From Gemmatimonas groenlandica (GTDB lineage Bacteria > Gemmatimonadota > Gemmatimonadetes > Gemmatimonadales > Gemmatimonadaceae), in assembly GCF_013004105.1 (NCBI RefSeq), contig NZ_CP053085.1:806001-870000 (forward strand): a stretch of 64,000 nt of DNA, read 5' to 3'. Below are positions 1 to 64,000 of this stretch, one piece after another. Positions within the stretch are counted from its first letter, which is position 1, and each line of letters starts with the position of its first letter. The translations under genes and the position numbers were made by a program. Under the pieces are notes generated by a model. The model had not been told where the DNA came from. It saw nothing but the letters and a program-made list of their open reading frames with translations, and did no database searches.

Positions 1-508
1 CGGCGGCGTGCAACAGCGCGACGACCTGCGCCTGATCAGACTCACCCGGATAGAGCGACGGTCGCATGGACTCCGGCGCTCGCAGTGATCGGTCGCCCGG
101 ATTACTCGCCAACGCCCAGAGCCGCTGGGCGTGATGCCAGTCTTTCCGATACACCACGCGGCGCGAGTACAACCATCGCCCCGCTGAAGTATCGAAGCCC
201 ACGCTGGGCACACCCGCTAGCCGCGCTAACGCCGCCGTACGCCACGAGCCTTGTGCCATGTACGCCGTGGACGCCCCGGTCGCTCGGAGTCGCGCCGCTA
301 CGCGACGCAGCCCCGTCAATCCCGCGTCGGTGTTGCGCTTGTCGTACACAATCACCGACGCTACCGACGGGTGATTCGCCAACACCGCCGCATTCGCCGG
401 CGTCGCCACCACGTGCACCTCGCCCTCACGCGCCAACCGCTCGATGAGCGGGGTCGTGAGGATCATGTCGCCAAGAAAGGAAGTTTGCAGTACCGCCGAA
501 ATCGTCAC
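1..508 (-). CDS. Glycosyltransferase family 9 (heptosyltransferase-like), 3' part cut by window edge
   Basis: About 169 N-terminal residues are visible; the gene runs off the left edge. The N-terminus holds the family-9 signature (LGDMILTTPLIERL), followed by a Rossmann-like HVVATP...VIVYDKR stretch, as in ADP-heptose:LPS heptosyltransferases (WaaF/WaaC type), which add sugars to the LPS core at the inner membrane. The start is GTG at 508. An in-frame stop lies 15 codons upstream, and an ATG at 466 would remove the conserved VLQTSFLGD strand. It lies about 95 bp downstream of lepA on the same strand, separated by an inverted repeat. The family call is firm; the donor and acceptor are unknown. 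Confidence 0.8.
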   Translation of the reverse strand, partial: MTISAVLQTSFLGDMILTTPLIERLAREGEVHVVATPANAAVLANHPSVASVIVYDKRNTDAGLTGLRRVAARLRATGASTAYMAQGSWRTAALARLAGVPSVGFDTSAGRWLYSRRVVYRKDWHHAQRLWALASNPGDRSLRAPESMRPSLYPGESDQAQVVALLHAA

Positions 509-520
509 GTGGGTTTCGCG

Positions 521-563
521 TTGTGAGTAAAAGTTTGGAGTCGTGTGTATCGCTTACTCACAA
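521..563. repeat. Perfect 10-bp inverted repeat between lepA and the GT9 gene
   Basis: TTGTGAGTAA (521-530) is repeated inverted as TTACTCACAA (554-563), with a 23-nt AT-richer spacer. It sits in the 94-bp gap between the lepA stop and the downstream GTG start. It could be a weak terminator for lepA or an operator for the glycosyltransferase gene. There is no clear U-tract. Confidence 0.55.
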
Positions 564-602
564 CCCGAGACTTGAACCCACAACTCGAAACTCACGCGAG
601 TA

Positions 603-2399
603 TTAGTCGACCTGTAGCACCGCAAGGAACGCTTCCTGCGGAATCTCCACGCTGCCGACCTGCTTCATGCGCTTCTTTCCTTCCTTCTGCTTCTCGAGCA
701 GCTTCCGCTTTCGCGAGATGTCGCCGCCGTAGCACTTGGCCGTCACGTCCTTTCGCAGCGGCTTCACAGTTTCACGCGCGATGACTTTGGCGCCGATGAC
801 CGCCTGAATGACCACTTCGAACATCTGGCGCGGAATCAGTTCTTTGAGCTTCTCTGCGACCTTGCGACCCCACTCGTACGCCTTGTCCTTGTGTACGATG
901 ACGGAGAACGCGTCGATTGCGTCGCCGTTGATGAGCATGTCGAGGCGCACGAGATCGCTCTCGCGATACTCGAGAATCTCGTAATCCAGTGAGGCGTAAC
1001 CGCGGCTCACTGTCTTCATCTTGTCGAAGAAGTCGAGAATGATCTCGCCGAGCGGGAATTCCCAATCCAGCTCCACGCGTACCGTATCAAGGAAGCGCGT
1101 GTTCTTGTAGATGCCGCGACGCTCCATGCCGAGCGTCATGATCGGGCCGATGTAGTCCGACGGGCACATGATACGCGCCCGTACGTACGGCTCTCTCACG
1201 CGCGTGATGACCACGGCCGGCGGCATGAGCGCGGGGTTCTCCACCAGCAGCTCGGTGCCATCGGTCTTCAAGACCTGGTACTCGACGCTGGGCACGGTGG
1301 TCACGAGATCCAGATTGTACTCGCGCTCCAACCGCTCCTGCACGATTTCCATGTGCAGCAGGCCGAGGAATCCGCAGCGGAAACCGAAGCCCAGCGCGGT
1401 GGACGTTTCCGGCTCGTACTGCAACGACGCGTCGTTCAGCTTCATCTTCTCGAGCGCGTCACGCAGCGTTTCATACTGCGTGGTGTCGGTCGGGTAGATA
1501 CCGGCGAACACGAACGACTTCACTTCCTGATAGCCGGGCAGCGCTTCGGCGGCGCGATTGTCCTGGTCGAAAATCGTGTCGCCGGCGCGCGTTTCGCGCA
1601 CCGAGCGCACGGCGGCGAGCACGTAGCCTACTTCGCCGGCATGCAGCACATCGGTGGGCACCTGACGCAGCTGCAGATAGCCCACTTCGGCCACTTCGTA
1701 CACGTTGTCCGACGCGCCGAAGGTGATCTTGGTGCCCTTCCGCATCGCGCCGTCGACCACGCGAATGCTGGGAATGGCCCCGCGGTACTTGTCGTAGTAC
1801 GAGTCGAAGATCAGCGCCCGAAGCGGACCGTTCACATCGCCCGACGGCGCCGGGACGCGTCGCACGATCTCTTCGAGCAGCTCGGGCACGCCGGTGCCTT
1901 CCTTGCCGCTTACCTGCAGCACGTCTTCCGGCCGGCAGCCGATCAGGTCAACCACTTCCTGACGACGACGCTCCGGTTCGGCGCCCGGCAAGTCGATCTT
2001 GTTGAGCACCGGAATGATCTCGAGACCGGCGTCCATCGCGAGGAACAGGTTCGACAGCGTCTGCGCCTGAATGCCTTGCGACGCATCGACCACCAGGATC
2101 GCGCCTTCGCAGGCCGCCAGCGACCGCGAGACTTCATAGGTGAAGTCGACGTGGCCCGGCGTGTCGATCAGGTTGAGCTCGTAGTTCTGCCCGTCGCCCG
2201 CTTTATAGCTCATACGCACGGCATTGAGCTTGATCGTGATGCCGCGCTCGCGCTCGAGGTCGAGCGTGTCGAGCACCTGAGACTTCATTTCGCGCTTCTG
2301 CAACGTGCCAGTTTTCTCGATCAGGCGGTCCGCCAGCGTGGACTTGCCGTGATCGATATGCGCGACGATGCAGAAATTGCGGATGTGACTGAGTTCCAA
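603..2399 (-). CDS. lepA: Elongation factor 4 (LepA)
   Basis: A 598-residue translational GTPase that acts on the ribosome (EF4, linked to back-translocation and initiation quality). GTPase motifs are in order near the N-terminus: AHIDHGKST (G1), RERGIT (switch), DTPGH (G3), NKID (G4). The EF4-specific C-terminal domain is present with the [20 protein letters not shown] stretch near residues 555-575. Length matches the family (about 600). The start is TTG at 2399, preceded by AAGG about 7 nt upstream; an in-frame TAG lies five codons upstream, so no ATG or GTG start is available. It probably shares a strand-level unit with the downstream GT9 gene. Confidence 0.97.
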
Positions 2400-2484
2400 C
2401 GGAATGCCTTGCTAGAAGGGGCGATGCGTGGACAGCCTTTCAAGATAACCGATTCGCCCCGCAATCTGGTGCCCGGATATGAAA

Positions 2485-2515
2485 ACGGCGGCCGTCCCGA
2501 GGGGACGGCCGCCGT
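2485..2515 (-). terminator. Strong intrinsic terminator of the 2539-3456 gene
   Basis: A perfect 14-bp GC-rich stem (2485-2498 with 2502-2515) has a 3-nt loop. Read on the minus strand it is followed by TTTT. It lies 23 bp beyond the stop of the minus-strand gene and upstream of lepA. Confidence 0.85.
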
Positions 2516-2538
2516 GTAACGCTATGATCTCGTGTTGC

Positions 2539-3456
2539 TTACAGCTCGTCCGGGACGATTTGGCCAGGGTTGCCCTTCGTCGAGGAGACGTTCGACGGCG
2601 CTATGTTGGGCGTGCCGGAGCGAGCCTGACCGGCCAGCTGAGCAGCCGTCGGAGGCGCCGGTGGACGAGGGTAATACACCACACGTCCCTTCTCGATGGC
2701 CGCCACCGAGCCGCCCTTGAGGGTGAACGGGGCACCGCTGGTGTAACCCATCGGAATCATCCCGGACTTCTGAAACACGTCGGCCGTCATGACAATCGGA
2801 TCGAGCGTGGCGAGCACGAGGGCACCATTGATGCTGGTGGCATACCGCGACACCACGACCGGCCCGTTCCCGAACGCGAAGGCACCGCTCACAACCGGCA
2901 CCGGCGAGATCTCGCTGGGCTGGCTGATAACGGCATCAAATGGCACTCCCGCGGCGTAGATCGTTTTCGCGAGAATCTCCACCATCTGCTGCTCGCTGGT
3001 GGCGAGGGTGTCCATCAGTAGGTCGTGTCCCCAGCTGCCGCCGGCCTTGAAGGCCCCCAGCTCCGGCTTCACGCTGGAAGCAATGGCGACGATCAGCGGC
3101 GACTCGCCGTAATTCAGCAGGTGCAACGCCTCGTCACCCAGTAGACGACGGGGCTTGACCGTCCTGCCGGCCCTCAGCTTGCCCGCGTCGTCCGGCTTGG
3201 CCGGCGAAAGGATCTGAATCGGGAGCGCCGATCCCTTCGTGCGGGTTACGGCGAACACGGTGACGTAGGCGTCTTTGTTGACCGACAGCGACAATCCGGG
3301 CCAGTTCGCCAGCGACGTCACCGCCGTCACCCCGGTCACGGTGATCTGCGGCGCGGTCTCGACCGGGGACGCCTTCGGGGCCGCACCCTGCGCCACCAGG
3401 GTACCACTGGCCGTCACGGAAGCGACGGTAGCGAGCAATGCAAACGATCTGGTCAT
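2539..3456 (-). CDS. Exported DUF4384-like protein of unknown function
   Basis: 305 residues with a Sec signal peptide (MTRSFALLATVASVTASGT...) and probable cleavage after about residue 23. Residues about 55-145 (LSLSVNKDAYVTVFAV...ILSP...GRTVKPRRLLG...LNYGESPLIVAIAS) match the general layout of DUF4384, a beta-rich domain often on exported or caspase-associated proteins. The remainder is unrecognised, and the C-terminus is proline- and glycine-rich. The start is well supported by AGGAGG 6 nt upstream of ATG. It is transcribed alone between a divergent DUF58 gene and its own terminator. Periplasmic or surface location is inferred; the function is unknown. Confidence 0.75.
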   Translation of the reverse strand: MTRSFALLATVASVTASGTLVAQGAAPKASPVETAPQITVTGVTAVTSLANWPGLSLSVNKDAYVTVFAVTRTKGSALPIQILSPAKPDDAGKLRAGRTVKPRRLLGDEALHLLNYGESPLIVAIASSVKPELGAFKAGGSWGHDLLMDTLATSEQQMVEILAKTIYAAGVPFDAVISQPSEISPVPVVSGAFAFGNGPVVVSRYATSINGALVLATLDPIVMTADVFQKSGMIPMGYTSGAPFTLKGGSVAAIEKGRVVYYPRPPAPPTAAQLAGQARSGTPNIAPSNVSSTKGNPGQIVPDEL

Positions 3457-3595
3457 GTCCAGCCTCCTATAGGGAGGGAATTATTCGTCAATCCTCAACC
3501 AATGTTGGGGTCTTGGCCGTAATTGTCAAACGATTCAGAGCCGCCGTCGGATACCCACCCACATATCGGCGGCCACCGCACTATCCTTCTCGCAC

Positions 3596-4504
3596 ATGTC
3601 CCAGCCACGCGCCGATCAACTCGACCCCACAGTCCTGGCGGCCCTCGGCCATCTGGAACTCGTCGCCCGCTGGGTCGTCGACGGCTTCGTGACGGGCATG
3701 CATCGATCGCCTCGCAAGGGTTTCAGTGTCGAGTTCGCCGAGCATCGCCCGTATATGCCGGGCGACGACCTGCGCTATCTCGATTGGCGAATCGCCGGCC
3801 GCGCCGATCGCTGGGTGGTCAAGCAGTTCGAGGAAGAGACCAACGCCCGAGCCATGCTCGTACTCGACGTGAGCGCGTCGATGCAGTGGACCAGCGACCC
3901 GGCCCGGCTCACCAAGCTCGCGTACGCTGAACGGCTCGCCGCTGCGGTGGCGTTGTTGCTCTTACGGCAACGTGATGCCGTGGGGCTGGTGCGTTTTGAT
4001 GCGACGCTGCGCCATGTGGTGCCACCGCGCTCGCAGCGCACCCAGTGGCGCCGGCTCATGGCGGCCTTCTCCGAACCGGGCGGCGGCAACAGCTCCGACG
4101 TGGCGGGGGCGCTGCTGCAGGCCGGCCGATTGGTGCGTCGCCCCGGATTCGTGGTGCTGTTGTCCGACCTGCTCGCCGATCCCGAGCCGGTGGCTGATGC
4201 GGCGCGCACATTACGGGCGCGCGGGCACGAAGTGCTGGTGCTGCACGTGATGGACCCGGCCGAACGCGACTTCCCCGATTCCGGCGAGGCGCGCTATCGC
4301 GATCCGGAATCCAAGATCGAAGTGCCGGCGTCACCCTCTGATGTACGGACCACCTATCAGGCCACGGTGCAGGAGGCGCTCGCCGAATGGCGCGCCGCCT
4401 TGGGCCGGGCCGGCGCGCGCTATGCGGTGGCCATGACCGATGAACCGTTCGGCCGACCACTACGCCATCTGGTCGGCGTGAACGGTCGCGGCGCCATGAT
4501 CTGA
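3596..4504 (+). CDS. DUF58 domain protein (VWA-like)
   Basis: 302 residues. The DUF58 signature GDDLRYLDWRIAGRADRWVVKQFEEETN lies near residues 58-85 and is followed by a von Willebrand-A-like fold with a MIDAS-like DVSASM motif (about residues 96-101). Members usually work with a MoxR AAA+ ATPase and BatA-type membrane proteins in chaperone or stress modules. Here the next gene is BatA-like, but no moxR lies within the window. The stop codon lies in a 15-bp tandem duplication. The function of this family is poorly defined. Confidence 0.9.
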   Translation: MSQPRADQLDPTVLAALGHLELVARWVVDGFVTGMHRSPRKGFSVEFAEHRPYMPGDDLRYLDWRIAGRADRWVVKQFEEETNARAMLVLDVSASMQWTSDPARLTKLAYAERLAAAVALLLLRQRDAVGLVRFDATLRHVVPPRSQRTQWRRLMAAFSEPGGGNSSDVAGALLQAGRLVRRPGFVVLLSDLLADPEPVADAARTLRARGHEVLVLHVMDPAERDFPDSGEARYRDPESKIEVPASPSDVRTTYQATVQEALAEWRAALGRAGARYAVAMTDEPFGRPLRHLVGVNGRGAMI

Positions 4505-4532
4505 TGGCGATCTGTTGGATGGCGATCTGTTG
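4503..4532 (+). repeat. 15-bp perfect tandem duplication at the DUF58 stop codon
   Basis: GATGGCGATCTGTTG occurs twice head to tail (4503-4517, 4518-4532). The stop TGA (4502-4504) overlaps the first unit. It looks like replication slippage. Confidence 0.9.
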
Positions 4533-4586
4533 CGCCTACCTCTCCTGAATTTTCCGATTCTGTTGTAGTCCTCTCGCAGCCTCTCG

Positions 4587-6509
4587 ATGGCGTTTCTCGC
4601 TCCGCTGTTTCTGACGCTGGCCACCTTGGTCGGCGTGCCGTTGCTCGTGCATCTGTTGCGACGAAAGGTCGGTCGTACGGTGGATTTCCCCGCCGTGCGC
4701 TACCTCACGCGCATGGAACAGGAACACAGCCGCGACCTCAAGCTTCGTCATCGGTTGCTGTTGCTGCTGCGCATCCTCGCGGTGCTGGCATTGGCGCTGG
4801 CGGCCGCACGCCCGATCGCCAAGCTCGCCGGGCTTGGGCATGCCCCGGTCAGTCTGGCCATTGTGCTGGATAATTCCATGAGCACTGGCATCATCGGCAA
4901 CGAGCGGTCGGTGTTCGACAGCTTGCGGGCCGATGTGCGCGGATTGCTTTCCGATCTCTCGAACGACGATCGCGCCTGGATCGTGACCGCCGATGGACGC
5001 GTGATCGGTGGCAGCGCTCCGTCGCTGCTGGAGGCGTTGAACGGACTCGCGCCCTTGGGCGGACGCGGCGATCTCGCGGCCGCGACGCGCCGCGCCGTGG
5101 GACTCGCGCGCAGCGGCAGTCCCCGCGCGCCCGTCGTGGCCATCGTCAGCGATGGGCAGCGCAACGCCTTCGCCACCGACAGTGTGGTCAATGCTGGCAC
5201 CGTGCCGGTCGTGGTGTTGGCCCACGGTACCGGTTCCGTACGGAATCGGGCCGTGCTGGCGGCGCGAGCCGAGCCCGCGCGTTGGACGCCCTCGGGCACC
5301 GTGAATTTCGCCATCAGTGCGCCCGATTCGGCCGACTGGCGCTTGCTGTTGGATGGTCGCACGGTCGCCCGCGGCGCCGTCGCCAGTGCGCCCGTTGGCG
5401 CGCCGGTGCGGCTCACGCAGCGATTGGCCAGCAACAGTACCGGGTGGGTACGCGGCAAGGTCGAAGTCGACGCCGACGCTCTCCGTGCCGATGACGCGCG
5501 ATGGTTTGCCGTGCGCGTGGCGTCGCCGCCGATGGTCGCGGTCCGCAGTGAAGGCGGCCCGTTTCTCTCGGCCGCACTCTCCACGCTGGTTGAAGAAAAG
5601 CGACTCGAGCGCGGCGCCGAAGGTGCGGCGCGCAGTGTGACCGTAGCGGGCGCCGACGCGGCCGGCGTTCGCCTGCCCGTATTGCTCACCGCGCCGCTCG
5701 ATCCCGTGCGCATAGGCGAAGCCAATCGCACGCTCACCCGGCTCGGTATTCCGTGGCGGTTCGGCGCCATCGCACGCAATCTCGTGCTGGCGCGTGCCGC
5801 CAGCAGCGATGGCGCGCCGCTCGACACCACCGCGGCATCGGTGAGCGTGTTCGAAGGCACGCCGGTGCGTCTGCGCTATCCGCTCGTGTATTCGCCGGGT
5901 GGCACCACCGCGGCCACGAGTGCCGGTGCGCCGGCGATACCCGACACGTTGGCGACCGCCGGTGGATCGGCCTGGGCGGTGGCGGGCGAAGGCTACGTGC
6001 TCATCGGATCGCCGCTCGAGCCCGAAGCCACTGAACTGCCGCTGCGCGCGGCGTTCGTACCATGGGTGCTGGAGGCACTGTCACGTCGTCTGGGTGAAGA
6101 CGGCCGGCTCATCGAAGCGGTGCCGGGCGAACACATTGCAGGGCTGCGCGGTGTGACCGGACTCGAAAGCCCCGACGGAAAGATTGTGGGCACCAACAGT
6201 GACCGTCTCACCGTTCCCAATGAAGCAGGCGTGTACTACCTGCGTCGTCAGGCCGCGCGCATCGGCGCGTTGGTGGTGAATCCGGAGCCAGAGGAGTCGG
6301 ACGTGGTGGGGATGGGGCAGGGAGCAGCGGATAGCGCGGTGGCCGCGATGCGCACGCACATTGCCGGACGCGACGTCACGCCGGCCACCAGCGTGAGCGC
6401 GTGGCGTACGCTGGTGTTCGATCGTGCGGCCGGACATGGGCTGCTCTTGCCGCTGGTGGCGTTGGCACTCGCCGCGTTGTTGGCCGAAGCCTGGTTGGCG
6501 AGACACTGA
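4587..6509 (+). CDS. BatA-type N-terminal domain / VWA membrane protein
   Basis: 640 residues. The N-terminus (FLAPLFLTLATLVGVPLLVHLLRRKV, then a second hydrophobic span near residues 50-75) is the aerotolerance-type BatA N-terminal domain with two membrane segments. A VWA-like domain follows with a MIDAS-like DNSMS motif near residue 97. A long extracytoplasmic beta-rich region follows, and a final membrane span lies at about residues 615-635. It sits 82 bp after the DUF58 gene and its stop overlaps the mfd start, so the three are probably co-transcribed. Likely an inner-membrane partner of the DUF58 protein. The molecular role is unknown. Confidence 0.85.
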   Translation: MAFLAPLFLTLATLVGVPLLVHLLRRKVGRTVDFPAVRYLTRMEQEHSRDLKLRHRLLLLLRILAVLALALAAARPIAKLAGLGHAPVSLAIVLDNSMSTGIIGNERSVFDSLRADVRGLLSDLSNDDRAWIVTADGRVIGGSAPSLLEALNGLAPLGGRGDLAAATRRAVGLARSGSPRAPVVAIVSDGQRNAFATDSVVNAGTVPVVVLAHGTGSVRNRAVLAARAEPARWTPSGTVNFAISAPDSADWRLLLDGRTVARGAVASAPVGAPVRLTQRLASNSTGWVRGKVEVDADALRADDARWFAVRVASPPMVAVRSEGGPFLSAALSTLVEEKRLERGAEGAARSVTVAGADAAGVRLPVLLTAPLDPVRIGEANRTLTRLGIPWRFGAIARNLVLARAASSDGAPLDTTAASVSVFEGTPVRLRYPLVYSPGGTTAATSAGAPAIPDTLATAGGSAWAVAGEGYVLIGSPLEPEATELPLRAAFVPWVLEALSRRLGEDGRLIEAVPGEHIAGLRGVTGLESPDGKIVGTNSDRLTVPNEAGVYYLRRQAARIGALVVNPEPEESDVVGMGQGAADSAVAAMRTHIAGRDVTPATSVSAWRTLVFDRAAGHGLLLPLVALALAALLAEAWLARH

Positions 6510-9500
6510 TGGGCCTTCCCAGACTGCTCGATGCGGTCGAGGCGTTGCCGGCGTTCGCGCGAGTACACAAGGCGATTCCGGGGCCCGGTCAGAGTCTCCG
6601 TGTCGGTGGACTGGCCGGGTCGGCCGACGCGGTGTTCGTGGCCGCCCTCGCCCGCGCACTGCCACAACGATTGGTCGTGGTCATCACCGACCAGGTGGGC
6701 GACGCCGAACGCTGGTTGGCCGACCTCCAGTCGCTCGTGGACGACATCCCGGTCGCGCTCTACCCGCCGCGCGAAGGCTTCGGCGAAGTCGAGCCGCACG
6801 CGGAAGTAGCCGGCGAACGCGTGGAGACGCTCGAGAAGCTCGGACGCAGCGGTGTGCGCCTGTTGCTCACCACCGCGCGTGCCGTCCTCGAACAGACCGC
6901 GTTGCCACGGGCCCTCGCCGGCGCGCGACTCGAACTGCGCAAGGGCGATGTGCGTCGCCTGGAGGATCTCACGGCGCATCTCGAATCCATCGGTTTTGAA
7001 CGCGTGCCGATGGTGGAAGACGTCGCGCAGTTCTCCGTGCGTGGCGGCATCATCGACATCTACTCGTTCGGCATGGCCGAGCCGGTGCGCCTCGAGTTCT
7101 GGGGCGATGACATCGTCGAGCTGCGACACTTCGATCTCAACACGCAGCGCAGCACGCGTGATGCCGAGCTCGCGCTGATTCTGCCGGTTGACGGTCGGGT
7201 GCGCGAAGAAGACGGCGACGCCGAGCGCGTATCGCTGCCGTCGCTCTGGCCGCCCGATGCCGTCGTCATCATGCCCGCCGGCGCGTCGATATTGCCCGAG
7301 CTGGTGCGCACGTGGGAGGAAGCCGCACACCATCTCGAGCTGGCGCGTCGTCGGGGCGAAGAATGGGTGCGTCGCGAACGGCTGTTCGTGCCGCCGCCGG
7401 AGATGGCGAGTACGCTCGCGCGTTTCGGCACCATTCGCATCGCACCGCCGCCGCAGCGGGCGGTCAGTGCCTCATCGGCCGACATGCAGCCGCAGGGGCC
7501 TGAACCCGATGTGGTGTTCGCCACGCGTCCGCCGGAATCGATCTCGCGCGATCTGCGCGTGCTGCGCAAGCTGCAGCGCGACGGTTTGCCTACGGTCATT
7601 CTGTGCGACAACGCTGGCCAGGTAGAGCGGCTCGACGAACTGCTCGGCGAAGACGGCCCGCTGTCGGCGGCGCTCGCCATCGGTGTGCTCGGCGGCGGGT
7701 TCATTATCCCGAACGTCGTGCGCGTGCTCACCGATCACGAGATTTTCCGTCGTGATCGCCGGCTGCGTCGTACGCGCAAGTACACCACCGGTGCACCGCT
7801 CGATACCATCGGCGCGCTCAAGCCGGGTGATTACGTCGTGCATCTGGAGCACGGCATCGGCATCTATCGCGGCATCGAGAAGATTTTCGTGCGCGAAAGC
7901 ACGATCGAAGCCGCGGTCATCGAGTACGAGGGCGGCGATCGCCTGAACGTGCCGCTGTATCGCATCGATCAGATCGAGCGATACCGCAGCGCCAGCGATG
8001 TGTCGGAAGACGCGCCCGCCCCGCGGTTGCACAAGCTGGGCGGCAATCGCTGGAAGCAGCAGCGCGAAAAGACGCGCATGGCGATTCTCGAGATGACGCA
8101 GGAACTGCTTGATCTGTACGCCCGTCGCAAGGTGGCAACGCGTCCCACGCATGGCGTGGATACGGCGTGGCAGCGCCAGCTCGAGAGCTCGTTCCTGTTC
8201 GAAGACACGCCCGACCAGCGCAAAGCCACCGAAGATGTGAAGCGCGACCTCGAGAGCGATCGCCCGATGGATCGCCTGCTCGTGGGCGACGTGGGTTACG
8301 GCAAAACCGAGATCGCCATTCGCGCCGCCTTCAAGTCGGTGCAGGGTGGTCGTCAGGTGGCCGTGCTGGTACCGACCACCATTCTGGCCGAGCAGCACGC
8401 GAGAAGCTTCGGCGACCGCTTGGCCGACTTCCCAGTGACGGTGGAAGTCATGAGTCGCTTTCAGACGGCCAAGGAACAGGCCGTCGTCGTGGAGAAGCTC
8501 AAGAAGAAGCAGATCGACATCGTGATCGGTACGCACCGGTTGCTCAGCCCCGATGTCGAGTTCGCCGATCTCGGCCTCATCATCGTCGATGAAGAGCATC
8601 GCTTTGGTGTGAAGCACAAGGAACGGCTCAAGCAGCTCAAGCTGCAAACCGACGTGCTCACGCTCACGGCGACGCCAATACCGCGCACGCTGCATCAGAG
8701 CTTGGCGGGCTTACGCGATCTCACGCTGATGCAGACGCCGCCGCGCGATCGCTCGCCGGTGCTCACGTTCGTGGAGCCCTTCGACGACGCCCTCATCGAG
8801 GAAGCGATCTCGCGCGAGCTCGACCGCGGCGGTCAGGTGTTCTTCGTGCACAATCGCATCGAGACGATCGAAGCGATCGCCGATCATCTGCGTCGGATCG
8901 TGCCGCGCGCCAAGGTGGCGGTGGGGCACGGGCAGATGAAAGAGCGCGAGCTCGAAGTGGTGATGCGCCAGTTCGTGGATCACGAGGTGGACATCCTGGT
9001 GTCCACGCTGATCGTAGAGAGCGGGCTCGACGTGCCGAATGCGAACACGATGTTCGTGAACCGTGCCGACCATTTGGGGCTGGCACAGCTCTATCAGCTG
9101 CGCGGTCGCGTGGGACGGTCGCACCGCCGAGCCTACTGCTATCTGCTGGTGCCCGATCGCGTTGACGAGGACGCCGAGCGCCGCTTGGCCGTACTCGAGC
9201 ACCATACCGAGCTTGGTGCCGGCTACCGAATCGCGCTCAAGGACCTCGAACTGCGTGGTGCGGGTAACCTGCTCGGGTCGGAGCAGTCGGGCTTTGTGCA
9301 CTCCGTGGGCTTCGATCTGTACCTGCGTTTGCTCGACGAGACCGTGCGTCAGCTGTCGGAAACCGGGGGCCAGAAGGCCTGGATCCCGGCCGACGTGTCG
9401 CTCGACTTCCCGAGTTTCCTGCCCGACGACTACATCACGTCGCAGGAAGCGAAGCTCGACGTGTACCGCCGGCTCACGGCGTTACGCGAGCCCAAGGACA

Positions 9501-9820
9501 TCGAGGCCCTCCAAAGTGAGGTGCGCGACCGGTTCGGTCCGATGCCAACGGCGGCCCACGCCCTTTTCGCCAGTGCCATGCTCCGGGTGCTCGGGGCGGC
9601 CCTCGGCGTGGAGGGGGTGCTTGTGCGGGCATCTGAAGCCCGTGTTAGTTTCAGGGCTGACGCAGTTCCTCGCCTGAAGGGTCTGTCAGCGGCATTCCAC
9701 GGTGTCCAGTTCCAAGTGGACGTTCGACGAACCCAGCCGCTGGCGCTCAAGTTGACCCGGTTAGGCGGGGCGGAAATGCTCGAGGGCCTGGTGCGCGCGC
9801 TGCGTGCCCTCGCTCCCTGA
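6509..9820 (+). CDS. mfd: Transcription-repair coupling factor Mfd
   Basis: 1103 residues; removes stalled RNA polymerase from damaged DNA and recruits UvrA. The N-terminal UvrB-homology region includes [20 protein letters not shown]. The CarD-like RNA-polymerase-interaction domain is near residues 435-520 ([19 protein letters not shown]). The RecG-like translocase follows with Walker [10 protein letters not shown] (about 595), DEEHRFG (about 692), TATPIPRTL and GRVGRS. The C-terminal TRCF domain ends the protein. The start ATG at 6509 overlaps the upstream TGA (TGATG) and begins [13 protein letters not shown]; longer in-frame starts would run inside the BatA-like gene. Length is near the usual 1150. 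Confidence 0.97.
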
Positions 9821-9890
9821 TGGCAACCGACTGGATGCCGTTGGGGTCTCACCAACACTTCTCTTCACTCCGGTGCCGGAGTTCGACCTG

Positions 9891-11330
9891 ATGAAATCGT
9901 ATCGTTTGTCCGTGCTCGCTGCCGTCGCGTTCGCCGTAGCCTGTGGTGCCGCGTCCAATCCGGACGTCGCGGCCTCGGCCGGCGACCAGCAGCTCTCCGT
10001 GACGCGCCTGGCGGACATCCTGGGCACTTCGCAGGCCCCGCTCGAAAAGGACGTCGCCCGTTCCATCGCTGAGCTCTGGGTGAATTACCAGCTCGTGGGT
10101 GTGGCGGCCGCCAAGGGCGACTCGCTCTCTGACAAGAAGACCATGGACGAGGCGCTGTGGTCGAACATCGACAACATCCGCGTCAAGAAGTTCTACGACA
10201 ATGTCTCGAAGGGCTGGGACACACTCACCCCGGGACCGGACGAGCAGCGCTATATGAATGGCGAGGCGCTGGCCGCCCGTCATATCCTCGTGAAGGTCGA
10301 TGCCAACGCGACGCCGGAGCAGAAGGTCGCGGCGCAGAAGAAGGCCGAAGGCATTCGTGCCGAAGCGACGACGGCCAACTTCACCAAGCTGGCCGCCAAG
10401 AGCGACGAGCCGGGCGCCGGCGAGCGTGGCGGTGACCTTGGCCTGTTCGGCAAGGGCATGATGGTGCCCGAGTTCGAGAAGTGCGTGCTGGCCATCAAGC
10501 CGGGCGAGATCGGACCGGTGTGCGCGACGTCGTTCGGGTTCCACGTCATCTACCGCTCGCCGTATGCCGACGTCGCCGCGAAGTTCGCGCCGGTCGCCAA
10601 GCAGCGGAACGTGCAGATCGCCGAGAGCACCTATCTCGCGAAGGTCGAGTCGTCGAACGGCGTCGAGCTGACGTCGGGCGCCGCCGTGAAGGCCAAGGCC
10701 ATCGCGCGCAACCCGCTCGGCTACGGCAAGGACAACGGCAAGCTCGCCACGTACAAGAGCGGCGAACTCACGGCGTCGGAATTCGCCAACTGGGTCGCGG
10801 CCTATCCGCCCAACTCGCAGATCCGCCCGCAGCTCTTGAACGCGCCGGATTCGCTGGTCGAGAAGTTCGTGCGTCAGATCGTGCGGAACGAGCTCGTGCT
10901 GCACCAGGCTGACAGCGCCAAGGCCACGCTCGATACCGCAGAACTGTCGAACCTGTACTTGAACTTCAAGAACGCCGTTACGCAGACCTGGAGCTCGCTC
11001 AACGTCGAGCCGTCGAAGCTCGCCGACAGCGCGAAGGCGGGTGGCGACAAGGCGAAGATCGCCGCCGCGCGTATCGAGTCGTTCTTCGACAAGCTGATCA
11101 AGAACGAAGTGCCGTTCGTGGACGTGCCGTACCCGGTCGCCCATGCGCTTCAGAAGAAGTTCGCGTTCTCGATCAACGACGCGGGCCTCGACAAGGTCGT
11201 CGAAAAGGCCAAGACGGTGCGTGCCACGTCTGATTCGCTAAAGGCCGGCAAGGGCGCCCCGGGCGTTCCGGCTCCGGGCGGCGCTCCGGCCCCGATGCCG
11301 ATGCCGACGCCTGACACCACCAAGAAGTAA
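9891..11330 (+). CDS. Lipoprotein parvulin-type peptidyl-prolyl isomerase
   Basis: 479 residues. The lipobox is VAFAVAC-G near residue 18, so it is a probable lipid-anchored periplasmic foldase. One parvulin (PpiC/rotamase) domain spans about residues 125-225: ARHILVKVD...ERGGDLGLFGKGMMVPEFEK...ATSFGFHVI. The rest is helical, like the SurA/PrsA chaperone arm, and the C-terminal tail is rich in Pro, Gly and Ala. I chose ATG 9891 because it opens directly into the signal peptide; upstream in-frame starts add unrelated sequence. It is followed 48 bp later by a second parvulin protein. Two Cys within the domain could form a disulfide. Role in outer-membrane protein folding is inferred. Confidence 0.9.
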   Translation: MKSYRLSVLAAVAFAVACGAASNPDVAASAGDQQLSVTRLADILGTSQAPLEKDVARSIAELWVNYQLVGVAAAKGDSLSDKKTMDEALWSNIDNIRVKKFYDNVSKGWDTLTPGPDEQRYMNGEALAARHILVKVDANATPEQKVAAQKKAEGIRAEATTANFTKLAAKSDEPGAGERGGDLGLFGKGMMVPEFEKCVLAIKPGEIGPVCATSFGFHVIYRSPYADVAAKFAPVAKQRNVQIAESTYLAKVESSNGVELTSGAAVKAKAIARNPLGYGKDNGKLATYKSGELTASEFANWVAAYPPNSQIRPQLLNAPDSLVEKFVRQIVRNELVLHQADSAKATLDTAELSNLYLNFKNAVTQTWSSLNVEPSKLADSAKAGGDKAKIAAARIESFFDKLIKNEVPFVDVPYPVAHALQKKFAFSINDAGLDKVVEKAKTVRATSDSLKAGKGAPGVPAPGGAPAPMPMPTPDTTKK

Positions 11331-11377
11331 GCGCGTTTTCAACGAACCCCTGGTCATCCGACCGGGTACTATACGGA

Positions 11378-12772
11378 ATGATGCCCAGACTGCTTTCTCT
11401 GCTGACCGGCGCCGCGATCATCGCGGCGCCGTTGTCGGTTACGCTGGCGCAGGACGCGCCGAAGCCTGCGCCGAAGGCGGCCACCGCCGATACGGTGCAA
11501 CCCAAAGGCTTGCCCGTCGACGGCATTGCTGCCGTGGTGGGCGATCAGGTCGTGCTGGTGTCCGAGGTGCTGGCGGCTGTGAACTCCGCCCGCTCGGCGG
11601 GAGCCAAGGTTGCGTCGGCGCAGGATCTCGTGAAGCTCGAGCAGGAAATCCTTCAACAGCTGGTGGAAGCCGAGCTTCTGGTCCAGAAGGCGAAGGAGCT
11701 CAAGGTCGAGGCCAACGAGGCCGAGCTTCAGCGCTCCATCGATGACAACGAGAAGCAGATCCGTTCGCAGTTCAAGACGGAAGCCGAGTTCAAGGCGGCG
11801 CTCAAGGAAGCGGGCTTCGGGACGGTCGACGAGTGGCGCAAGCTACAGAACGATCAGCTCAAGCGTCGTAACCTGCAGCAGGAAGTGGTCAGCAAGTTGA
11901 AGCGCGACGGCAAGATGACGGCGATCAACGTGACGGAAGCCGAGATCAACGAGGCGTTCGAGTCGAATCGCACCAAGCTGCCGCGTAAGGAAGCGCGCAT
12001 CGGCCTGCGTCAGGTTGTGCTGGCCACCAAGCCGTCGGAAGAATCCAAGAAGAAGGCGCGCGCCAAGATCGATTCGCTGCGCGCCGATCTCGACAAGCAC
12101 CCCGAAGACTTCGAGAACATCGCCAAGAAAGAGTCGATGGATGGCACGAAGGAGCTCGGTGGAGATCTCGGCTGGAATCGTCGCGGCCGCATGGTGCCCG
12201 AGTTCGATCGCATGATGTTCGCGCTCAATCCCGGCATCATCAGCCCGGTAATCGAAACGTCGTTCGGATATCACATCATTCGCGTGGATCGCGTGCAGCC
12301 GGCCGAAGTGAAGGCGCGCCACATCCTGATCCGTCCAAAGCTTGATACGGCCGATGAGCGGCGCGCCAAGGCGCTGGCCGACAGCATTGCCACCGTGTGG
12401 CGTGCTGGGGGCAGCTTTGATTCACTCAGCGTGAAGTTTCACGATTCGGCCGGCGATGAAGACAAGACCATTCCGGAGTATCCGCGCAGCCAGCTGCCGG
12501 AGCCGTATCGCAATGCGCTCGAAGGGAAGAAGTTGGGTGATATCATCGACCCGTTCCCGATGCCCGATCCGTCGGCCGGCGTGAACAAGTACATCATCGC
12601 GCAGGTTACGTTTCTCGACGACGCTGGCGAGTACACGCTCAAGGAAGTGCGTGAGCGGTTGCGGTCGCAGTTGTCCGAAGAGCGCAGCATGCGTCGCCTC
12701 ATCGACACGCTGAAGAAGCAGACGTATGTGTCCGTGCGCTACGATCCGTCGAAGCAGACGGTGACGCCGTAA
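11378..12772 (+). CDS. SurA-like periplasmic chaperone/peptidyl-prolyl isomerase
   Basis: 464 residues with a signal peptide ending near VTLAQ-DAP. A SurA-type N-terminal chaperone domain (VDGIAAVVGDQVVLVSEV, residues about 45-170) precedes two parvulin repeats. The first (about 205-310) has the canonical GGDLGW...MVPEFDRMMF...ETSFGYHII. The second (about 312-410) starts KARHILIRP but is degenerate. This matches SurA architecture (N domain, P1, P2, short C-terminal helix), though length and details differ from E. coli (428 aa). It is directly followed by pdxA, the same order as surA-pdxA in Enterobacteria. Its likely job is delivering outer-membrane proteins across the periplasm. Confidence 0.9.
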   Translation: MMPRLLSLLTGAAIIAAPLSVTLAQDAPKPAPKAATADTVQPKGLPVDGIAAVVGDQVVLVSEVLAAVNSARSAGAKVASAQDLVKLEQEILQQLVEAELLVQKAKELKVEANEAELQRSIDDNEKQIRSQFKTEAEFKAALKEAGFGTVDEWRKLQNDQLKRRNLQQEVVSKLKRDGKMTAINVTEAEINEAFESNRTKLPRKEARIGLRQVVLATKPSEESKKKARAKIDSLRADLDKHPEDFENIAKKESMDGTKELGGDLGWNRRGRMVPEFDRMMFALNPGIISPVIETSFGYHIIRVDRVQPAEVKARHILIRPKLDTADERRAKALADSIATVWRAGGSFDSLSVKFHDSAGDEDKTIPEYPRSQLPEPYRNALEGKKLGDIIDPFPMPDPSAGVNKYIIAQVTFLDDAGEYTLKEVRERLRSQLSEERSMRRLIDTLKKQTYVSVRYDPSKQTVTP

Positions 12773-12785
12773 GGCGGAGACCGTG

Positions 12786-13682
12786 ATGCGCCTCGCGCTC
12801 ACCCTCGGCGATCCCCGTGGCATTGGCCCGGAGATCGCCGCCAAGGCGCTCAGTGATCCGCGTATCGCGGCACTGGGCGCTTCGTGGTATGTGATCGGCC
12901 CAACGGGCACCCCGGTGCCGGTACACGAGTCGATCGGCGCGTGGGCGCCAACCGGCCACGCTGCCGCCGACGTCGCCCTGGCCGGGAAGCTGGCCGGCCT
13001 CGCCCTGGAGCGGGCCGCCCGCATGGCGCTGGCGGGAGAGCTGGATGGCATCGTGACCGCCCCGCTCGACAAGGCGGCGCTTCAGGCGGGCGGGTTCGAT
13101 TTCCCCGGTCACACCGAGATGCTGGCCGAGTTGGCGGGCGTACCGGCGACGATGATGCTGGCCTCCGATCGGCTGCGGGTGGTGCTGGCCACCACCCATA
13201 TCGCCCTGCGCGACGTGCCGGCGGCGGTGACCCGCGAGGCGCTGTTGCAGGCCGCGTACGCCACCCGTAAGGGGCTGCGCCACGACTTTGGGATCGCTGA
13301 GCCCAGGTTGGCCCTCTGTGCCCTCAATCCGCACGCCGGCGACAGTGGTCGGTTCGGGCGTGAAGACGACGACCTGCTGGCTCCCGTGGCCAAAGAAGCG
13401 GGCATGGCCGGGCCGTTCCCGGCCGACACCGTGTTCGTGCGCGCCATGCGTGGCGAGTTCGACGCCGTGATCGCGCCGTATCACGACGTCGGCATGACGG
13501 CGATCAAGGTGGCGAGCTTCGGGAGTGCGGTGAACGTCACGCTGGGTCTGCCCTTCGTGCGCACCAGCCCGGACCACGGCACGGCGCTCGATATCGCCGG
13601 GCAGGGCGTGGCCAGCGCAGAAAGCCTGATCGCGGCCATGCGACTGGCGGTGGACATGGTGGAGCGACGGCGAGTCGCCTAA
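12786..13682 (+). CDS. pdxA: 4-hydroxythreonine-4-phosphate dehydrogenase (PdxA)
   Basis: 298 residues; NAD-dependent oxidation of 4-phosphohydroxy-L-threonine in pyridoxal-phosphate synthesis. The family motifs are present: GDPRGIGPEIAAKAL at the N-terminus, PLDKAALQAGG, FPGHTEML with a metal-site His, NPHAGDSGRFGREDD, PYHDVGMTAIK, and TSPDHGTALDIAG near the C-terminus. It is somewhat shorter than E. coli PdxA (329). Start choice: ATG 12786 lies 6 nt after GGAG; the GTG directly before it (12783) is possible. It lies 13 bp after the SurA-like gene, so co-transcription is likely. Its stop codon lies in a 14-bp tandem duplication. Confidence 0.95.
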   Translation: MRLALTLGDPRGIGPEIAAKALSDPRIAALGASWYVIGPTGTPVPVHESIGAWAPTGHAAADVALAGKLAGLALERAARMALAGELDGIVTAPLDKAALQAGGFDFPGHTEMLAELAGVPATMMLASDRLRVVLATTHIALRDVPAAVTREALLQAAYATRKGLRHDFGIAEPRLALCALNPHAGDSGRFGREDDDLLAPVAKEAGMAGPFPADTVFVRAMRGEFDAVIAPYHDVGMTAIKVASFGSAVNVTLGLPFVRTSPDHGTALDIAGQGVASAESLIAAMRLAVDMVERRRVA

Positions 13683-13712
13683 GGCGAGTCGCCTAAGGCG
13701 CATCGGCTGAGG
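13671..13712 (+). repeat. 14-bp tandem repeat spanning the pdxA stop codon
   Basis: CGAGTCGCCTAAGG is repeated perfectly at 13671-13684 and 13685-13698, with a degenerate third unit (10 of 14 matches) at 13699-13712. The TAA stop of pdxA lies in the first unit. Confidence 0.9.
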
Positions 13713-13789
13713 CGCCAGGCGTCGTCACACGTCCGTTACCGAGTCCCCCCATTGTCTCTAAGTGCATGGCCCCATTAACTTTTAAGGCT

Positions 13790-15622
13790 ATGCAGATTCG
13801 TAACGTCGCCATCATCGCGCACGTCGACCACGGGAAGACCACCCTCGTCGACAAGATGCTCCGCCAGGCTGGAGCCTTCCGCGAAAATCAGGTCGTAGAA
13901 GAACGCGTGATGGATTCCAATCCGCTTGAAAAAGAGCGCGGAATCACCATTCTCGCCAAGAATACGTCGATCCGCTGGAACGACACGAAGATCAACATCG
14001 TCGACACGCCGGGCCACGCCGATTTCGGTGGTGAAGTGGAGCGCATTCTGCGCATGGTCGAAGGCGTCCTGCTCGTCGTGGACGCGTTCGACGGTCCGAT
14101 GCCGCAGACGCGGTTTGTGCTTCGCAAGGCGCTCGAACTCGGACGCACCCCGATCATCGTCATCAACAAGATCGACCGCCCCGGCGCCGATCCGTTACGT
14201 GTGCATGATGAAGTGCTGTCGCTGTTCATCGAACTCGAAGCGACGGAAGAGCAGCTGAACGCGCCGGTGGTGTACGCCAGCGCGAAGCAGGGTCTGGCCA
14301 CGATGGACATGGATGTCACTCCGGTCGATCTGCAGCCGTTGTATCAGACGATCGTCGACACCGTGCCGCCGCCGCCGTCGGACAGCGAAGGCACGTTCCA
14401 GATGCTCGTGTCGACTATCGAGTATTCGGCGTACCTCGGTCGTATGGCGATCGGCCGCGTGGAACGTGGCGTCGTGCACCTCGGCGATTCGGTCACGCTA
14501 TTGCCGTTCGAGAGCGACAAGCCGATTCAGCGCGGTCGCGTGTCGAAGCTGTACGGCTACGAAGGCCTCGAGCGCGTGGAAATTCAGGAGGCTTCGGCGG
14601 GCGAGATCGTGTTGCTGGCCGGCTTCGAAGATGTCGACATCGGCAGCACGCTCACCGATCCCGACCATCAGGAGCCGCTCCCCGGCATCAGCGTGGAGTC
14701 GCCCACGATCAGCGTCGACTTCGTGGTGAACAATTCGCCGTTCGCCGGCAAAGACGGCAAGTTTGTCACGTCGCGTCAGCTGCGTGAGCGCCTGTACAAG
14801 GAGCTCGAGCGCAACGTGGCACTGCGCGTCGAAGACAGCGATTCCACCGATGCGTGGAGCGTGTCCGGCCGCGGTGAATTGCACCTCTCCATTCTCATGG
14901 AGACGATGCGGCGCGAAGGCTTCGAATTTCAGGTGTCGCGTCCGAAGGTCATTCTGCGCACCGACGACAACGGCCAGAAGCTCGAGCCGTTTGAAGAACT
15001 CGCGATCGACGTGCCCGAGGAATACCTCGGCACCGTCATCGAGAAGCTCGGACCCCGCAAGGCCGAGATGATCGAGATGAAGAACCCGGGTCAGGGTCTG
15101 GTGCGCTTGCTGTATCGCGTACCGGCGCGTGGTCTGTTTGGCTACCGCAGCGAGTTCCTCACGGACACGCGCGGCACCGGCATCATGCACCACCGGTTCC
15201 TCGAGTATGGGGCGTGGGCAGGTCCGCTGTCGGGCCGTTCGCGCGGTGTGCTCGTGTCGATGGAAAACGGTACGATCATCGCGTTCGCTCTGTTCAGCTT
15301 GCAGGAGCGCTCCACGCTGTTCGTGACGCCGGGTGACGCGGTGTACGAGGGCATGCTGATCGGTGAGAACTCGCGTCCGGGCGACATGGACGTGAATCCG
15401 ACCAAGGAAAAGAAGCTCTCGAACATCCGTACCAAGTCGACCGACGAAAACATCACCCTCGAGCCGCCCCGGGAGATCACCCTCGAAAGCGCCCTCGAGT
15501 ATATCGAAGACGACGAGCTCATCGAGATCACCCCGCTCAACATCCGGCTCCGCAAGCGTCTCCTCTCCACGAGCGACCGCAAGCGGACCAACCGCGAGAC
15601 GAAACGGGAACGGACGGCCTAA
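13790..15622 (+). CDS. typA: Translational GTPase TypA/BipA
   Basis: 610 residues, a ribosome-associated GTPase for assembly and stress adaptation. Motifs: [17 protein letters not shown] (G1), [21 protein letters not shown] (G3), NKIDRPGA (G4). The C-terminal half has TypA features such as [15 protein letters not shown] and [18 protein letters not shown] prefer ATG 13790 ([15 protein letters not shown]), which gives a length close to E. coli TypA (607). An ATG 24 bp upstream (13766) is also in frame. It is encoded alone after pdxA. Confidence 0.95.
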
Positions 15623-15853
15623 GTGGCTGGCTGAGCCATCGGCGCGGCGTGAATGGTTCGTCATCGGACCGTTCCGCCGAGGTCCGCCGGTGGTCCGAGC
15701 AATTTTCTGGTTAGGCGCACACACTTTCGGGTTGCGCGACGGCGAGCGTCTGCCGATACTCCCGATCACGCCGTCTCGAAAACCTCGTTGCCGTTCGGCC
15801 ATCCGCAGCACGCGCGCGCGGAACACCATCACCACTCGCAGGAGAATCGTCCC

Positions 15854-16147
15854 ATGTTGGAGCAGTTCGGGTCGTCGTCGCTGGACGCGCTCGAAGAGAA
15901 GTTGCCGTCCTCGGTTTTTGCGCTGGCTGCCGACGACGAAGATTTCGACGACGAAGGTCTCGACGACGATCTCGACGAAGATGACGATGAAGATGATGAC
16001 GTCGACTTCGATGATGACGACGACGATGATGACGATGATGATGACGACGACCTCGATGATGACGACGAGGACGACGACGATGATGACGAGGACGAAGATC
16101 TGGATTTTGACGTCGATGGGTTCGACGATGATGATCCGGACGCGTGA
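15854..16147 (+). CDS. Small poly-aspartate acidic protein
   Basis: 97 residues. The first 26 form a possible amphipathic segment (MLEQFGSSSLDALEEKLPSS). From residue 27 to the end about four fifths of residues are Asp or Glu, including a run of about 14 Asp, broken by periodic Phe, Leu and Val. The only basic residue is Lys16; there is no Cys, Trp or Tyr. AGGAG lies 9 nt before the ATG. The poly-GAY coding strand spans about 15940-16140. It sits between typA and a tRNA gene. I recognise no family. A cation-binding, nucleic-acid-mimic or ribosome-associated role is conceivable. It may be low-complexity DNA that is coding by chance, but the RBS and clean start argue for a gene. Confidence 0.65.
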   Translation: MLEQFGSSSLDALEEKLPSSVFALAADDEDFDDEGLDDDLDEDDDEDDDVDFDDDDDDDDDDDDDDLDDDDEDDDDDDEDEDLDFDVDGFDDDDPDA

Positions 16148-16267
16148 GTGAGATGGACGAGCGATACTCCTGCGGGGTGTCGCTCGTCTGCCTTTCGGCC
16201 GCACTTGCCCCGAACGGTTGCTCGGGATACATTATGCGGCTCTGGCGGAGATGGTGAACTCTCCTTC

Positions 16268-16341
<74 letters not shown>

Positions 16342-16350
16342 CTGAACAGG

Positions 16351-16389
16351 AACGGCGGCGGCATCGGATCCCTCGATGCCGCCGCCGTT
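16351..16389 (+). terminator. Hairpin terminator after tRNA-Ile
   Basis: A perfect 16-bp stem (16351-16366 with 16374-16389) with a 7-nt loop, followed by TTGGTATT. It lies 10 bp downstream of the tRNA. The U-tract is short but the stem is very stable. Confidence 0.7.
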
Positions 16390-16406
16390 TGGTATTATCG
16401 TCGGAA

Positions 16407-17117
16407 ATGCCCAAGCGCTCCTGGTTCTTCGTCGGTATGGGCGCCGTGGCGCTCGGCGCGGTGCTGTTCGGATTTGGTCGTACGTACGTGGTCCCGATGT
16501 CTCGTGGGACCTTCGCGGCGCCGTGGGTGGTGCATCTCCACGGCGCGTTGGCGATGACGTGGGTGTTGCTGTTCCTCACGCAGCCACTGCTGGTGCGATA
16601 CGGAGCACTCTCAACGCACCGGCGCATCGGACGGCTCGGAGTGCCGCTGGCGATCGGTGTCGCGGTCACGATGCTGCCCGCGGGAGTGTTTCAGGCCACT
16701 CGCGACGCCGCCGCCGGAGCCGGCTCCACCGGCATCTCGGCGATGCTCGGCGTGCTGACCTCGGGACTGCTGTTCGTTGCGCTGGTGGTCGCAGGCATCA
16801 TGTCGCGCCGCGATCGCGAGGCGCACGCGCGATGGCTGCTGCTCGCCACACTGGTCGTGATCTGGCCCGCGTGGTTTCGTTTCCGCCACTGGTTTCCGGC
16901 GGTGCCACGCCCTGACATCTGGTTCGGCGTCGTGCTGTCGTATACCTGGATCGTGGTCGCGATGCTTCGCGACTGGCGCGCGCGCGGGTCCGTACACCCG
17001 GTGCTTTTATATGGCGGCGGTGCGGTGATCGCCGAGCAGGTGTTCGAAGTGCTGTCCTTCGACAGTGCGTGGTGGCGCGAGGCCGCGCAGCTGTTGTACG
17101 GCGCGCTGCACGGCTGA
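16407..17117 (+). CDS. Multi-pass integral membrane protein of unknown function
   Basis: 236 residues with about seven hydrophobic segments (residues about 7-25, 40-62, 75-93, 110-132, 142-165, 175-192, 205-222). Conserved-looking membrane histidines (VVHLHGALAMTW near residue 42 and STHRRIGRLG near 68) resemble the arrangement in DUF2306/cytochrome-b561-like membrane proteins, so heme or quinone binding is possible but unproven. ATG 16407 starts MPKRSWFF. It stands between the tRNA terminator and a convergent DUF1259 gene. Confidence 0.7.
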   Translation: MPKRSWFFVGMGAVALGAVLFGFGRTYVVPMSRGTFAAPWVVHLHGALAMTWVLLFLTQPLLVRYGALSTHRRIGRLGVPLAIGVAVTMLPAGVFQATRDAAAGAGSTGISAMLGVLTSGLLFVALVVAGIMSRRDREAHARWLLLATLVVIWPAWFRFRHWFPAVPRPDIWFGVVLSYTWIVVAMLRDWRARGSVHPVLLYGGGAVIAEQVFEVLSFDSAWWREAAQLLYGALHG

Positions 17118-17137
17118 ACCGCACACGTCGCCGCGCG

Positions 17138-18103
17138 CTATCTGGCCGCCGGTCTCGCTGTCTGGTCGAGTGCGGCGCGCAATCCCGCCGCCAAGGTGAC
17201 CGCGTTCGCGTTGGCCCAGAAGTGCATGAAGAACAGCCGCGGCGTCTCGTCGAGCATGTGACTATGCAGCGCCGTGACTTCGATACCGTGATCGCGAAGT
17301 GCACGAATGACCGGGTTCACCTCTGCCGCCGTCATCACGAAGTCGCCCGTGATGGCCGCCTTCCCGCCACCGGTGGGCTGAAAGTTCATCACCGTCGCCA
17401 CGCCCATCGACGGTGGTACTTCGACACCGTGGGCCACAATGCGTTCGGCGCGTGGCGCATTCACTTGATACACGCCGCCGTTCACTCGCCCGGCCACGCC
17501 GAGCGTTCTCGCGATGGCGGCGGTGTCCAGATCAAACGCCGCGGATGCGGGTGAGGTCGGTGCGGGAGCGGTCGGCGCGGTCATCGGTGTCTTGCTGGCG
17601 CCGATCGCGATGCGAATGGCGTTCGCGATCTTCACCGCGTCCCCGTGCGCATCGATGTGCATGTAAAGCACTCGCGGGTTTTCGCGAAGGACGTGCTGAT
17701 GCAGCGCCGTTTGCTCCACGCCGTTCTGTTGCAGCGCCAGCATGACCGGGCTGACCTCGTTTTCCGTGAGCACCAGATCACCCATCACCATGGTCGTGCC
17801 GCCGGCGTCCATCCGCTTGAACGCCACCCATGAGCCGAGAGCGAGCGTCGGCTTCAGTGTCACGCCGTCGGCAACGACCGTGAGATCGGTGCGGGGAAAA
17901 CCGAAGCGGAGCACGTCGCCGGGCTGCATGGCGCCTCGTCCGCCAAGTGCTTGTTGCACACTCGCCCACGTCGGGCCGCCATCAGCAGGAAGCGACATCA
18001 CCTGCGCTGCACCCGGCGTCGAAGCCGAGAGCGTGATGCCCAGCGCACCAAGTAGATGTGATCGAAACGTCATCCGGGCCGACTTCGCGTTGCGTCGCGT
18101 CAT
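17138..18103 (-). CDS. Exported protein with two DUF1259 (LppY/LpqO-type) domains
   Basis: 321 residues. The signal peptide region MTFRSHLLGALGITLSASTPGAAQ follows a short charged extension. Two tandem DUF1259 copies follow, about residues 45-165 and 190-315. Each has the pattern G...Y/VLRF..PR..L.V...GV...P....GSW.AF ... MGDLVLTENEVSPVM...L..NG.E.TALH.H.L.E.PR..YMH. The paired HxH / MHxxAxG elements suggest metal binding. ATG 18103 has AGAGG about 7 nt upstream, better than the TTG 15 bp further out. It is transcribed divergently from the DUF5916 operon. DUF1259 has no firm biochemical role. Confidence 0.85.
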   Translation of the reverse strand: MTRRNAKSARMTFRSHLLGALGITLSASTPGAAQVMSLPADGGPTWASVQQALGGRGAMQPGDVLRFGFPRTDLTVVADGVTLKPTLALGSWVAFKRMDAGGTTMVMGDLVLTENEVSPVMLALQQNGVEQTALHQHVLRENPRVLYMHIDAHGDAVKIANAIRIAIGASKTPMTAPTAPAPTSPASAAFDLDTAAIARTLGVAGRVNGGVYQVNAPRAERIVAHGVEVPPSMGVATVMNFQPTGGGKAAITGDFVMTAAEVNPVIRALRDHGIEVTALHSHMLDETPRLFFMHFWANANAVTLAAGLRAALDQTARPAAR

Positions 18104-18222
18104 GGCAGAACCTCTCAAAACCGAGCCGCGATCCGCGGCAGGAACAGGAACCAGTCGCCATACATCGCGTGTGGGGCCAGCGACTGAGATAACATAGCCG
18201 TAAGTTCGGGTCTAGCCCGTCG

Positions 18223-20583
18223 ATGCCGACCACGGCCGCTTCCATCTCTCCCCGCTTCGCGAACCCTGTGCTCGTTGCTCCCCGATTCACCTCATGTGCG
18301 GCGATCGTCGCGCTGACCGGAACTCTGCTTTCGGCGTCGATCGTTCACGCCCAGCCCGTCGTTGCGGCGGCAGCGAAAGGTGCGCCGGCAGGGGCCACAG
18401 GTGGGGCCGCCGGCGCGACGTTACGGAGCGCACCACTCGGCTCAGGATTTCGCCTGGACGGTCGCATGGATGAGGCCATGTGGACAGCGGCCGACTCGAT
18501 CGGAGCACTCACCGAGGTCGAACCCGTCGCGGGCCGCGCGCCGGCCGGTCGCACCATCGTGCGCGTGCTGACCGACGCCGACCGAATCGTGATCGGCGTG
18601 CGCGCCGACGATCCGAATCCCGATGGCATCGTGAGCTTCGCCCGCGAGCGCGACAACTCACTCGCCAACGAAGATCACATCAAGATCGTGCTCGATACGT
18701 ATCTCGACGGTCGCTCGGGCTACGTGTTCGCGGTGAATCCGAACGGGGCGCGCTACGACGCGTTGATCTCGGGAGACGGCGAGAACGCGAATTGGGATGC
18801 GGTCTGGGACGCCGCGACGGTGCGCACCGCGACCGGATGGTCGGCGGAAATCGTGATCCCGATCCGTAGCGTGCAGTTCGCCAGCGGGTTGACCACGTGG
18901 GGCTTCAACGTGCAGCGCCGTGTGCAGCGCTTGCTCGAGAACGACCGATGGGCGAGTCCGGTGCGCGACTTCAAGATCACGCAGACGTTTCGCGCGGGAC
19001 GACTCACCAATCTGCCGCCGTTCGCCCTTGGCCTCGGACTCAGCGTCCGTCCGTCACTGATGGGTGCGACGGGCGTGCCGGCCCCGGGCGCAGTGCGCCG
19101 CGATGAACGCGACATGAGTCTCGACATCACGCAGACGCTCGGCGCGAGCACACTGGCGGCCCTTACGGTGAATACGGACTTCGCCGAGACCGAAGTCGAC
19201 ACGCGTCGCACGAATCTCACGCGCTTCCCGATTGTATTTCCCGAGAAGCGCACGTTCTTCCTGCAGGGCGCGGACATCTTCGACTTCGGGCTCAGTCTCG
19301 GCGACGACGTGCGGCCGTTCTTCAGCCGGCGCATCGGTTTGCTGAGTGGCAACGAAGTGCCGATCCGCGCCGGCGTGAAAGTCACGGGGCGCGCAAATGG
19401 TGCGAACGTGGGAGCGATTGCGTTGCGCACGGGCGACCTCAGTGCTGCGGTCACCGCGGGCACCACGTTGCCGTCAACCGCGAATACGCTCGGCGTGCTC
19501 CGCTACAAGCAGAACATCGGACGTGAATCCACGGTGGGGATGATCGGCACCATCGGCGATCCCACGGGCCGCGCCAACAGTTGGATGGGAGGTCTGGATG
19601 CGACGTATCAAACCTCACGCTTCCACGGCAACAAGAACCTCGCCATGGGCGTCTGGGGGCTGCAGACCGACCGCGACGGCCTCACCGGCGAGAAGTCGGC
19701 GTGGGGCGCCAAGATCGACTATCCGAACGACCTCTGGCAGATCTCGGCCACTTACAAACGCATCGGCGACGGCTTTGATCCGTCACTTGGCTTCGTGCCG
19801 CGTGCCGCCGCCCAGATCATCACCTTCACGAGCAACTTCGTGCCGCGTCCGCGCGGACGGGTGGCCGGTTTGCGCGTGCGTCAGATGGTCAACGAGTTCC
19901 AGCCGCGCGTCGTCACCGACTTGAACGGGAAGTGGGAGAGCTATCGCATCTTCATGGCGCCGGTAAACTGGCGTCTCGAGAGCGGCGACCGCTTCGAGCT
20001 CAACGTGAATCCCACCGGCGAGCGATTGGCCGTGCCATTCACGATTGCGCCGGGTGTCACGATTCCCGCTGGCGCGTATCACTGGAATCGCTATCGCGTG
20101 GAAGGTGGGCTCGCTGCCAAGCGCCGCTTCAGCGGACAGGCCACCTGGTGGTTCGGGCCGTTCTACACGGGCCGGCTCGACGAGATCACCTTGACCACCG
20201 CGTGGAAGCCGTCGTCACTGTTCAACGTGGAAGTGAACGGCACGCGCAATATCGGCCGTCTGCGCGAAGGAGGGTTCACGCAGGATTTGATCGGCACTCG
20301 ACTGCGCGTGAATGTATCGTCGAACCTGCAGCTCAATAGCTACGCGCAGTACGACAATCAGAGCGACACGTTCGGCGCGAACACGCGGATTCGTTGGACG
20401 TTCTCACCGCTCGGCGACCTGTTCATCGTGTACAACCACAACCTGCGCCACGACATCAACGGCGACACCGGGCTGCCGTACGGCACGGGCCTGCAGACGG
20501 ATCCGACCACGCGCTACCCGCGCAACTGGGGCTTCGCGTCCAATCAACTGCTGGTCAAGTTGCAGTATGCGTTCCGCTACTAG
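18223..20583 (+). CDS. DUF5916 / CBM9-like outer-membrane protein
   Basis: 786 residues. An N-terminal signal-like segment ends near SIVHAQP. A carbohydrate-binding family-9-like beta-sandwich (about residues 65-235: LDGRMDEAMWTAADSI..., ANWDAVWDAATVRTATGWSAEIVIPI) precedes a DUF5916 region (about 250-786) with many short aromatic beta strands. It ends in LLVKLQYAFRY, a C-terminal aromatic residue as in outer-membrane barrels. The EKRTFFLQGADIFDFG motif is typical of DUF5916 proteins. It is the first gene of a tight plus-strand group: the next ATG starts 1 bp after its stop. The ligand is unknown. Confidence 0.85.
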   Translation: MPTTAASISPRFANPVLVAPRFTSCAAIVALTGTLLSASIVHAQPVVAAAAKGAPAGATGGAAGATLRSAPLGSGFRLDGRMDEAMWTAADSIGALTEVEPVAGRAPAGRTIVRVLTDADRIVIGVRADDPNPDGIVSFARERDNSLANEDHIKIVLDTYLDGRSGYVFAVNPNGARYDALISGDGENANWDAVWDAATVRTATGWSAEIVIPIRSVQFASGLTTWGFNVQRRVQRLLENDRWASPVRDFKITQTFRAGRLTNLPPFALGLGLSVRPSLMGATGVPAPGAVRRDERDMSLDITQTLGASTLAALTVNTDFAETEVDTRRTNLTRFPIVFPEKRTFFLQGADIFDFGLSLGDDVRPFFSRRIGLLSGNEVPIRAGVKVTGRANGANVGAIALRTGDLSAAVTAGTTLPSTANTLGVLRYKQNIGRESTVGMIGTIGDPTGRANSWMGGLDATYQTSRFHGNKNLAMGVWGLQTDRDGLTGEKSAWGAKIDYPNDLWQISATYKRIGDGFDPSLGFVPRAAAQIITFTSNFVPRPRGRVAGLRVRQMVNEFQPRVVTDLNGKWESYRIFMAPVNWRLESGDRFELNVNPTGERLAVPFTIAPGVTIPAGAYHWNRYRVEGGLAAKRRFSGQATWWFGPFYTGRLDEITLTTAWKPSSLFNVEVNGTRNIGRLREGGFTQDLIGTRLRVNVSSNLQLNSYAQYDNQSDTFGANTRIRWTFSPLGDLFIVYNHNLRHDINGDTGLPYGTGLQTDPTTRYPRNWGFASNQLLVKLQYAFRY

Positions 20584-20584
20584 C

Positions 20585-21271
20585 ATGCGGACGCGCGCGT
20601 TGCTGCTGCTCTTGGCGGTGGCGTTGCCGTCCGTTGCCTACGCCCATGGCGTAACCGCCGGCGACAAGGGCTACATCATGGAGACGTTCGGCACGCGCAT
20701 CGTGCCGTTCATGTATCTCGGTGCGAAGCACATGGTCACTGGTTACGACCATCTGCTCTTTCTCGTCGGCGTCATTTTCTATCTGTACCGCCTGAAGGAC
20801 ATCGGCGTGTACGTCACGCTGTTCGCCGTTGGCCACTCGATCACGCTCATAGCTGGAGTGCTCATGGGCGTGCAGGTAAACGCATTCGTCATCGATGCGG
20901 TGATCGGTGCCTCGGTGATCTACAAGGCGCTGGACAATCTCAGCGTGTTCTCGCGCTGGTTGCGATACGAGCCCAATCCGCGCACTGCGACCGTGGTGTT
21001 CGGGCTCTGTCACGGACTCGGATTGGCCACAAAGATGCTCGACTTCGAGTTGGGCAAGGCCGGCCTGCTCGAGAATCTGCTGGCCTTCAACGTCGGCGTG
21101 GAGGTCGGACAGTTTCTCGCGTTGTGTGTGATCCTCATCGCGATGAGCTTCTGGCGTCGCAGTGCCAGCTTCGTGCGCTACGCGACCGCCGCGAATGTCT
21201 TGCTCCTGATGAGCGGCGTGGCGCTCGTGATCTATCAGGTGAACGGCTACTTCACCGCGTCACCGACCTAG
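20585..21271 (+). CDS. HupE/UreJ-family membrane protein
   Basis: 228 residues. A cleavable signal (MRTRALLLLLAVALPSVAYA) is followed by an N-terminal His and about six membrane spans. Family features include GAKHMVTGYDHLLFLVGVIFY near residues 45-65 (His and Asp in a membrane segment), FAVGHSITL near 80, and a second set FGLCHGLGLATKML with FNVGVEVGQ near 140-170. Related HupE/UreJ proteins transport nickel or cobalt; this subfamily's metal is not established. It lies 1 bp after the DUF5916 gene and 8 bp before the next gene. Confidence 0.85.
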   Translation: MRTRALLLLLAVALPSVAYAHGVTAGDKGYIMETFGTRIVPFMYLGAKHMVTGYDHLLFLVGVIFYLYRLKDIGVYVTLFAVGHSITLIAGVLMGVQVNAFVIDAVIGASVIYKALDNLSVFSRWLRYEPNPRTATVVFGLCHGLGLATKMLDFELGKAGLLENLLAFNVGVEVGQFLALCVILIAMSFWRRSASFVRYATAANVLLLMSGVALVIYQVNGYFTASPT

Positions 21272-21279
21272 GAGGACGT

Positions 21280-21873
21280 ATGCAACAGCAGGACGAGCCT
21301 CCCGACGATCTGCCGTCCGTGCGCCTGCTCGCATGGCTGTCGCTCTGCGCCCTGCTGCTCGCGGCCTTCATCGGCGTCGCGGTCGTGCTGCCAGCGGAAA
21401 CGGACCGCGATCCGACCGGACTGGGTCGTGTGCTCGGGATCGCCGAGATGGGTCGCATCAAGGTGGCGCTCGCCAACGAGGCCGTGGCCGAAGTGAAAGA
21501 AGGCGCTCGGGCAAAGACATCTGAGGCAACGCAACTGACTGGGTCGCGCTGGCGTGACTCGATGACGATCACGTTACAGCCAAGTCAGGGAATCGAGGTC
21601 AAGATGTCGATGCGTACCGCCGAAACGGCGCGCTACGCATGGACGACGGACGGTGGCGAGGTGTACTTCAACATGCACGGCGAACCGCCGAATCCGCCCA
21701 AGGACTACGCGGCCCATCGCTACGGTAAGGGCACGTCTGCCGCCGAGTCGGGTGAGTTGGTGGCCGCGTTCGACGGCGTGCATGGGTGGTTCTGGCGCAA
21801 TCGCACGGAGCAGCCGATTACAATTACGTTGCGGACTGGTGGGGAATATCTCGTGCTCAAGGAGCTCAAGTAG
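21280..21873 (+). CDS. Membrane-anchored periplasmic protein (transmembrane anchor type)
   Basis: 197 residues. A short cytoplasmic N-terminus (MQQQDEPPDDLPSVR) precedes one membrane span (about residues 16-38). A periplasmic domain of about 155 residues follows with IEVKMSM...ARYAWTTDGGEVYFNMHGEP and HGWFWRNRTEQPITITLRTGGEY. It is not a catalytic family I know. GGAGG lies 5 nt before ATG. It directly follows the HupE-like gene and abuts the next ORF (TAG then ATG). The WFWRNR...ITL...GEY pattern suggests a beta-sandwich. A helper or metal-delivery role for the HupE-like protein is inference from context. Confidence 0.7.
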   Translation: MQQQDEPPDDLPSVRLLAWLSLCALLLAAFIGVAVVLPAETDRDPTGLGRVLGIAEMGRIKVALANEAVAEVKEGARAKTSEATQLTGSRWRDSMTITLQPSQGIEVKMSMRTAETARYAWTTDGGEVYFNMHGEPPNPPKDYAAHRYGKGTSAAESGELVAAFDGVHGWFWRNRTEQPITITLRTGGEYLVLKELK

Positions 21874-22290
21874 ATGAAGACCACAGTCGTACTGTCGCTC
21901 GGGGTCGCACTCACGCTCGCCGCAGGTCGTCATGTGGCGTGGGACGGCATGGTGATGGGCGTTGGAGGTTCGAAGCTCCGCGGCGAGGTGGAGATGGTGG
22001 CCGGTAAGACGCCGGGAACGACCGCCGTCGAAGTCAGCTTCGCCCGCGACGCGGCGGGGGCGATCCGGCCCTGGCACGTACATGTGGGCAGCTGTGCGAA
22101 AGGCGGTCCTGTACTGGGCGCCGCGTCGGCGTATCCGGTGCTGCGCGTAGACGGGAAGGGCGCCGCCGGGGGCAAGGCGACGTTGCGCCTGGCGCTCCCG
22201 GATAGCGGGAGCTTCTACGTGAACGTCCATGAGTCGTCCTCCGCGATGGCGAAGATCGTGGCCTGCGGGGATCTGCTGCTGGAGGAGTAG
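21874..22290 (+). CDS. Small exported SOD/CHRD-like protein
   Basis: 138 residues with a signal peptide (MKTTVVLSLGVALTLAAG). The mature part resembles Cu/Zn-SOD- or CHRD-type beta folds: VEVSFARDAAGAIRPWHVHVGSCAKGG (HxH plus Cys near residues 68-75), VDGKGAAGGKATLRLALP, FYVNVHES. No full SOD active site is visible. It starts immediately after the upstream stop codon, so it is translationally linked to the HupE group. Metal binding in the periplasm is a reasonable inference. Confidence 0.6.
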   Translation: MKTTVVLSLGVALTLAAGRHVAWDGMVMGVGGSKLRGEVEMVAGKTPGTTAVEVSFARDAAGAIRPWHVHVGSCAKGGPVLGAASAYPVLRVDGKGAAGGKATLRLALPDSGSFYVNVHESSSAMAKIVACGDLLLEE

Positions 22291-22322
22291 GGGCCGCTGT
22301 TGGAGGTCGCTAGACTGCAGGG

Positions 22323-23525
22323 ATGACGACACCGACCGAAACCGCCCCCGACCGCTACGCCTTCTGGCAGAACGCTCCGCTCTCGATCGCGGGGTCGCGG
22401 GTGCTGGTGGCCACGAAGCCTGGGGTGTTTGCGCACGGCACGGTCGACCCGGCGTCGATGATGCTGGCGGAACAGATGGCGTCGATGGGGAAGAGCACCT
22501 CGGTGCACCTGAACTGCGGTAACGGCATGGTGCCTGCCGCCGCGGCGGTGGCCGGTGGCGCGTCGATACTCTGGTGCTCGGATCGTTCGCTGCCGTCGGT
22601 GCAGGCGACGGAGCGTACGATGGCTGCGAACGGCATTGCCGGCTCTCATGTGGTGCACGCGCATGGCACGCACGCATTTCCGCTGGCATTGGCGGCGGAT
22701 GTGGTCACCATTCGCGTGTCGACCGACAAGCTGGCGCTGCAGCAGCTCATCTGGGAGGCGTTTCACGCGCTCCGGATTGGCGGCAAGTGCTACATCGCCG
22801 GCGCGAACGATGAGGGCGTGAAGCCGGCGGTGCGTCTTCTGGAGTCGATCTTCGGCCTGGCTCGCCTCGAGGCCCAGCACAGCGGGCACCGCTTGGCGGT
22901 GGCCACCAAGACCCAGATCGCCCCCGCCTCGCTCACCGAGGGCACGTCACCGTATCTCGACCCGGATCATTTCCGCGACGTCGCGGTGACGCTCAAGGGC
23001 GTTGCCCACACGCTATATTCGCGTCCTGGCGTGTTCTCGTGGGAGCATCTCGACGAGGCCACGCAGATCCTGGGAGATGTGCTGGACATCCGCGCCGGTG
23101 AATCGGTGCTCGATCTGGGCTGCGGCGCGGGTGCGCTGGGGCTCACGGCGGCCACCTTGTCCGGAAGCGGCCGCGTGTTGATGGTCGATGCCGACGCCGA
23201 GGCGGTGCGTTGCGCCGCGCGCGGCATCGCGAAGGCCGAGCTCGGCAACGCCGAGGTGCGCACCAGCGACGTGGGTGGCGGGGTGGGTGAGGAGCAGTTC
23301 GACGTGGTCGTCTCCAATCCGCCGTTTCATCAGGGGAAGGCCACCGATCTCATGGTACCGCGGCAGTTTATCGCCGACGCCTACGCGCATCTGAAGGTGG
23401 GTGGTCGCCTATTGTTGGTGGCCAACCGCACGCTCCCGTACGAGCAGGTGATCGGCGACCGGTTCGGTGAGGTCCGCACGGTTCACGACGGTCGCCGGTT
23501 CAAAGTGCTGGGCGCCACCCGGTAG
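22323..23525 (+). CDS. RsmC-type class I SAM-dependent rRNA methyltransferase
   Basis: 400 residues. Two methyltransferase-like halves are arranged as in RsmC/RlmG: a degenerate N-terminal domain (about 25-190), then a catalytic domain (about 215-400). Catalytic motifs: SVLDLGCGAGALGLTAA (motif I, about residue 260), MVDADAEAV, and VVSNPPFHQGKATD, the NPPFH motif for N2-guanine methylation. The closest named match is 16S rRNA m2G1207 methyltransferase. It is 32 bp downstream of the HupE group and may or may not share its transcript. Target position is not proven by sequence. Confidence 0.8.
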   Translation: MTTPTETAPDRYAFWQNAPLSIAGSRVLVATKPGVFAHGTVDPASMMLAEQMASMGKSTSVHLNCGNGMVPAAAAVAGGASILWCSDRSLPSVQATERTMAANGIAGSHVVHAHGTHAFPLALAADVVTIRVSTDKLALQQLIWEAFHALRIGGKCYIAGANDEGVKPAVRLLESIFGLARLEAQHSGHRLAVATKTQIAPASLTEGTSPYLDPDHFRDVAVTLKGVAHTLYSRPGVFSWEHLDEATQILGDVLDIRAGESVLDLGCGAGALGLTAATLSGSGRVLMVDADAEAVRCAARGIAKAELGNAEVRTSDVGGGVGEEQFDVVVSNPPFHQGKATDLMVPRQFIADAYAHLKVGGRLLLVANRTLPYEQVIGDRFGEVRTVHDGRRFKVLGATR

Positions 23526-23627
23526 ATGCGCGTTCGCTACCGCGAGAGCGAAAGCCTGACGCTGCGCGTACACTGAAGAGACGGCGGCCGTCCGGCGCCG
23601 CCCCGACGGCATCCCGAATCCCAGAGC

Positions 23628-26600
23628 ATGTGGATTGTTGAGCTGGCGCTGAAGCGCCCCTACACCTTCATCGTCGGTGCACTGCTGGTCGTGCTCTTCG
23701 GGGTGTTGTCGCTGTTTCGGATGCCCACGGACATTTTCCCGGAAATCGACATCCCCGTGGTGTCGGTCATCTGGTCGTACAACGGGTTGCCGCCGGAGGA
23801 GATGGAGCGACGGTTCTCCACGCCGTTCGAGCGGGCGGTCACCACGACCGTAAACAACGTCGAGCATATCGAGTCGCAGTCGCTCGCCGGCGTGAATGTC
23901 ATCAAGATTTTCTTCCAGCAGGGCGCCGAAGTGGAGTCGGCGGTTGCCCAGCTGGCGGCGGTGTCGCAGAGTATTCTGCGCATCATGCCGCCGGGCGCGT
24001 CGGCGCCGTTCATCATCCGCTACAATGCGGCCAACGTGCCGGTGCTGCAGCTCGCGCTGGGTGGTGATTCGCTGTCCGAGCAGGAGCTGGCCGATCTCGG
24101 CACAAACGGCATACGCACCCGGCTTGCCACGGTGCGCGGTGCCAGCGTGCCGTCGCCCTATGGTGGTCGGTCGCGCGTCATCAACGTGGACCTCGACCCA
24201 GAGCAGTTGATGGCTCGCGGCATTTCGCCCACCGATGTGAGTGATGCCGTGAATGCGCAGAATTTGGTGTTGCCCTCGGGCACCGCGAAAATCGGCGAGC
24301 GCGAATACACGGTGCGGCTGAACGGAAGTCCGGATGCAGTCGAAGCGCTGAACGATCTCCCCATCCGCACGGTCAACGGGGCGTTGATCCGCATTCGCGA
24401 TGTGGCGCAGGTGCGTGACGGGTACGCCGTGCAAACGAACATCGTCCATCGCGACGGCGTGCGCGGCGCGTTGGTCACGGTGCTCAAGTCGGGTGGCGCG
24501 TCCACGATCGACGTCGTGAAGCGCGTACGCGAGGCGTTGCCCGGCATTCTGTCCACGCTGCCGTCGGCGCTCAAGGTCGACCTCCTGGCCGATCAGTCGC
24601 TGTTCGTGAAGGCGGCGCTGAACGGCGTGCTGTTCGAAGCCGCGGTGGCGGCCTGTCTCACCGCGTTCCTGATTTTGCTGTTCCTCGGAAGCTGGCGTGC
24701 CACGCTCATCGTGGCCCTGTCGATCCCGTTGTCTATCCTGGTGTCGATCACAGTACTGGCCGCGCTTGGCCAGACGATCAACGTGATGACGCTCGGTGGG
24801 CTGGCCCTCGCCGTCGGCGTGTTGGTCGACGATGCCACGGTCGGCATCGAGAACATCTATCGGGTGCTCGCCCACGAGTCCGATATCGAGAAGGCGATTC
24901 TCGAGGGGGCGGGGCAGATCGCCGTGCCCACGCTCGTGTCGACGCTGGCCATCTGCATCGTGTTCGTGCCGATCTTCTTTCTGAGCGGTGTGGCCGGCTC
25001 TTTGTTTGCGCCACTCGCGATGGCCGTTGTGTTCGCGATGCTCGCGTCATATGTGATTTCGCGGACGCTGGTGCCGACGCTGGTGCGCTACGCGCTGGAG
25101 AAGGAGCGACGGAATCGCGAAGCGGCGCACGGCGTGGAAACACCCGGGGCCTTCACGCGGGCGCACCATCGGTTCGAAGCGTGGTTCGAGCAGCAGCGCC
25201 TCCAGTATCGTGACGCGCTGTCGCGTGCGCTGCACCATCCCACCAAGGTGTTCGTGTCCTTCGGTCTGGTCGTCGTGTTCGCCGGTGGGCTCGTGCCGTT
25301 TCTCGGACAGGATTTCTTCCCGGTGGTCGACGCCGGACAGATTCGCCTCCACCTCCGCGCACCGATCGGTACACGTGTCGAGGAGACCGCGCGGCTGGTG
25401 GCCGAGGTTGAAGCCAGGATCCGGAAGATCATCCCGCCGGCAGATCTCGGGACGATGCTCGACAACGTCGGCATCAGCACGTCGAGCTCCACCAACTTGG
25501 CGTTCAGCGACAATCCGACCACCGGTGTGACCGACGCCGACATCCTGATCGTGTTGAACGACGAGCGCGTCGGCAACGTCGATGCGTACCGTCGAGAAAT
25601 GCGCAGCATGATGCGCGCAGACTATCCACAGGTCGCCTTCTTCTTCCAAGCCGCCGATATCGTCGGGCAGATTCTCAATTTCGGACTTCCGGCGCCGATC
25701 AACGTGCAGGTGGTCGGCTCGAACAAGGTGAAGAATTTCGAGATCGCGCAGTTTCTCGAGCGCCGGTTGCGCAACGTGCCCGGCGCGGTGGATGTGTATT
25801 TGCAGCAGCGCACGGCCGGCCCTGAGCTGTTCGTCTCGATCGACCGCGCCCGCGCGTCGGGGATGGCGCTCACGGAACGCGAAATTGCCAGCGATCTCCT
25901 CGTGTCGCTGTCATCCAGCGGCCAAACGGCACCGAACGTGTGGCTCAATCCGCAGAACGGCGTGCAGTATTCGGTGAACGTGCAGACACCGCAGTACCGC
26001 GTGGCCTCGCTCGAGGCGCTGGGGCGCACGCCGCTCTTGGGCGCTGCTGGCGGCACGACGCAGATGCTCAACAACCTCGCCACGATCACTCGCCGCAGTG
26101 GCGTCGCCGTGGTCAGTCACTACGACGTCGCACCGGTATTCGACATCTTCGCCAATGTGCAGGATCGCGACTTGGGTGGCGTCGCGCGTGAAATGGAAAC
26201 CGTACTCGACTCATTGCGCCGTGACCTGCCGCGCGGCACGACGCTCGCGATTCGCGGCCAGGTGGCGAGTATGTGGACGTCCTACACCGGCCTCGCGGTT
26301 GGTCTGGTCTTCGCGATTCTGCTCGTCTATCTCGTGATGGTGGTGAATTTCCAGTCGTGGTTGGACCCGTTCATCATCAGCTGCGCCATCCCTGGTGCGC
26401 TGGCCGGGATCGTCTGGGCGCTCTTCGCCTGCGGCAACACCATCACCGTTCCGGCGTTCATGGGGGCGATCATGAGTATGGGCGTCGCGACGGCGAACAG
26501 TATTCTCGTGGTATCGTTCGCCAACGAGCGCATGGCCGCCGGGCGCACGGCGCTTGAAGCGGCGCTCGATGCCGCGTCGACCCGCCTGCGCCCGGTGATC

Positions 26601-26783
26601 ATGACCGCGCTTGCGATGCTCGTGGGCATGCTGCCGATGGCGCTCGGGTTCGGGGAAGGTGGTGAGCAGAATGCTCCACTCGGTCGTGCCGTCATCGGTG
26701 GACTCACTTTCGCTACGGTAGCCACGCTCTTCGTGGTGCCGATCGTATACAGCCGGCTGCGTCGTGCGCCGAGGACCGTGTAA
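23628..26783 (+). CDS. RND efflux transporter (AcrB/HAE family)
   Basis: 1051 residues, the normal size for an RND inner-membrane pump. It has 12 membrane spans in two repeats. The N-terminal LKRPYTFIVGALLVVLFGV and the FPEIDIPVVSV motif are typical. The proton-relay Asp pair lies in TM4 (LVDDATVGIENIYR, about residue 400), and a large periplasmic porter domain lies in each half. It exports drugs, lipids or metabolites by proton antiport together with the adaptor encoded next (stop and start overlap, TAATG). No outer-membrane channel gene lies nearby. The substrate is unknown. Confidence 0.93.
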   Translation: MWIVELALKRPYTFIVGALLVVLFGVLSLFRMPTDIFPEIDIPVVSVIWSYNGLPPEEMERRFSTPFERAVTTTVNNVEHIESQSLAGVNVIKIFFQQGAEVESAVAQLAAVSQSILRIMPPGASAPFIIRYNAANVPVLQLALGGDSLSEQELADLGTNGIRTRLATVRGASVPSPYGGRSRVINVDLDPEQLMARGISPTDVSDAVNAQNLVLPSGTAKIGEREYTVRLNGSPDAVEALNDLPIRTVNGALIRIRDVAQVRDGYAVQTNIVHRDGVRGALVTVLKSGGASTIDVVKRVREALPGILSTLPSALKVDLLADQSLFVKAALNGVLFEAAVAACLTAFLILLFLGSWRATLIVALSIPLSILVSITVLAALGQTINVMTLGGLALAVGVLVDDATVGIENIYRVLAHESDIEKAILEGAGQIAVPTLVSTLAICIVFVPIFFLSGVAGSLFAPLAMAVVFAMLASYVISRTLVPTLVRYALEKERRNREAAHGVETPGAFTRAHHRFEAWFEQQRLQYRDALSRALHHPTKVFVSFGLVVVFAGGLVPFLGQDFFPVVDAGQIRLHLRAPIGTRVEETARLVAEVEARIRKIIPPADLGTMLDNVGISTSSSTNLAFSDNPTTGVTDADILIVLNDERVGNVDAYRREMRSMMRADYPQVAFFFQAADIVGQILNFGLPAPINVQVVGSNKVKNFEIAQFLERRLRNVPGAVDVYLQQRTAGPELFVSIDRARASGMALTEREIASDLLVSLSSSGQTAPNVWLNPQNGVQYSVNVQTPQYRVASLEALGRTPLLGAAGGTTQMLNNLATITRRSGVAVVSHYDVAPVFDIFANVQDRDLGGVAREMETVLDSLRRDLPRGTTLAIRGQVASMWTSYTGLAVGLVFAILLVYLVMVVNFQSWLDPFIISCAIPGALAGIVWALFACGNTITVPAFMGAIMSMGVATANSILVVSFANERMAAGRTALEAALDAASTRLRPVIMTALAMLVGMLPMALGFGEGGEQNAPLGRAVIGGLTFATVATLFVVPIVYSRLRRAPRTV

Positions 26784-27967
26784 TGGGACAGCCTCACTCG
26801 CAGATCCAGCAGCGTCGGACCCGGTCCGGGCGTGTGCTGCCGATCGTGATCATCGCCATCTTCATGCTGTTGCTCGTTGCCGGAGTGCTGCCGCGGCTTC
26901 GGCAGTCGCAGGCGCGTTCGGCCGAGCAGAGCACTGCGACCGACGTGCCAACGGTGTTCACCGAGACGGTGGGACGCGACACCGCCGATACGGAGCTCGA
27001 CTTGCCGGGATCGATCGCCGGCTTGCACGAGACGGGGATCTACGCGCGTACCAACGGCTTCGTGAAATCGCTCCGGGTCGATATCGGTTCGATGGTCCGT
27101 GCCGGCGACACGTTGGCGGTTCTCGATATGCCAGACGTGGCCGAGCAGCTTCGGCAGGCCCGTGCGTCACTCGAGCAGGTGGAAGCTTCGGCCGGACTGG
27201 CGCGCAGTACGCTCGCCCGCTGGAAGAGCATGCGGGAACAGGCTGCCGTGACGCCGCAGGAGTTCGACGAGCGTCAGGCCGCCGCCAACGTAGCCGAGGC
27301 GAACGTGCGTGTGTCGCGCGCCAACGTGGCGAATCTTTCGGAGGTGCTACGCTTTGGTGCACTGATCGCGCCGTTCCGTGGTGTGGTCACGTCACGTACC
27401 ATCGATATCGGTGGGCTCGTGTCGGCCGGCGCCGTGACGGGCAACCGGCCGCTGCTCACGCTCGTGCAGATCGACACGTTGCGGGTCATGCTGAATGTGC
27501 CGCAGAGTGCCGCCGCGATGGTTCGCGTTGGTCAGCGCGCCGACGTCGCGGTACGGGAGTTGGGCGACACGACATTCCGCGGACGGGTGGCCCTCACCTC
27601 GCGCGCCATCGATCCACTCAGCCGCACGCTGCTCACCGAAGTTCACGTCACCAACCCCGACCGACGGCTGCTGCCGGGTATGTTTGCGCACGTCAAGTTT
27701 ACCGTGCCCACGGCAGGCGGTGGGCTGCGCATTCCATCGATCGCACTCATAGTGCGTGCCGACGGTACGCAGGTGGCCCAGGTCGTGAATGGCAAAGTGC
27801 GACTGACCCCCGTCACCCTCGGCCGCGACTTCGGTACGTCGCTCGAGGTACTGTCGGGCATCGCTCAGGGAGCCGAGCTGGTCGTGAATGCGAGTGAACA
27901 GCTGTCCGATGGCATGGTCGTGAAGGCCATCGCGCGCGGCAAGGCGCCAGCCAAGCCGGCGCCGTAA
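26783..27967 (+). CDS. RND periplasmic adaptor (HlyD/MFP family)
   Basis: 394 residues. There is an N-terminal membrane span (about 14-33). The barrel-sandwich half GIYARTNGFVKSLRVDIGSMVRAGDTLAVLD (about 85-115) is followed by an alpha-hairpin (about 115-185), the second half FGALIAPFRGVVTSRTIDIGGLV, a beta-barrel, and a membrane-proximal domain (GLRIPSIALIV... VTLGRDFG...LEVLSGIAQGAELVVN). It bridges the pump to an outer-membrane channel. Its ATG overlaps the pump's TAA. It converges with the pseudouridine synthase gene, 8 bp away. Confidence 0.92.
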   Translation: MGQPHSQIQQRRTRSGRVLPIVIIAIFMLLLVAGVLPRLRQSQARSAEQSTATDVPTVFTETVGRDTADTELDLPGSIAGLHETGIYARTNGFVKSLRVDIGSMVRAGDTLAVLDMPDVAEQLRQARASLEQVEASAGLARSTLARWKSMREQAAVTPQEFDERQAAANVAEANVRVSRANVANLSEVLRFGALIAPFRGVVTSRTIDIGGLVSAGAVTGNRPLLTLVQIDTLRVMLNVPQSAAAMVRVGQRADVAVRELGDTTFRGRVALTSRAIDPLSRTLLTEVHVTNPDRRLLPGMFAHVKFTVPTAGGGLRIPSIALIVRADGTQVAQVVNGKVRLTPVTLGRDFGTSLEVLSGIAQGAELVVNASEQLSDGMVVKAIARGKAPAKPAP

Positions 27968-27975
27968 GCGGTCGT

Positions 27976-28725
27976 TCAGCCCTTCGCCGCGGCCTTGGCG
28001 ATCGCCTTGTGCTCGAGCGCGACTGTCCTCAACGCGTCGATCTCAGGCGCCTCGAGCCGTCGCCAGTGCCCCTCGGCGAGATCACCGAGTACGAGCGGAC
28101 CAAGAGCGACGCGCTGCAACGCCTGCACGTGATTGCCGATGGCGGCCATCATGCGCCGAACCTGATGGTATCGCCCTTCGCGCACAGTGATGTCCGCGTT
28201 GCGCTCTCCGGTCGCGAGGAACTCCGCGGGCAGCAGCGGTGCGGTTTCGCCCTTCAACAGCAACGTCCCGCTGGCCAACAGCTCGGCCTCGTCGCCACGC
28301 AGTGGCTCGGCCAGCGTCATGGCGTAGCGCTTGGGCACGTGCGACTTCGGTGACGCGAGGAGATGATTGAGCGGCCCGTCGTCGGTGACCAGCAACAGCC
28401 CTGACGTATCGGCATCGAGCCGGCCGATCGAGGCCATCACCGGGGTTCGCTTGGGATAGTTCGCGGGGAGGAGCTCGTAGATCATCGGCGGCCGGTCGTT
28501 CAGGGAGCAGACGTATCCTGCCGGCTTATTCAGCAACACGACCGATCCAGGCGGTGCATCCAGCGGCGTGCGATCCACGAACACGTCGTCATGGACATAG
28601 CGATCGGTGTCGCGCAGCACGACGCCCGCCGCCGTGGTGACGCGACGCTGCCGCACGATCCGCTCGGCCTCTTTGCGGGTGCCGTGGCCGAGCGACACGA
28701 GATAGCGGGACAGCGTTAAGGACAC
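27976..28725 (-). CDS. RsuA/RluB/RluE-family pseudouridine synthase
   Basis: About 249 residues. The S4 RNA-binding domain is at the N-terminus (LSRYLVSLGHGTRKEAERIVRQRRV). The catalytic core follows with the GRLDADTSGLLLVTDDG motif (catalytic Asp about residue 112) and EGRYHQVRRMMAAIGNHV. It isomerises uridine in rRNA. Start: GTG 28725 places the S4 domain at the N-terminus as usual. The reading frame stays open to ATG 28812, which would add about 29 residues and overlap the region in front of the divergent dehydrogenase. Which rRNA site it modifies cannot be read from sequence. Confidence 0.85.
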   Translation of the reverse strand: MSLTLSRYLVSLGHGTRKEAERIVRQRRVTTAAGVVLRDTDRYVHDDVFVDRTPLDAPPGSVVLLNKPAGYVCSLNDRPPMIYELLPANYPKRTPVMASIGRLDADTSGLLLVTDDGPLNHLLASPKSHVPKRYAMTLAEPLRGDEAELLASGTLLLKGETAPLLPAEFLATGERNADITVREGRYHQVRRMMAAIGNHVQALQRVALGPLVLGDLAEGHWRRLEAPEIDALRTVALEHKAIAKAAAKG

Positions 28726-28796
28726 AGCGCGAGGGCAGAGGGCGTGAACCTGGGGCGTGGCCGGCCAGCCCGAGCCGGCGGCGAAGTGGGCGTACC

Positions 28797-28809
28797 GGGG
28801 AGTATAATG
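28797..28809 (+). promoter_or_regulatory. AT-rich TATAAT patch between divergent genes
   Basis: A GTATAATG patch (TATAAT at 28803-28808) stands out in a very GC-rich divergent region. It could be a -10 element for the plus-strand dehydrogenase, with translation then starting at 28840. No good -35 element is visible 17 nt upstream. Confidence 0.35.
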
Positions 28810-28839
28810 CACCGTGGTCTCCTCTCTCCCAGCCCGCCG

Positions 28840-30036
28840 ATGAGCACTGCTTCCTCCCGCCCGCGACCGCCGATCAACGGCGACTTCTACGATTGGTTCT
28901 CGACGCTCCCCGATGAGGTCAACGCGGCGCGATTGAAGCTGCGCGACTTCATGAGCGGCGAATGGGAGCCGCAGGCGAACGGGTACTGGGAACGTGCGGA
29001 ATTCCCGCGCGAGTACCTCGTGGGCAAGATGAAGGAGCTCGACCTGCTACACGGGGCGTATACGCCGGAGCGCGCCGGCATGGCGACTGTCATGGACGGG
29101 CTGCTCTCGATGGAGTTCGCCCGGGTCGATCCGTCGTTGGCGACGTTCTTCGGCGTGCACGCGGGCCTGTGCATGGGGTCGATCGCGCTGTGCGGATCCG
29201 AGGAGCAGCAGGCGGAATGGCTGCCGGCGTTGCGTCGGTGGGACCTGATCGGCGCCTTTGGCCTCACTGAGCCCGACGTCGGGTCGGGGGTAGCGCGGGG
29301 GCTGACGACGACCTGCCGTCGTGAGGGCGACACGTGGGTGTTGAACGGTCAGAAGAAGTGGATCGGCAACTCCACCTGGGGCGACATCGTGATCATCTGG
29401 GCGCGCGACGAGGCCGATCAGTCGGTCAAGGGATTCATCGTGCGCACCTCGCTGCCCGGATACTCGGCCGAAACGATGCAGGGAAAGATCGCCCAGCGCA
29501 CCGTGCTGAACGGGTTGATCACGCTCTCGAACGTGCGGGTGGCCGAACGGGACCGACTGCAGCGGGCGAACAGCTTCGCCGACACCCAACGCGTCCTCGT
29601 CACGGCCCGTTGCGGTACGGCGTGGCAGGGGGTGGGCTGCGCGATGGGGGCCTACGAACACTCCCTTCGGTACGCGCAGGAACGTACGCAGTTCGGCAAG
29701 CCGATCGGCAGCTTTCAGCTGATCCAGATGATGATGGTCAAGATGCTCGGCAACCTGACCGCCATGATCGGCCTCGCGCTGCGGGCGTCCGAGCTGCAGG
29801 ATCGCTTGGGGCCCAAGGACGAAATGTCCGCGCTGGCTAAGCAGTTCTGCGCCGCCAAGTGCCGCGAGGTGGTGCAGCTCGCCCGTGAGTCGATGGGGGG
29901 CAACGGGATCCTCCTGGAATTCCACGTGGCGCGCTTGTTCGCGGACGCCGAAGCGATCTACTCCTATGAGGGATCGAACGAGATCAATGCGATGATCGTG
30001 GGACGGGCCGTCACCGGCTATTCGGCGTTTGTGTAG
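28840..30036 (+). CDS. Acyl-CoA dehydrogenase, glutaryl-CoA dehydrogenase-like
   Basis: 398 residues, a FAD-dependent alpha,beta-dehydrogenase of acyl-CoA. The N-terminal helical domain is about residues 15-130. The middle beta domain contains FGLTEPDVGSG and WIGNSTWGDIVIIWARD, and the C-terminal helical domain contains RCGTAWQGVGCAMGAYEHSLRYAQERTQFGKPI. The catalytic Glu sits in YSYEGSNEINAMIVGRAVTG at the C-terminus, the pattern of glutaryl-CoA dehydrogenase-like members. Start ATG 28840 is chosen; ATG 28807 (MHRGLL), with GGGGAG before it, is possible. No neighbouring lysine- or tryptophan-degradation gene supports a substrate. Confidence 0.88.
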   Translation: MSTASSRPRPPINGDFYDWFSTLPDEVNAARLKLRDFMSGEWEPQANGYWERAEFPREYLVGKMKELDLLHGAYTPERAGMATVMDGLLSMEFARVDPSLATFFGVHAGLCMGSIALCGSEEQQAEWLPALRRWDLIGAFGLTEPDVGSGVARGLTTTCRREGDTWVLNGQKKWIGNSTWGDIVIIWARDEADQSVKGFIVRTSLPGYSAETMQGKIAQRTVLNGLITLSNVRVAERDRLQRANSFADTQRVLVTARCGTAWQGVGCAMGAYEHSLRYAQERTQFGKPIGSFQLIQMMMVKMLGNLTAMIGLALRASELQDRLGPKDEMSALAKQFCAAKCREVVQLARESMGGNGILLEFHVARLFADAEAIYSYEGSNEINAMIVGRAVTGYSAFV

Positions 30037-30157
30037 TTCGCGAGCCGTCGAGCTGGACCGTTCTGCAACGATTCGGGGCACGGGTCGTCTGTTGTAATGA
30101 CGGAGTGGTCGGCCCGATGCAGGCCTGGCGCGCCGCTTTCGATTTTTCGGTCGTTTC

Positions 30158-31863
<1,706 letters not shown>

Positions 31864-31867
<4 letters not shown>

Positions 31868-32610
31868 TTCGCGAGTCCGTACACGACCGTGGTCACCACG
31901 CGGACACGTTTCGTGACTTGACTCTCTTCTGAGATCCCCATCGCCTGATCGCGCGGAAGAATCTCGAACACGCCCTGATTGGCACTGCGGATTCCTGACA
32001 GCGTACTCTTCGAGTCGCGGGCGAACTGCTGCGCCGATTCGCGCGCACGCGATGTGGCCTCGGCGATCATCGGGTTCTTCAGATCGTTCAGCTTAGTGAA
32101 CACGAACGTGGGGCCGCCGCCACCGTACTCCTGACCCGACGACAACACCACGCCGTTGCGCACGAGATCCGGCACGCGCTGGCTGGCTGTTTGCACCAGA
32201 TCCACACGCGTCGATCGCACGACGAGGGTCTGCCGGATGATATAGCGTCCCGTGTTTTGATAGCCGCCCACGGTGCGCGCATCCTGCACGGAGAATTCCT
32301 GTAAACTCACTTCCGTTCCAGCGGAATCGACTCCCTGGGCCGCGAGGAAGGCGCGCACCTGTTGCACATTGCGTTCAAGCGCGGTGTTGGCGCGTACCAG
32401 ATCGTCATCGGTCACCACGAGCCGCAGCGGCCAGATGGCAAGATCGGCTTTCGCTTCCCGCTCGGCGACGCCTTTGACCGAGACCGTGCGATCCGAAGTG
32501 CGCATCCGCGCGAAGCCCGTGCCGGCAAGGAATCCGCCGGCCGCCACGCCGGTGGCCAGCAGAAGGGCAGCAACGATTCGGCCGGACGACGAAGTCGTGG
32601 GTGTGTTCAT
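31864..32610 (-). CDS. SIMPL domain (DUF541) protein
   Basis: 248 residues. An N-terminal membrane anchor or uncleaved signal (about 11-34) is followed by a SIMPL/DUF541 domain: RTVSVKGVAEREAKADLAIWPLRLV, then YIIRQTLVVRSTRVDLV, and a C-terminal ESAQQFARDSKSTLSGIRSANQGVFEI...RVRVVTTVVYGL. Members are periplasmic or surface proteins (BP26, YggE) linked with oxidative stress; the mechanism is unclear. The stop overlaps that of the kinase gene by a few bases (tail to tail). It lies 26 bp downstream of the LytS-type kinase gene on the same strand, so it may be co-transcribed with it. Confidence 0.85.
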
Positions 32611-32636
32611 GGGGTGGAGAGTGTGAGAGGTCGGAC

Positions 32637-33782
32637 TTAGCGATCGTCAACGGGAATGCGAATCTCTACGCGGCAACCGCCCGACGCCTGATTGCTCATG
32701 CGAAAGGCGTATCGGTCGCCGTACAGCATCGTGAGTCGCATCCGGGTGTTGGTGAGGCCGATGCCAAGGCCGTCCACCGATGGTGTGGCTGCGAGAAATC
32801 GTCCGCTGGTGGTGAGCAGTCCGTCGAGGCCGCGACCATTGTCCTCGACGATGATCTCGAGCACGCCGCCGTTGCGCTTCACATGCACCTCGATGCTCTG
32901 ATCCGGATGGCCTGGCGCCAGCCCATGCTTCAGGGCGTTCTCGACCAGCGGCTGCAGGAGAAAGCTGGGGAGCATGTCGTCCACCGCCGATGGATCGACC
33001 GTGATGTCGGCGTCGAGCCCCTGCCCGTAGCGCACACGGGCGATCTGCAGGTAGAGCTCGACCAGTTCGATCTCCTGCCACACCGGAATCACTGACGAGC
33101 CCGCACTGCGAAGTGAGAGGCGAAGCAGATCTGCTACGCGGGTCAGGGTCCGCTGGGCCTCGCGCACGTCCATCTCCATCAGCTCCGCCACGGAATTCAG
33201 GGCGTTGAAGAGGAAATGCGGGTTGAGCTGCATGCGAAGTGCTTCGAGCTGCGTACTCGCGAGTTTTTGCTCCAGCGCGGTGGCGGCACGGTCGCGCTCG
33301 CGATATCGGCGCACGAACTCCACCATGTACGCGGCACCGACCACGGCCCAATAGAGCACCACCTGAAAATCCAGGTGATTGACGAGCACCACGCGCACCG
33401 CGAAGGCGTAACTGGTGACCTGACCGATGGCCCCGAGCACGTGATCGAGCCACGCGATCGCGAACACGTTGATCGTACAGATGACCGCGCTGACCGCGAC
33501 GTGCATCGAGATCCACGGCAGGATACGAGCGGTGTCCAGCTTGACCCGTTCGACGAGGGTCAGCACGACCTGTGACCAGAGCCCCCACATCATCCATGAC
33601 GCACCCTGCCACAGCAGGGCCGTGGCCAGACTGTAGTGGGTGCCCGAGGCGTCGCCAACGAGGATGAGTTGCAGCGCCGCCAGGATGGCCGGAATCACCC
33701 AGACGACGGCGAACAGCAGCCGCGTGATGCGCCGTAGGCGCGCGCCTTCATCGGCGATCGTGACGGGCTGAATCGAGGTCAC
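32637..33782 (-). CDS. LytS/YehU-type membrane sensor histidine kinase
   Basis: About 381 residues. There are four or so N-terminal membrane spans (about residues 18-150). The His_kinase domain follows with LEALRMQLNPHFLFNALNSVAELM (phospho-His about residue 190), then a HATPase with VENALKHGL, EDNGRG and GIGLTNTRMRLTMLYG. Partner of the divergently encoded LytTR response regulator 380 bp away. Start is uncertain: GTG 33782 is used because the frame upstream, open to ATG 33938, has poor third-position GC and no membrane character. The signal is unknown. Confidence 0.85.
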   Translation of the reverse strand: MTSIQPVTIADEGARLRRITRLLFAVVWVIPAILAALQLILVGDASGTHYSLATALLWQGASWMMWGLWSQVVLTLVERVKLDTARILPWISMHVAVSAVICTINVFAIAWLDHVLGAIGQVTSYAFAVRVVLVNHLDFQVVLYWAVVGAAYMVEFVRRYRERDRAATALEQKLASTQLEALRMQLNPHFLFNALNSVAELMEMDVREAQRTLTRVADLLRLSLRSAGSSVIPVWQEIELVELYLQIARVRYGQGLDADITVDPSAVDDMLPSFLLQPLVENALKHGLAPGHPDQSIEVHVKRNGGVLEIIVEDNGRGLDGLLTTSGRFLAATPSVDGLGIGLTNTRMRLTMLYGDRYAFRMSNQASGGCRVEIRIPVDDR

Positions 33783-33886
33783 CAGGCGGTAGCGGATGAG
33801 GAGAGTGACGTCCTGCGGGACATGCGTGCCATGCGATGTACTGGAACTTCGCCCACAGGAGAACGTAGTACACAAGATATGGGCAG

Positions 33887-33912
33887 AAGGTGCAGCTTTT
33901 CGGCTGCACTTT
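33887..33912. promoter_or_regulatory. Hairpin in the 380-bp kinase/regulator divergent region
   Basis: AAGGTGCAGC (33887-33896) and GCTGCACTTT (33903-33912) form a 10-bp arm pair with one mismatch around TTTTCG. It lies in the gap 33783-34162, which otherwise contains no convincing gene. Nearby are a TGCAA/TTGCA pair (33930-33945) and an AT-rich TATTAAT (33958-33964). It could be a divergent promoter/operator region. Confidence 0.45.
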
Positions 33913-34162
33913 CCTTTCGCGGTACTTGGTGCAACCATGTTTGCATTCCAGAAACGGTATTAATCACGACCGCCGTCTCTCCGGAATGACGACCAGACGC
34001 TCCGCACTGCGATAGCGCTTCTGGATTCCCAACGGTCGTCTATCGATCCGGCGACGCTGCTGGACTGGAGACGGTCAGGTCATTGTCGATCGACGTCACG
34101 CGCGCTGCACCTCCCGGCGCGCTCTTCAGTGGCGGTCGGCAAGTCGAGAGGAGGCGGAGACG

Positions 34163-35041
34163 GTGCGTGTGCGAGTACTGATCGTTGACGATGAAAGTCT
34201 GGCGCGGCAGCGCGTTCGCCGTCTCGTGCAGACTGAGGCGGATGTTGAGGTAGTCGGCGAAGCGGAGAGCGGCCATGACGCCGTCGCGCTGATTCGCGAG
34301 CTCCAACCGGATCTCGTCTGCCTCGACGTGCAGATGCCGGGGCTCGACGGATTCGGCGTGCTGCGTGAGCTCGACGGCGGTCACGTCCCCATGGTCCTGT
34401 TCATCACGGCGTACGACGAGCATGCGCAGCGCGCGTTCGACGTGCACGCCGTCGATTACGTGTTGAAACCGGTCGACGAAGACCGCTTCAAGGCGGCCTT
34501 CGACAAAGCACGTAAGCAGCGCGCGAACGCCGTGGCTGCCGAGCGCCTCGGTGAGCTGCTCGAGACCGTGCGACGTCTCGCCGACGGCGGTGCCGCGATG
34601 GCCGACGCCCGCGGGGAGATTGGGGCGGTGGGCAACGGTGCCAATGGGGTCAGTGGCAGCATGCCCGGCGCAAGCGGCGCAAGCGCCAATGCCGCGGGTG
34701 TCAACGGTCGTCACGCAAGCCGTATCCTGGTCAAGCAGGATGGTCGTATGTTCTTCGTGAAGACCACGGAGATCGACTGGATCGAAGCCGATCGCAACTA
34801 CGTGCGATTGCACGTCGGCAAGACGTCGCACACGATTCGCGAGCGCATCAGCCATCTCGAGGAGACTCTCGACCCGAGACTGTTTGCGCGCATTCACCGC
34901 TCCACGATCGTGAATCTCAATCGCGTACGCGAGATGCAGCAGTGGTTCTCCGGCGACTACGTGGTGATCCTCGAAGATGGGACGCGACTGCGTCTCAGCC
35001 GCCACTATCGCGATCGCGTCGAGAAGCAGGTCGGCGTCTAA
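34163..35041 (+). CDS. LytTR-family response regulator
   Basis: 292 residues. The receiver domain (1-120) has LIVDDES, phospho-Asp in LVCLDVQMPGLDG (about residue 55), TAY and KPV. A flexible Gly/Ala/Ser/Asn linker (about 145-185) leads to a C-terminal LytTR DNA-binding domain (185-292): RILVKQDGRMFFVKTTEIDWIEADRNYVRLHV...ISHLEETLDP..FARIHRSTIVNLNRV. The start is GTG 34163 behind a GGAGG-rich stretch. It pairs with the divergent LytS-type kinase. No target operon is evident, though the esterase gene follows 190 bp downstream. Confidence 0.93.
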   Translation: MRVRVLIVDDESLARQRVRRLVQTEADVEVVGEAESGHDAVALIRELQPDLVCLDVQMPGLDGFGVLRELDGGHVPMVLFITAYDEHAQRAFDVHAVDYVLKPVDEDRFKAAFDKARKQRANAVAAERLGELLETVRRLADGGAAMADARGEIGAVGNGANGVSGSMPGASGASANAAGVNGRHASRILVKQDGRMFFVKTTEIDWIEADRNYVRLHVGKTSHTIRERISHLEETLDPRLFARIHRSTIVNLNRVREMQQWFSGDYVVILEDGTRLRLSRHYRDRVEKQVGV

Positions 35042-35232
35042 CGCCGCGATCTGTTCGCCGACGCCCTCGAGTGCGCCCTGCGCGGCGCCCTCGGGGGCGT
35101 TCGTGTCACTGAGCCCTGCGGCCGATGTGACCCAATTCTGTCGTCACGAGTATCATTCTCGAGCCCTCTGGATGGTGTGTGATTCGGTACACATCACGGC
35201 GTGCAGGATTCATGCGAGCTTGAGTGAGACCG

Positions 35233-36174
35233 ATGTCGACCGTCCCGTCCGTCACCCCGATCAGTTGGCAGTCCCGGATCGTGCATCTGCTCGTGCGCGC
35301 GCGGATGCGTCCGCACGCCCACGCCCCGATCGACCCGTCGTGGGTACGCACCGAAATGGGCCGGCCGCGCGCGGCACGTCGCTGGATGGCGCGGTCGACC
35401 GGAGCCGCGATGGAATCGCGCCCCGCGGGAGAGGGGTGGCCCGGCGGCGAGGTCGTCTCGTGGCCCGGGCACGAGCCGGGCGCGCCGGTCCTGCTGTATC
35501 TCCATGGGGGTGGCTACATCGCCTGCTCGCCGGAGACGCACCGCCCACTGGTCTCCTCACTCGTGCGTCGCCTCCGCGGGCGGGCGTTCGTACCGCGCTA
35601 TCGACTGGCGCCTGAGCATCCGTTTCCGGCGGCGTTGCACGACGCCATGGCTGCCTACCGGTATCTTCTCGATATCGAGCACATCGCACCCACACAGATC
35701 GTGATTGCCGGCGATTCGGCCGGCGGTGGGCTCGCCTTGGCGTTGGCGCTGGCGATCCGTGATGAGCAGTGGCCGCATCCGGCCGGTCTCGTCGCGTTCT
35801 GCCCCTGGACCGACCTGGCCGCCACCGGCGGTTCGCTCGAGGAGAACACCGAGCGGTGCGCCATGTTTGCCGGCGAGACGATTCGACGGGCCGCGCGTTT
35901 CTACGTGGGTGATGCCGATCCGACGTTGCCGCTGATCTCCCCGTTGTACGGCGACTACCGCGGGCTGCCGCCCATGCTGGTGCACGCCAGCGAGGATGAA
36001 GTGTTGCGCGACGATGCGATTCGCGTGGCCGAAGCAGCCCGTCGCGATGGTGTGGAGGTCGAGCTGCAGCTCTGGCCGCACGTGCCGCACGTGTGGCAGT
36101 TCTTCGCGGCCGTACTGCCGGAAGCGCGCGCGTCGCTCGCCGCCACGACGCGTTTCGTGCTCGCACGCATGTAG
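35233..36174 (+). CDS. Alpha/beta hydrolase, hormone-sensitive-lipase (HSL) family
   Basis: 313 residues. The HSL oxyanion motif HGGGY (about residue 97) is followed by the nucleophile elbow GDSAGGG (Ser about 163), then an acidic residue in ASEDEV and His in WPHVPHVWQ near 290. It hydrolyses short acyl esters, probably in the cytoplasm because no signal peptide is seen. ATG 35233 is preferred over the GTG three codons upstream. It is monocistronic, between a response regulator and a small unknown gene. The substrate is unknown. Confidence 0.9.
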   Translation: MSTVPSVTPISWQSRIVHLLVRARMRPHAHAPIDPSWVRTEMGRPRAARRWMARSTGAAMESRPAGEGWPGGEVVSWPGHEPGAPVLLYLHGGGYIACSPETHRPLVSSLVRRLRGRAFVPRYRLAPEHPFPAALHDAMAAYRYLLDIEHIAPTQIVIAGDSAGGGLALALALAIRDEQWPHPAGLVAFCPWTDLAATGGSLEENTERCAMFAGETIRRAARFYVGDADPTLPLISPLYGDYRGLPPMLVHASEDEVLRDDAIRVAEAARRDGVEVELQLWPHVPHVWQFFAAVLPEARASLAATTRFVLARM

Positions 36175-36205
36175 CAACACGCCACGGTCGCGTGCGACGT
36201 TTTGT

Positions 36206-36230
36206 GTGTCACGTCACCGTGTGGTGACAC
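36206..36230. repeat. Nested GTGACAC/GTCACC inverted repeats after the esterase gene
   Basis: GTGTCAC (36206-36212) pairs with GTGACAC (36224-36230). The inner GTCACC (36213-36218) can instead pair with GGTGAC (36223-36228). The two hairpins are mutually exclusive. No U-tract follows. It could be a weak terminator or an operator for the small gene at 36305. Confidence 0.45.
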
Positions 36231-36304
36231 GTTGGAACATCGGCGTCTCGTAGTGTGACGGATCGTGACGCCTTGCGGCACGATGCGTCCAGCGAGCAAC
36301 GACC

Positions 36305-36595
36305 GTGAGCAACTCAGACATCTTCCCGACCTATCGTCCGCCGGACTGGTACCCACTGCAGCGCGCCCTCGCGCTGGTGTTCGGGACCGCCGCCATCGAC
36401 GCCACTGCCTCCTTCTGGTTCATCGGGTTTGTCCAGGGACCGGCCGATGTGGGCGAACTCCGCTTGTATGAGTACAGCACGACGCGTCGGCGTATTGCCC
36501 TCGACCGCAATGGGGGCGCCTATGGCTGGTTCGATGAGATCAATGGCTACAGTCGGGTGGATCACGAGGAAGCGCTGATCGGAGCGCTGGTCTGA
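36305..36595 (+). CDS. Small protein of unknown function, one possible membrane segment
   Basis: 96 residues from GTG 36305. Residues about 20-45 (LALVFGTAAIDATASFWFIGFV) are hydrophobic. The C-terminal half is charged with aromatic residues (YEYSTTRRRIALDRNGGAYGWFDEINGYSRVDHEEALIGAL). Third codon positions are strongly GC-rich, as in real genes here. There is no recognised family and the RBS is weak. It lies between the HSL esterase and the TPR-like protein gene. Confidence 0.5.
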   Translation: MSNSDIFPTYRPPDWYPLQRALALVFGTAAIDATASFWFIGFVQGPADVGELRLYEYSTTRRRIALDRNGGAYGWFDEINGYSRVDHEEALIGALV

Positions 36596-36650
36596 GCGGG
36601 AGCGAGAAGTTCATGGAATTCCGGGGCGACGCAGCCGATACTTCTTTCCC

Positions 36651-38687
36651 ATGCCCCCGGATATCCCCGGCGTAGGCGCGACACCGCGCCTGCTGCCGTC
36701 GTCGCCGATCGGCCCGGCGGTCTCGCCAGGGACCGTGCCCCCCGGGCCCATAGGCCCGGTCACACCGTCGACGGCGGTCGTTCCGGTGGTCCCCACCGGT
36801 GCCCGCAGCGCATCCGCGATGCCGTCGCCGCTGGGGCGCAGTGGGCTCGACCTGTTCGACATCCTCGACACGACCGACGTGCTTGTGGAGCGCAGCGTCG
36901 TGGCGCCAGTCGCGCTCGATGTCGGACTCGAGACGGCTCGCGGCGCATTGTTGCGTGGCCTCGCCGCCGAGTCGCTCGCAACGCTGGACGGTGTCTGGGA
37001 GCGCGCCCAGCTTACGGAAGAGGGTTGGTATCTCCGCAGTGGCGCGCTGACCGTGCTGGGTCTTCCCGGGGAAGCAGAGCGCGTGTCCACGGAGGCGCTC
37101 CAGCTCAAGCCGTCGTCGATCGCGCTGCGCTTCGTCCAATCGCTGGCGCGACTCGCCGCCGGGGACGTTCCCGGAGCCCGTAGTGCGATCGCGGCCGCTA
37201 TCGACCAGCAGACCACGCATCCGGTGCTGCTCATGCAGCAGGTGATCGTGCTCGCGCGCCAGGGGAACCGCGCGGAGTCTGAGCGGCTGCTCCAGCAGGT
37301 GATGCGCGTGTTTCCCGAACATCCCGCGATCGAGTTCGCCCGAAGCGCGCTACGCGCGATTGCGGCGGATCACACGAGGAGCGCGTCCCGCAGCGCCTTC
37401 GGTGGGCGGGTCGACGAACCGTCGCCCTTCACCACTGGCGACCACGAGGTGTTCGAGGCCTTCGGCGCCGTGTCGCGCGGTGTCGAACGAGAGCTCGAGG
37501 TCCCCGGCGAACCCTTGTGGCGAGGCGCGGCGGACGAGGTAACGGCTGATGCACCGCAGCGGGGCACGAGAGACACAGACGATCGCACGATCGACGGTGC
37601 CGCGGACGACGTCGCGTCCGGCAATGTCGCCGAGCGTGCCTTGGCGCGTCTGGGTGCGCGTTTCGCCGCGCTGTCGGTCACGGATGCCGTGCGCGAGGGT
37701 CGCGTCTTGATTCGCGCGTTCAGTGCGGGCGGCTCCATGGCGGGGACATGCACTCCCGAGCAGGCGCATGCCGCGCGTGGCATCCTTACGGCCATCGTCT
37801 TTGCGCTCAACAACGCGGGTGGCGGTACGAGGGCAACCGATGGTGCGTCGCCTCTGGACGTGCTGATTTCGCAGTGGCTCCCGTTGATGCAAGCCGAGCG
37901 CTTTGGCGATGCGGCCCGTGTGTTGCGCCGGCTCGGCGCGAGCATACCTGATGTGCAACGGCGTCTGCTGTCGGCCTGTTCGCAAATGAAACCGGAGTCG
38001 ACCGCGCGCGACGACCGTGAGCCGTCAGTTCGGACCTTCGGCACGGGTGAGTACGAGGCGCTGGTGCAGGGTGAGCCCGTGAAGGGGCCGCTGATTCCGG
38101 TTCGGCTTGGGCTCGCCTTGCTCGAGGAGCGTTCCTCGGAGCACGCGCCGGATCGGTTGGCGGAACGGCCGCGTGACGCGGGGCGACGTCCTTCGGGCGA
38201 GAGCGATCGGGCGGTGTGGAGCCGCACGCCGAACTCGACGCGAGCGACGGACCCGATCTGGGGTGCCCGAAGCGATGAGCCGGCGCGTGCGCTCAGTGGT
38301 TGGATCGAGCATCCTCGTGCGCTGACGATGGGCACGACGATGGGTACGACAACGCCGAGTCGCGTGACCCCGAACGGGCTCGCGATAGGGGCGGTGGACG
38401 CCGACGGGCGCGGCTGGGGGGCCGCCATGTCGGCCGCCTCGCTGCAACCGCGGCCGCGCGACGAGGGGGCCAGCATGCGGATCGCGGCGCTCCTGTGTGT
38501 GATCATCGCGGCCGGCGCGGGGATGTCGGGCGCCGGCACGGTCGCGGTGGCCTTCGGGATCGGCGCGGCGTGGCTCGGGCTCCGTCGGAGCGGGCGGTCG
38601 CATGCACGCGAGGATGCGCTCCCCGACGCGCGTCGGGCGGTACGACGGGATCGGGCAGGGGACCGCGATACGACTGGGGCCGATTAG
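36651..38687 (+). CDS. TPR-like protein with C-terminal membrane segment(s)
   Basis: 678 residues, unknown function. The first 60 residues are Pro/Gly/Val-rich. Residues about 80-240 form helical repeats of TPR type (LLRGLAAESLATLDGVWERAQLTEEGWYLRSGALTVLGLPGEAERV..., HPVLLMQQVIVLARQGNRAESERLLQQVMRVFPEHPAIE). The middle is charged and low-complexity. Residues about 610-645 hold two adjacent hydrophobic segments (IAALLCVIIAAGAGMSGAGTVAVAFGIGAAWLGL), followed by an Arg/Asp-rich tail. It is probably tail-anchored with a cytoplasmic repeat domain. The layout is like the protein at 61463-63058, although the sequences are not obviously alike. Confidence 0.7.
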   Translation: MPPDIPGVGATPRLLPSSPIGPAVSPGTVPPGPIGPVTPSTAVVPVVPTGARSASAMPSPLGRSGLDLFDILDTTDVLVERSVVAPVALDVGLETARGALLRGLAAESLATLDGVWERAQLTEEGWYLRSGALTVLGLPGEAERVSTEALQLKPSSIALRFVQSLARLAAGDVPGARSAIAAAIDQQTTHPVLLMQQVIVLARQGNRAESERLLQQVMRVFPEHPAIEFARSALRAIAADHTRSASRSAFGGRVDEPSPFTTGDHEVFEAFGAVSRGVERELEVPGEPLWRGAADEVTADAPQRGTRDTDDRTIDGAADDVASGNVAERALARLGARFAALSVTDAVREGRVLIRAFSAGGSMAGTCTPEQAHAARGILTAIVFALNNAGGGTRATDGASPLDVLISQWLPLMQAERFGDAARVLRRLGASIPDVQRRLLSACSQMKPESTARDDREPSVRTFGTGEYEALVQGEPVKGPLIPVRLGLALLEERSSEHAPDRLAERPRDAGRRPSGESDRAVWSRTPNSTRATDPIWGARSDEPARALSGWIEHPRALTMGTTMGTTTPSRVTPNGLAIGAVDADGRGWGAAMSAASLQPRPRDEGASMRIAALLCVIIAAGAGMSGAGTVAVAFGIGAAWLGLRRSGRSHAREDALPDARRAVRRDRAGDRDTTGAD

Positions 38688-38785
38688 ATTCCCCTCGGCG
38701 TTACCGGCCCCCGGTCGGCGACGCCCCATTGGCCGCGCCCGCGCGCCGTCGTCGCTGTCCCATTCCGAACAGAGTCGTTCATCTC

Positions 38786-39772
<987 letters not shown>

Positions 39773-39851
39773 CCGCACCGTATTTGGTGGTGGTACGCGT
39801 GGCCAGCGTCCGGTACAACGGGATGCTGGCCACGTGGCTATTCAGTACGCA

Positions 39852-40080
39852 CCCTCTCTGCGGCCTCCGCGCGCTCGGCGACTCTGCGTGATCACTTACC
39901 GCCGTGCGGCGGCTGTGCTCCGCAGAACAGCTCATGCGGAGGCGCCGAGTGCGCAGAGAGCGCAGAGGGGGTGCACATGCCGTCGTTCTCCTTTTCTCAT
40001 TTGTCCTGTGTGATCGGCTCAGCGATGCTGGACCCTCTGCGGCCTCCGCGTTCTCTGCGCCTCGGCGTGATCAGTTCCCG
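39852..40080. repeat. Cluster of three CTCTGCG-type extragenic repeats (plus, minus, plus)
   Basis: The 335-bp gap 39773-40107 has no gene but three related units. Unit 1 is at 39852-39897 (CCCTCTCTGCGGCCTCCGCG...TGATCACTT). Unit 2 is inverted at 39933-39973 (GCGGAGGCGCCGAG...CGCAGAGGGG). Unit 3 is at 40032-40080 (CCCTCTGCGGCCTCCGCG...TGATCAGTTCCCG). Opposite units can pair into a long hairpin. It looks like a REP-type or other dispersed intergenic element; part could also act as a bidirectional terminator between convergent genes. Confidence 0.75.
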
Positions 40081-40107
40081 CAGTGTCGAGGCTGGCCCGG
40101 CGCGGTG

Positions 40108-40992
40108 CTACGGTAGCGTGTCCACGTCAACTTTCGGCACGCGTAACCGCTGCCCCACTTTGATCTCGTCCGTCGATAACTGATTCAGCTGGCGCAGCAC
40201 ATCGGGTGAGGTGCGAAAGCGTCGGGCGAGTCCGGTCAGTGTCTCGCCCCGCTGCACGACGTAGCGCACGTAGAGCGCTGCCGGCGGGGCCGGGGCGCGC
40301 GTGGTCGCGCTGAGAGCCTCTTCGTCGCGGGTGACGGATCGGCGCGCGGCGGCACTCGCCTGCGACACGCGCAGCGCTGCGGTCCACGACGCATCATCGA
40401 CGACGAAGTCGACCTGTGCGGCAGGGGTCCGCAGCACCAGGCCACGGCCATAGCCGCGAAAGAGGGTGCGCGGCTCGAGGGTGAATGCCGCGTCGAACGG
40501 GTAGCTCTCCACCAACAGTTCGGTCGGACCGTCTTCGCGTGGACGCAGCAGCGGTGTGGGCGGTGCACCTACATACAGCAGTCGCCGGTTGGTGGCGACC
40601 ACCACACCGAACGACTCGCGCCACATGTCGGTCCAGCGGCGTTGTGACGCGAAGGCCCGTGCGACCACGCGCTCGTCGGGGCCCAACTGCGACAACACCT
40701 CCTGCTGGGCGGCCTCGCGTGCCGTGCGGCGGGCGCCAATCGGCGGCACAATCGCCGCGGCGGCCACGAGCGCTGCCGTGCCAAGCAGGGCGGTACTGCT
40801 GGTGAGTGCCACCAGCAGCCGGACCCACGGACTGCGCTGCCGACGGGCAGGTGGCGCCGCCGCACCGGACCGCAGCCAGCCCGCCCGCCGAGACGGGGGC
40901 GACACCTGCGCGGGCTCGGCGGACACGGTCGCATCGAGCTCTGCCATTGGGGGGGCTTTGGCCGGACTTGCGGACGGGTCGTGAATAGCCAT
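40108..40992 (-). CDS. LysM domain protein with membrane anchor
   Basis: 294 residues. A Pro/Ala-rich N-terminus (1-55) precedes a membrane span (about 58-85: LLVALTSSTALLGTAALVAAAAIV). A domain of about 100 residues follows with VVVATNRRLLYVG...LLVESYPFDAAFTLEPRTLFRGYGRGLVLRT, resembling a PH-like beta fold. The C-terminal LysM motif is about 240-290 (VRYVVQRGETLTGLARRFRTSPDVLRQLNQLSTDEIKVGQRL). LysM suggests peptidoglycan binding in the periplasm. It is divergent from the LacI operon. Confidence 0.8.
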   Translation of the reverse strand: MAIHDPSASPAKAPPMAELDATVSAEPAQVSPPSRRAGWLRSGAAAPPARRQRSPWVRLLVALTSSTALLGTAALVAAAAIVPPIGARRTAREAAQQEVLSQLGPDERVVARAFASQRRWTDMWRESFGVVVATNRRLLYVGAPPTPLLRPREDGPTELLVESYPFDAAFTLEPRTLFRGYGRGLVLRTPAAQVDFVVDDASWTAALRVSQASAAARRSVTRDEEALSATTRAPAPPAALYVRYVVQRGETLTGLARRFRTSPDVLRQLNQLSTDEIKVGQRLRVPKVDVDTLP

Positions 40993-41049
40993 TCGCTGAA
41001 AATACCCACGGGGGCCCCCTGAACGCGGCGATAAATGTCAGAAAGGGTC

Positions 41050-41068
41050 TTGCCAATACGTATTTGCA
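41050..41068 (+). promoter_or_regulatory. Candidate promoter/operator of the LacI operon
   Basis: The perfect palindrome AATACGTATT (41055-41064) has the central CpG typical of LacI-family operators. It overlaps TTGCCA (41050-41055), a possible -35 element. It lies 22 bp before the regulator's ATG. Autoregulation is inferred; the -10 element is not clear. Confidence 0.4.
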
Positions 41069-41085
41069 GCACATTTTGCATCGCG

Positions 41086-42114
41086 ATGGCTCTCCCTCCT
41101 TCTGGGCGCCGCGTCACGATCCATGACGTCGCCGCCCGCGCCGGTGTCTCTCAACCCACCGCGTCGCTCGTCCTTTCGAACCACCCGCGCGCCCGCGTGG
41201 CGCCCGCGACCAGGCAGCGCGTCCTCGACGCCGCCGCCGAGCTCGGCTATAGGCCGAACGTGGTCGCCAAGTCGCTGGCCAGCCGCCGCTCCTTTGCGTT
41301 GGGGGTCATCGTGCCCGATGTGCGGAACCCGTTCGTCGCCGACGTGATCACCGGGGCCGAGCGCGTGGCCGCGGACGCAGGCTATGCCGTGCTGCTGTGC
41401 GATCAGTCGGCGCGCGACGTCCGGCAGCACCTCGATGTCCTGCGGGCGCGCCAGATCGACGGTGTGCTGCTCGACGCCGTCGGTGCCAGCACCCTCCCCG
41501 ACGAGGCGCTCGCCGGCGTGAACGTCGTACTCATCGACGAGCCATCGGAGCGGTGGCCAGGCATCGCGACCGATGCCGTCATGGCTGGACGTCTGGCCGC
41601 CGACCACCTGCTCGAACTCGGACACACCGAGATGGCGTTCATCGGCCCGGCCTCCGATGTCCACGCCTTCCGCATGCGCGAGCGCGGATTCGTCGTGCGC
41701 TTGCGCGAAGCTGGCATCGCGATGCGCTCGGCGCGGCTCCGTCGTGCCCCCGCCACGGTGGCCGGCGGCCGCGACGCCATGCGGTTGCTCCTGGCCACCG
41801 GACCTCGACCGACCGCGGTGTTCTGCGCGAACGATCTGATGGCCATCGGTGCACTCAAGCAGGCACTCACCGTGGGACTGTCCTTGCCCGCTGATCTCTC
41901 CGTCGTCGGCTGCGATGATATCGAACTGGCGCGCTACGTGACTCCCGAACTCACGACGATATCCGTCCCCGCCCGCGAGCTTGGCGCACGCGCGGCCCGT
42001 CTGCTGCTGCAGCTCATTGAGCAATCCACGCAGCGCGTTTCGGCCAGCCGCCTGTTGCCCGTGCGACTCGTCACCCGTGGAAGCTCCGGACGCGCGCCGG
42101 CGGCGGTCGCGTGA
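41086..42114 (+). CDS. LacI-family transcriptional regulator
   Basis: 342 residues. The N-terminal helix-turn-helix and hinge is VTIHDVAARAGVSQPTASLVLSNHPRARVAPATRQRVLDAAAELGYRPN. A periplasmic-binding-protein-like effector domain follows (ALGVIVPDVRNPFVADVITGAERVAADAGY ... ATDAVMAGRLAADHLLELGH ... PTAVFCANDLMAIGALKQAL). Most LacI members sense sugars or nucleosides. This one overlaps the KAS III gene by 4 bp (GTGA), so it probably controls the lipid-type genes behind it. ATG 41086 is chosen so that the HTH starts near residue 11. Confidence 0.93.
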   Translation: MALPPSGRRVTIHDVAARAGVSQPTASLVLSNHPRARVAPATRQRVLDAAAELGYRPNVVAKSLASRRSFALGVIVPDVRNPFVADVITGAERVAADAGYAVLLCDQSARDVRQHLDVLRARQIDGVLLDAVGASTLPDEALAGVNVVLIDEPSERWPGIATDAVMAGRLAADHLLELGHTEMAFIGPASDVHAFRMRERGFVVRLREAGIAMRSARLRRAPATVAGGRDAMRLLLATGPRPTAVFCANDLMAIGALKQALTVGLSLPADLSVVGCDDIELARYVTPELTTISVPARELGARAARLLLQLIEQSTQRVSASRLLPVRLVTRGSSGRAPAAVA

Positions 42115-43181
42115 GCCAGGCGACCACATCGAGCACGTTCGCTCGCGGTCGCGAAGCAACGATCATCGGCACCGGCAGCGCCGTTCCGTCGCGCATCGTG
42201 ACCAACGAAGAACTGTCGGCGCAACTTGGCGAGGACATCGACCCATTCGTGCGGGGAACGCTCGGTATCACGCAGCGGCACTGGTGCGCACCCGATGAAA
42301 GCACCGCCGATCTGGCCGAAGCGGCGGGACGTGCGGCGCTTGTCGCCGCGGGAATCTCGCCGGAGCAGATCGACCTGCTGATCGTCGCCACCGACACGCC
42401 GGAGTATGTGTCACCGGCCACGTCGTCGGTGGTGCACGGACGTCTGGGGCTCACGAACGCCGGCACGTTCGACCTGAATGCGGGGTGCGCCGGATTCGTG
42501 ACCGCCCTCGACACGGCGTGGAAGTATATCCGCGCCGACGAGCGGTATTCGCGCATTCTGGTGATCGGCGCGTACGCGATGTCGAAGTATCTGAATCCGC
42601 GCGACAAGAAGACGCTCACGATCTTCGCCGATGGCGCCGGTGCCGCCGTGGTCGAAGCCGGACCAGTGGCTGGCGTGCTGTCGTCGGAGCTCTTCGCCGA
42701 TGGGCGCTACTGTCATGGCATGGGCGTGTTCGCGGGGGGCACGCACACGCCGATCACGCACGCCGTCCTCGACGAGAATGTGCAGCAGTACCTGCGCTTC
42801 GTGCAGAAGTATCCCGCGTCCGTGAACGAGGAGGGATGGCCGCGCATCGTGAAATCAGTGCTCGCGCGGGCTGGTCACACGCCGGATGACGTCGATCTCT
42901 GGCTCTGGACGCAGGTCAACCGATCCACCATCGACATCGTCATGCAGGGGCTGGGGCAGCCGATGGAGCGCGCGCACACCATCATGCACAAGTGGGGCTA
43001 CACTGGCTCGGCGTGCCTGCCGATGGCGCTCGATGACGCCGTGCGGAGCGGTCGGCTCCATGACGGCGACCTGATGGTGCTCACGGGTTCAGGCGCCGGT
43101 CTCGCGATGGGCTCGGTCGCGATGCGCTGGCGTCCCGCCGCCGCCGTGGCTCCGTCGCCGTCTCCCCTGCCACCGGCGTAA
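42111..43181 (+). CDS. KAS III (FabH-like) ketosynthase homologue with atypical active site
   Basis: 356 residues, thiolase fold. The nucleophile Cys126 sits in LNAGCAGF. The usual His of KAS III (HQxN) is replaced: WTQVN with Thr267 (codon 42909-42911) while the following Gln-Val-Asn is kept. The second site, usually GNTSAA, reads WGYTGSACLPMALDDAV with Tyr297; the GYTGSA form is, as I recall, found in some KAS III-like branches. It ends GSGAGLAMGSVAMRW. GTG 42111 overlaps the LacI stop, and the gene is followed 6 bp later by an acyl-CoA ligase. Acyl condensation or acyl transfer in a specialised lipid pathway is likely. Confidence 0.88.
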   Translation: MSQATTSSTFARGREATIIGTGSAVPSRIVTNEELSAQLGEDIDPFVRGTLGITQRHWCAPDESTADLAEAAGRAALVAAGISPEQIDLLIVATDTPEYVSPATSSVVHGRLGLTNAGTFDLNAGCAGFVTALDTAWKYIRADERYSRILVIGAYAMSKYLNPRDKKTLTIFADGAGAAVVEAGPVAGVLSSELFADGRYCHGMGVFAGGTHTPITHAVLDENVQQYLRFVQKYPASVNEEGWPRIVKSVLARAGHTPDDVDLWLWTQVNRSTIDIVMQGLGQPMERAHTIMHKWGYTGSACLPMALDDAVRSGRLHDGDLMVLTGSGAGLAMGSVAMRWRPAAAVAPSPSPLPPA

Positions 43182-43187
43182 AGCAGC

Positions 43188-44924
43188 ATGGCGACTGCTT
43201 CCACCGATACGGTGGCCATCATGGCCGAGACGCCGCTGGCGTTGCGCTTCCTGGCGCGCTGCGACCGGTTTCCCGACTCGGTCGCGTATGCGGTGTATCC
43301 CACGGGGGCGCGCACGCCGAGTCGGGTGCTGACCTGGGGCGAGTGGCGCGATGCATCGCTGGCCTGTGCGGCGCGCCTCCTCGCTGCGGGCATCGAGCCC
43401 GGTGACCGGGTGGCGATTCTGGCGGGCAATCGACTACTGTGGCCGGTCGTAGACGTCGCGTTGCAGTTGGTGCGCGCGGTCGGTGTCGGCCTCTATCCAA
43501 CCAGTGCGCCGGCGCAGATTGTGGCGCTGCTGCAAGACAGCGGCGCGCGTCTGCTGTTTACCGACAGCGTCGCGCACGTCGCGGAGATCCGGGCGGCCAG
43601 CGATCCAGCCGTGGCGGGTATTGCCATCGTCGTCGATGCCGCGCGCGACGGTGAGGTCGTGCCCTTCACGGCGTGGTGCGACGAGGGCGCACGATTGCTC
43701 CGCGATAGGGGTGCGACGACGAAGCTCGAGGCGCGCATCGCCTCTCTCGTGCCAGATGATGTGGCGGCGCTGATCTACACCTCGGGCTCGACCGGAGAAC
43801 CGAAGGGCGCCTGCATTTCGCACCGATATCTGGCGGCATCTGCGGCGTCGATCGCGGAGGTGCTCCGCATCGACGGTGATGATCGCTCGGTCTCGTTTCT
43901 GCCGTACTCGCACGCGGCCGAGCGTATCTTCGGGCAGTGCACGCGTATGCTTTCGGGGATGTCGGCGGCCTTGGTGGAAGATCCGACGGACGTGTTTCGT
44001 GTGTGCGAGCATTTCCAACCCACGGTGTTCGGCGGGTTGCCGCGGCTCTTCGAACGCCTGTACGAGGCCACCGAGATCGCGCGCGCGACCGGCAGCGATC
44101 CCCGCGACGCCATCTCGTCGCGCATCGGCCCCGATGTACGCTTGGCGACGTCCGGAGGGGCGGCGCTACCGCAGCGCGTCGCGGAGACGCTCGATGCCTT
44201 GGGTCTGCCAATACTTGGCGCGTACGGACAGACCGAGCACCTGTGCATCGCCATGAACCGCGTCGACGCGATCCGGTTCGATACGGTCGGCACACCGATG
44301 CCGGGAACGACGGTCCGCATTGCCGATGACGGCGAACTGCTGGTGCTGCGGAGCGCGCTCACATTCAGTGGATACTGGAACAAACCCGACGACACGCGAG
44401 CGGCGTTCACGGACGACGGGCTCTGGTTACGAACTGGCGATCAGGCTGCACTCGAAGCCGATGGTGCGCTGCGCATCACGGGCCGCGTGAAGGAGCTCAT
44501 CGCGCTCTCGACCGGTCGCAAGATCGCGCCGTTGCCCATTGAAGCCGCGCTGACCGACTCACCGTTTGTCGCGCATGCGGTCTGTCATGGGGAAGGTCGG
44601 AAGTTTCCGGTGGCGCTGCTGGCGCTCCGTCGCGACATGGTCACCGCGTGGGCCACGGCGCAGCAGCTCTCGCTCCCGTGGTCCGAGCTGACGCGGCACG
44701 CGGCGCTGCACGCCCTCGTGCAGGAGCAGGTCGATCGCGTGAACGCGGCGCTGGCGCGCACCGACCGCATTCAGTCGTTCGCGATCACCGATGCCGAGTT
44801 CTCGGTGGCGGGCGGTGAGCTGACGCCGACGCTCAAACTGGTGCGCCGTGTGATCGACACGCGCTTCGCTCCAGTATTCGACGCGTTGTACGCGGCCGCC
44901 GCGCGGCCCACGGGGGACGCCTGA
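43188..44924 (+). CDS. Long-chain acyl-CoA synthetase (AMP-forming, FAA1 type)
   Basis: 578 residues. The AMP-binding core carries the P-loop YTSGSTGEPKGACISH (about residues 196-211), then LPYSHAAERI, GGAALPQRVAE, AYGQTEHLCIAMN and LRTGDQAALEADG. A C-terminal RVKELIALSTGRKIAPLPIEAAL follows, the FAA1-like long-chain form (no short C-terminal KxxxSGK motif). It activates fatty acids to CoA or acyl-AMP. It lies 6 bp after the KAS III homologue, suggesting it supplies or accepts its acyl group. Its stop overlaps a 21-codon ORF. Confidence 0.9.
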   Translation: MATASTDTVAIMAETPLALRFLARCDRFPDSVAYAVYPTGARTPSRVLTWGEWRDASLACAARLLAAGIEPGDRVAILAGNRLLWPVVDVALQLVRAVGVGLYPTSAPAQIVALLQDSGARLLFTDSVAHVAEIRAASDPAVAGIAIVVDAARDGEVVPFTAWCDEGARLLRDRGATTKLEARIASLVPDDVAALIYTSGSTGEPKGACISHRYLAASAASIAEVLRIDGDDRSVSFLPYSHAAERIFGQCTRMLSGMSAALVEDPTDVFRVCEHFQPTVFGGLPRLFERLYEATEIARATGSDPRDAISSRIGPDVRLATSGGAALPQRVAETLDALGLPILGAYGQTEHLCIAMNRVDAIRFDTVGTPMPGTTVRIADDGELLVLRSALTFSGYWNKPDDTRAAFTDDGLWLRTGDQAALEADGALRITGRVKELIALSTGRKIAPLPIEAALTDSPFVAHAVCHGEGRKFPVALLALRRDMVTAWATAQQLSLPWSELTRHAALHALVQEQVDRVNAALARTDRIQSFAITDAEFSVAGGELTPTLKLVRRVIDTRFAPVFDALYAAAARPTGDA

Positions 44925-44989
44925 TGATCACGGATCTGGTACTGCTCTTCGACGGCGTAGCCGTCGTGCTCGTTCCGCTGGAGGGGTGA
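44924..44989 (+). CDS. Possible 21-residue hydrophobic peptide at the operon end
   Basis: ATG 44924 overlaps the ligase stop (TGATG). The ORF reads MITDLVLLFDGVAVVLVPLEG and ends at 44989. Its single hydrophobic stretch could span or touch a membrane. The overlap style matches translational coupling. It may be chance; no family is known. Confidence 0.25.
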   Translation: MITDLVLLFDGVAVVLVPLEG

Positions 44990-45018
44990 TGTCACCACCC
45001 GGCAAGCCTCCACCCCTC
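44981..45018 (+). terminator. Possible hairpin between the acyl operon and the TonB receptor gene
   Basis: GAGGGGTG (44981-44988) pairs with CACCCCTC (45011-45018). It is followed by TTACCC, not a true U-tract. It could end the LacI/KAS III/ligase transcript or be part of the receptor leader. Confidence 0.35.
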
Positions 45019-45111
45019 TTACCCGGACGATTTCCGATGTCCCGCAGTTCCCTCTCCCTCCGCACCGTTCTGGTGCACCTCCCTCGTTGTTCCCCTCCTG
45101 GAGGAGTACGT

Positions 45112-47637
45112 ATGTCGTCTTTCGTTCACCCGGTCGTCCCGTATGGGCGTACGCTCCGGCACGTGCTCGTGGCCCTGTCGGTCCTGGCGGCGCCCGCCGT
45201 CGCGGCGGCGCAGTCCGGCAGCATCTCCGGTCTCGTCTCCGACAGCGCGAAGGCGCCGCTGCCCGGCGCGCAGGTTACCGTGGTCGGTACCCGTTTCTCG
45301 AGCACGTCAGGTATGGACGGCCGCTATCGTGTGGTCGGCGTGCCGGCCGGCACGTATTCGTTGCGGGTGCAGCGCATCGGCGCACTGGCTCGCACCTTCG
45401 ACAACATCACCGTCGCGGCCGACCGTGACACCAAGCTCGACATCACGCTCGCTGCCTCGGCGCTGCAACTGGGAGGCTATGTCGTGTCGGCCTCGCGTCG
45501 CGTGGAAAAGATTACCGATGCGCCGGCCACCGTCACGCGTATCGATGCCGATCAACTGCGCAACACGGTCGGCAACTCGTTCACGTCAGTGCTGAAGGAC
45601 GTGAAGGGCGTCGACTTCTTCCAGACGGGCGTCGCTGCGGCGGGCATCAATGCCCGCGGCTTCAATAGCGCCTTCAACAACCGCATGCTGCAGATGGAAG
45701 ACAACCGCGTCGCGGTGCTTCCGGAAAACGGCTTGCCGGTGGGCGTGTTCACGACCATCCCGAAGATCGACATCGCGGGCGTGGAAGTGCTGATCGGCCC
45801 CGGCGCGGCGCTTTACGGCCCCGACGCATCGAACGGTGTCGTCACGCTGCTCAGCAAGGACCCGAAGCAGTACAAGGGACTCACGGTCGAGACGTCGATG
45901 GGCAGCAATGGCGGCTCGGTGTCGAAGACCTTCGAGAAGGATCCGGGACATGTGAGCTTCTCGGATCTGCAGGTCCGTTACGCCAACGTGTACGGCAAGG
46001 TCGGCTTCAAGGTCACTGGTGAAGCGCTGTATGCCAACGACTGGCAGAACACCAACAACTATGCGCCGGTCGCACCGCGCACAACGGCGTCGCCGGAAAT
46101 CAATCCCGACTGGACCACCAGCTATCGCCGCGCGAGCGGAGCCCTGGTGTACTACTTCGATCAGGGTGGACGTCTCGAGTACCAGGCGGGCGCCAGCAAC
46201 AGCAACGGCATTGGCGTGACCAGCGCGGGTCGGAACCAGCTCAAGAACTGGGGCTACTGGAATCAGCAGGTGCGCTACACCTCCGATCACTGGTTCGCAC
46301 AGGCCTACGCCACGCGCTCCACGTCGGGGCAGACCTTCGCGCTGAACGGCTTCTCCACGAATCGTCTGGCGGCACGTTTCAACGGCATCAGCGACGACTC
46401 CGTGCGTCGCGCCTCGGCGTTCCCGGCCGATGGGCACATCTACGCCGGTGAAATCCAGTACAACACGACGGTGCCGAAGCTGTTCAACACGCGCATCGTG
46501 GCCGGTTCGCAGGTGCGTCGTGACGTGGTCAGCTCGAAGGAGGTGTGGCTCACGGACGCACTGACCAAGGAAGACATCCAGCTGAACCAGGTGGGCGTGT
46601 ACGCGCAGACGGAGACGCCGGTGAACCAGTACGCGAAGCTCGTGTTCGGCGCGCGCTACGACAATCCGGAGTTCTACGATCCGCAGTTCAGCCCGAAGGC
46701 GGCGCTGCTGCTCTCGCCGAACGAGAACAGCACCTTCCGCCTCACGTTCAATCGCGCGTTCAAGTCGCCGTCGATTCTGCAGACGAGCTTCTACTTCCGT
46801 GATTTCAGCCCGAGTGTCGGGGTGTTCGGTAACAAGGACGGTACGACGATCAAGGACGCGGCAGGCACCACGCTTCGCACCTTTGCGCCGGTCGTCCCCG
46901 AGGTGAACAACACGATCGAACTTGGCTACAAGGGCGTGATCAAGGACCGCCTGTATATCGACGTGGCCGGTTACGTGGCGCGCTACAAGTCGTTCCTCAG
47001 CCCGCTGGTCGTCGTCGCCAATCCGTTCGCAGGCACATTCGCGTACAACACCGCGACGAACAAGAAGTACACCAATGCGGCCGGTGCCGAACAGATCGCG
47101 CTCACGTACTACAACCTCGGTGAAGCCACGCTGACGGGCATCGATGCCGGCTGGCGCTTCGTGGTGAACAGTAAAGTGAATACGACCGGTACGTTCAGCG
47201 TGCTCAAGCTCGACTCGATCATCCAGAAGACCGGTGACCCGGCGGAAGCGACGTCGCTGAATAGCCCGACGATGAAGGCGACCGTCGGCATGGATGGCAA
47301 GGACGGCCCGTTCCAGACCTTCGGCGGATTCACGATGCGCTTCGTGAAGGACTACAAGTTTCTCTCAGGCGTACACAACGGTCGCATTCCGGGCCTGCTG
47401 AATCTCGACATCAACATGGGCAAGCGCCTCACGCCGAACATGGTGCTGAACGTGTCGGTGCAGAATCTCTTCACCTGCACGAGCGGCGTGACGACGGCGC
47501 CGGGATTTCTGCGAGCGGATCAGGTCGCACCCTACCAGCGTGGATGGGGATGTGGCTTGGGCCGTAAGCACATCGAACTGCTCAACATGCCGGCCCTTGG
47601 CTCGATGACGTTCATCGGCCTCCGGTTCGACCGCTAA
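45112..47637 (+). CDS. TonB-dependent outer-membrane receptor
   Basis: 841 residues. The signal peptide ends ...AAPAVAAAQ (about residue 33). A carboxypeptidase-regulatory-like beta-sandwich follows (about 35-115: GSISGLVSDSAKAPLPGAQVTVVGT...DGRYRVVGVPAGTYSLRV). The plug domain (about 130-240) has ATVTRIDADQL and VEVLIGPGAALYGPDASNGVVTLLSKDPK. A 22-strand barrel region ends with an aromatic-rich LGSMTFIGLRFDR. ATG 45112 is supported by GGAGGAG 7 nt upstream. The substrate is unknown. It precedes a secreted esterase by 3 bp, suggesting uptake of oligomeric breakdown products. Confidence 0.93.
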   Translation: MSSFVHPVVPYGRTLRHVLVALSVLAAPAVAAAQSGSISGLVSDSAKAPLPGAQVTVVGTRFSSTSGMDGRYRVVGVPAGTYSLRVQRIGALARTFDNITVAADRDTKLDITLAASALQLGGYVVSASRRVEKITDAPATVTRIDADQLRNTVGNSFTSVLKDVKGVDFFQTGVAAAGINARGFNSAFNNRMLQMEDNRVAVLPENGLPVGVFTTIPKIDIAGVEVLIGPGAALYGPDASNGVVTLLSKDPKQYKGLTVETSMGSNGGSVSKTFEKDPGHVSFSDLQVRYANVYGKVGFKVTGEALYANDWQNTNNYAPVAPRTTASPEINPDWTTSYRRASGALVYYFDQGGRLEYQAGASNSNGIGVTSAGRNQLKNWGYWNQQVRYTSDHWFAQAYATRSTSGQTFALNGFSTNRLAARFNGISDDSVRRASAFPADGHIYAGEIQYNTTVPKLFNTRIVAGSQVRRDVVSSKEVWLTDALTKEDIQLNQVGVYAQTETPVNQYAKLVFGARYDNPEFYDPQFSPKAALLLSPNENSTFRLTFNRAFKSPSILQTSFYFRDFSPSVGVFGNKDGTTIKDAAGTTLRTFAPVVPEVNNTIELGYKGVIKDRLYIDVAGYVARYKSFLSPLVVVANPFAGTFAYNTATNKKYTNAAGAEQIALTYYNLGEATLTGIDAGWRFVVNSKVNTTGTFSVLKLDSIIQKTGDPAEATSLNSPTMKATVGMDGKDGPFQTFGGFTMRFVKDYKFLSGVHNGRIPGLLNLDINMGKRLTPNMVLNVSVQNLFTCTSGVTTAPGFLRADQVAPYQRGWGCGLGRKHIELLNMPALGSMTFIGLRFDR

Positions 47638-47640
47638 GAC

Positions 47641-48669
47641 GTGAATCCCTGGCGTTCCCTAGCCTTGGCCGCGTGCGTGGGGACGACCGTCGTCCCCACG
47701 CCGCGCGTCCACGCGGAGAGACACATGATCGATGAGTCCAGTGCGCTGGCACCGCTCGCGAGCGGCGTGGTGTCGGGGGAGTATGATGGTCCCGAAGGTC
47801 GTCGACCATGGCGCCTTTTTGTGCCGGCGGGCGATGCCACGACGCCGCGGGCGATGCTGGTCATGCTGCACGGTTGCACGCAGGATGCGGCGGACATCGC
47901 ACGCGGGACGCGGTTCGATGAAGAAGCGCAGGCGGGCAACTTCCTCGTGTTGTACCCTGAGCAGACCGTCGCCGGCAATCCGCGACGCTGCTGGAATTGG
48001 TTCGACGCGGCGCACCAGTCACGCGGCGGTGGTGAGCCGGCGATTCTCGCGGCCATGATCGCGAAAGTCGGAGTGACGTACCACGTCGATCCTCAGCGCG
48101 TGCATCTGGCCGGTGTGTCGGCGGGTGCCGGCATGGCCGGACTGCTGGCCGTGGCGTATCCCGAACGATTTGCTTCGCTCACGTCGGCGTCGGGGATCGG
48201 CTGGCGTGCCGCCAGCGACGTATCGGCGGCGATCTCGGTCATGCAGAAGGGGGCGGGCGACGCGCTGCCATCGGGCGTGGCGATGCGCGCGGCAATGGGT
48301 GCCAACGCCTGGGCTCTGCCGGTGCTCGTGATACACGGAGGCAAGGATGCGGTGGTCAGCGTGCGCAACGCGGACGAGACGGCGCGACAGTTCACTGCGC
48401 TGCACGACGTCGTGCACGGCGAGGCAGGGCAGGCGCCCTTGGTCGCCTCCGAGATTCCGGCGCGCGTCGAGCAGGGCTATACCGTGCATGAGCGACGCTG
48501 GGCCGATGCTGGAGGGCGTCCCGCCGTCACGCTCCTGCGTGTCGATGAACTCGGGCATGCATGGTCGGGTGGCTCGCACACCGGTACTTTCACGGATAGT
48601 GCTGGACCAAACGCGAGTCACCTGATCGCGACCTTCATGGCGCAGCATGCGCGTCCAGCCGCTCGCTAG
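47641..48669 (+). CDS. Secreted PHB-depolymerase/feruloyl-esterase-like hydrolase
   Basis: 342 residues from GTG 47641, with a short signal-like N-terminus (MNPWRSLALAACVGTTVVPTPRVHA). It is an esterase of the PHB depolymerase (LpqC/type-1) alpha/beta hydrolase family. Features: RLFVPAG, LVMLHGCTQDAADIARGTRFDEEA (oxyanion HGC), LYPEQTVAGNPRRCWNWF, the nucleophile elbow AGVSAGAGMAGLLA (Ser about 155), HGGKDAVV (Asp), and ELGHAWSGGSHTG (His). It cleaves polyester or aromatic esters outside the cytoplasm. It lies 3 bp after the TonB receptor gene. Poly-hydroxybutyrate as substrate is inference. Confidence 0.85.
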   Translation: MNPWRSLALAACVGTTVVPTPRVHAERHMIDESSALAPLASGVVSGEYDGPEGRRPWRLFVPAGDATTPRAMLVMLHGCTQDAADIARGTRFDEEAQAGNFLVLYPEQTVAGNPRRCWNWFDAAHQSRGGGEPAILAAMIAKVGVTYHVDPQRVHLAGVSAGAGMAGLLAVAYPERFASLTSASGIGWRAASDVSAAISVMQKGAGDALPSGVAMRAAMGANAWALPVLVIHGGKDAVVSVRNADETARQFTALHDVVHGEAGQAPLVASEIPARVEQGYTVHERRWADAGGRPAVTLLRVDELGHAWSGGSHTGTFTDSAGPNASHLIATFMAQHARPAAR

Positions 48670-48685
48670 GCCTCTTCTCGACCCG

Positions 48686-50215
48686 ATGACGTATCCGCAG
48701 CTGCCCGATCTCTTCGATCCCATCGCCTGGTGGTCCATGGTGGATGGCACGCGAACGGCCATCATCGACTCGGCCTCCGGGAGTCGCTACAGCTACCGTG
48801 ATGTCGATCGCGATGCTGATCGTTGGCACACGGTGCTGGCGCGCCAGGGCGTGCAGGCCGGCGACCGAGTGGGGATTCTCGCGCAGAATCGGTACGACTT
48901 CGTGCCGCTCTTCTTCGGCTGTATCCGGCTCGGCGCGATTCTGGTGCCGCTCAACTGGCGACTGTCGGCCGTCGAGCTGGCCCGCGTCATCACCGATGCT
49001 GACCCGGCGTTGATCTTCGGCGAATCGGCATCGCGCGCGCTGCTCGAAGAGGCGTGCGCGCATCTCGACGGCACCCCGATGCCGCGCGTGCTCGACCTGG
49101 ATCACGATCTGCCGGCCATGCAGCGCGCGGCGAGCGACGACGTCACGCCAACGTCGCCCGCGCGCGGGCACGATGACACCACGATGCTGCTGTATACGTC
49201 GGGGAGCACCGGTGTCCCCAAAGGCGTGATGCTGCCGCATCGTCAGCTGCTGTGGAACGCCATGGCGACGACTATCGGGTGGAGACTGGGTTCCGATGAT
49301 GTCGGACCGGCAGCCACACCGTTCTTCCACACGGGAGGATGGCACGTGTTCACGACCACCCTGCTGTCGCGCGGCGGCACGATCGTGCTGATGGGTGCCT
49401 TCGAGCCCACGGAGTACCTCGATGCGCTCGATCGGTTCGGGGTCACGGTCACGTTCGGGGTCCCCACACAGTTCGCGATGATGCGCGATTGCACGAACTG
49501 GGGCCGACCATTGCCGAAGTTGCGATGGTTCTTCTCAGGTGGTGCGCCCTGCCCACCGGGTATCAAGGATATGGTGCGCGCCGCGGGGTACGGCTTTCGC
49601 GAGGGGTATGGACTCACCGAGTGCGGACCGAACTGTTTCGCCACCAACGATCGCACCGCGCTCGAAAAGGATGGTTCGACCGGCTGGCCGATTCCGTTCC
49701 TGCAAATGCGGCTGCGTGCCGACGACGGTTCACTCGTCGGCAATGACGAAATCGGCGAGCTCGAGTTGCGCGGTCCGCAGATGTTCAGCGGCTACTTCCG
49801 TGCGCCTGAGAAGACCGCGGACGCCATGACGGCCGACGGCTGGCTGCGCACCGGCGATCTGGCGAGTCGCGATGCCGAGGGTGTGCATCGCATCCGGGGA
49901 CGTCGCAAGGAAATGTTCATCTCCGGCGGCGAGAACGTGTTCCCCGGCGAAGTGGAAGCCGCGCTGCTGGATTGTCCCGGCGTGCTTGAAGCGACGGTGA
50001 TCGGCGTGCCCGATGCGCGCTGGGGGGAGGTGGGATGCGCACTCATCGTGCGGCGCGATCCGGCGCTCGACGAGGGCAAGGTGACTGCCGAAGCGCGGCT
50101 GCGACTGGCTGGCTACAAGGTGCCCAAGCGCGTGGTGTTCGTCGAGGCAATCCCGCGGCTCGGCTCTGGAAAGATCGACCGACGGGCCACGGCGGCGCTC
50201 ATTCCCGATGCCTGA
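48686..50215 (+). CDS. Acyl-CoA synthetase (class I adenylate-forming)
   Basis: 509 residues. Family motifs: YTSGSTGVPKGVMLPHRQ (P-loop, about residues 168-185), FFHTGGWHVFTTTL, GYGLTECGPN, GWLRTGDLASRD, GRRKEMFISGGENVFPGEVE, and the catalytic Lys in LGSGKIDRRATAALI at the C-terminus. It resembles medium/long-chain acyl-CoA ligases. ATG 48686 is chosen; the frame extends upstream into the preceding esterase gene. Near its end an imperfectly continued 16-bp duplication supplies the start of the next gene. Confidence 0.9.
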   Translation: MTYPQLPDLFDPIAWWSMVDGTRTAIIDSASGSRYSYRDVDRDADRWHTVLARQGVQAGDRVGILAQNRYDFVPLFFGCIRLGAILVPLNWRLSAVELARVITDADPALIFGESASRALLEEACAHLDGTPMPRVLDLDHDLPAMQRAASDDVTPTSPARGHDDTTMLLYTSGSTGVPKGVMLPHRQLLWNAMATTIGWRLGSDDVGPAATPFFHTGGWHVFTTTLLSRGGTIVLMGAFEPTEYLDALDRFGVTVTFGVPTQFAMMRDCTNWGRPLPKLRWFFSGGAPCPPGIKDMVRAAGYGFREGYGLTECGPNCFATNDRTALEKDGSTGWPIPFLQMRLRADDGSLVGNDEIGELELRGPQMFSGYFRAPEKTADAMTADGWLRTGDLASRDAEGVHRIRGRRKEMFISGGENVFPGEVEAALLDCPGVLEATVIGVPDARWGEVGCALIVRRDPALDEGKVTAEARLRLAGYKVPKRVVFVEAIPRLGSGKIDRRATAALIPDA

Positions 50216-50229
50216 GAATCCCGATGCCT
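50203..50229 (+). repeat. Tandem duplication at the ligase end that carries the next gene's start codon
   Basis: TCCCGATGCCT (50203-50213) recurs at 50219-50229 with a period of 16 bp. The first copy encodes the ligase's final Pro-Asp-Ala and stop. The ATG in the second copy (50224) is the start codon of the following gene. Confidence 0.85.
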
Positions 50230-50835
50230 AGTCCGTCGGCGAGAGCGAAAGGCTCGGCCGTTCAGAGCACGCTGGCGTTCCTGGCCGCTGCCGCTGGCGA
50301 CGAGATGCCGACTGCGCTCATGACCGAACTCGACGCCGATACCAAGGCCGTTGTCGCCGGCGTTTCGCCGACGCACGAGGTCCCATACGACGTGCTCGTG
50401 ACGCTGTGGCGCGCGGCCGACCGCTGGATCCTCGCGCATCGTCCGGATTTGCGGGACTGGGCGGAGCAGGCGGGCGAAGCGTCGATCGGCTCACTCGGCG
50501 TGCAGCTGTACGGTGGCATTCTCCGGAAGCCGACGCCGCGCGAGTTTCTCACGCAGAGCATTTCGCTTTTCCAGCTGTACTACCAGCCCGGCGACATGGA
50601 TGTCGTCGAAGATGTGCCGGGTCGGGTCGTGCTTCGGCTCGTGGGCTTCGATCCGGTGACGACCATCTTCTGTCGACGCCAGACTGGCGGTTTACGCAAG
50701 GCCGTCGCCCTGGCTGGTGGCGAGGGCGCCCGGGTGCGACATGTGCGGTGCTGCATTGAAGGGGATGCCTTCTGCGAGTGGGAACTCTCGTGGCACGTCG
50801 AGCACTCCACCGCTGGCGCACGGAGCGCGACCTAG
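50224..50835 (+). CDS. V4R/DUF2378 (TIGR02265)-like small-molecule-binding protein
   Basis: 203 residues. The helical N-terminal part (about 1-100) contains DVLVTLWRAADRWILAHRP and GSLGVQLYGGILRKPTPREFL. The C-terminal part has VVEDVPGRVVLRLVGFDPVTTIFCRRQTGGLRKAVALAGGEGARV and ends HVRCCIEGDAFCEWELSW, the Cys/Gly-Asp-x-x-Cys pattern of V4R-related domains. Such proteins act as ligand or redox sensors in regulation. Two or three Cys may bind metal. It is placed between an acyl-CoA ligase and a small protein; its job is not clear. Confidence 0.65.
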   Translation: MPSPSARAKGSAVQSTLAFLAAAAGDEMPTALMTELDADTKAVVAGVSPTHEVPYDVLVTLWRAADRWILAHRPDLRDWAEQAGEASIGSLGVQLYGGILRKPTPREFLTQSISLFQLYYQPGDMDVVEDVPGRVVLRLVGFDPVTTIFCRRQTGGLRKAVALAGGEGARVRHVRCCIEGDAFCEWELSWHVEHSTAGARSAT

Positions 50836-50873
50836 CGAGCATTGGAGATGCTTCTGCCGGTCCGAACGGCTCC

Positions 50874-51185
50874 ATGACGCGCCCTGAGCGCGCACCCGCC
50901 CCCAAGCGCGCAAAAGGCGCACGCACGTCGGCGTCTGCTGCCGCCGAGGCCAAGGCCGCGACGGCGCCGCCGCAGCTCGACTTGTTTCCGGTACGTCCAG
51001 TCGTCGACGTGCTCGATCCGCGGTCCGTCGTCGGGGCGCAGACCGGCGTCGAGCATCTGGTGCGCGTGCGTCTGCGCCCCAATGATGCGCCGCACCTGAT
51101 CTTCCATGACCGGCACGGCTGGTACTGCGAGTCGCACGGACCCTCGTGTCACACCGTACAACTCGCCCGCGACGAGATCAAATGA
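50874..51185 (+). CDS. Small basic/Ala-rich protein with C-terminal Cys-His region
   Basis: 103 residues, unrecognised. The basic Ala/Lys/Arg-rich N-terminus (MTRPERAPAPKRAKGARTS) leads to VLDPRSVVGAQTGVEHLVRVRLRPNDAPHLIFHDRHGWYCESHGPSCHTVQLARDEIK. The YCESHGPSCHT patch could bind a metal ion. Spacing is tight to the AacS gene (9 bp), so it is probably co-transcribed. No strong RBS is seen, and an upstream start in the same frame (50778) would overlap the preceding gene. Confidence 0.5.
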   Translation: MTRPERAPAPKRAKGARTSASAAAEAKAATAPPQLDLFPVRPVVDVLDPRSVVGAQTGVEHLVRVRLRPNDAPHLIFHDRHGWYCESHGPSCHTVQLARDEIK

Positions 51186-51194
51186 CGGATCGTC

Positions 51195-53210
51195 ATGTCC
51201 GTTGATGCCACGCCGATCTGGACTCCGTCGGCCGAAGGCGTCGATCGCGCCCGCCTGACGCAGTTTCGGCGCGATCTCATGCAGCGCGGCATCGTCGATC
51301 CATCGGTGGCTGATGCGCATGCGTTGCAGCGATGGTCGGTCGAGCACCCCGCGACGTTTTGGGCCGAGATCTGGCGCGCGGCGGCGGTCATGGCGGACGG
51401 TCCCGGTTCACCCCAATCGCCGTGGAGCGACGTGCTGGTGGGCGGTGACCGGATGGCGCCGCCGGATGCGCTCCGCGGCCCGCGCTGGTTCACCGACACC
51501 CGGCTGAATTTCGCCGAACATCTGCTGCGTCGGCGCGATGATGGAACGGCGATCGTGTCGTGGAACGAGCACGGGGCCCGGCAGCGCCTCAGTTTCGCGG
51601 ACTTGGCCGGACAAGTGGCTGCGACGGCCGCCGCACTCGTTGCCGCCGGCGTTGGCGTTGGTGATCGTGTCGTGGGCTATCTGCCGAATCTGCCGCAGGC
51701 CGTGATTGCTATGCTGGCGGCAACGTCGCTCGGCGCCGTGTGGTCGTCCTGCTCACCAGACTTCGGCACGAAGGGCGTACTCGATCGTTTCGGGCAGATC
51801 GCGCCCAAGGTGCTCATCGCCGCCGACGGTTATTGGTACGCGGGAAAGCAGATCGACTGCCTGGAACGACTGCGCGAGATTGTCACGTCGCTGCCGTCGG
51901 TGGCGGCCGTGTGGGTGGTGCCATACGTACACGCCGCGCCGGCCATCGCGTCGATTCCCGGTGCGGTCACCTTCACCGCGGTGTTGGCGCAGTATGCGGC
52001 GCATCGCAAGCCGACCTTCACTCGGCTGCCGTTCGAACATCCGCTGTACATCATGTATTCGTCGGGCACGACGGGACTTCCCAAGTGCATGGTGCATGGC
52101 GCGGGCGGCACGCTGCTGCAGCACTGGAAGGAGCTGGCCCTGCACACCGATCTTGGCGCCGATGATGCCATCTTCTACTTCACGACCTGTGGGTGGATGA
52201 TGTGGAACTGGCTCGTGTCGGCGTTGGCATTGGGCAGCACGATCGTGCTGTACGACGGCGCCCCGCTGGCCCCATCCGCCGACGTGCTGTGGCGCATGGC
52301 CGCCGTCGAGCGCGTGTCGGTGTTCGGCACGAGTGCCAAGTATCTGTCCGTGCTCGAGAAGGAAGGCGTGCAGCCGCGTGCAGCATTCGATCTGAGCGCG
52401 TTGCGCGCGATTCTGTCCACGGGCAGCCCGCTGGCAGCGCACAGCTACGATTTCGTGTACGAGCAGATCAAATCGGACGTTCGTCTGGCCAGCATCAGTG
52501 GCGGCACCGACATCGTGAGCTGTTTTGCGTTGGGTGATCCCACCGGCGCGGTGTATCGCGGCGAATTGCAGATGCGCGGGCTTGGCATGGCGGTCGAGGT
52601 GTTCGGGGAGGATGGCACGCCGGTGCGTAACACGCCGGGGGAGCTGGTGTGCACGCGGCCGTTCCCGAGTATGCCGGTGGCGTTCTGGAATGATCCCGAC
52701 GGGGCAATCTACCGCGCCGCCTACTTCGAGCATTTCCCCGGTGTGTGGCGTCATGGCGACTGGGCGGAGATCACGGCGCACGACGGCCTGATCATCCACG
52801 GCCGCAGCGACGCGACGCTCAACCCTGGTGGGGTGCGTATCGGTACGGCCGAGATCTATCGGCAGGTCGAGCAGATCCCGGAGATTCTGGAGTCGCTGGT
52901 CATCGAGCAACGGCTCGGCGTCGATGGCGACGACTCTCGCGTGGTGCTGTTCGTGCGCATGCGTGACGGGGCGTTGCTGAGTGCGGACGTTCAACGGGGC
53001 ATCCGGCAGCGTATCCGGGAGCACGCCAGCCCGCATCATGTCCCGAAGGTGATCGTGGCGGTGGCGGACATTCCGCGCACGATCAGCGGCAAGATCACGG
53101 AGATCGCCGTTCGAGACGTGGTGCACGGCCGACCGGTCAGGAACGCCGACGCGCTGGCGAACCCGGCGGCGCTGGCGCTCTTTGCCGACCTCCCGGAGCT
53201 CCAATCGTAG
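51195..53210 (+). CDS. aacS: Acetoacetate-CoA ligase (acetoacetyl-CoA synthetase)
   Basis: 671 residues, an AMP-forming ligase making acetoacetyl-CoA from acetoacetate, ATP and CoA. The AacS layout fits: WSVEHPATFWAEIWRA, GPRWFTDTRLNFAEHLLR, the P-loop YSSGTTGLPKCMVHGAGG (about residues 284-301), FYFTTCGWMMWNWLVSALALG, SISGGTDIVSCF, HGRSDATLNPGGVRIGTAEIY, and TISGKITEIAVRD near the end. Length matches the family (about 650-670). ATG 51195 begins MSVDATPIWTPS. It is the last gene of the acyl run; with the esterase upstream it may complete a polymer-to-CoA route. Confidence 0.93.
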   Translation: MSVDATPIWTPSAEGVDRARLTQFRRDLMQRGIVDPSVADAHALQRWSVEHPATFWAEIWRAAAVMADGPGSPQSPWSDVLVGGDRMAPPDALRGPRWFTDTRLNFAEHLLRRRDDGTAIVSWNEHGARQRLSFADLAGQVAATAAALVAAGVGVGDRVVGYLPNLPQAVIAMLAATSLGAVWSSCSPDFGTKGVLDRFGQIAPKVLIAADGYWYAGKQIDCLERLREIVTSLPSVAAVWVVPYVHAAPAIASIPGAVTFTAVLAQYAAHRKPTFTRLPFEHPLYIMYSSGTTGLPKCMVHGAGGTLLQHWKELALHTDLGADDAIFYFTTCGWMMWNWLVSALALGSTIVLYDGAPLAPSADVLWRMAAVERVSVFGTSAKYLSVLEKEGVQPRAAFDLSALRAILSTGSPLAAHSYDFVYEQIKSDVRLASISGGTDIVSCFALGDPTGAVYRGELQMRGLGMAVEVFGEDGTPVRNTPGELVCTRPFPSMPVAFWNDPDGAIYRAAYFEHFPGVWRHGDWAEITAHDGLIIHGRSDATLNPGGVRIGTAEIYRQVEQIPEILESLVIEQRLGVDGDDSRVVLFVRMRDGALLSADVQRGIRQRIREHASPHHVPKVIVAVADIPRTISGKITEIAVRDVVHGRPVRNADALANPAALALFADLPELQS

Positions 53211-53226
53211 GCACCTCTAGTCGGCA

Positions 53227-53251
53227 GCGGGTTATCTTTCAGATATCCCGC
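53227..53251. other. Hairpin between aacS and hpd
   Basis: An 11-bp arm pair (53227-53237 with 53241-53251) has one T-T mismatch and a TTC loop. No U-tract is present on either strand. The gap 53211-53442 has no gene. It could be a weak terminator for aacS. Confidence 0.4.
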
Positions 53252-53442
53252 CGGACCAGCCCCGAAAAATCGCGTTCGTGGAGCATCGTCCCATGTGCAA
53301 GAATCCGCTTTCGGAAGACCAACGGCAACGCGCCTGGATCGGTGCGCTGCCGCGTTCGCATATCTGAGTTTGAGATGGCTGACCATGGTCGGCGCGATTT
53401 CGCGTGCCCGACCGTCCAACCATCACAACTGAGGTCTGTCCT

Positions 53443-54567
53443 ATGGCGACGATGACTATCCCCGAGCAGGGGATCGAGCACGATGCGTTCCCGATCAACG
53501 GCACCGACTACGTCGAGTTTTACGTTGGGAATGCCAAGCAGGCGAGCCACTATTACCGTGCGGCCTTCGGCTATGAGCTGGTGGGCTATCGTGGCCCGGA
53601 AACCGGCGTGCGCGACCGCGCCAGTTATCTCATGCAGCAGGGGAAGATCCGCCTCGTGCTCACGACCGCGCTCAACGTCGACTCCGCCATCGCGGCCCAC
53701 GTGCACAAGCATGGTGATGGCCTCCGCGACTACGCGCTCTGGGTGGACGACGCGCGATCGGCTTACGCGACGGCTATCGAGCGCGGCGCGATTGCCATTC
53801 AGGAGCCGCAGGTGGTCTCCGACGAGCATGGGGAGGTGATCATCGCCGCCATCGGTACGTACGGCGACACGATTCATTCGCTCGTGGAACGCCGCAACTA
53901 TCGTGGCTTCTTCTTGCCTGGCTTCCGCGAGATCTCGTCGCGCTATCAGCCAGCGAGCGTCGGACTCAAGTACGTCGATCATTGCGTCGGCAACGTCGAG
54001 CTTGGCCAGATGAATCGCTGGGTCGACTACTACGCGAACGTGATGGGCTTCCGCAATCTGATCACCTTCGACGACGACGACATCAGCACCGAGTACTCGT
54101 CGCTCATGTCGAAGGTGATGGCGAATGGCGACGACAAGATCAAATTCCCCATTAACGAGCCGGCCTCGGGCAAGAAGAAGTCGCAGATCGAAGAGTATCT
54201 CGACTTCTACGGCGGGCCAGGCGCGCAGCACCTCGCGCTCGCGACCGACGACATTCTGGCCACCGTAACGGCCCTGCGCGATCGTGGTGTCGAGTTCCTC
54301 TCGGTGCCGACATCGTACTACGCGGAGTTGCAAGAGCGCGTGGGGCAGATCGATGAGGATATCGACGCGCTCGCCGCCCTTGGCATTCTGGTGGACCGTG
54401 ATCCCGACGGATATCTGCTGCAGATCTTCACGAAGCCGGTGGAAGATCGCCCGACGTTGTTCTATGAGATCATTCAGCGTAAGGGCGCCAAGAGCTTCGG
54501 CAAGGGCAACTTCAAGGCGTTGTTCGAAGCCATCGAGCGCGAGCAGGAGCTTCGCGGCAACCTCTAG
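53443..54567 (+). CDS. hpd: 4-hydroxyphenylpyruvate dioxygenase
   Basis: 374 residues. It converts 4-hydroxyphenylpyruvate to homogentisate in tyrosine breakdown, using Fe(II). Two VOC domains: N-terminal (about 15-150) and catalytic (about 170-350). Metal ligands are visible as His in [12 protein letters not shown], His in [15 protein letters not shown], and Glu in [11 protein letters not shown]. Also [11 protein letters not shown] and [16 protein letters not shown] at the C-terminus, all HPPD hallmarks. ATG 53443 lies after GAGG with good spacing and starts [10 protein letters not shown]. It is followed by a terminator-like hairpin (54570-54594), a PEP-CTERM gene and hmgA. Confidence 0.96.
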
Positions 54568-54569
54568 CG

Positions 54570-54594
54570 TGCCGAACGGGGAATGCGTTCGGCA
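54570..54594 (+). terminator. Possible terminator after hpd
   Basis: TGCCGAAC (54570-54577) pairs with GTTCGGCA (54587-54594) over a 9-nt loop, 2 bp past the hpd stop. Only TGTTAC follows, so termination is uncertain. Confidence 0.4.
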
Positions 54595-54644
54595 TGTTAC
54601 GTGCAATGCATCACCGGTGAACCCGTACCCACAGGAGATCACCG

Positions 54645-55445
54645 ATGATGCATCTGTTGCATCGCACCATCCCGTTCATTGCCATAGCGGCGGTGGTGAC
54701 GGCGTCGTCGGCCGGCGCTCAGGAGCGCGAGGATTCAACCTCGACCTCCAGCGCTGTCGTCTCGCTGCTCGGACTCGGCGGCAACTTCGTCGGATTCGGC
54801 GGGGCGGACACCGACGCGTCGCATCCGAATGCATGGAACTGCGCAGGTGGCTGCGCGGCATTCGGCAAGCGCGGTTTCGCGATGGCGCCCTTCGGTTCCA
54901 CGGTGTCGGCGCTGCGTGCGTCGAGCCGCAGCGCGTCGGTCGCCTCTGGTCGATCGGCACTGCTTCCGACCGACCGCGCTGACCTGAGCGACTATGGCTG
55001 GTCTCGGCGGTTTGGCGCCGACGGCGCTGCGCTTGATCGTCTTGTGGCGGCGACGGAAGCATCGCGCGCACATGAGGTCTCGACGCGGGCCGGCGAGCCA
55101 GCGGGCGTCGTAGCGGCCCCCATACCGGCCCCCGTTGCCGATGGCGCTGGTCGCGCACCGGCGTGGGTCGCTCCGGGGAGCAGCCCTGTCGCGGCACCGG
55201 GCGCGTGGAACAATGCGGTGGACGAATCGGCCGCTGAGCCAGCCGAGGCGGCGCCTCAGTCGGCTGGTCGCGCGGGGACGCCGTCCGTCGCAGGCGTTTC
55301 CAACGCGGCGAGTTCGGCGTCAGCCCAGTCGTTCGTGGTCGCACCGCTCGTCACCACGGTACCGGAGCCCAGCACCGTGGTGTTGATGGCCGTCGGGATG
55401 TCGTCGCTGTTGTTCCTGCGTCGGCGGAGCGCACGCGGCCGCTGA
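54645..55445 (+). CDS. Exported PEP-CTERM protein
   Basis: 266 residues. The signal peptide is MMHLLHRTIPFIAIAAVVTASSAGAQ. A long Ala/Ser/Pro-rich middle lacks an obvious fold, apart from a paired Cys motif WNCAGGCAAFG near residue 65. The C-terminus is a textbook sorting signal: VPEPSTVVLMAVGMSSLLFLRRRSARGR (PEP motif, hydrophobic span, Arg-rich tail), used by EpsH/exosortase-type transpeptidases. AGGAG lies upstream of ATG 54645. The exosortase is not in the window. It interrupts an otherwise catabolic cluster. Confidence 0.85.
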   Translation: MMHLLHRTIPFIAIAAVVTASSAGAQEREDSTSTSSAVVSLLGLGGNFVGFGGADTDASHPNAWNCAGGCAAFGKRGFAMAPFGSTVSALRASSRSASVASGRSALLPTDRADLSDYGWSRRFGADGAALDRLVAATEASRAHEVSTRAGEPAGVVAAPIPAPVADGAGRAPAWVAPGSSPVAAPGAWNNAVDESAAEPAEAAPQSAGRAGTPSVAGVSNAASSASAQSFVVAPLVTTVPEPSTVVLMAVGMSSLLFLRRRSARGR

Positions 55446-55498
55446 GCGTCCGTGAGGGGCGGTGCACGCCCCGAGTGAGTATGTAGCGTCATGTAGCG

Positions 55499-55525
55499 GC
55501 GGCGGGAGGTTCACCCTCCCGCCGC
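55499..55525 (+). terminator. Terminator after the PEP-CTERM gene
   Basis: A perfect 11-bp GC-rich stem (55499-55509 with 55515-55525) has a TTCAC loop and is followed by TTCGTGTGTT. It lies 53 bp past the stop. Confidence 0.65.
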
Positions 55526-55618
55526 TTCGTGTGTTCGGCCAGATTGCATGCATCAATTCGTCGGCGCACGACTGCCATCCGGCATCTCGTCGACTGCCCG
55601 CACCAGAGGCCGTCTTTC

Positions 55619-56812
55619 ATGCCGTTCTACCACCAGCTGGGCTCCGTGCCGCGCAAGCGACACATCGTCTTTCGACGTCCCGACGGCGGACTGTACGCTG
55701 AGGAGTTGATGGGACACGAGGGCTTTGTGGGGACCTCGTCGCTGCTCTATCACACGCATCCGCCCACCACGTACAAATCGGCCCGCAAGGTGCGCGATTT
55801 CGTGCTCGAGGCCGATGTAGACACGTCGCTGCGCCACCGCCACTTCCTCACCTCGCGCACCACGAATGGCGGGTCGGCCACGCTCGATCGACTGCCGCTG
55901 CTGTTCAACACCGACATCGTGATGCTCTACGTGGAGCCCGACACGAACGACGCGCATTTCTACCGCAATTCACAGGCGGACGAAGTCGTGTACGTGGTCG
56001 AGGGCTCTGGCGTACTGGAGTCGGTATACGGCGAGTTGCCGTACAAGCCGGGCGACTATGTCGTGATTCACCGCAACATCACGCATCGCTGGCGCCATGA
56101 CCTCACCGCCGGTGCCACGAAGTTCCTGGTGATGGAGAGCCGCGGTCACATTCGCGTGCCGTCGCGCTATCGCAACAACTTCGGTCAGATGCTCGAGGGT
56201 GCGCCGTTCTCGGAACGTGACATCCGCCGCCCGATGCAGCTCGTGCCGCACGACGAGATGGGTGACTTCCCGATTCTCGTGAAGCAGTACGACGCTTTGA
56301 ACGAACTCGTGCTCGATCACCATCCGTTCGATGTCGTGGGATGGGATGGGTATTTCTATCCGTGGATCTTCAACATCCACGACTTCGAGCCGATTGTCGG
56401 TCGGATTCACCAGCCGCCTCCGGTGCACCAGACGTTCCAGGGTGACGGATTCGTGATCTGCTCGTTCTGTCCGCGCCCGTACGACTTCGATCCCCAAGCG
56501 ATTCCGGCGCCGTACAACCACAGCAACGTCGATTCGGACGAAGTGCTGTTCTACGCGTCGAGTGAATTCATGAGCCGGAAGGGCATCGAGTACGGCTCGA
56601 TCACGCATCATCCGGATGGATTGGCGCATGGTCCGCATCCGGGCCGTACGGAGGCGTCCATCGGGGCGAAGTACACGAACGAGCTCGCCGTGATGATGGA
56701 CAGCTTCAAGCCGCTCAAGGTCGCCAAGCTCGCGATGGCGATCGAAGACCCGGCGTATCACAAGAGCTGGATTGATGCGCAGCATGCGCAGTACAGTCCG
56801 CCCACGTCGTAA
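55619..56812 (+). CDS. hmgA: Homogentisate 1,2-dioxygenase
   Basis: 397 residues; an Fe(II) cupin enzyme opening homogentisate to maleylacetoacetate. Bacterial-type HGD. The N-terminal MPFYHQLGSVPRKRHIVFRRPDGGLYAEELMG is followed by the cupin core GDYVVIHRNITHRW and the metal site in HSNVDSDEVLFYASSEFM and GSITHHPDGLAHGPHPG (His and Glu ligands). ATG 55619 is chosen; the upstream frame is unlike coding sequence. The next enzymes, maleylacetoacetate isomerase and fumarylacetoacetase, are not in the window. Confidence 0.95.
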   Translation: MPFYHQLGSVPRKRHIVFRRPDGGLYAEELMGHEGFVGTSSLLYHTHPPTTYKSARKVRDFVLEADVDTSLRHRHFLTSRTTNGGSATLDRLPLLFNTDIVMLYVEPDTNDAHFYRNSQADEVVYVVEGSGVLESVYGELPYKPGDYVVIHRNITHRWRHDLTAGATKFLVMESRGHIRVPSRYRNNFGQMLEGAPFSERDIRRPMQLVPHDEMGDFPILVKQYDALNELVLDHHPFDVVGWDGYFYPWIFNIHDFEPIVGRIHQPPPVHQTFQGDGFVICSFCPRPYDFDPQAIPAPYNHSNVDSDEVLFYASSEFMSRKGIEYGSITHHPDGLAHGPHPGRTEASIGAKYTNELAVMMDSFKPLKVAKLAMAIEDPAYHKSWIDAQHAQYSPPTS

Positions 56813-56840
56813 TTCCGTTCTGACCTTTCGACTCACTGTC

Positions 56841-58025
56841 ATGCCGCGTCTGTCCCAACGGTTTTCGTCGTTCCCGGCCTATCCGCTCGCGCACATTCCG
56901 GCGCGCAAGAAAGCGCTGATCGAAGCCGGCGTCGATGTCATCGATCTCGGTGCCGGCGACGCCGATCTCGCGCCGCCCGCCGGCGCGGTGTCGGCGTTGC
57001 AGCGGGCGGCCGAAGTGCCCGCCATGCAGCGGTACGGATTCGGACTCGGGCTCGTGCGCTACCGCGAGGCGATCGCCGCCTGGATGCAGACGCGTTTCGG
57101 GCAGCGCGTCGATCCGATGACGGAGATCGTGCCGCTGCTGGGCAGCAAGGAAGGGCTCGCGCACATCGCCTTCGCGTTCGCGGGACCGGGCGATGTCGCA
57201 ATCATTCCCGATCCGGCCTATCAAGCGTATCTGGGCGGCACGCTGCTGAGCGATGCCACGCCATACGTGTACGCGTTGCGGCCTCGCACGAACTTTCTCG
57301 TGGACCTCGACGAGATCCCGGTCGACGTGCTGTCACGCACGCGGATTCTGTATCTCAACTATCCGAACAATCCGACCTCGGCGATCGCGCCGCGCGACTA
57401 TCTCGAGCGGGTCGTCGACGTCTGTCGGGAACGCGACATCCTGCTGGTGTACGACAACGCATACTCCGAAATGGGGTTCGACGGCTACGTGCCCCCCAGC
57501 ATCTTCGAGATCGACGGGGCACGTGAGGTGGCGATCGAGTTCCACTCGCTGTCGAAGACGTACAACATGACCGGCTGGCGCTGTGGCTGGGCGGTCGCGA
57601 AGCCGGAGATTTCGACGGCGCTCGCCAAGGTGAAGGCGTTTACGGATACCGGGCAGTACATGGGCATTCAAGCGGCCGGCGTCGCGGCCATCGAGAGCTG
57701 GGCAGAGTTCGTGCCGCAGAACGTGGCGGTATTTCAGGCGCGTCGTGACGCCGCCGTGACGGCGTTTCGCGCCCACGGATTCGCCGTCGATGTGCCGAGT
57801 GCCACGATGTACCTGTGGATGCCCTTGCCCGAAGGCATCGCCAGCGCGGCGTTTGCCGATCGGCTGCGGGAAGAGGCCGGCGTCATTGTGTTGCCGGGCT
57901 CCGGGTTCGGTAGCGGTGGAGAAGGGTTCTTCCGCATTTCGTTCATCCAGTCGGAGGAGCGCATTGCCGAAGCCGCGAAGCGGGCCGGCGCTGTACTCGA
58001 TGCCATGCTGAAGGAGTTGGCGTGA
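56841..58025 (+). CDS. Class I/II aminotransferase (PLP)
   Basis: 394 residues. The PLP Lys sits in SLSKTYNMTGWRCGW (about residue 245). YDNAYSEM, LYLNYPNNPT and GFFRISFIQS motifs are present, and the N-terminus runs FPAYPLAHIPARKKALIEAGVDVIDLGAGDADL. The closest look is to LL-diaminopimelate/aspartate-type aminotransferases, but the position after hmgA, with 28 bp between, suggests aromatic (tyrosine) transamination feeding hpd. The stop overlaps the next gene's ATG. Substrate is not decided by sequence. Confidence 0.85.
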   Translation: MPRLSQRFSSFPAYPLAHIPARKKALIEAGVDVIDLGAGDADLAPPAGAVSALQRAAEVPAMQRYGFGLGLVRYREAIAAWMQTRFGQRVDPMTEIVPLLGSKEGLAHIAFAFAGPGDVAIIPDPAYQAYLGGTLLSDATPYVYALRPRTNFLVDLDEIPVDVLSRTRILYLNYPNNPTSAIAPRDYLERVVDVCRERDILLVYDNAYSEMGFDGYVPPSIFEIDGAREVAIEFHSLSKTYNMTGWRCGWAVAKPEISTALAKVKAFTDTGQYMGIQAAGVAAIESWAEFVPQNVAVFQARRDAAVTAFRAHGFAVDVPSATMYLWMPLPEGIASAAFADRLREEAGVIVLPGSGFGSGGEGFFRISFIQSEERIAEAAKRAGAVLDAMLKELA

Positions 58026-59662
58026 TGCGTGGCCGCGATCTGATCGCCGCCGGGGCGTTGCTGACCGTGTCGGCGGTGCTCGCCTGCCGGCCCTCAGCGC
58101 CGCCCGTCGCCCCAGGCGAGCCGGCCCCGGCGGCACGCCCGGAGCCCACGCGTCCCACGCCGGTGGAAACACCGGGGCGCACCGCACCGGCCACGCCCGC
58201 GCGTGTTCGTCCGGTGGTCAGCGCCGAGGCGCCGCCGCTGGCGCGCGAATTCCGCGGCGTGTGGGTGGCGTCGGTGGCCAACATCGACTGGCCATCCAAG
58301 CGCTCGCTCTCCACCGCTGAACAGCAGGCGGAGCTCATCGCGCTGCTCGACCGCGCGGCGGCGCTCAAGTTGAACGCGGTGCTCTTTCAGATCCGTCCGG
58401 CGGCCGACGCGTTGTACGCCTCGAAGATCGAACCGTGGTCGGAGTATCTCACAGGCGCACAGGGCCGCGCACCAGTGCCGTTCTGGGATCCGCTCGAGTT
58501 CGCGGTCAAGGAAGCGCACGCGCGCAACCTCGAGTTGCACGCCTGGTTCAATCCTTATCGTGCACGACACACCGACGCCAAGTCACCGTTGTCATCCACG
58601 CACATCGCGCGCACCAATCCATCGCTCGTGAAGCCGTATGCGGGCTACCTGTGGATGGATCCCGGTGAGCCCGCCGTTCGGGCGCGCACGCTGCGCGTGG
58701 TGCTCGACGTCGTGAAGCGCTACGACGTGGATGGCGTGCATATCGACGACTACTTCTATCCGTACCCGGAGAACGACCGGCGCGGTCGCGCCATTCCGTT
58801 CCCCGATGACCGCAGCTGGAAACGCTACGTGCGAGAGGGCGGTGATCTCTCGCGGGCCGATTGGCGGCGCCGCAATGTCGATCTGCTGGTGGAGGCCCTC
58901 GACGACGGCGTGCACAAGACCAAGCCGTGGGTGCGCTTCGGCATCAGTCCATTCGGTATCTGGCGTCCGGGCTATCCCACGCAGGTTCGTGGATTTGACG
59001 CCTACGAAAAGCTGTACGCCGACGCACGGAAGTGGCTGCGCGAGGGATGGGTGGACTACTTCACGCCGCAGCTCTACTGGCCCACCACCAAGCGCGAACA
59101 GGCGTATCCGGCGTTGCTCGACTGGTGGGTTGGCGAGAACGTGATGGGGCGCCACATGTGGCCGGGCAACTTCACGTCGAGGGCCGGTGGTGTCGGCTCG
59201 GGCGCCTTCTCCGTGGGCGAACTCGTGGAACAGATTCGCGTCACGCGTCTCCAGGAGGGCGCGACGGGGAACGTCCATTTCAGCATGAAGTCGTTCCTGA
59301 CCAATCAGGCCGGCATGAATGACACGCTGCTGGTCGGGCCATACGCCGCGCCCGCGCTCGTGCCGGCCACGCCGTGGCTCGAGGCCGCGGCGCCCCCGCT
59401 GCCCACCGCGCGACTGTCGGAAACCAGTACGGGTACCCGATTGCTACTGCGCACCACCGGCACGGCGGTCCCGTGGCAGTACGCCATCCGGCTGCGCACC
59501 GACACGGCATGGATTACGATGCTGGTAGCGGGATCCACGACCTCGTGGGCGATCCCGAAAGGCACGACACCGACGGCACTGTCGATCGTGTCGCTCAACC
59601 GCGTGGGCACCGAAAGCTTACCAGTCACTGTCACGTTTCGAGGCCGTTCCGATGCGCCCTGA
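58025..59662 (+). CDS. Glycosyl hydrolase-like family 10 (GHL10/DUF187) lipoprotein
   Basis: 545 residues. The lipobox is LTVSAVLAC near residue 20, followed by a Pro/Ala/Thr linker (22-75). A TIM-barrel-like GHL10 domain (about 78-425) reads FRGVWVASVANIDWPSK, LNAVLFQIRPAADALYASKIEPWS, HAWFNPYRARH, and YDVDGVHIDDYFYPYP with acidic residues. Others are SPFGIWRPG, DYFTPQLYW and the LVEQIRVTR region. A beta-rich C-terminus follows. Probable cell-wall or polysaccharide cleavage at the surface or periplasm. ATG 58025 overlaps the preceding TGA; GTG 58022 is an alternative. Confidence 0.88.
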   Translation: MRGRDLIAAGALLTVSAVLACRPSAPPVAPGEPAPAARPEPTRPTPVETPGRTAPATPARVRPVVSAEAPPLAREFRGVWVASVANIDWPSKRSLSTAEQQAELIALLDRAAALKLNAVLFQIRPAADALYASKIEPWSEYLTGAQGRAPVPFWDPLEFAVKEAHARNLELHAWFNPYRARHTDAKSPLSSTHIARTNPSLVKPYAGYLWMDPGEPAVRARTLRVVLDVVKRYDVDGVHIDDYFYPYPENDRRGRAIPFPDDRSWKRYVREGGDLSRADWRRRNVDLLVEALDDGVHKTKPWVRFGISPFGIWRPGYPTQVRGFDAYEKLYADARKWLREGWVDYFTPQLYWPTTKREQAYPALLDWWVGENVMGRHMWPGNFTSRAGGVGSGAFSVGELVEQIRVTRLQEGATGNVHFSMKSFLTNQAGMNDTLLVGPYAAPALVPATPWLEAAAPPLPTARLSETSTGTRLLLRTTGTAVPWQYAIRLRTDTAWITMLVAGSTTSWAIPKGTTPTALSIVSLNRVGTESLPVTVTFRGRSDAP

Positions 59663-60065
59663 TCCCATTCCGTTCTACTACCGCATCACGTCAGGCATTC
59701 GTATCACGGTGCGCCCGTCGTATCTGCGCGACCGTTCGAATCCGGTGCTTGGCCAGTTCGTGTTCGCCTACCATATCCGCATCGAAAACGTAGGCGAACA
59801 GGCGTCGCAGCTCCGCACGCGCCGCTGGCTGATTCATGACGAGTCCGTGGGCGACACCGTGGTTGAAGGGGAAGGCGTGGTCGGCGAACAGCCCCATCTG
59901 CTTCCGGGACAAGTGCACGAGTATCGCTCGTTCTGCGTACTCAAGGCGCCCCAGGGCTGGATGGAGGGCGCGTATCGCTTCGTGCGCGACGATGGTTCCT
60001 CCTTCGAAGCGATCATCCCACGCTTTACGCTTGCCGCCGAGCCACGAGCCGACACCGTCTCCTGA
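59652..60065 (+). CDS. apaG: ApaG family protein
   Basis: 137 residues forming the ApaG (DUF525) fibronectin-like fold: YYRITSGIRITVRPSYLRDRSNP, FVFAYHIRIENVGEQASQLRTRRWLIHDESVGDTVVEGEGVVGEQPHLLPGQVHEYRSFCVLKAPQGWMEGAYRFVRDDGSSFEAIIPRF. Linked to Mg/Co tolerance and nucleotide binding in Enterobacteria, but function is not settled. It overlaps the end of the GHL10 gene by 11 bp. In E. coli, apaG belongs to the surA-pdxA cluster; here it lies 46 kb away. Confidence 0.95.
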   Translation: MRPDPIPFYYRITSGIRITVRPSYLRDRSNPVLGQFVFAYHIRIENVGEQASQLRTRRWLIHDESVGDTVVEGEGVVGEQPHLLPGQVHEYRSFCVLKAPQGWMEGAYRFVRDDGSSFEAIIPRFTLAAEPRADTVS

Positions 60066-60088
60066 GGCGTCGTGCGCCGGGGCGAGGT

Positions 60089-60487
60089 TCAACCCAGTGG
60101 GATCGTGTTGCTGAAGGCCTCGGTCAGCAGTCGCACGGTCGTTTCATCGAGAAGATCCCGCGTCATGAGCGCCAGCAGCGCCGCCAGCGCCGGCTCGGCA
60201 ATGGGCTCGAGTTCTATGTCTTCCCCCGCCGCTGCGTCCTGCACCGGCCGCTTGACCAACTGCAGGAGCGGCCCACTCAGCGCATCGCGCGCGTCCTCCC
60301 GACCGCTCCGCGTAATCACCTCACCGAGGCGAGCATCGGCCGCCTCGTACTCCGTGGTGACGGCGATCGTCGCGTAGCGCGCGACGACGCCGGCACGATC
60401 GGCCGCCCCTAGGCCAGCCAGGCGCACGAGGAAGCCACGGACGGCTGGGGTCTGCGGCCCATACGGCAGCGAGGGCACGGTGCTCAT
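60089..60487 (-). CDS. Small Ala/Leu-rich helical protein of unknown function
   Basis: 132 residues, mostly helical by composition (VRGFLVRLAGLGAADRAGVVARYATIAVTTEYEAADARL...LLALMTRDLLDETTVRLLTEAF). No Cys and no signal peptide. It overlaps the SDR gene by 4 bp (ATGA) so it is the last of a minus-strand trio. No family recognised. Confidence 0.6.
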   Translation of the reverse strand: MSTVPSLPYGPQTPAVRGFLVRLAGLGAADRAGVVARYATIAVTTEYEAADARLGEVITRSGREDARDALSGPLLQLVKRPVQDAAAGEDIELEPIAEPALAALLALMTRDLLDETTVRLLTEAFSNTIPLG

Positions 60488-61449
60488 TCAGCCGCCGACG
60501 CGAACGGCACCAGATGGCCGAGCAGACGTAGCCCGTCGAAGACCGTTGGCGCGACCGGACGCCAGCCCGTGGCCAGCAAGGCGTCCACGTTGATGCGCTG
60601 GTTGCTGCGGCCACTGCGAACCGGAGCCGCACCATCGAGTGCCGCACCATCGAGTGCCGCGCGCTCCACTGGCGCGTTGATCGGACGACCGGTCAACGTG
60701 GCCGCAATCACCGACGAGCGGAGCGGCGTGCCATCGGCGCAGTTGAACACGCGCACGCCGGGCGCGCGTTCGTGCTGGAGCAGGTGCACGATCGCCGATA
60801 CCACGTCGTCTCGCCACGAAAAGTTGCACCAGACATCGCCGGCGGCGAACGCGGGGTCGGCGAGTCGTGCGGCGGGATCGCGCTGCGGTCCGTACAGCCC
60901 AGCCGCGCGCACGATGCGCACCGTGGCCTCGAGATCCATGGCCACCGCCGAGATACGTTGCTCGGCGTCGTACAAGGCCTGCACGCGCGCGTCACGCGGT
61001 TCGATCGCGCTCTGTTCGGTGACGACGCCGCCGTCATGTCGATCGTACACGCCAGTGCTCGATACATACAGCACCGATTTGATCTCGAGGGCCTGCGCCA
61101 ACGCTGCCGCGCCGGCGGCGGCAGCGGGATAGACGCCGTAGTCGTCGCCGCTCGCACGCGATGGGGCGATGCACACGACGAGGTGATCGACCGGCGCCGG
61201 GAGCGCCGACCTCACGACGGCCTGTAAGGCCGCCAAACGCTCCGGACCACGTGCCGCGTCGGCGATGTTGCCCGTCAACGCGACAACGTCGGAGTTGGTG
61301 GACGTCGTCGCGCTGCGCTGCAGCGTGGCGACGGTCGCGCCAAGCGCGGCCAAGCGTTCCGCCGTGACCTGACCGAGCCATCCCGGCCCCACGAGCAGCA
61401 CCGTGCCGTGCAGTCGTGCCGCCGTACTCTCCGGTTGTACCGACGTCAT
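60484..61449 (-). CDS. NAD(P)-binding epimerase-like SDR protein (YeeZ-like)
   Basis: 321 residues. The N-terminal Rossmann motif VLLVGPGWLGQVTAERLAALG (about 17-37) matches the GxGxxG pattern of YeeZ-type proteins. LYVSSTGVYDRHDGGVVTEQS (near 125-145) holds the Ser/Tyr region of extended SDRs, and WCNFSWRDDVVSAIVHLLQ is typical. The C-terminal end carries a five-residue repeat (LDGAA twice), matching a 15-bp duplication at 60626-60655. A nucleotide-sugar or epimerase-type role is suggested; the substrate is unknown. It is 13 bp after the TPR-like gene. Confidence 0.8.
   Translation of the reverse strand: MTSVQPESTAARLHGTVLLVGPGWLGQVTAERLAALGATVATLQRSATTSTNSDVVALTGNIADAARGPERLAALQAVVRSALPAPVDHLVVCIAPSRASGDDYGVYPAAAAGAAALAQALEIKSVLYVSSTGVYDRHDGGVVTEQSAIEPRDARVQALYDAEQRISAVAMDLEATVRIVRAAGLYGPQRDPAARLADPAFAAGDVWCNFSWRDDVVSAIVHLLQHERAPGVRVFNCADGTPLRSSVIAATLTGRPINAPVERAALDGAALDGAAPVRSGRSNQRINVDALLATGWRPVAPTVFDGLRLLGHLVPFASAAE
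60626..60655 (-). repeat. 15-bp in-frame tandem duplication in the SDR gene
   Basis: GCCGCACCATCGAGT occurs at 60626-60640 and 60641-60655. It adds five residues to the protein without a frameshift. Confidence 0.9.
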
Positions 61450-61462
61450 CGCGCGCGGCGCA

Positions 61463-63058
61463 TCAACGAAGCAGGAAGTACCAGACGGCGCCGCCCACGG
61501 CCAACGCAGCGCCGATCCCGGCCCCGATCAGACCGGTGCTCTTGCCGCCGGCCTCGTTCGGGTGCCGATCCGACAACGGAGTTCGACCAGTCCGTCCGGC
61601 GCGGTGCGCCGCGTGGGCGCTCGCCTCGTCTGCGTCGGCGGCGTTCTGAGCATCCTGTGCGCGCGTCATGTCGCGCGCCGTCGGCGGCATCGGCGCGGGC
61701 GCGGATGCCGGCTCCATGCGGGCGCCAGGCGTCACGAGCGCAGCCGGTGGCGGTCCGAATCCATGCGCCGGTGCTGGCTCCACATGCCGCATCGGCGGGC
61801 GCAGCGGTGCGTTGAGCGGCGAGAGTGGCTCCGACACGACGGGCGCGGGCTCGAACGCTTCGATGCGCGACGGCGCCGCCTCCTCGAGTTCGAGGGCCGG
61901 ACGGTGCGTCGGTACATCGACGAGTGAGTCCGCCAGTGCGTCGTCGAGCTCGAGTCCCATCAGATCGGTGCTGGCATCCAGTACCGGCGCCGAAGTGTCG
62001 GACGCGCCGAGTCCATGCTCGATCGTGAAGCCGAGTCCCATCGAAGGCGCACCGTTGTCCTCCGGCGGAAGTCCGAAGTCGTCGGCCAGGTCGAGCGCAA
62101 TATCCACGGCCGCCGTCGGCAGATCGTCAACGAGATCGATCATCGGTTCCACCGGTGTATCCACCACGGTCTCGAAGGCGGCGAGAATCTCGGCGTCGTG
62201 ATTCACCGGCTCCTGAATCGCGATGACCCCCGACGGCGTCGTGCGCAGCAGCACATCGGTGATCGCGACGGCGTCACGGAGCGGCTGATCATCCCACTCG
62301 GCTTCGGAGGCCTGTTCGTCGATCGACGCGTGCGCGTAGACGGCGACCTCCTCCGTGCGAGCGACCTCCTCGCGAGCTGCCTCGGCCTGCATCGCCTCGG
62401 CCTGCATCACCTCAGCGCGAACCGCCGCGATGCGGCTCGTCTCGGCGCGATTGGCATCGGCTCGTGAGCGGACGGCGGAGACCATCGCGAGCAGGCGATC
62501 CGCCCGATCGGTGGACATGCCGTGCGCATCGAGCAGAGCGTGCAGGCGCAACAACAGCGGTTCGGCGTTGGCAGGAACACCGGCCGCCAGCGCCAGACGG
62601 GCCGCGTTCTCCAACATCACGACGAGGCGCGCATCTTCATCGCCCACATGGCGTTCCACGGCTGATATCGCGCGCTGCATCAACGCCTGCGCTTCGTCGA
62701 GCCGGCCGAGGGCACCAAGCATCACCGCGAGATCCATGCGTTCGCGGGCCACCGGCATCGCGTCCTCGCCGGCGAGGGCCACGCGGAGCGCGCAGGAGCG
62801 CTGGGCGTGGAGCAGGGCGTCTTCCGTGCGTCCCGCCCGGAAGCAGGCCTGCGCCAGATTGCCGAGAATCAAGGCCAGCGCATCGTGAGAGCTCACATCG
62901 GGCGCACGTCGTGCCAACACGTCGGCCGCGGCAGCAAATGCCTCAGCGGCCTCATCCCAGTCCGCCGCAGCGGCAAGGGACAGACCTCGCGTGTTGTCAT
63001 CCATCCAACCGTCGCGCTCGGAGCGCGCGGACCCGTGTGCCATCAATAGCTCTTGCAT
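61463..63058 (-). CDS. TPR-containing C-terminally anchored protein
   Basis: About 531 residues. The N-terminal half has TPR-type repeats (WDEAAEAFAAAADVLARRA..., ILGNLAQACFRAGRTEDALLHAQRSCALRVALAG..., MLGALGRLDEAQALMQRAISAVERHVG). It then runs into a Glu/Asp/Ala-rich low-complexity region, a Pro-rich stretch, and ends in a membrane span (STGLIGAGIGAALAVGGAVWYFLLR). It has tail-anchor topology with a cytosolic bulk. A 15-bp duplication (62379-62408) adds MQAEA. ATG 63058 is used; ATG 63043 (MAHGSA), with AAGAG nearby, is possible. It leads a minus-strand operon with the SDR gene and the small protein. Confidence 0.72.
   Translation of the reverse strand: MQELLMAHGSARSERDGWMDDNTRGLSLAAAADWDEAAEAFAAAADVLARRAPDVSSHDALALILGNLAQACFRAGRTEDALLHAQRSCALRVALAGEDAMPVARERMDLAVMLGALGRLDEAQALMQRAISAVERHVGDEDARLVVMLENAARLALAAGVPANAEPLLLRLHALLDAHGMSTDRADRLLAMVSAVRSRADANRAETSRIAAVRAEVMQAEAMQAEAAREEVARTEEVAVYAHASIDEQASEAEWDDQPLRDAVAITDVLLRTTPSGVIAIQEPVNHDAEILAAFETVVDTPVEPMIDLVDDLPTAAVDIALDLADDFGLPPEDNGAPSMGLGFTIEHGLGASDTSAPVLDASTDLMGLELDDALADSLVDVPTHRPALELEEAAPSRIEAFEPAPVVSEPLSPLNAPLRPPMRHVEPAPAHGFGPPPAALVTPGARMEPASAPAPMPPTARDMTRAQDAQNAADADEASAHAAHRAGRTGRTPLSDRHPNEAGGKSTGLIGAGIGAALAVGGAVWYFLLR
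62379..62408 (-). repeat. 15-bp in-frame tandem duplication in the TPR C-tail gene
   Basis: GCCTCGGCCTGCATC occurs at 62379-62393 and again at 62394-62408. It gives a repeated MQAEA in the protein. Confidence 0.9.
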
Positions 63059-63231
63059 CGCGAGAGTTTGACGCGCCGTCCTAACCCACGTCACCGTGGT
63101 TTGCGCGATTGTGCCAGCAGTGAAACGTTCATGCACGGAGTAGCACGGCCACCGGCGGCTTGCACTGAAATACCGTCAGCTGCCGCCAGGCGCACGATCG
63201 GGATCTCGGTGGCCAAAGTGCAATATGGCAT

Positions 63232-63256
63232 GCTCCTGCCATCGGGCGGCAGGAGC
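63232..63256. repeat. Inverted repeat in the 302-bp divergent gap
   Basis: GCTCCTGCC (63232-63240) pairs with GGCAGGAGC (63248-63256), 7-nt loop, no U-tract. The gap 63059-63360 holds no gene that I can support; it separates the minus-strand operon from the right-edge lipoprotein gene. Confidence 0.5.
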
Positions 63257-63297
63257 GACGAGAACCTCGCGTGATCCACGTCCACGTCGTGGTGCCG

Positions 63298-63323
63298 CGT
63301 TGGCGCTCCGCGTTGGCGCTCCG
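63298..63323 (+). repeat. 13-bp tandem duplication upstream of the right-edge gene
   Basis: CGTTGGCGCTCCG occurs at 63298-63310 and 63311-63323, with a partial degenerate third unit after it. Confidence 0.85.
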
Positions 63324-63360
63324 CGTTGACGCCGATCGTCCGGCGCGTAGCTTCCCGAGC

Positions 63361-64000
63361 ATGAACTCGTCGTCGAATCGATTTGCGCTCAATGACTTAC
63401 GGCTGCGTTCGCCGAAGTCGGTCGGTCGCACTGCGTGGCATCTGGCGATGCTCTGCGCACTCGCGGCGTGCAATCGTGAAAAGAGCGTCACGGTTTCGGG
63501 CGACATTCCGGGGCTCGATACACTCGGGTATCGGGGGGATTCGCTCTTGGCGCAGGCCGAGCGCGGTCCGGCCGACCTGCTCGATTCTCTTGCGGCCACG
63601 AAGAGCGCATCGCAGGTCGTCGCGAGCGGAACCAACGAAGGCACGATTGCCAACGTGAACAGCGCCGCGCGTGCGAGCGCTGGACTCGGTACCACGGCCG
63701 GTCAGGCGATGAGCCTTCGGGCGCAGGCGCGTGGTGATTCGATGGCCCGCGCGATCGCCCAAAGGCTGGCCGGCGGGAGTGATCTGGCTGGCCGTACGCG
63801 TGGGGACTCGGTGCGTGGCGTGGTCACGATCGTCGGTGCGGAGCCCGCGCGGCAGGTCGTCCTGCGAGTCGATGGCAACAACATTTCGCTGAGCGGGATG
63901 GCGACCACGGGGCTCGGTCGATTGGCCGGCACGGAGGTCGTGGTGCGCGGCGTCAAAATCACGCCGCGCGACATCGTCGTGTCTGATTATCTGGTGCGTT
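63361..64000 (+). CDS. Lipoprotein of unknown function, 3' end beyond the window
   Basis: The frame opens at ATG 63361 and stays open to the right edge (213 codons visible). A lipobox MLCALAAC-NREK near residue 37 marks a lipoprotein; the 29 residues before the hydrophobic stretch make a long n-region, and ATG 63448 right at the hydrophobic stretch is another possible start. After it come a helical Ala/Ser/Arg-rich region (GPADLLDSLAATKSA..., QAMSLRAQARGDSMARAIAQRL) and a beta-rich part (GVVTIVGAEPARQVVLRVDGNNISLSG...GTEVVVRGVKI). No family recognised. Confidence 0.7.
   Translation, partial: MNSSSNRFALNDLRLRSPKSVGRTAWHLAMLCALAACNREKSVTVSGDIPGLDTLGYRGDSLLAQAERGPADLLDSLAATKSASQVVASGTNEGTIANVNSAARASAGLGTTAGQAMSLRAQARGDSMARAIAQRLAGGSDLAGRTRGDSVRGVVTIVGAEPARQVVLRVDGNNISLSGMATTGLGRLAGTEVVVRGVKITPRDIVVSDYLVR

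Follow-up and report, generated by a model that had tools for sequence, protein, structure and literature searches.

A HupE_UreJ_2 permease and a predicted GOLD-fold membrane anchor as a candidate two-subunit metal transporter in Gemmatimonas groenlandica

Introduction

A row of four closely spaced genes in Gemmatimonas groenlandica raises the question of whether their products act together on metals in the cell envelope, and which of these genes belong together at all. The genome of this member of the Gemmatimonadaceae is complete (5.18 Mb), and the window considered here is a stretch of 64,000 nucleotides taken from it. On its forward strand there are a DUF5916 gene (18223-20583), which encodes a candidate outer-membrane barrel with a CBM9-like N-terminus, a gene for a HupE_UreJ_2 (PF13795) permease of 228 aa (20585-21271), a gene for a homologue of the 'transmembrane anchor protein' of 197 aa (21280-21873), hereafter the anchor, and a gene for an SOD-like exported protein of 138 aa (21874-22290). 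The gaps between them are 1, 8 and 0 bp. A divergent gene on the reverse strand (17138-18118) codes for an exported protein with two DUF1259 domains. A preliminary description had proposed that the four genes form one undescribed envelope system for metal acquisition or delivery; the gene positions and gaps on which it was based have been confirmed.

The HupE_UreJ_2 permease

The second gene had been described as coding for an inner-membrane permease, and the protein indeed matches the Pfam family HupE_UreJ_2 (PF13795) with E=3e-53 and 180 bits (cut-off 24.5). Its signal peptide ends in AYA|HG and its HX5DH motif reads HMVTGYDH. Residues A20 and H21 and the HX5DH motif are invariant across 16 aligned homologues, and a histidine follows an A-type signal-peptide junction in 76 of the 78 HupE genes adjoining anchors; cleavage presumably takes place at this A|H junction. 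HX5DH is shared with HupE from Rhizobium leguminosarum, a nickel uptake facilitator, and with the HupE/UreJ proteins of PF04955. Canonical members of the latter family also carry the motif FHGX[AV]HGXE, whereas this motif is missing in all the HupE genes adjoining anchors (0/78), and PF04955 is not among the Pfam matches of the window HupE.

Anglerases are HupE/UreJ-2 proteins to which an N-terminal-His domain is fused; they bind Cu and Ni and have been proposed to work in uptake (PMC12537917). The window HupE resembles these Ang-1/Ang-2-HupE/UreJ-2 fusions in its PF13795 permease and in the N-terminal His placed straight after the signal peptide. However, only about 21 residues separate H21 from the start of the PF13795 match (residue 42), and the periplasmic Ang beta-sandwich domain that is fused between His1 and the permease in anglerases is absent; a separate membrane-anchored protein with a predicted GOLD fold is encoded by the adjacent gene instead. 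Further HupE proteins of the host genome are two that resemble fused anglerases (L072 and L073) and two short ones (L070 and L071). One of the former (L072, 5551-7878) has an unusual three-part architecture, in which HupE_UreJ_2 and an N-terminal-His Ang-like domain are accompanied by an apparent C-terminal cytochrome c (CLGCH).

The membrane anchor

The anchor is assigned to the NCBI 'transmembrane anchor protein' family by homology to annotated members and by its position directly after HupE/UreJ. Its best homologues are 38-48% identical over 83-100% of the protein, and homologues were found on 399 plasmid records, mostly adjoining HupE. A TM helix (residues 14-41) is followed by a conserved helix (54-80) and a periplasmic domain (93-196). 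The AF2 model (pLDDT 91) consists of the TM helix, a long helix and then a beta-sandwich, and the periplasmic part is confidently predicted to be a GOLD-fold beta-sandwich: the top matches of the fold search are GOLD domains of p24 proteins, with Z of 12.9, 12.2 and 11.9, above the unrelated rows, the best of them (Z 12.9) with an rmsd of 1.4 A over 87 residues. As Pfam gives no match for the anchor, the GOLD assignment is one of fold, not of sequence family. The likeness to eukaryotic p24/TMED GOLD domains lies in the predicted fold of residues 89-189 (Z 11-13), whereas identity is around 10%, the order of TM helix, helix and GOLD domain is reversed and the protein is bacterial; a shared function is not implied. 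The crystal structure of Ang-1 (9GCE) is not among the fold matches listed for the domain. Two histidines of the anchor, H133 and H168, do not vary among the 46 sequences compared.

The anchor has taken other forms in related genomes. In genus sisters it is split and permuted, a gene for a secreted GOLD domain preceding one for the TM helix (L054 6307-6998, L055 8181-8875 and L056 8524-9212), which is possibly a subfunctionalised tandem duplication. The tandem of two complete anchors in another locus (L078) is, judging from the sequences, a plausible intermediate toward the split form. Some loci of Gemmatimonadota (L062-L064) have kept the TM-helix part alone and so can do without the GOLD domain; it is the TM-helix part that looks like the one required for pairing with HupE.

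The HupE-anchor pair in other genomes

Among 99 genomes of the family, the search with HupE and the search with the anchor matched an identical set of 15, in which both genes are neighbours in every case where the contig is long enough to tell; the chance of such an identical set is around 5e-18 in a naive estimate that ignores phylogeny. From other genomes, 80 anchor loci were taken, the best among more than 500 candidates, so the counts that follow describe these best loci and are not a survey. HupE is present at 78 of the 80; of the other two, L081 borders the end of a contig and L099 has no HupE. HupE and anchor are spaced by no more than 50 bp in 64 of the 79 scored pairs, and in the other 15 the ORFs have extended starts and read into each other.

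The neighbours of the pair were scored by BLAST against one set of annotated plasmid references in the 72 long loci among these best 80. Genes for NreA, NreB, RcnA, DmeF, CzcA or CzcB occur in 49 of the 72 and a Ni/Co gene proper (NreA, NreB, RcnA or DmeF) in 43, while CzcA is found in 20 and copper genes in five; 23 loci have no match to the Ni/RND reference set. The metal theme of the preliminary description is supported. On annotated plasmids, the neighbours include RcnA/NreA, NreB, CzcA and Cop. A small His-rich protein, often with an RPPR/KPPK-like tail, is encoded right before HupE in proteobacterial loci, 29 of the same 72; examples of this short membrane or exported protein are L047 4797-5189, L048 6813-7169, L049 4896-5270 and L050 4833-5177.

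Within the Gemmatimonadaceae, a CusA/CzcA-type RND gene often precedes HupE and overlaps it by 4 bp in six loci (L054, L055, L056, L058, L060 and L062), and ArsR and metallophosphoesterase genes stand beside or near the pair in four (L054, L056, L059 and L074). Loci L059, L061 and L066 have copper P-type-ATPase-like or CopC/CopD-like genes in their vicinity, and because of such copper-type genes the metal may differ between loci. The window itself contains an RND pump and a membrane-fusion gene (23628-27967) just past the rsmC-like gene that follows the SOD-like gene; this pump (23628-26783) was considered as a partner and rejected, since it is not an orthologue of the HupE-coupled RND proteins (30% identity).

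Homeostasis and resistance, or uptake

The pair is widespread among bacteria and sits mostly in clusters for nickel and cobalt resistance. Adjacent HupE/UreJ and 'transmembrane anchor protein' genes in the same order belong to Ni/Co resistance clusters on plasmids of Klebsiella, Escherichia, Acinetobacter, Pseudomonas and rhizobia, and the Ni-induced HupE cluster of Sphingobium sp. ba1 is counted with these. The window differs from those clusters in lacking NreA, NreB, RcnA and the His-rich protein before HupE, and in having the SOD-like, DUF5916 and DUF1259 genes as neighbours. In Sphingobium sp. ba1, the cluster of NreB, RND efflux and HupE genes is not expressed in ordinary medium and is switched on strongly by nickel; HupE responds more than any other gene of this Ni-efflux cluster (PMC5557971). 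One Klebsiella plasmid has ncr/nir genes about 5 kb from the pair, and the nickel efflux genes ncrABC have been characterised in Enterobacter and Leptospirillum (PMC8545094, PMC3046157). The HupE-anchor pair can therefore hardly be called undescribed, given the anchor homologues on plasmids and the induced Sphingobium HupE.

From the sequences, co-occurrence, synteny and conserved residues, together with an empty site in a relative (see below) and the predicted GOLD fold, it seems probable that HupE_UreJ_2 and the anchor form a two-subunit inner-membrane metal transporter for homeostasis or resistance, the DUF5916 and DUF1259 proteins being neighbours. Some observations count against this reading: among the ORFs flanking the window pair neither a Ni/Co efflux gene nor a CsoR/RcnR-type regulator was recognised, the RND pump of the window does not correspond to the coupled one, and 23 of the 72 long loci gave no match to the Ni/RND reference set. 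The sole PF02583 gene of the host genome is located at 2.51 Mb, 1.7 Mb from the locus.

The other direction of transport would make the locus an uptake module, in which HupE imports a scarce metal that the anchored GOLD domain captures in the periplasm together with the SOD-like protein. Characterised HupE proteins import nickel, and the fused N-terminal-His domains of anglerases, proteins that bind Cu and Ni, were proposed by their authors to feed the permease for uptake (PMC12537917); the window HupE shares their mature N-terminal His context, and a Massilia plasmid carries genes for a TonB receptor, DUF4198, HupE and the anchor consecutively. Nevertheless, efflux and resistance genes are the neighbours elsewhere, the related Sphingobium cluster responds to excess nickel (PMC5557971), and urease and NiFe-hydrogenase, the two enzymes searched for, are absent from the host genome, so nickel import for either of them is unlikely. 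On these grounds we regard uptake as rather unlikely, and the acquisition role first suggested for the locus gives way to resistance or homeostasis.

The SOD-like companion

The small exported protein had been described by its HxH and Cys residues, which were found again in the motifs PWHVHVGSC, NVHES and VACGDL: three His arranged as in Cu-SOD (HxH and H119) and two Cys. Its HxH, its third His and its two Cys follow one another as in Cu/Zn superoxide dismutase and CHRD proteins, to which there is also a weak profile similarity, but it is without the fourth Cu ligand and the Zn loop of the dismutase. Pfam gives no match for it, Sod_Cu included, and its identification as a Cu/Zn SOD was rejected, the profile not being significant (best PDB profile E=0.023). 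The AF2 model (pLDDT 53, from five sequences) gives no fold assignment.

The SOD-like gene adjoins the HupE-anchor pair in the window, in L074-L078 and in the genus sisters L054-L056. In the tree of the family the copies linked to the pair form one clade (support 94/89), whose support becomes 98/99 once it is joined by a copy from G106 that stands beside DUF1259 and ArsR genes. In that genome (L235, 4913-6731) the SOD-like gene is followed by the DUF1259 gene and then by the ArsR-type gene, an arrangement that links both families. Copies of the window type retain HxH, the third His and both Cys, whereas those adjoining HupE in the genus sisters have lost the His, so not every copy needs to bind metal. 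On plasmids, the SOD-like query found CHRD-type matches only; the gene before HupE there was considered as an equivalent and discarded, as it encodes the His-rich short protein. In Gemmatimonas and its kin, and only there, the SOD-like gene genuinely accompanies the HupE-anchor pair.

The DUF5916 and DUF1259 neighbours and the island

All these genes lie in a variable island, a block of 5.9 kb (16388-22322) between a forward-strand tRNA-Ile(gat) gene (16268-16342), its left border, and the rsmC-like gene that starts at 22323. The island was delimited by blastn of the window against the corresponding locus of a genus relative (G121, L231), which is an empty site with the island flanks about 75 bp apart. 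Ahead of the tRNA gene, the window encodes an extremely Asp/Glu-rich (poly-D) predicted protein (15653-16147), which relatives conserve in this position. No inverted repeat of the kind of an operator-like site was found in the 104 bp divergent spacer, nor any exact consensus sigma-70 promoter within the window.

The DUF5916 assignment is based on a Pfam match of 32.7 bits (cut-off 22.6), the CBM9 N-terminus being sub-threshold, and DUF5916 is a multi-copy family with five strong matches in the host genome. The two DUF1259 domains claimed for the divergent gene are present as two stretches matching PF07485 above its cut-off (E=1.2e-89, 296.7 bits). Relatives of this protein, 53-58% identical, are encoded beside ChrA/ChrB in chromate-resistance loci on plasmids, whereas no chromate genes were noticed in the surroundings of the window copy. 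DUF1259 has another metal setting in G110 (L233, 4935-9000), where a DUF1259 gene and a CusA/CzcA-type RND gene share one strand and overlap.

It is in this part of the locus that the four-gene system, with the DUF5916 barrel, HupE, the anchor and the SOD-like protein acting jointly across both membranes, has to be judged. Besides the very short spacings, it can be noted that one MAG contig (L223/L077) keeps the window order from DUF5916 through rsmC, so this order is not unique to the window; yet relatives differ. L074 starts with ArsR and metallophosphoesterase genes, which in close relatives take the place of DUF5916/DUF1259, and is window-like from HupE on (86% DNA identity); L076 has a metallophosphoesterase gene where the window has DUF5916; and in L222 (G120) rsmC comes directly after DUF5916, the other three genes being absent. 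DUF5916 orthologues without HupE were also found in L224, L227 (with a downstream flank of only about 0.9 kb), L228 and L229, and divergent DUF5916 and DUF1259 pairs in G101, G103 and G104. On this synteny, neither DUF5916 nor DUF1259 was retained as a component of the system, and joint action of the four genes becomes very improbable; the recurrence in other genomes that had been suggested as a check holds for HupE and the anchor, partly also for the SOD-like gene, while DUF5916 is found separately or replaced. As relatives carry them apart, gene order suggests that the pair of DUF1259 and DUF5916 and the trio of HupE, anchor and SOD-like gene are modules with separate inheritance.

Proposed mechanism and significance

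HupE and the anchor are left as the core components, and in the two-subunit transporter that we favour they would keep Ni/Co-type ions, perhaps also Cu, balanced or out of the cytoplasm; the identity of the metal and the direction of transport, like all the roles given here, we infer. The permease would span the membrane and show its N-terminal His to the periplasm. Physical contact is likewise supposed: the TM helix and the conserved helix of the anchor would dock on HupE, and the GOLD domain, with its two invariant His, could cover the periplasmic mouth. The SOD-like exported protein would be a lineage-specific periplasmic accessory, and the DUF5916 and DUF1259 genes may have gathered as neighbours in the tRNA-linked island. 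That the pair is instead a non-transporting accessory of metal stress, for instance one that senses metal or helps RND pumps to assemble, would suit the 4 bp overlaps with CusA/CzcA-type genes and the fold match to GOLD domains of eukaryotic p24 proteins, which act in cargo sorting, but it is most improbable, since the permease retains HX5DH and other conserved residues, which suggests transport, and many loci have no RND pump.

A more specific form of the two-subunit transporter, which we put forward tentatively, is that of an anglerase divided between two proteins: HupE/UreJ-2 would present the N-terminal His, and a separate anchored GOLD protein would handle the metal in trans beside efflux pumps, with a further split in some Gemmatimonas. 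The anchor is carried on about 400 plasmid records, many of them from Klebsiella and Enterobacter, and no paper on this protein, nor one linking it with nickel, was found in the literature searched. Its role is made testable by the predicted GOLD fold, the two invariant His and the near-obligate pairing with a metal permease, and this would link nickel resistance loci with the newly described anglerases.
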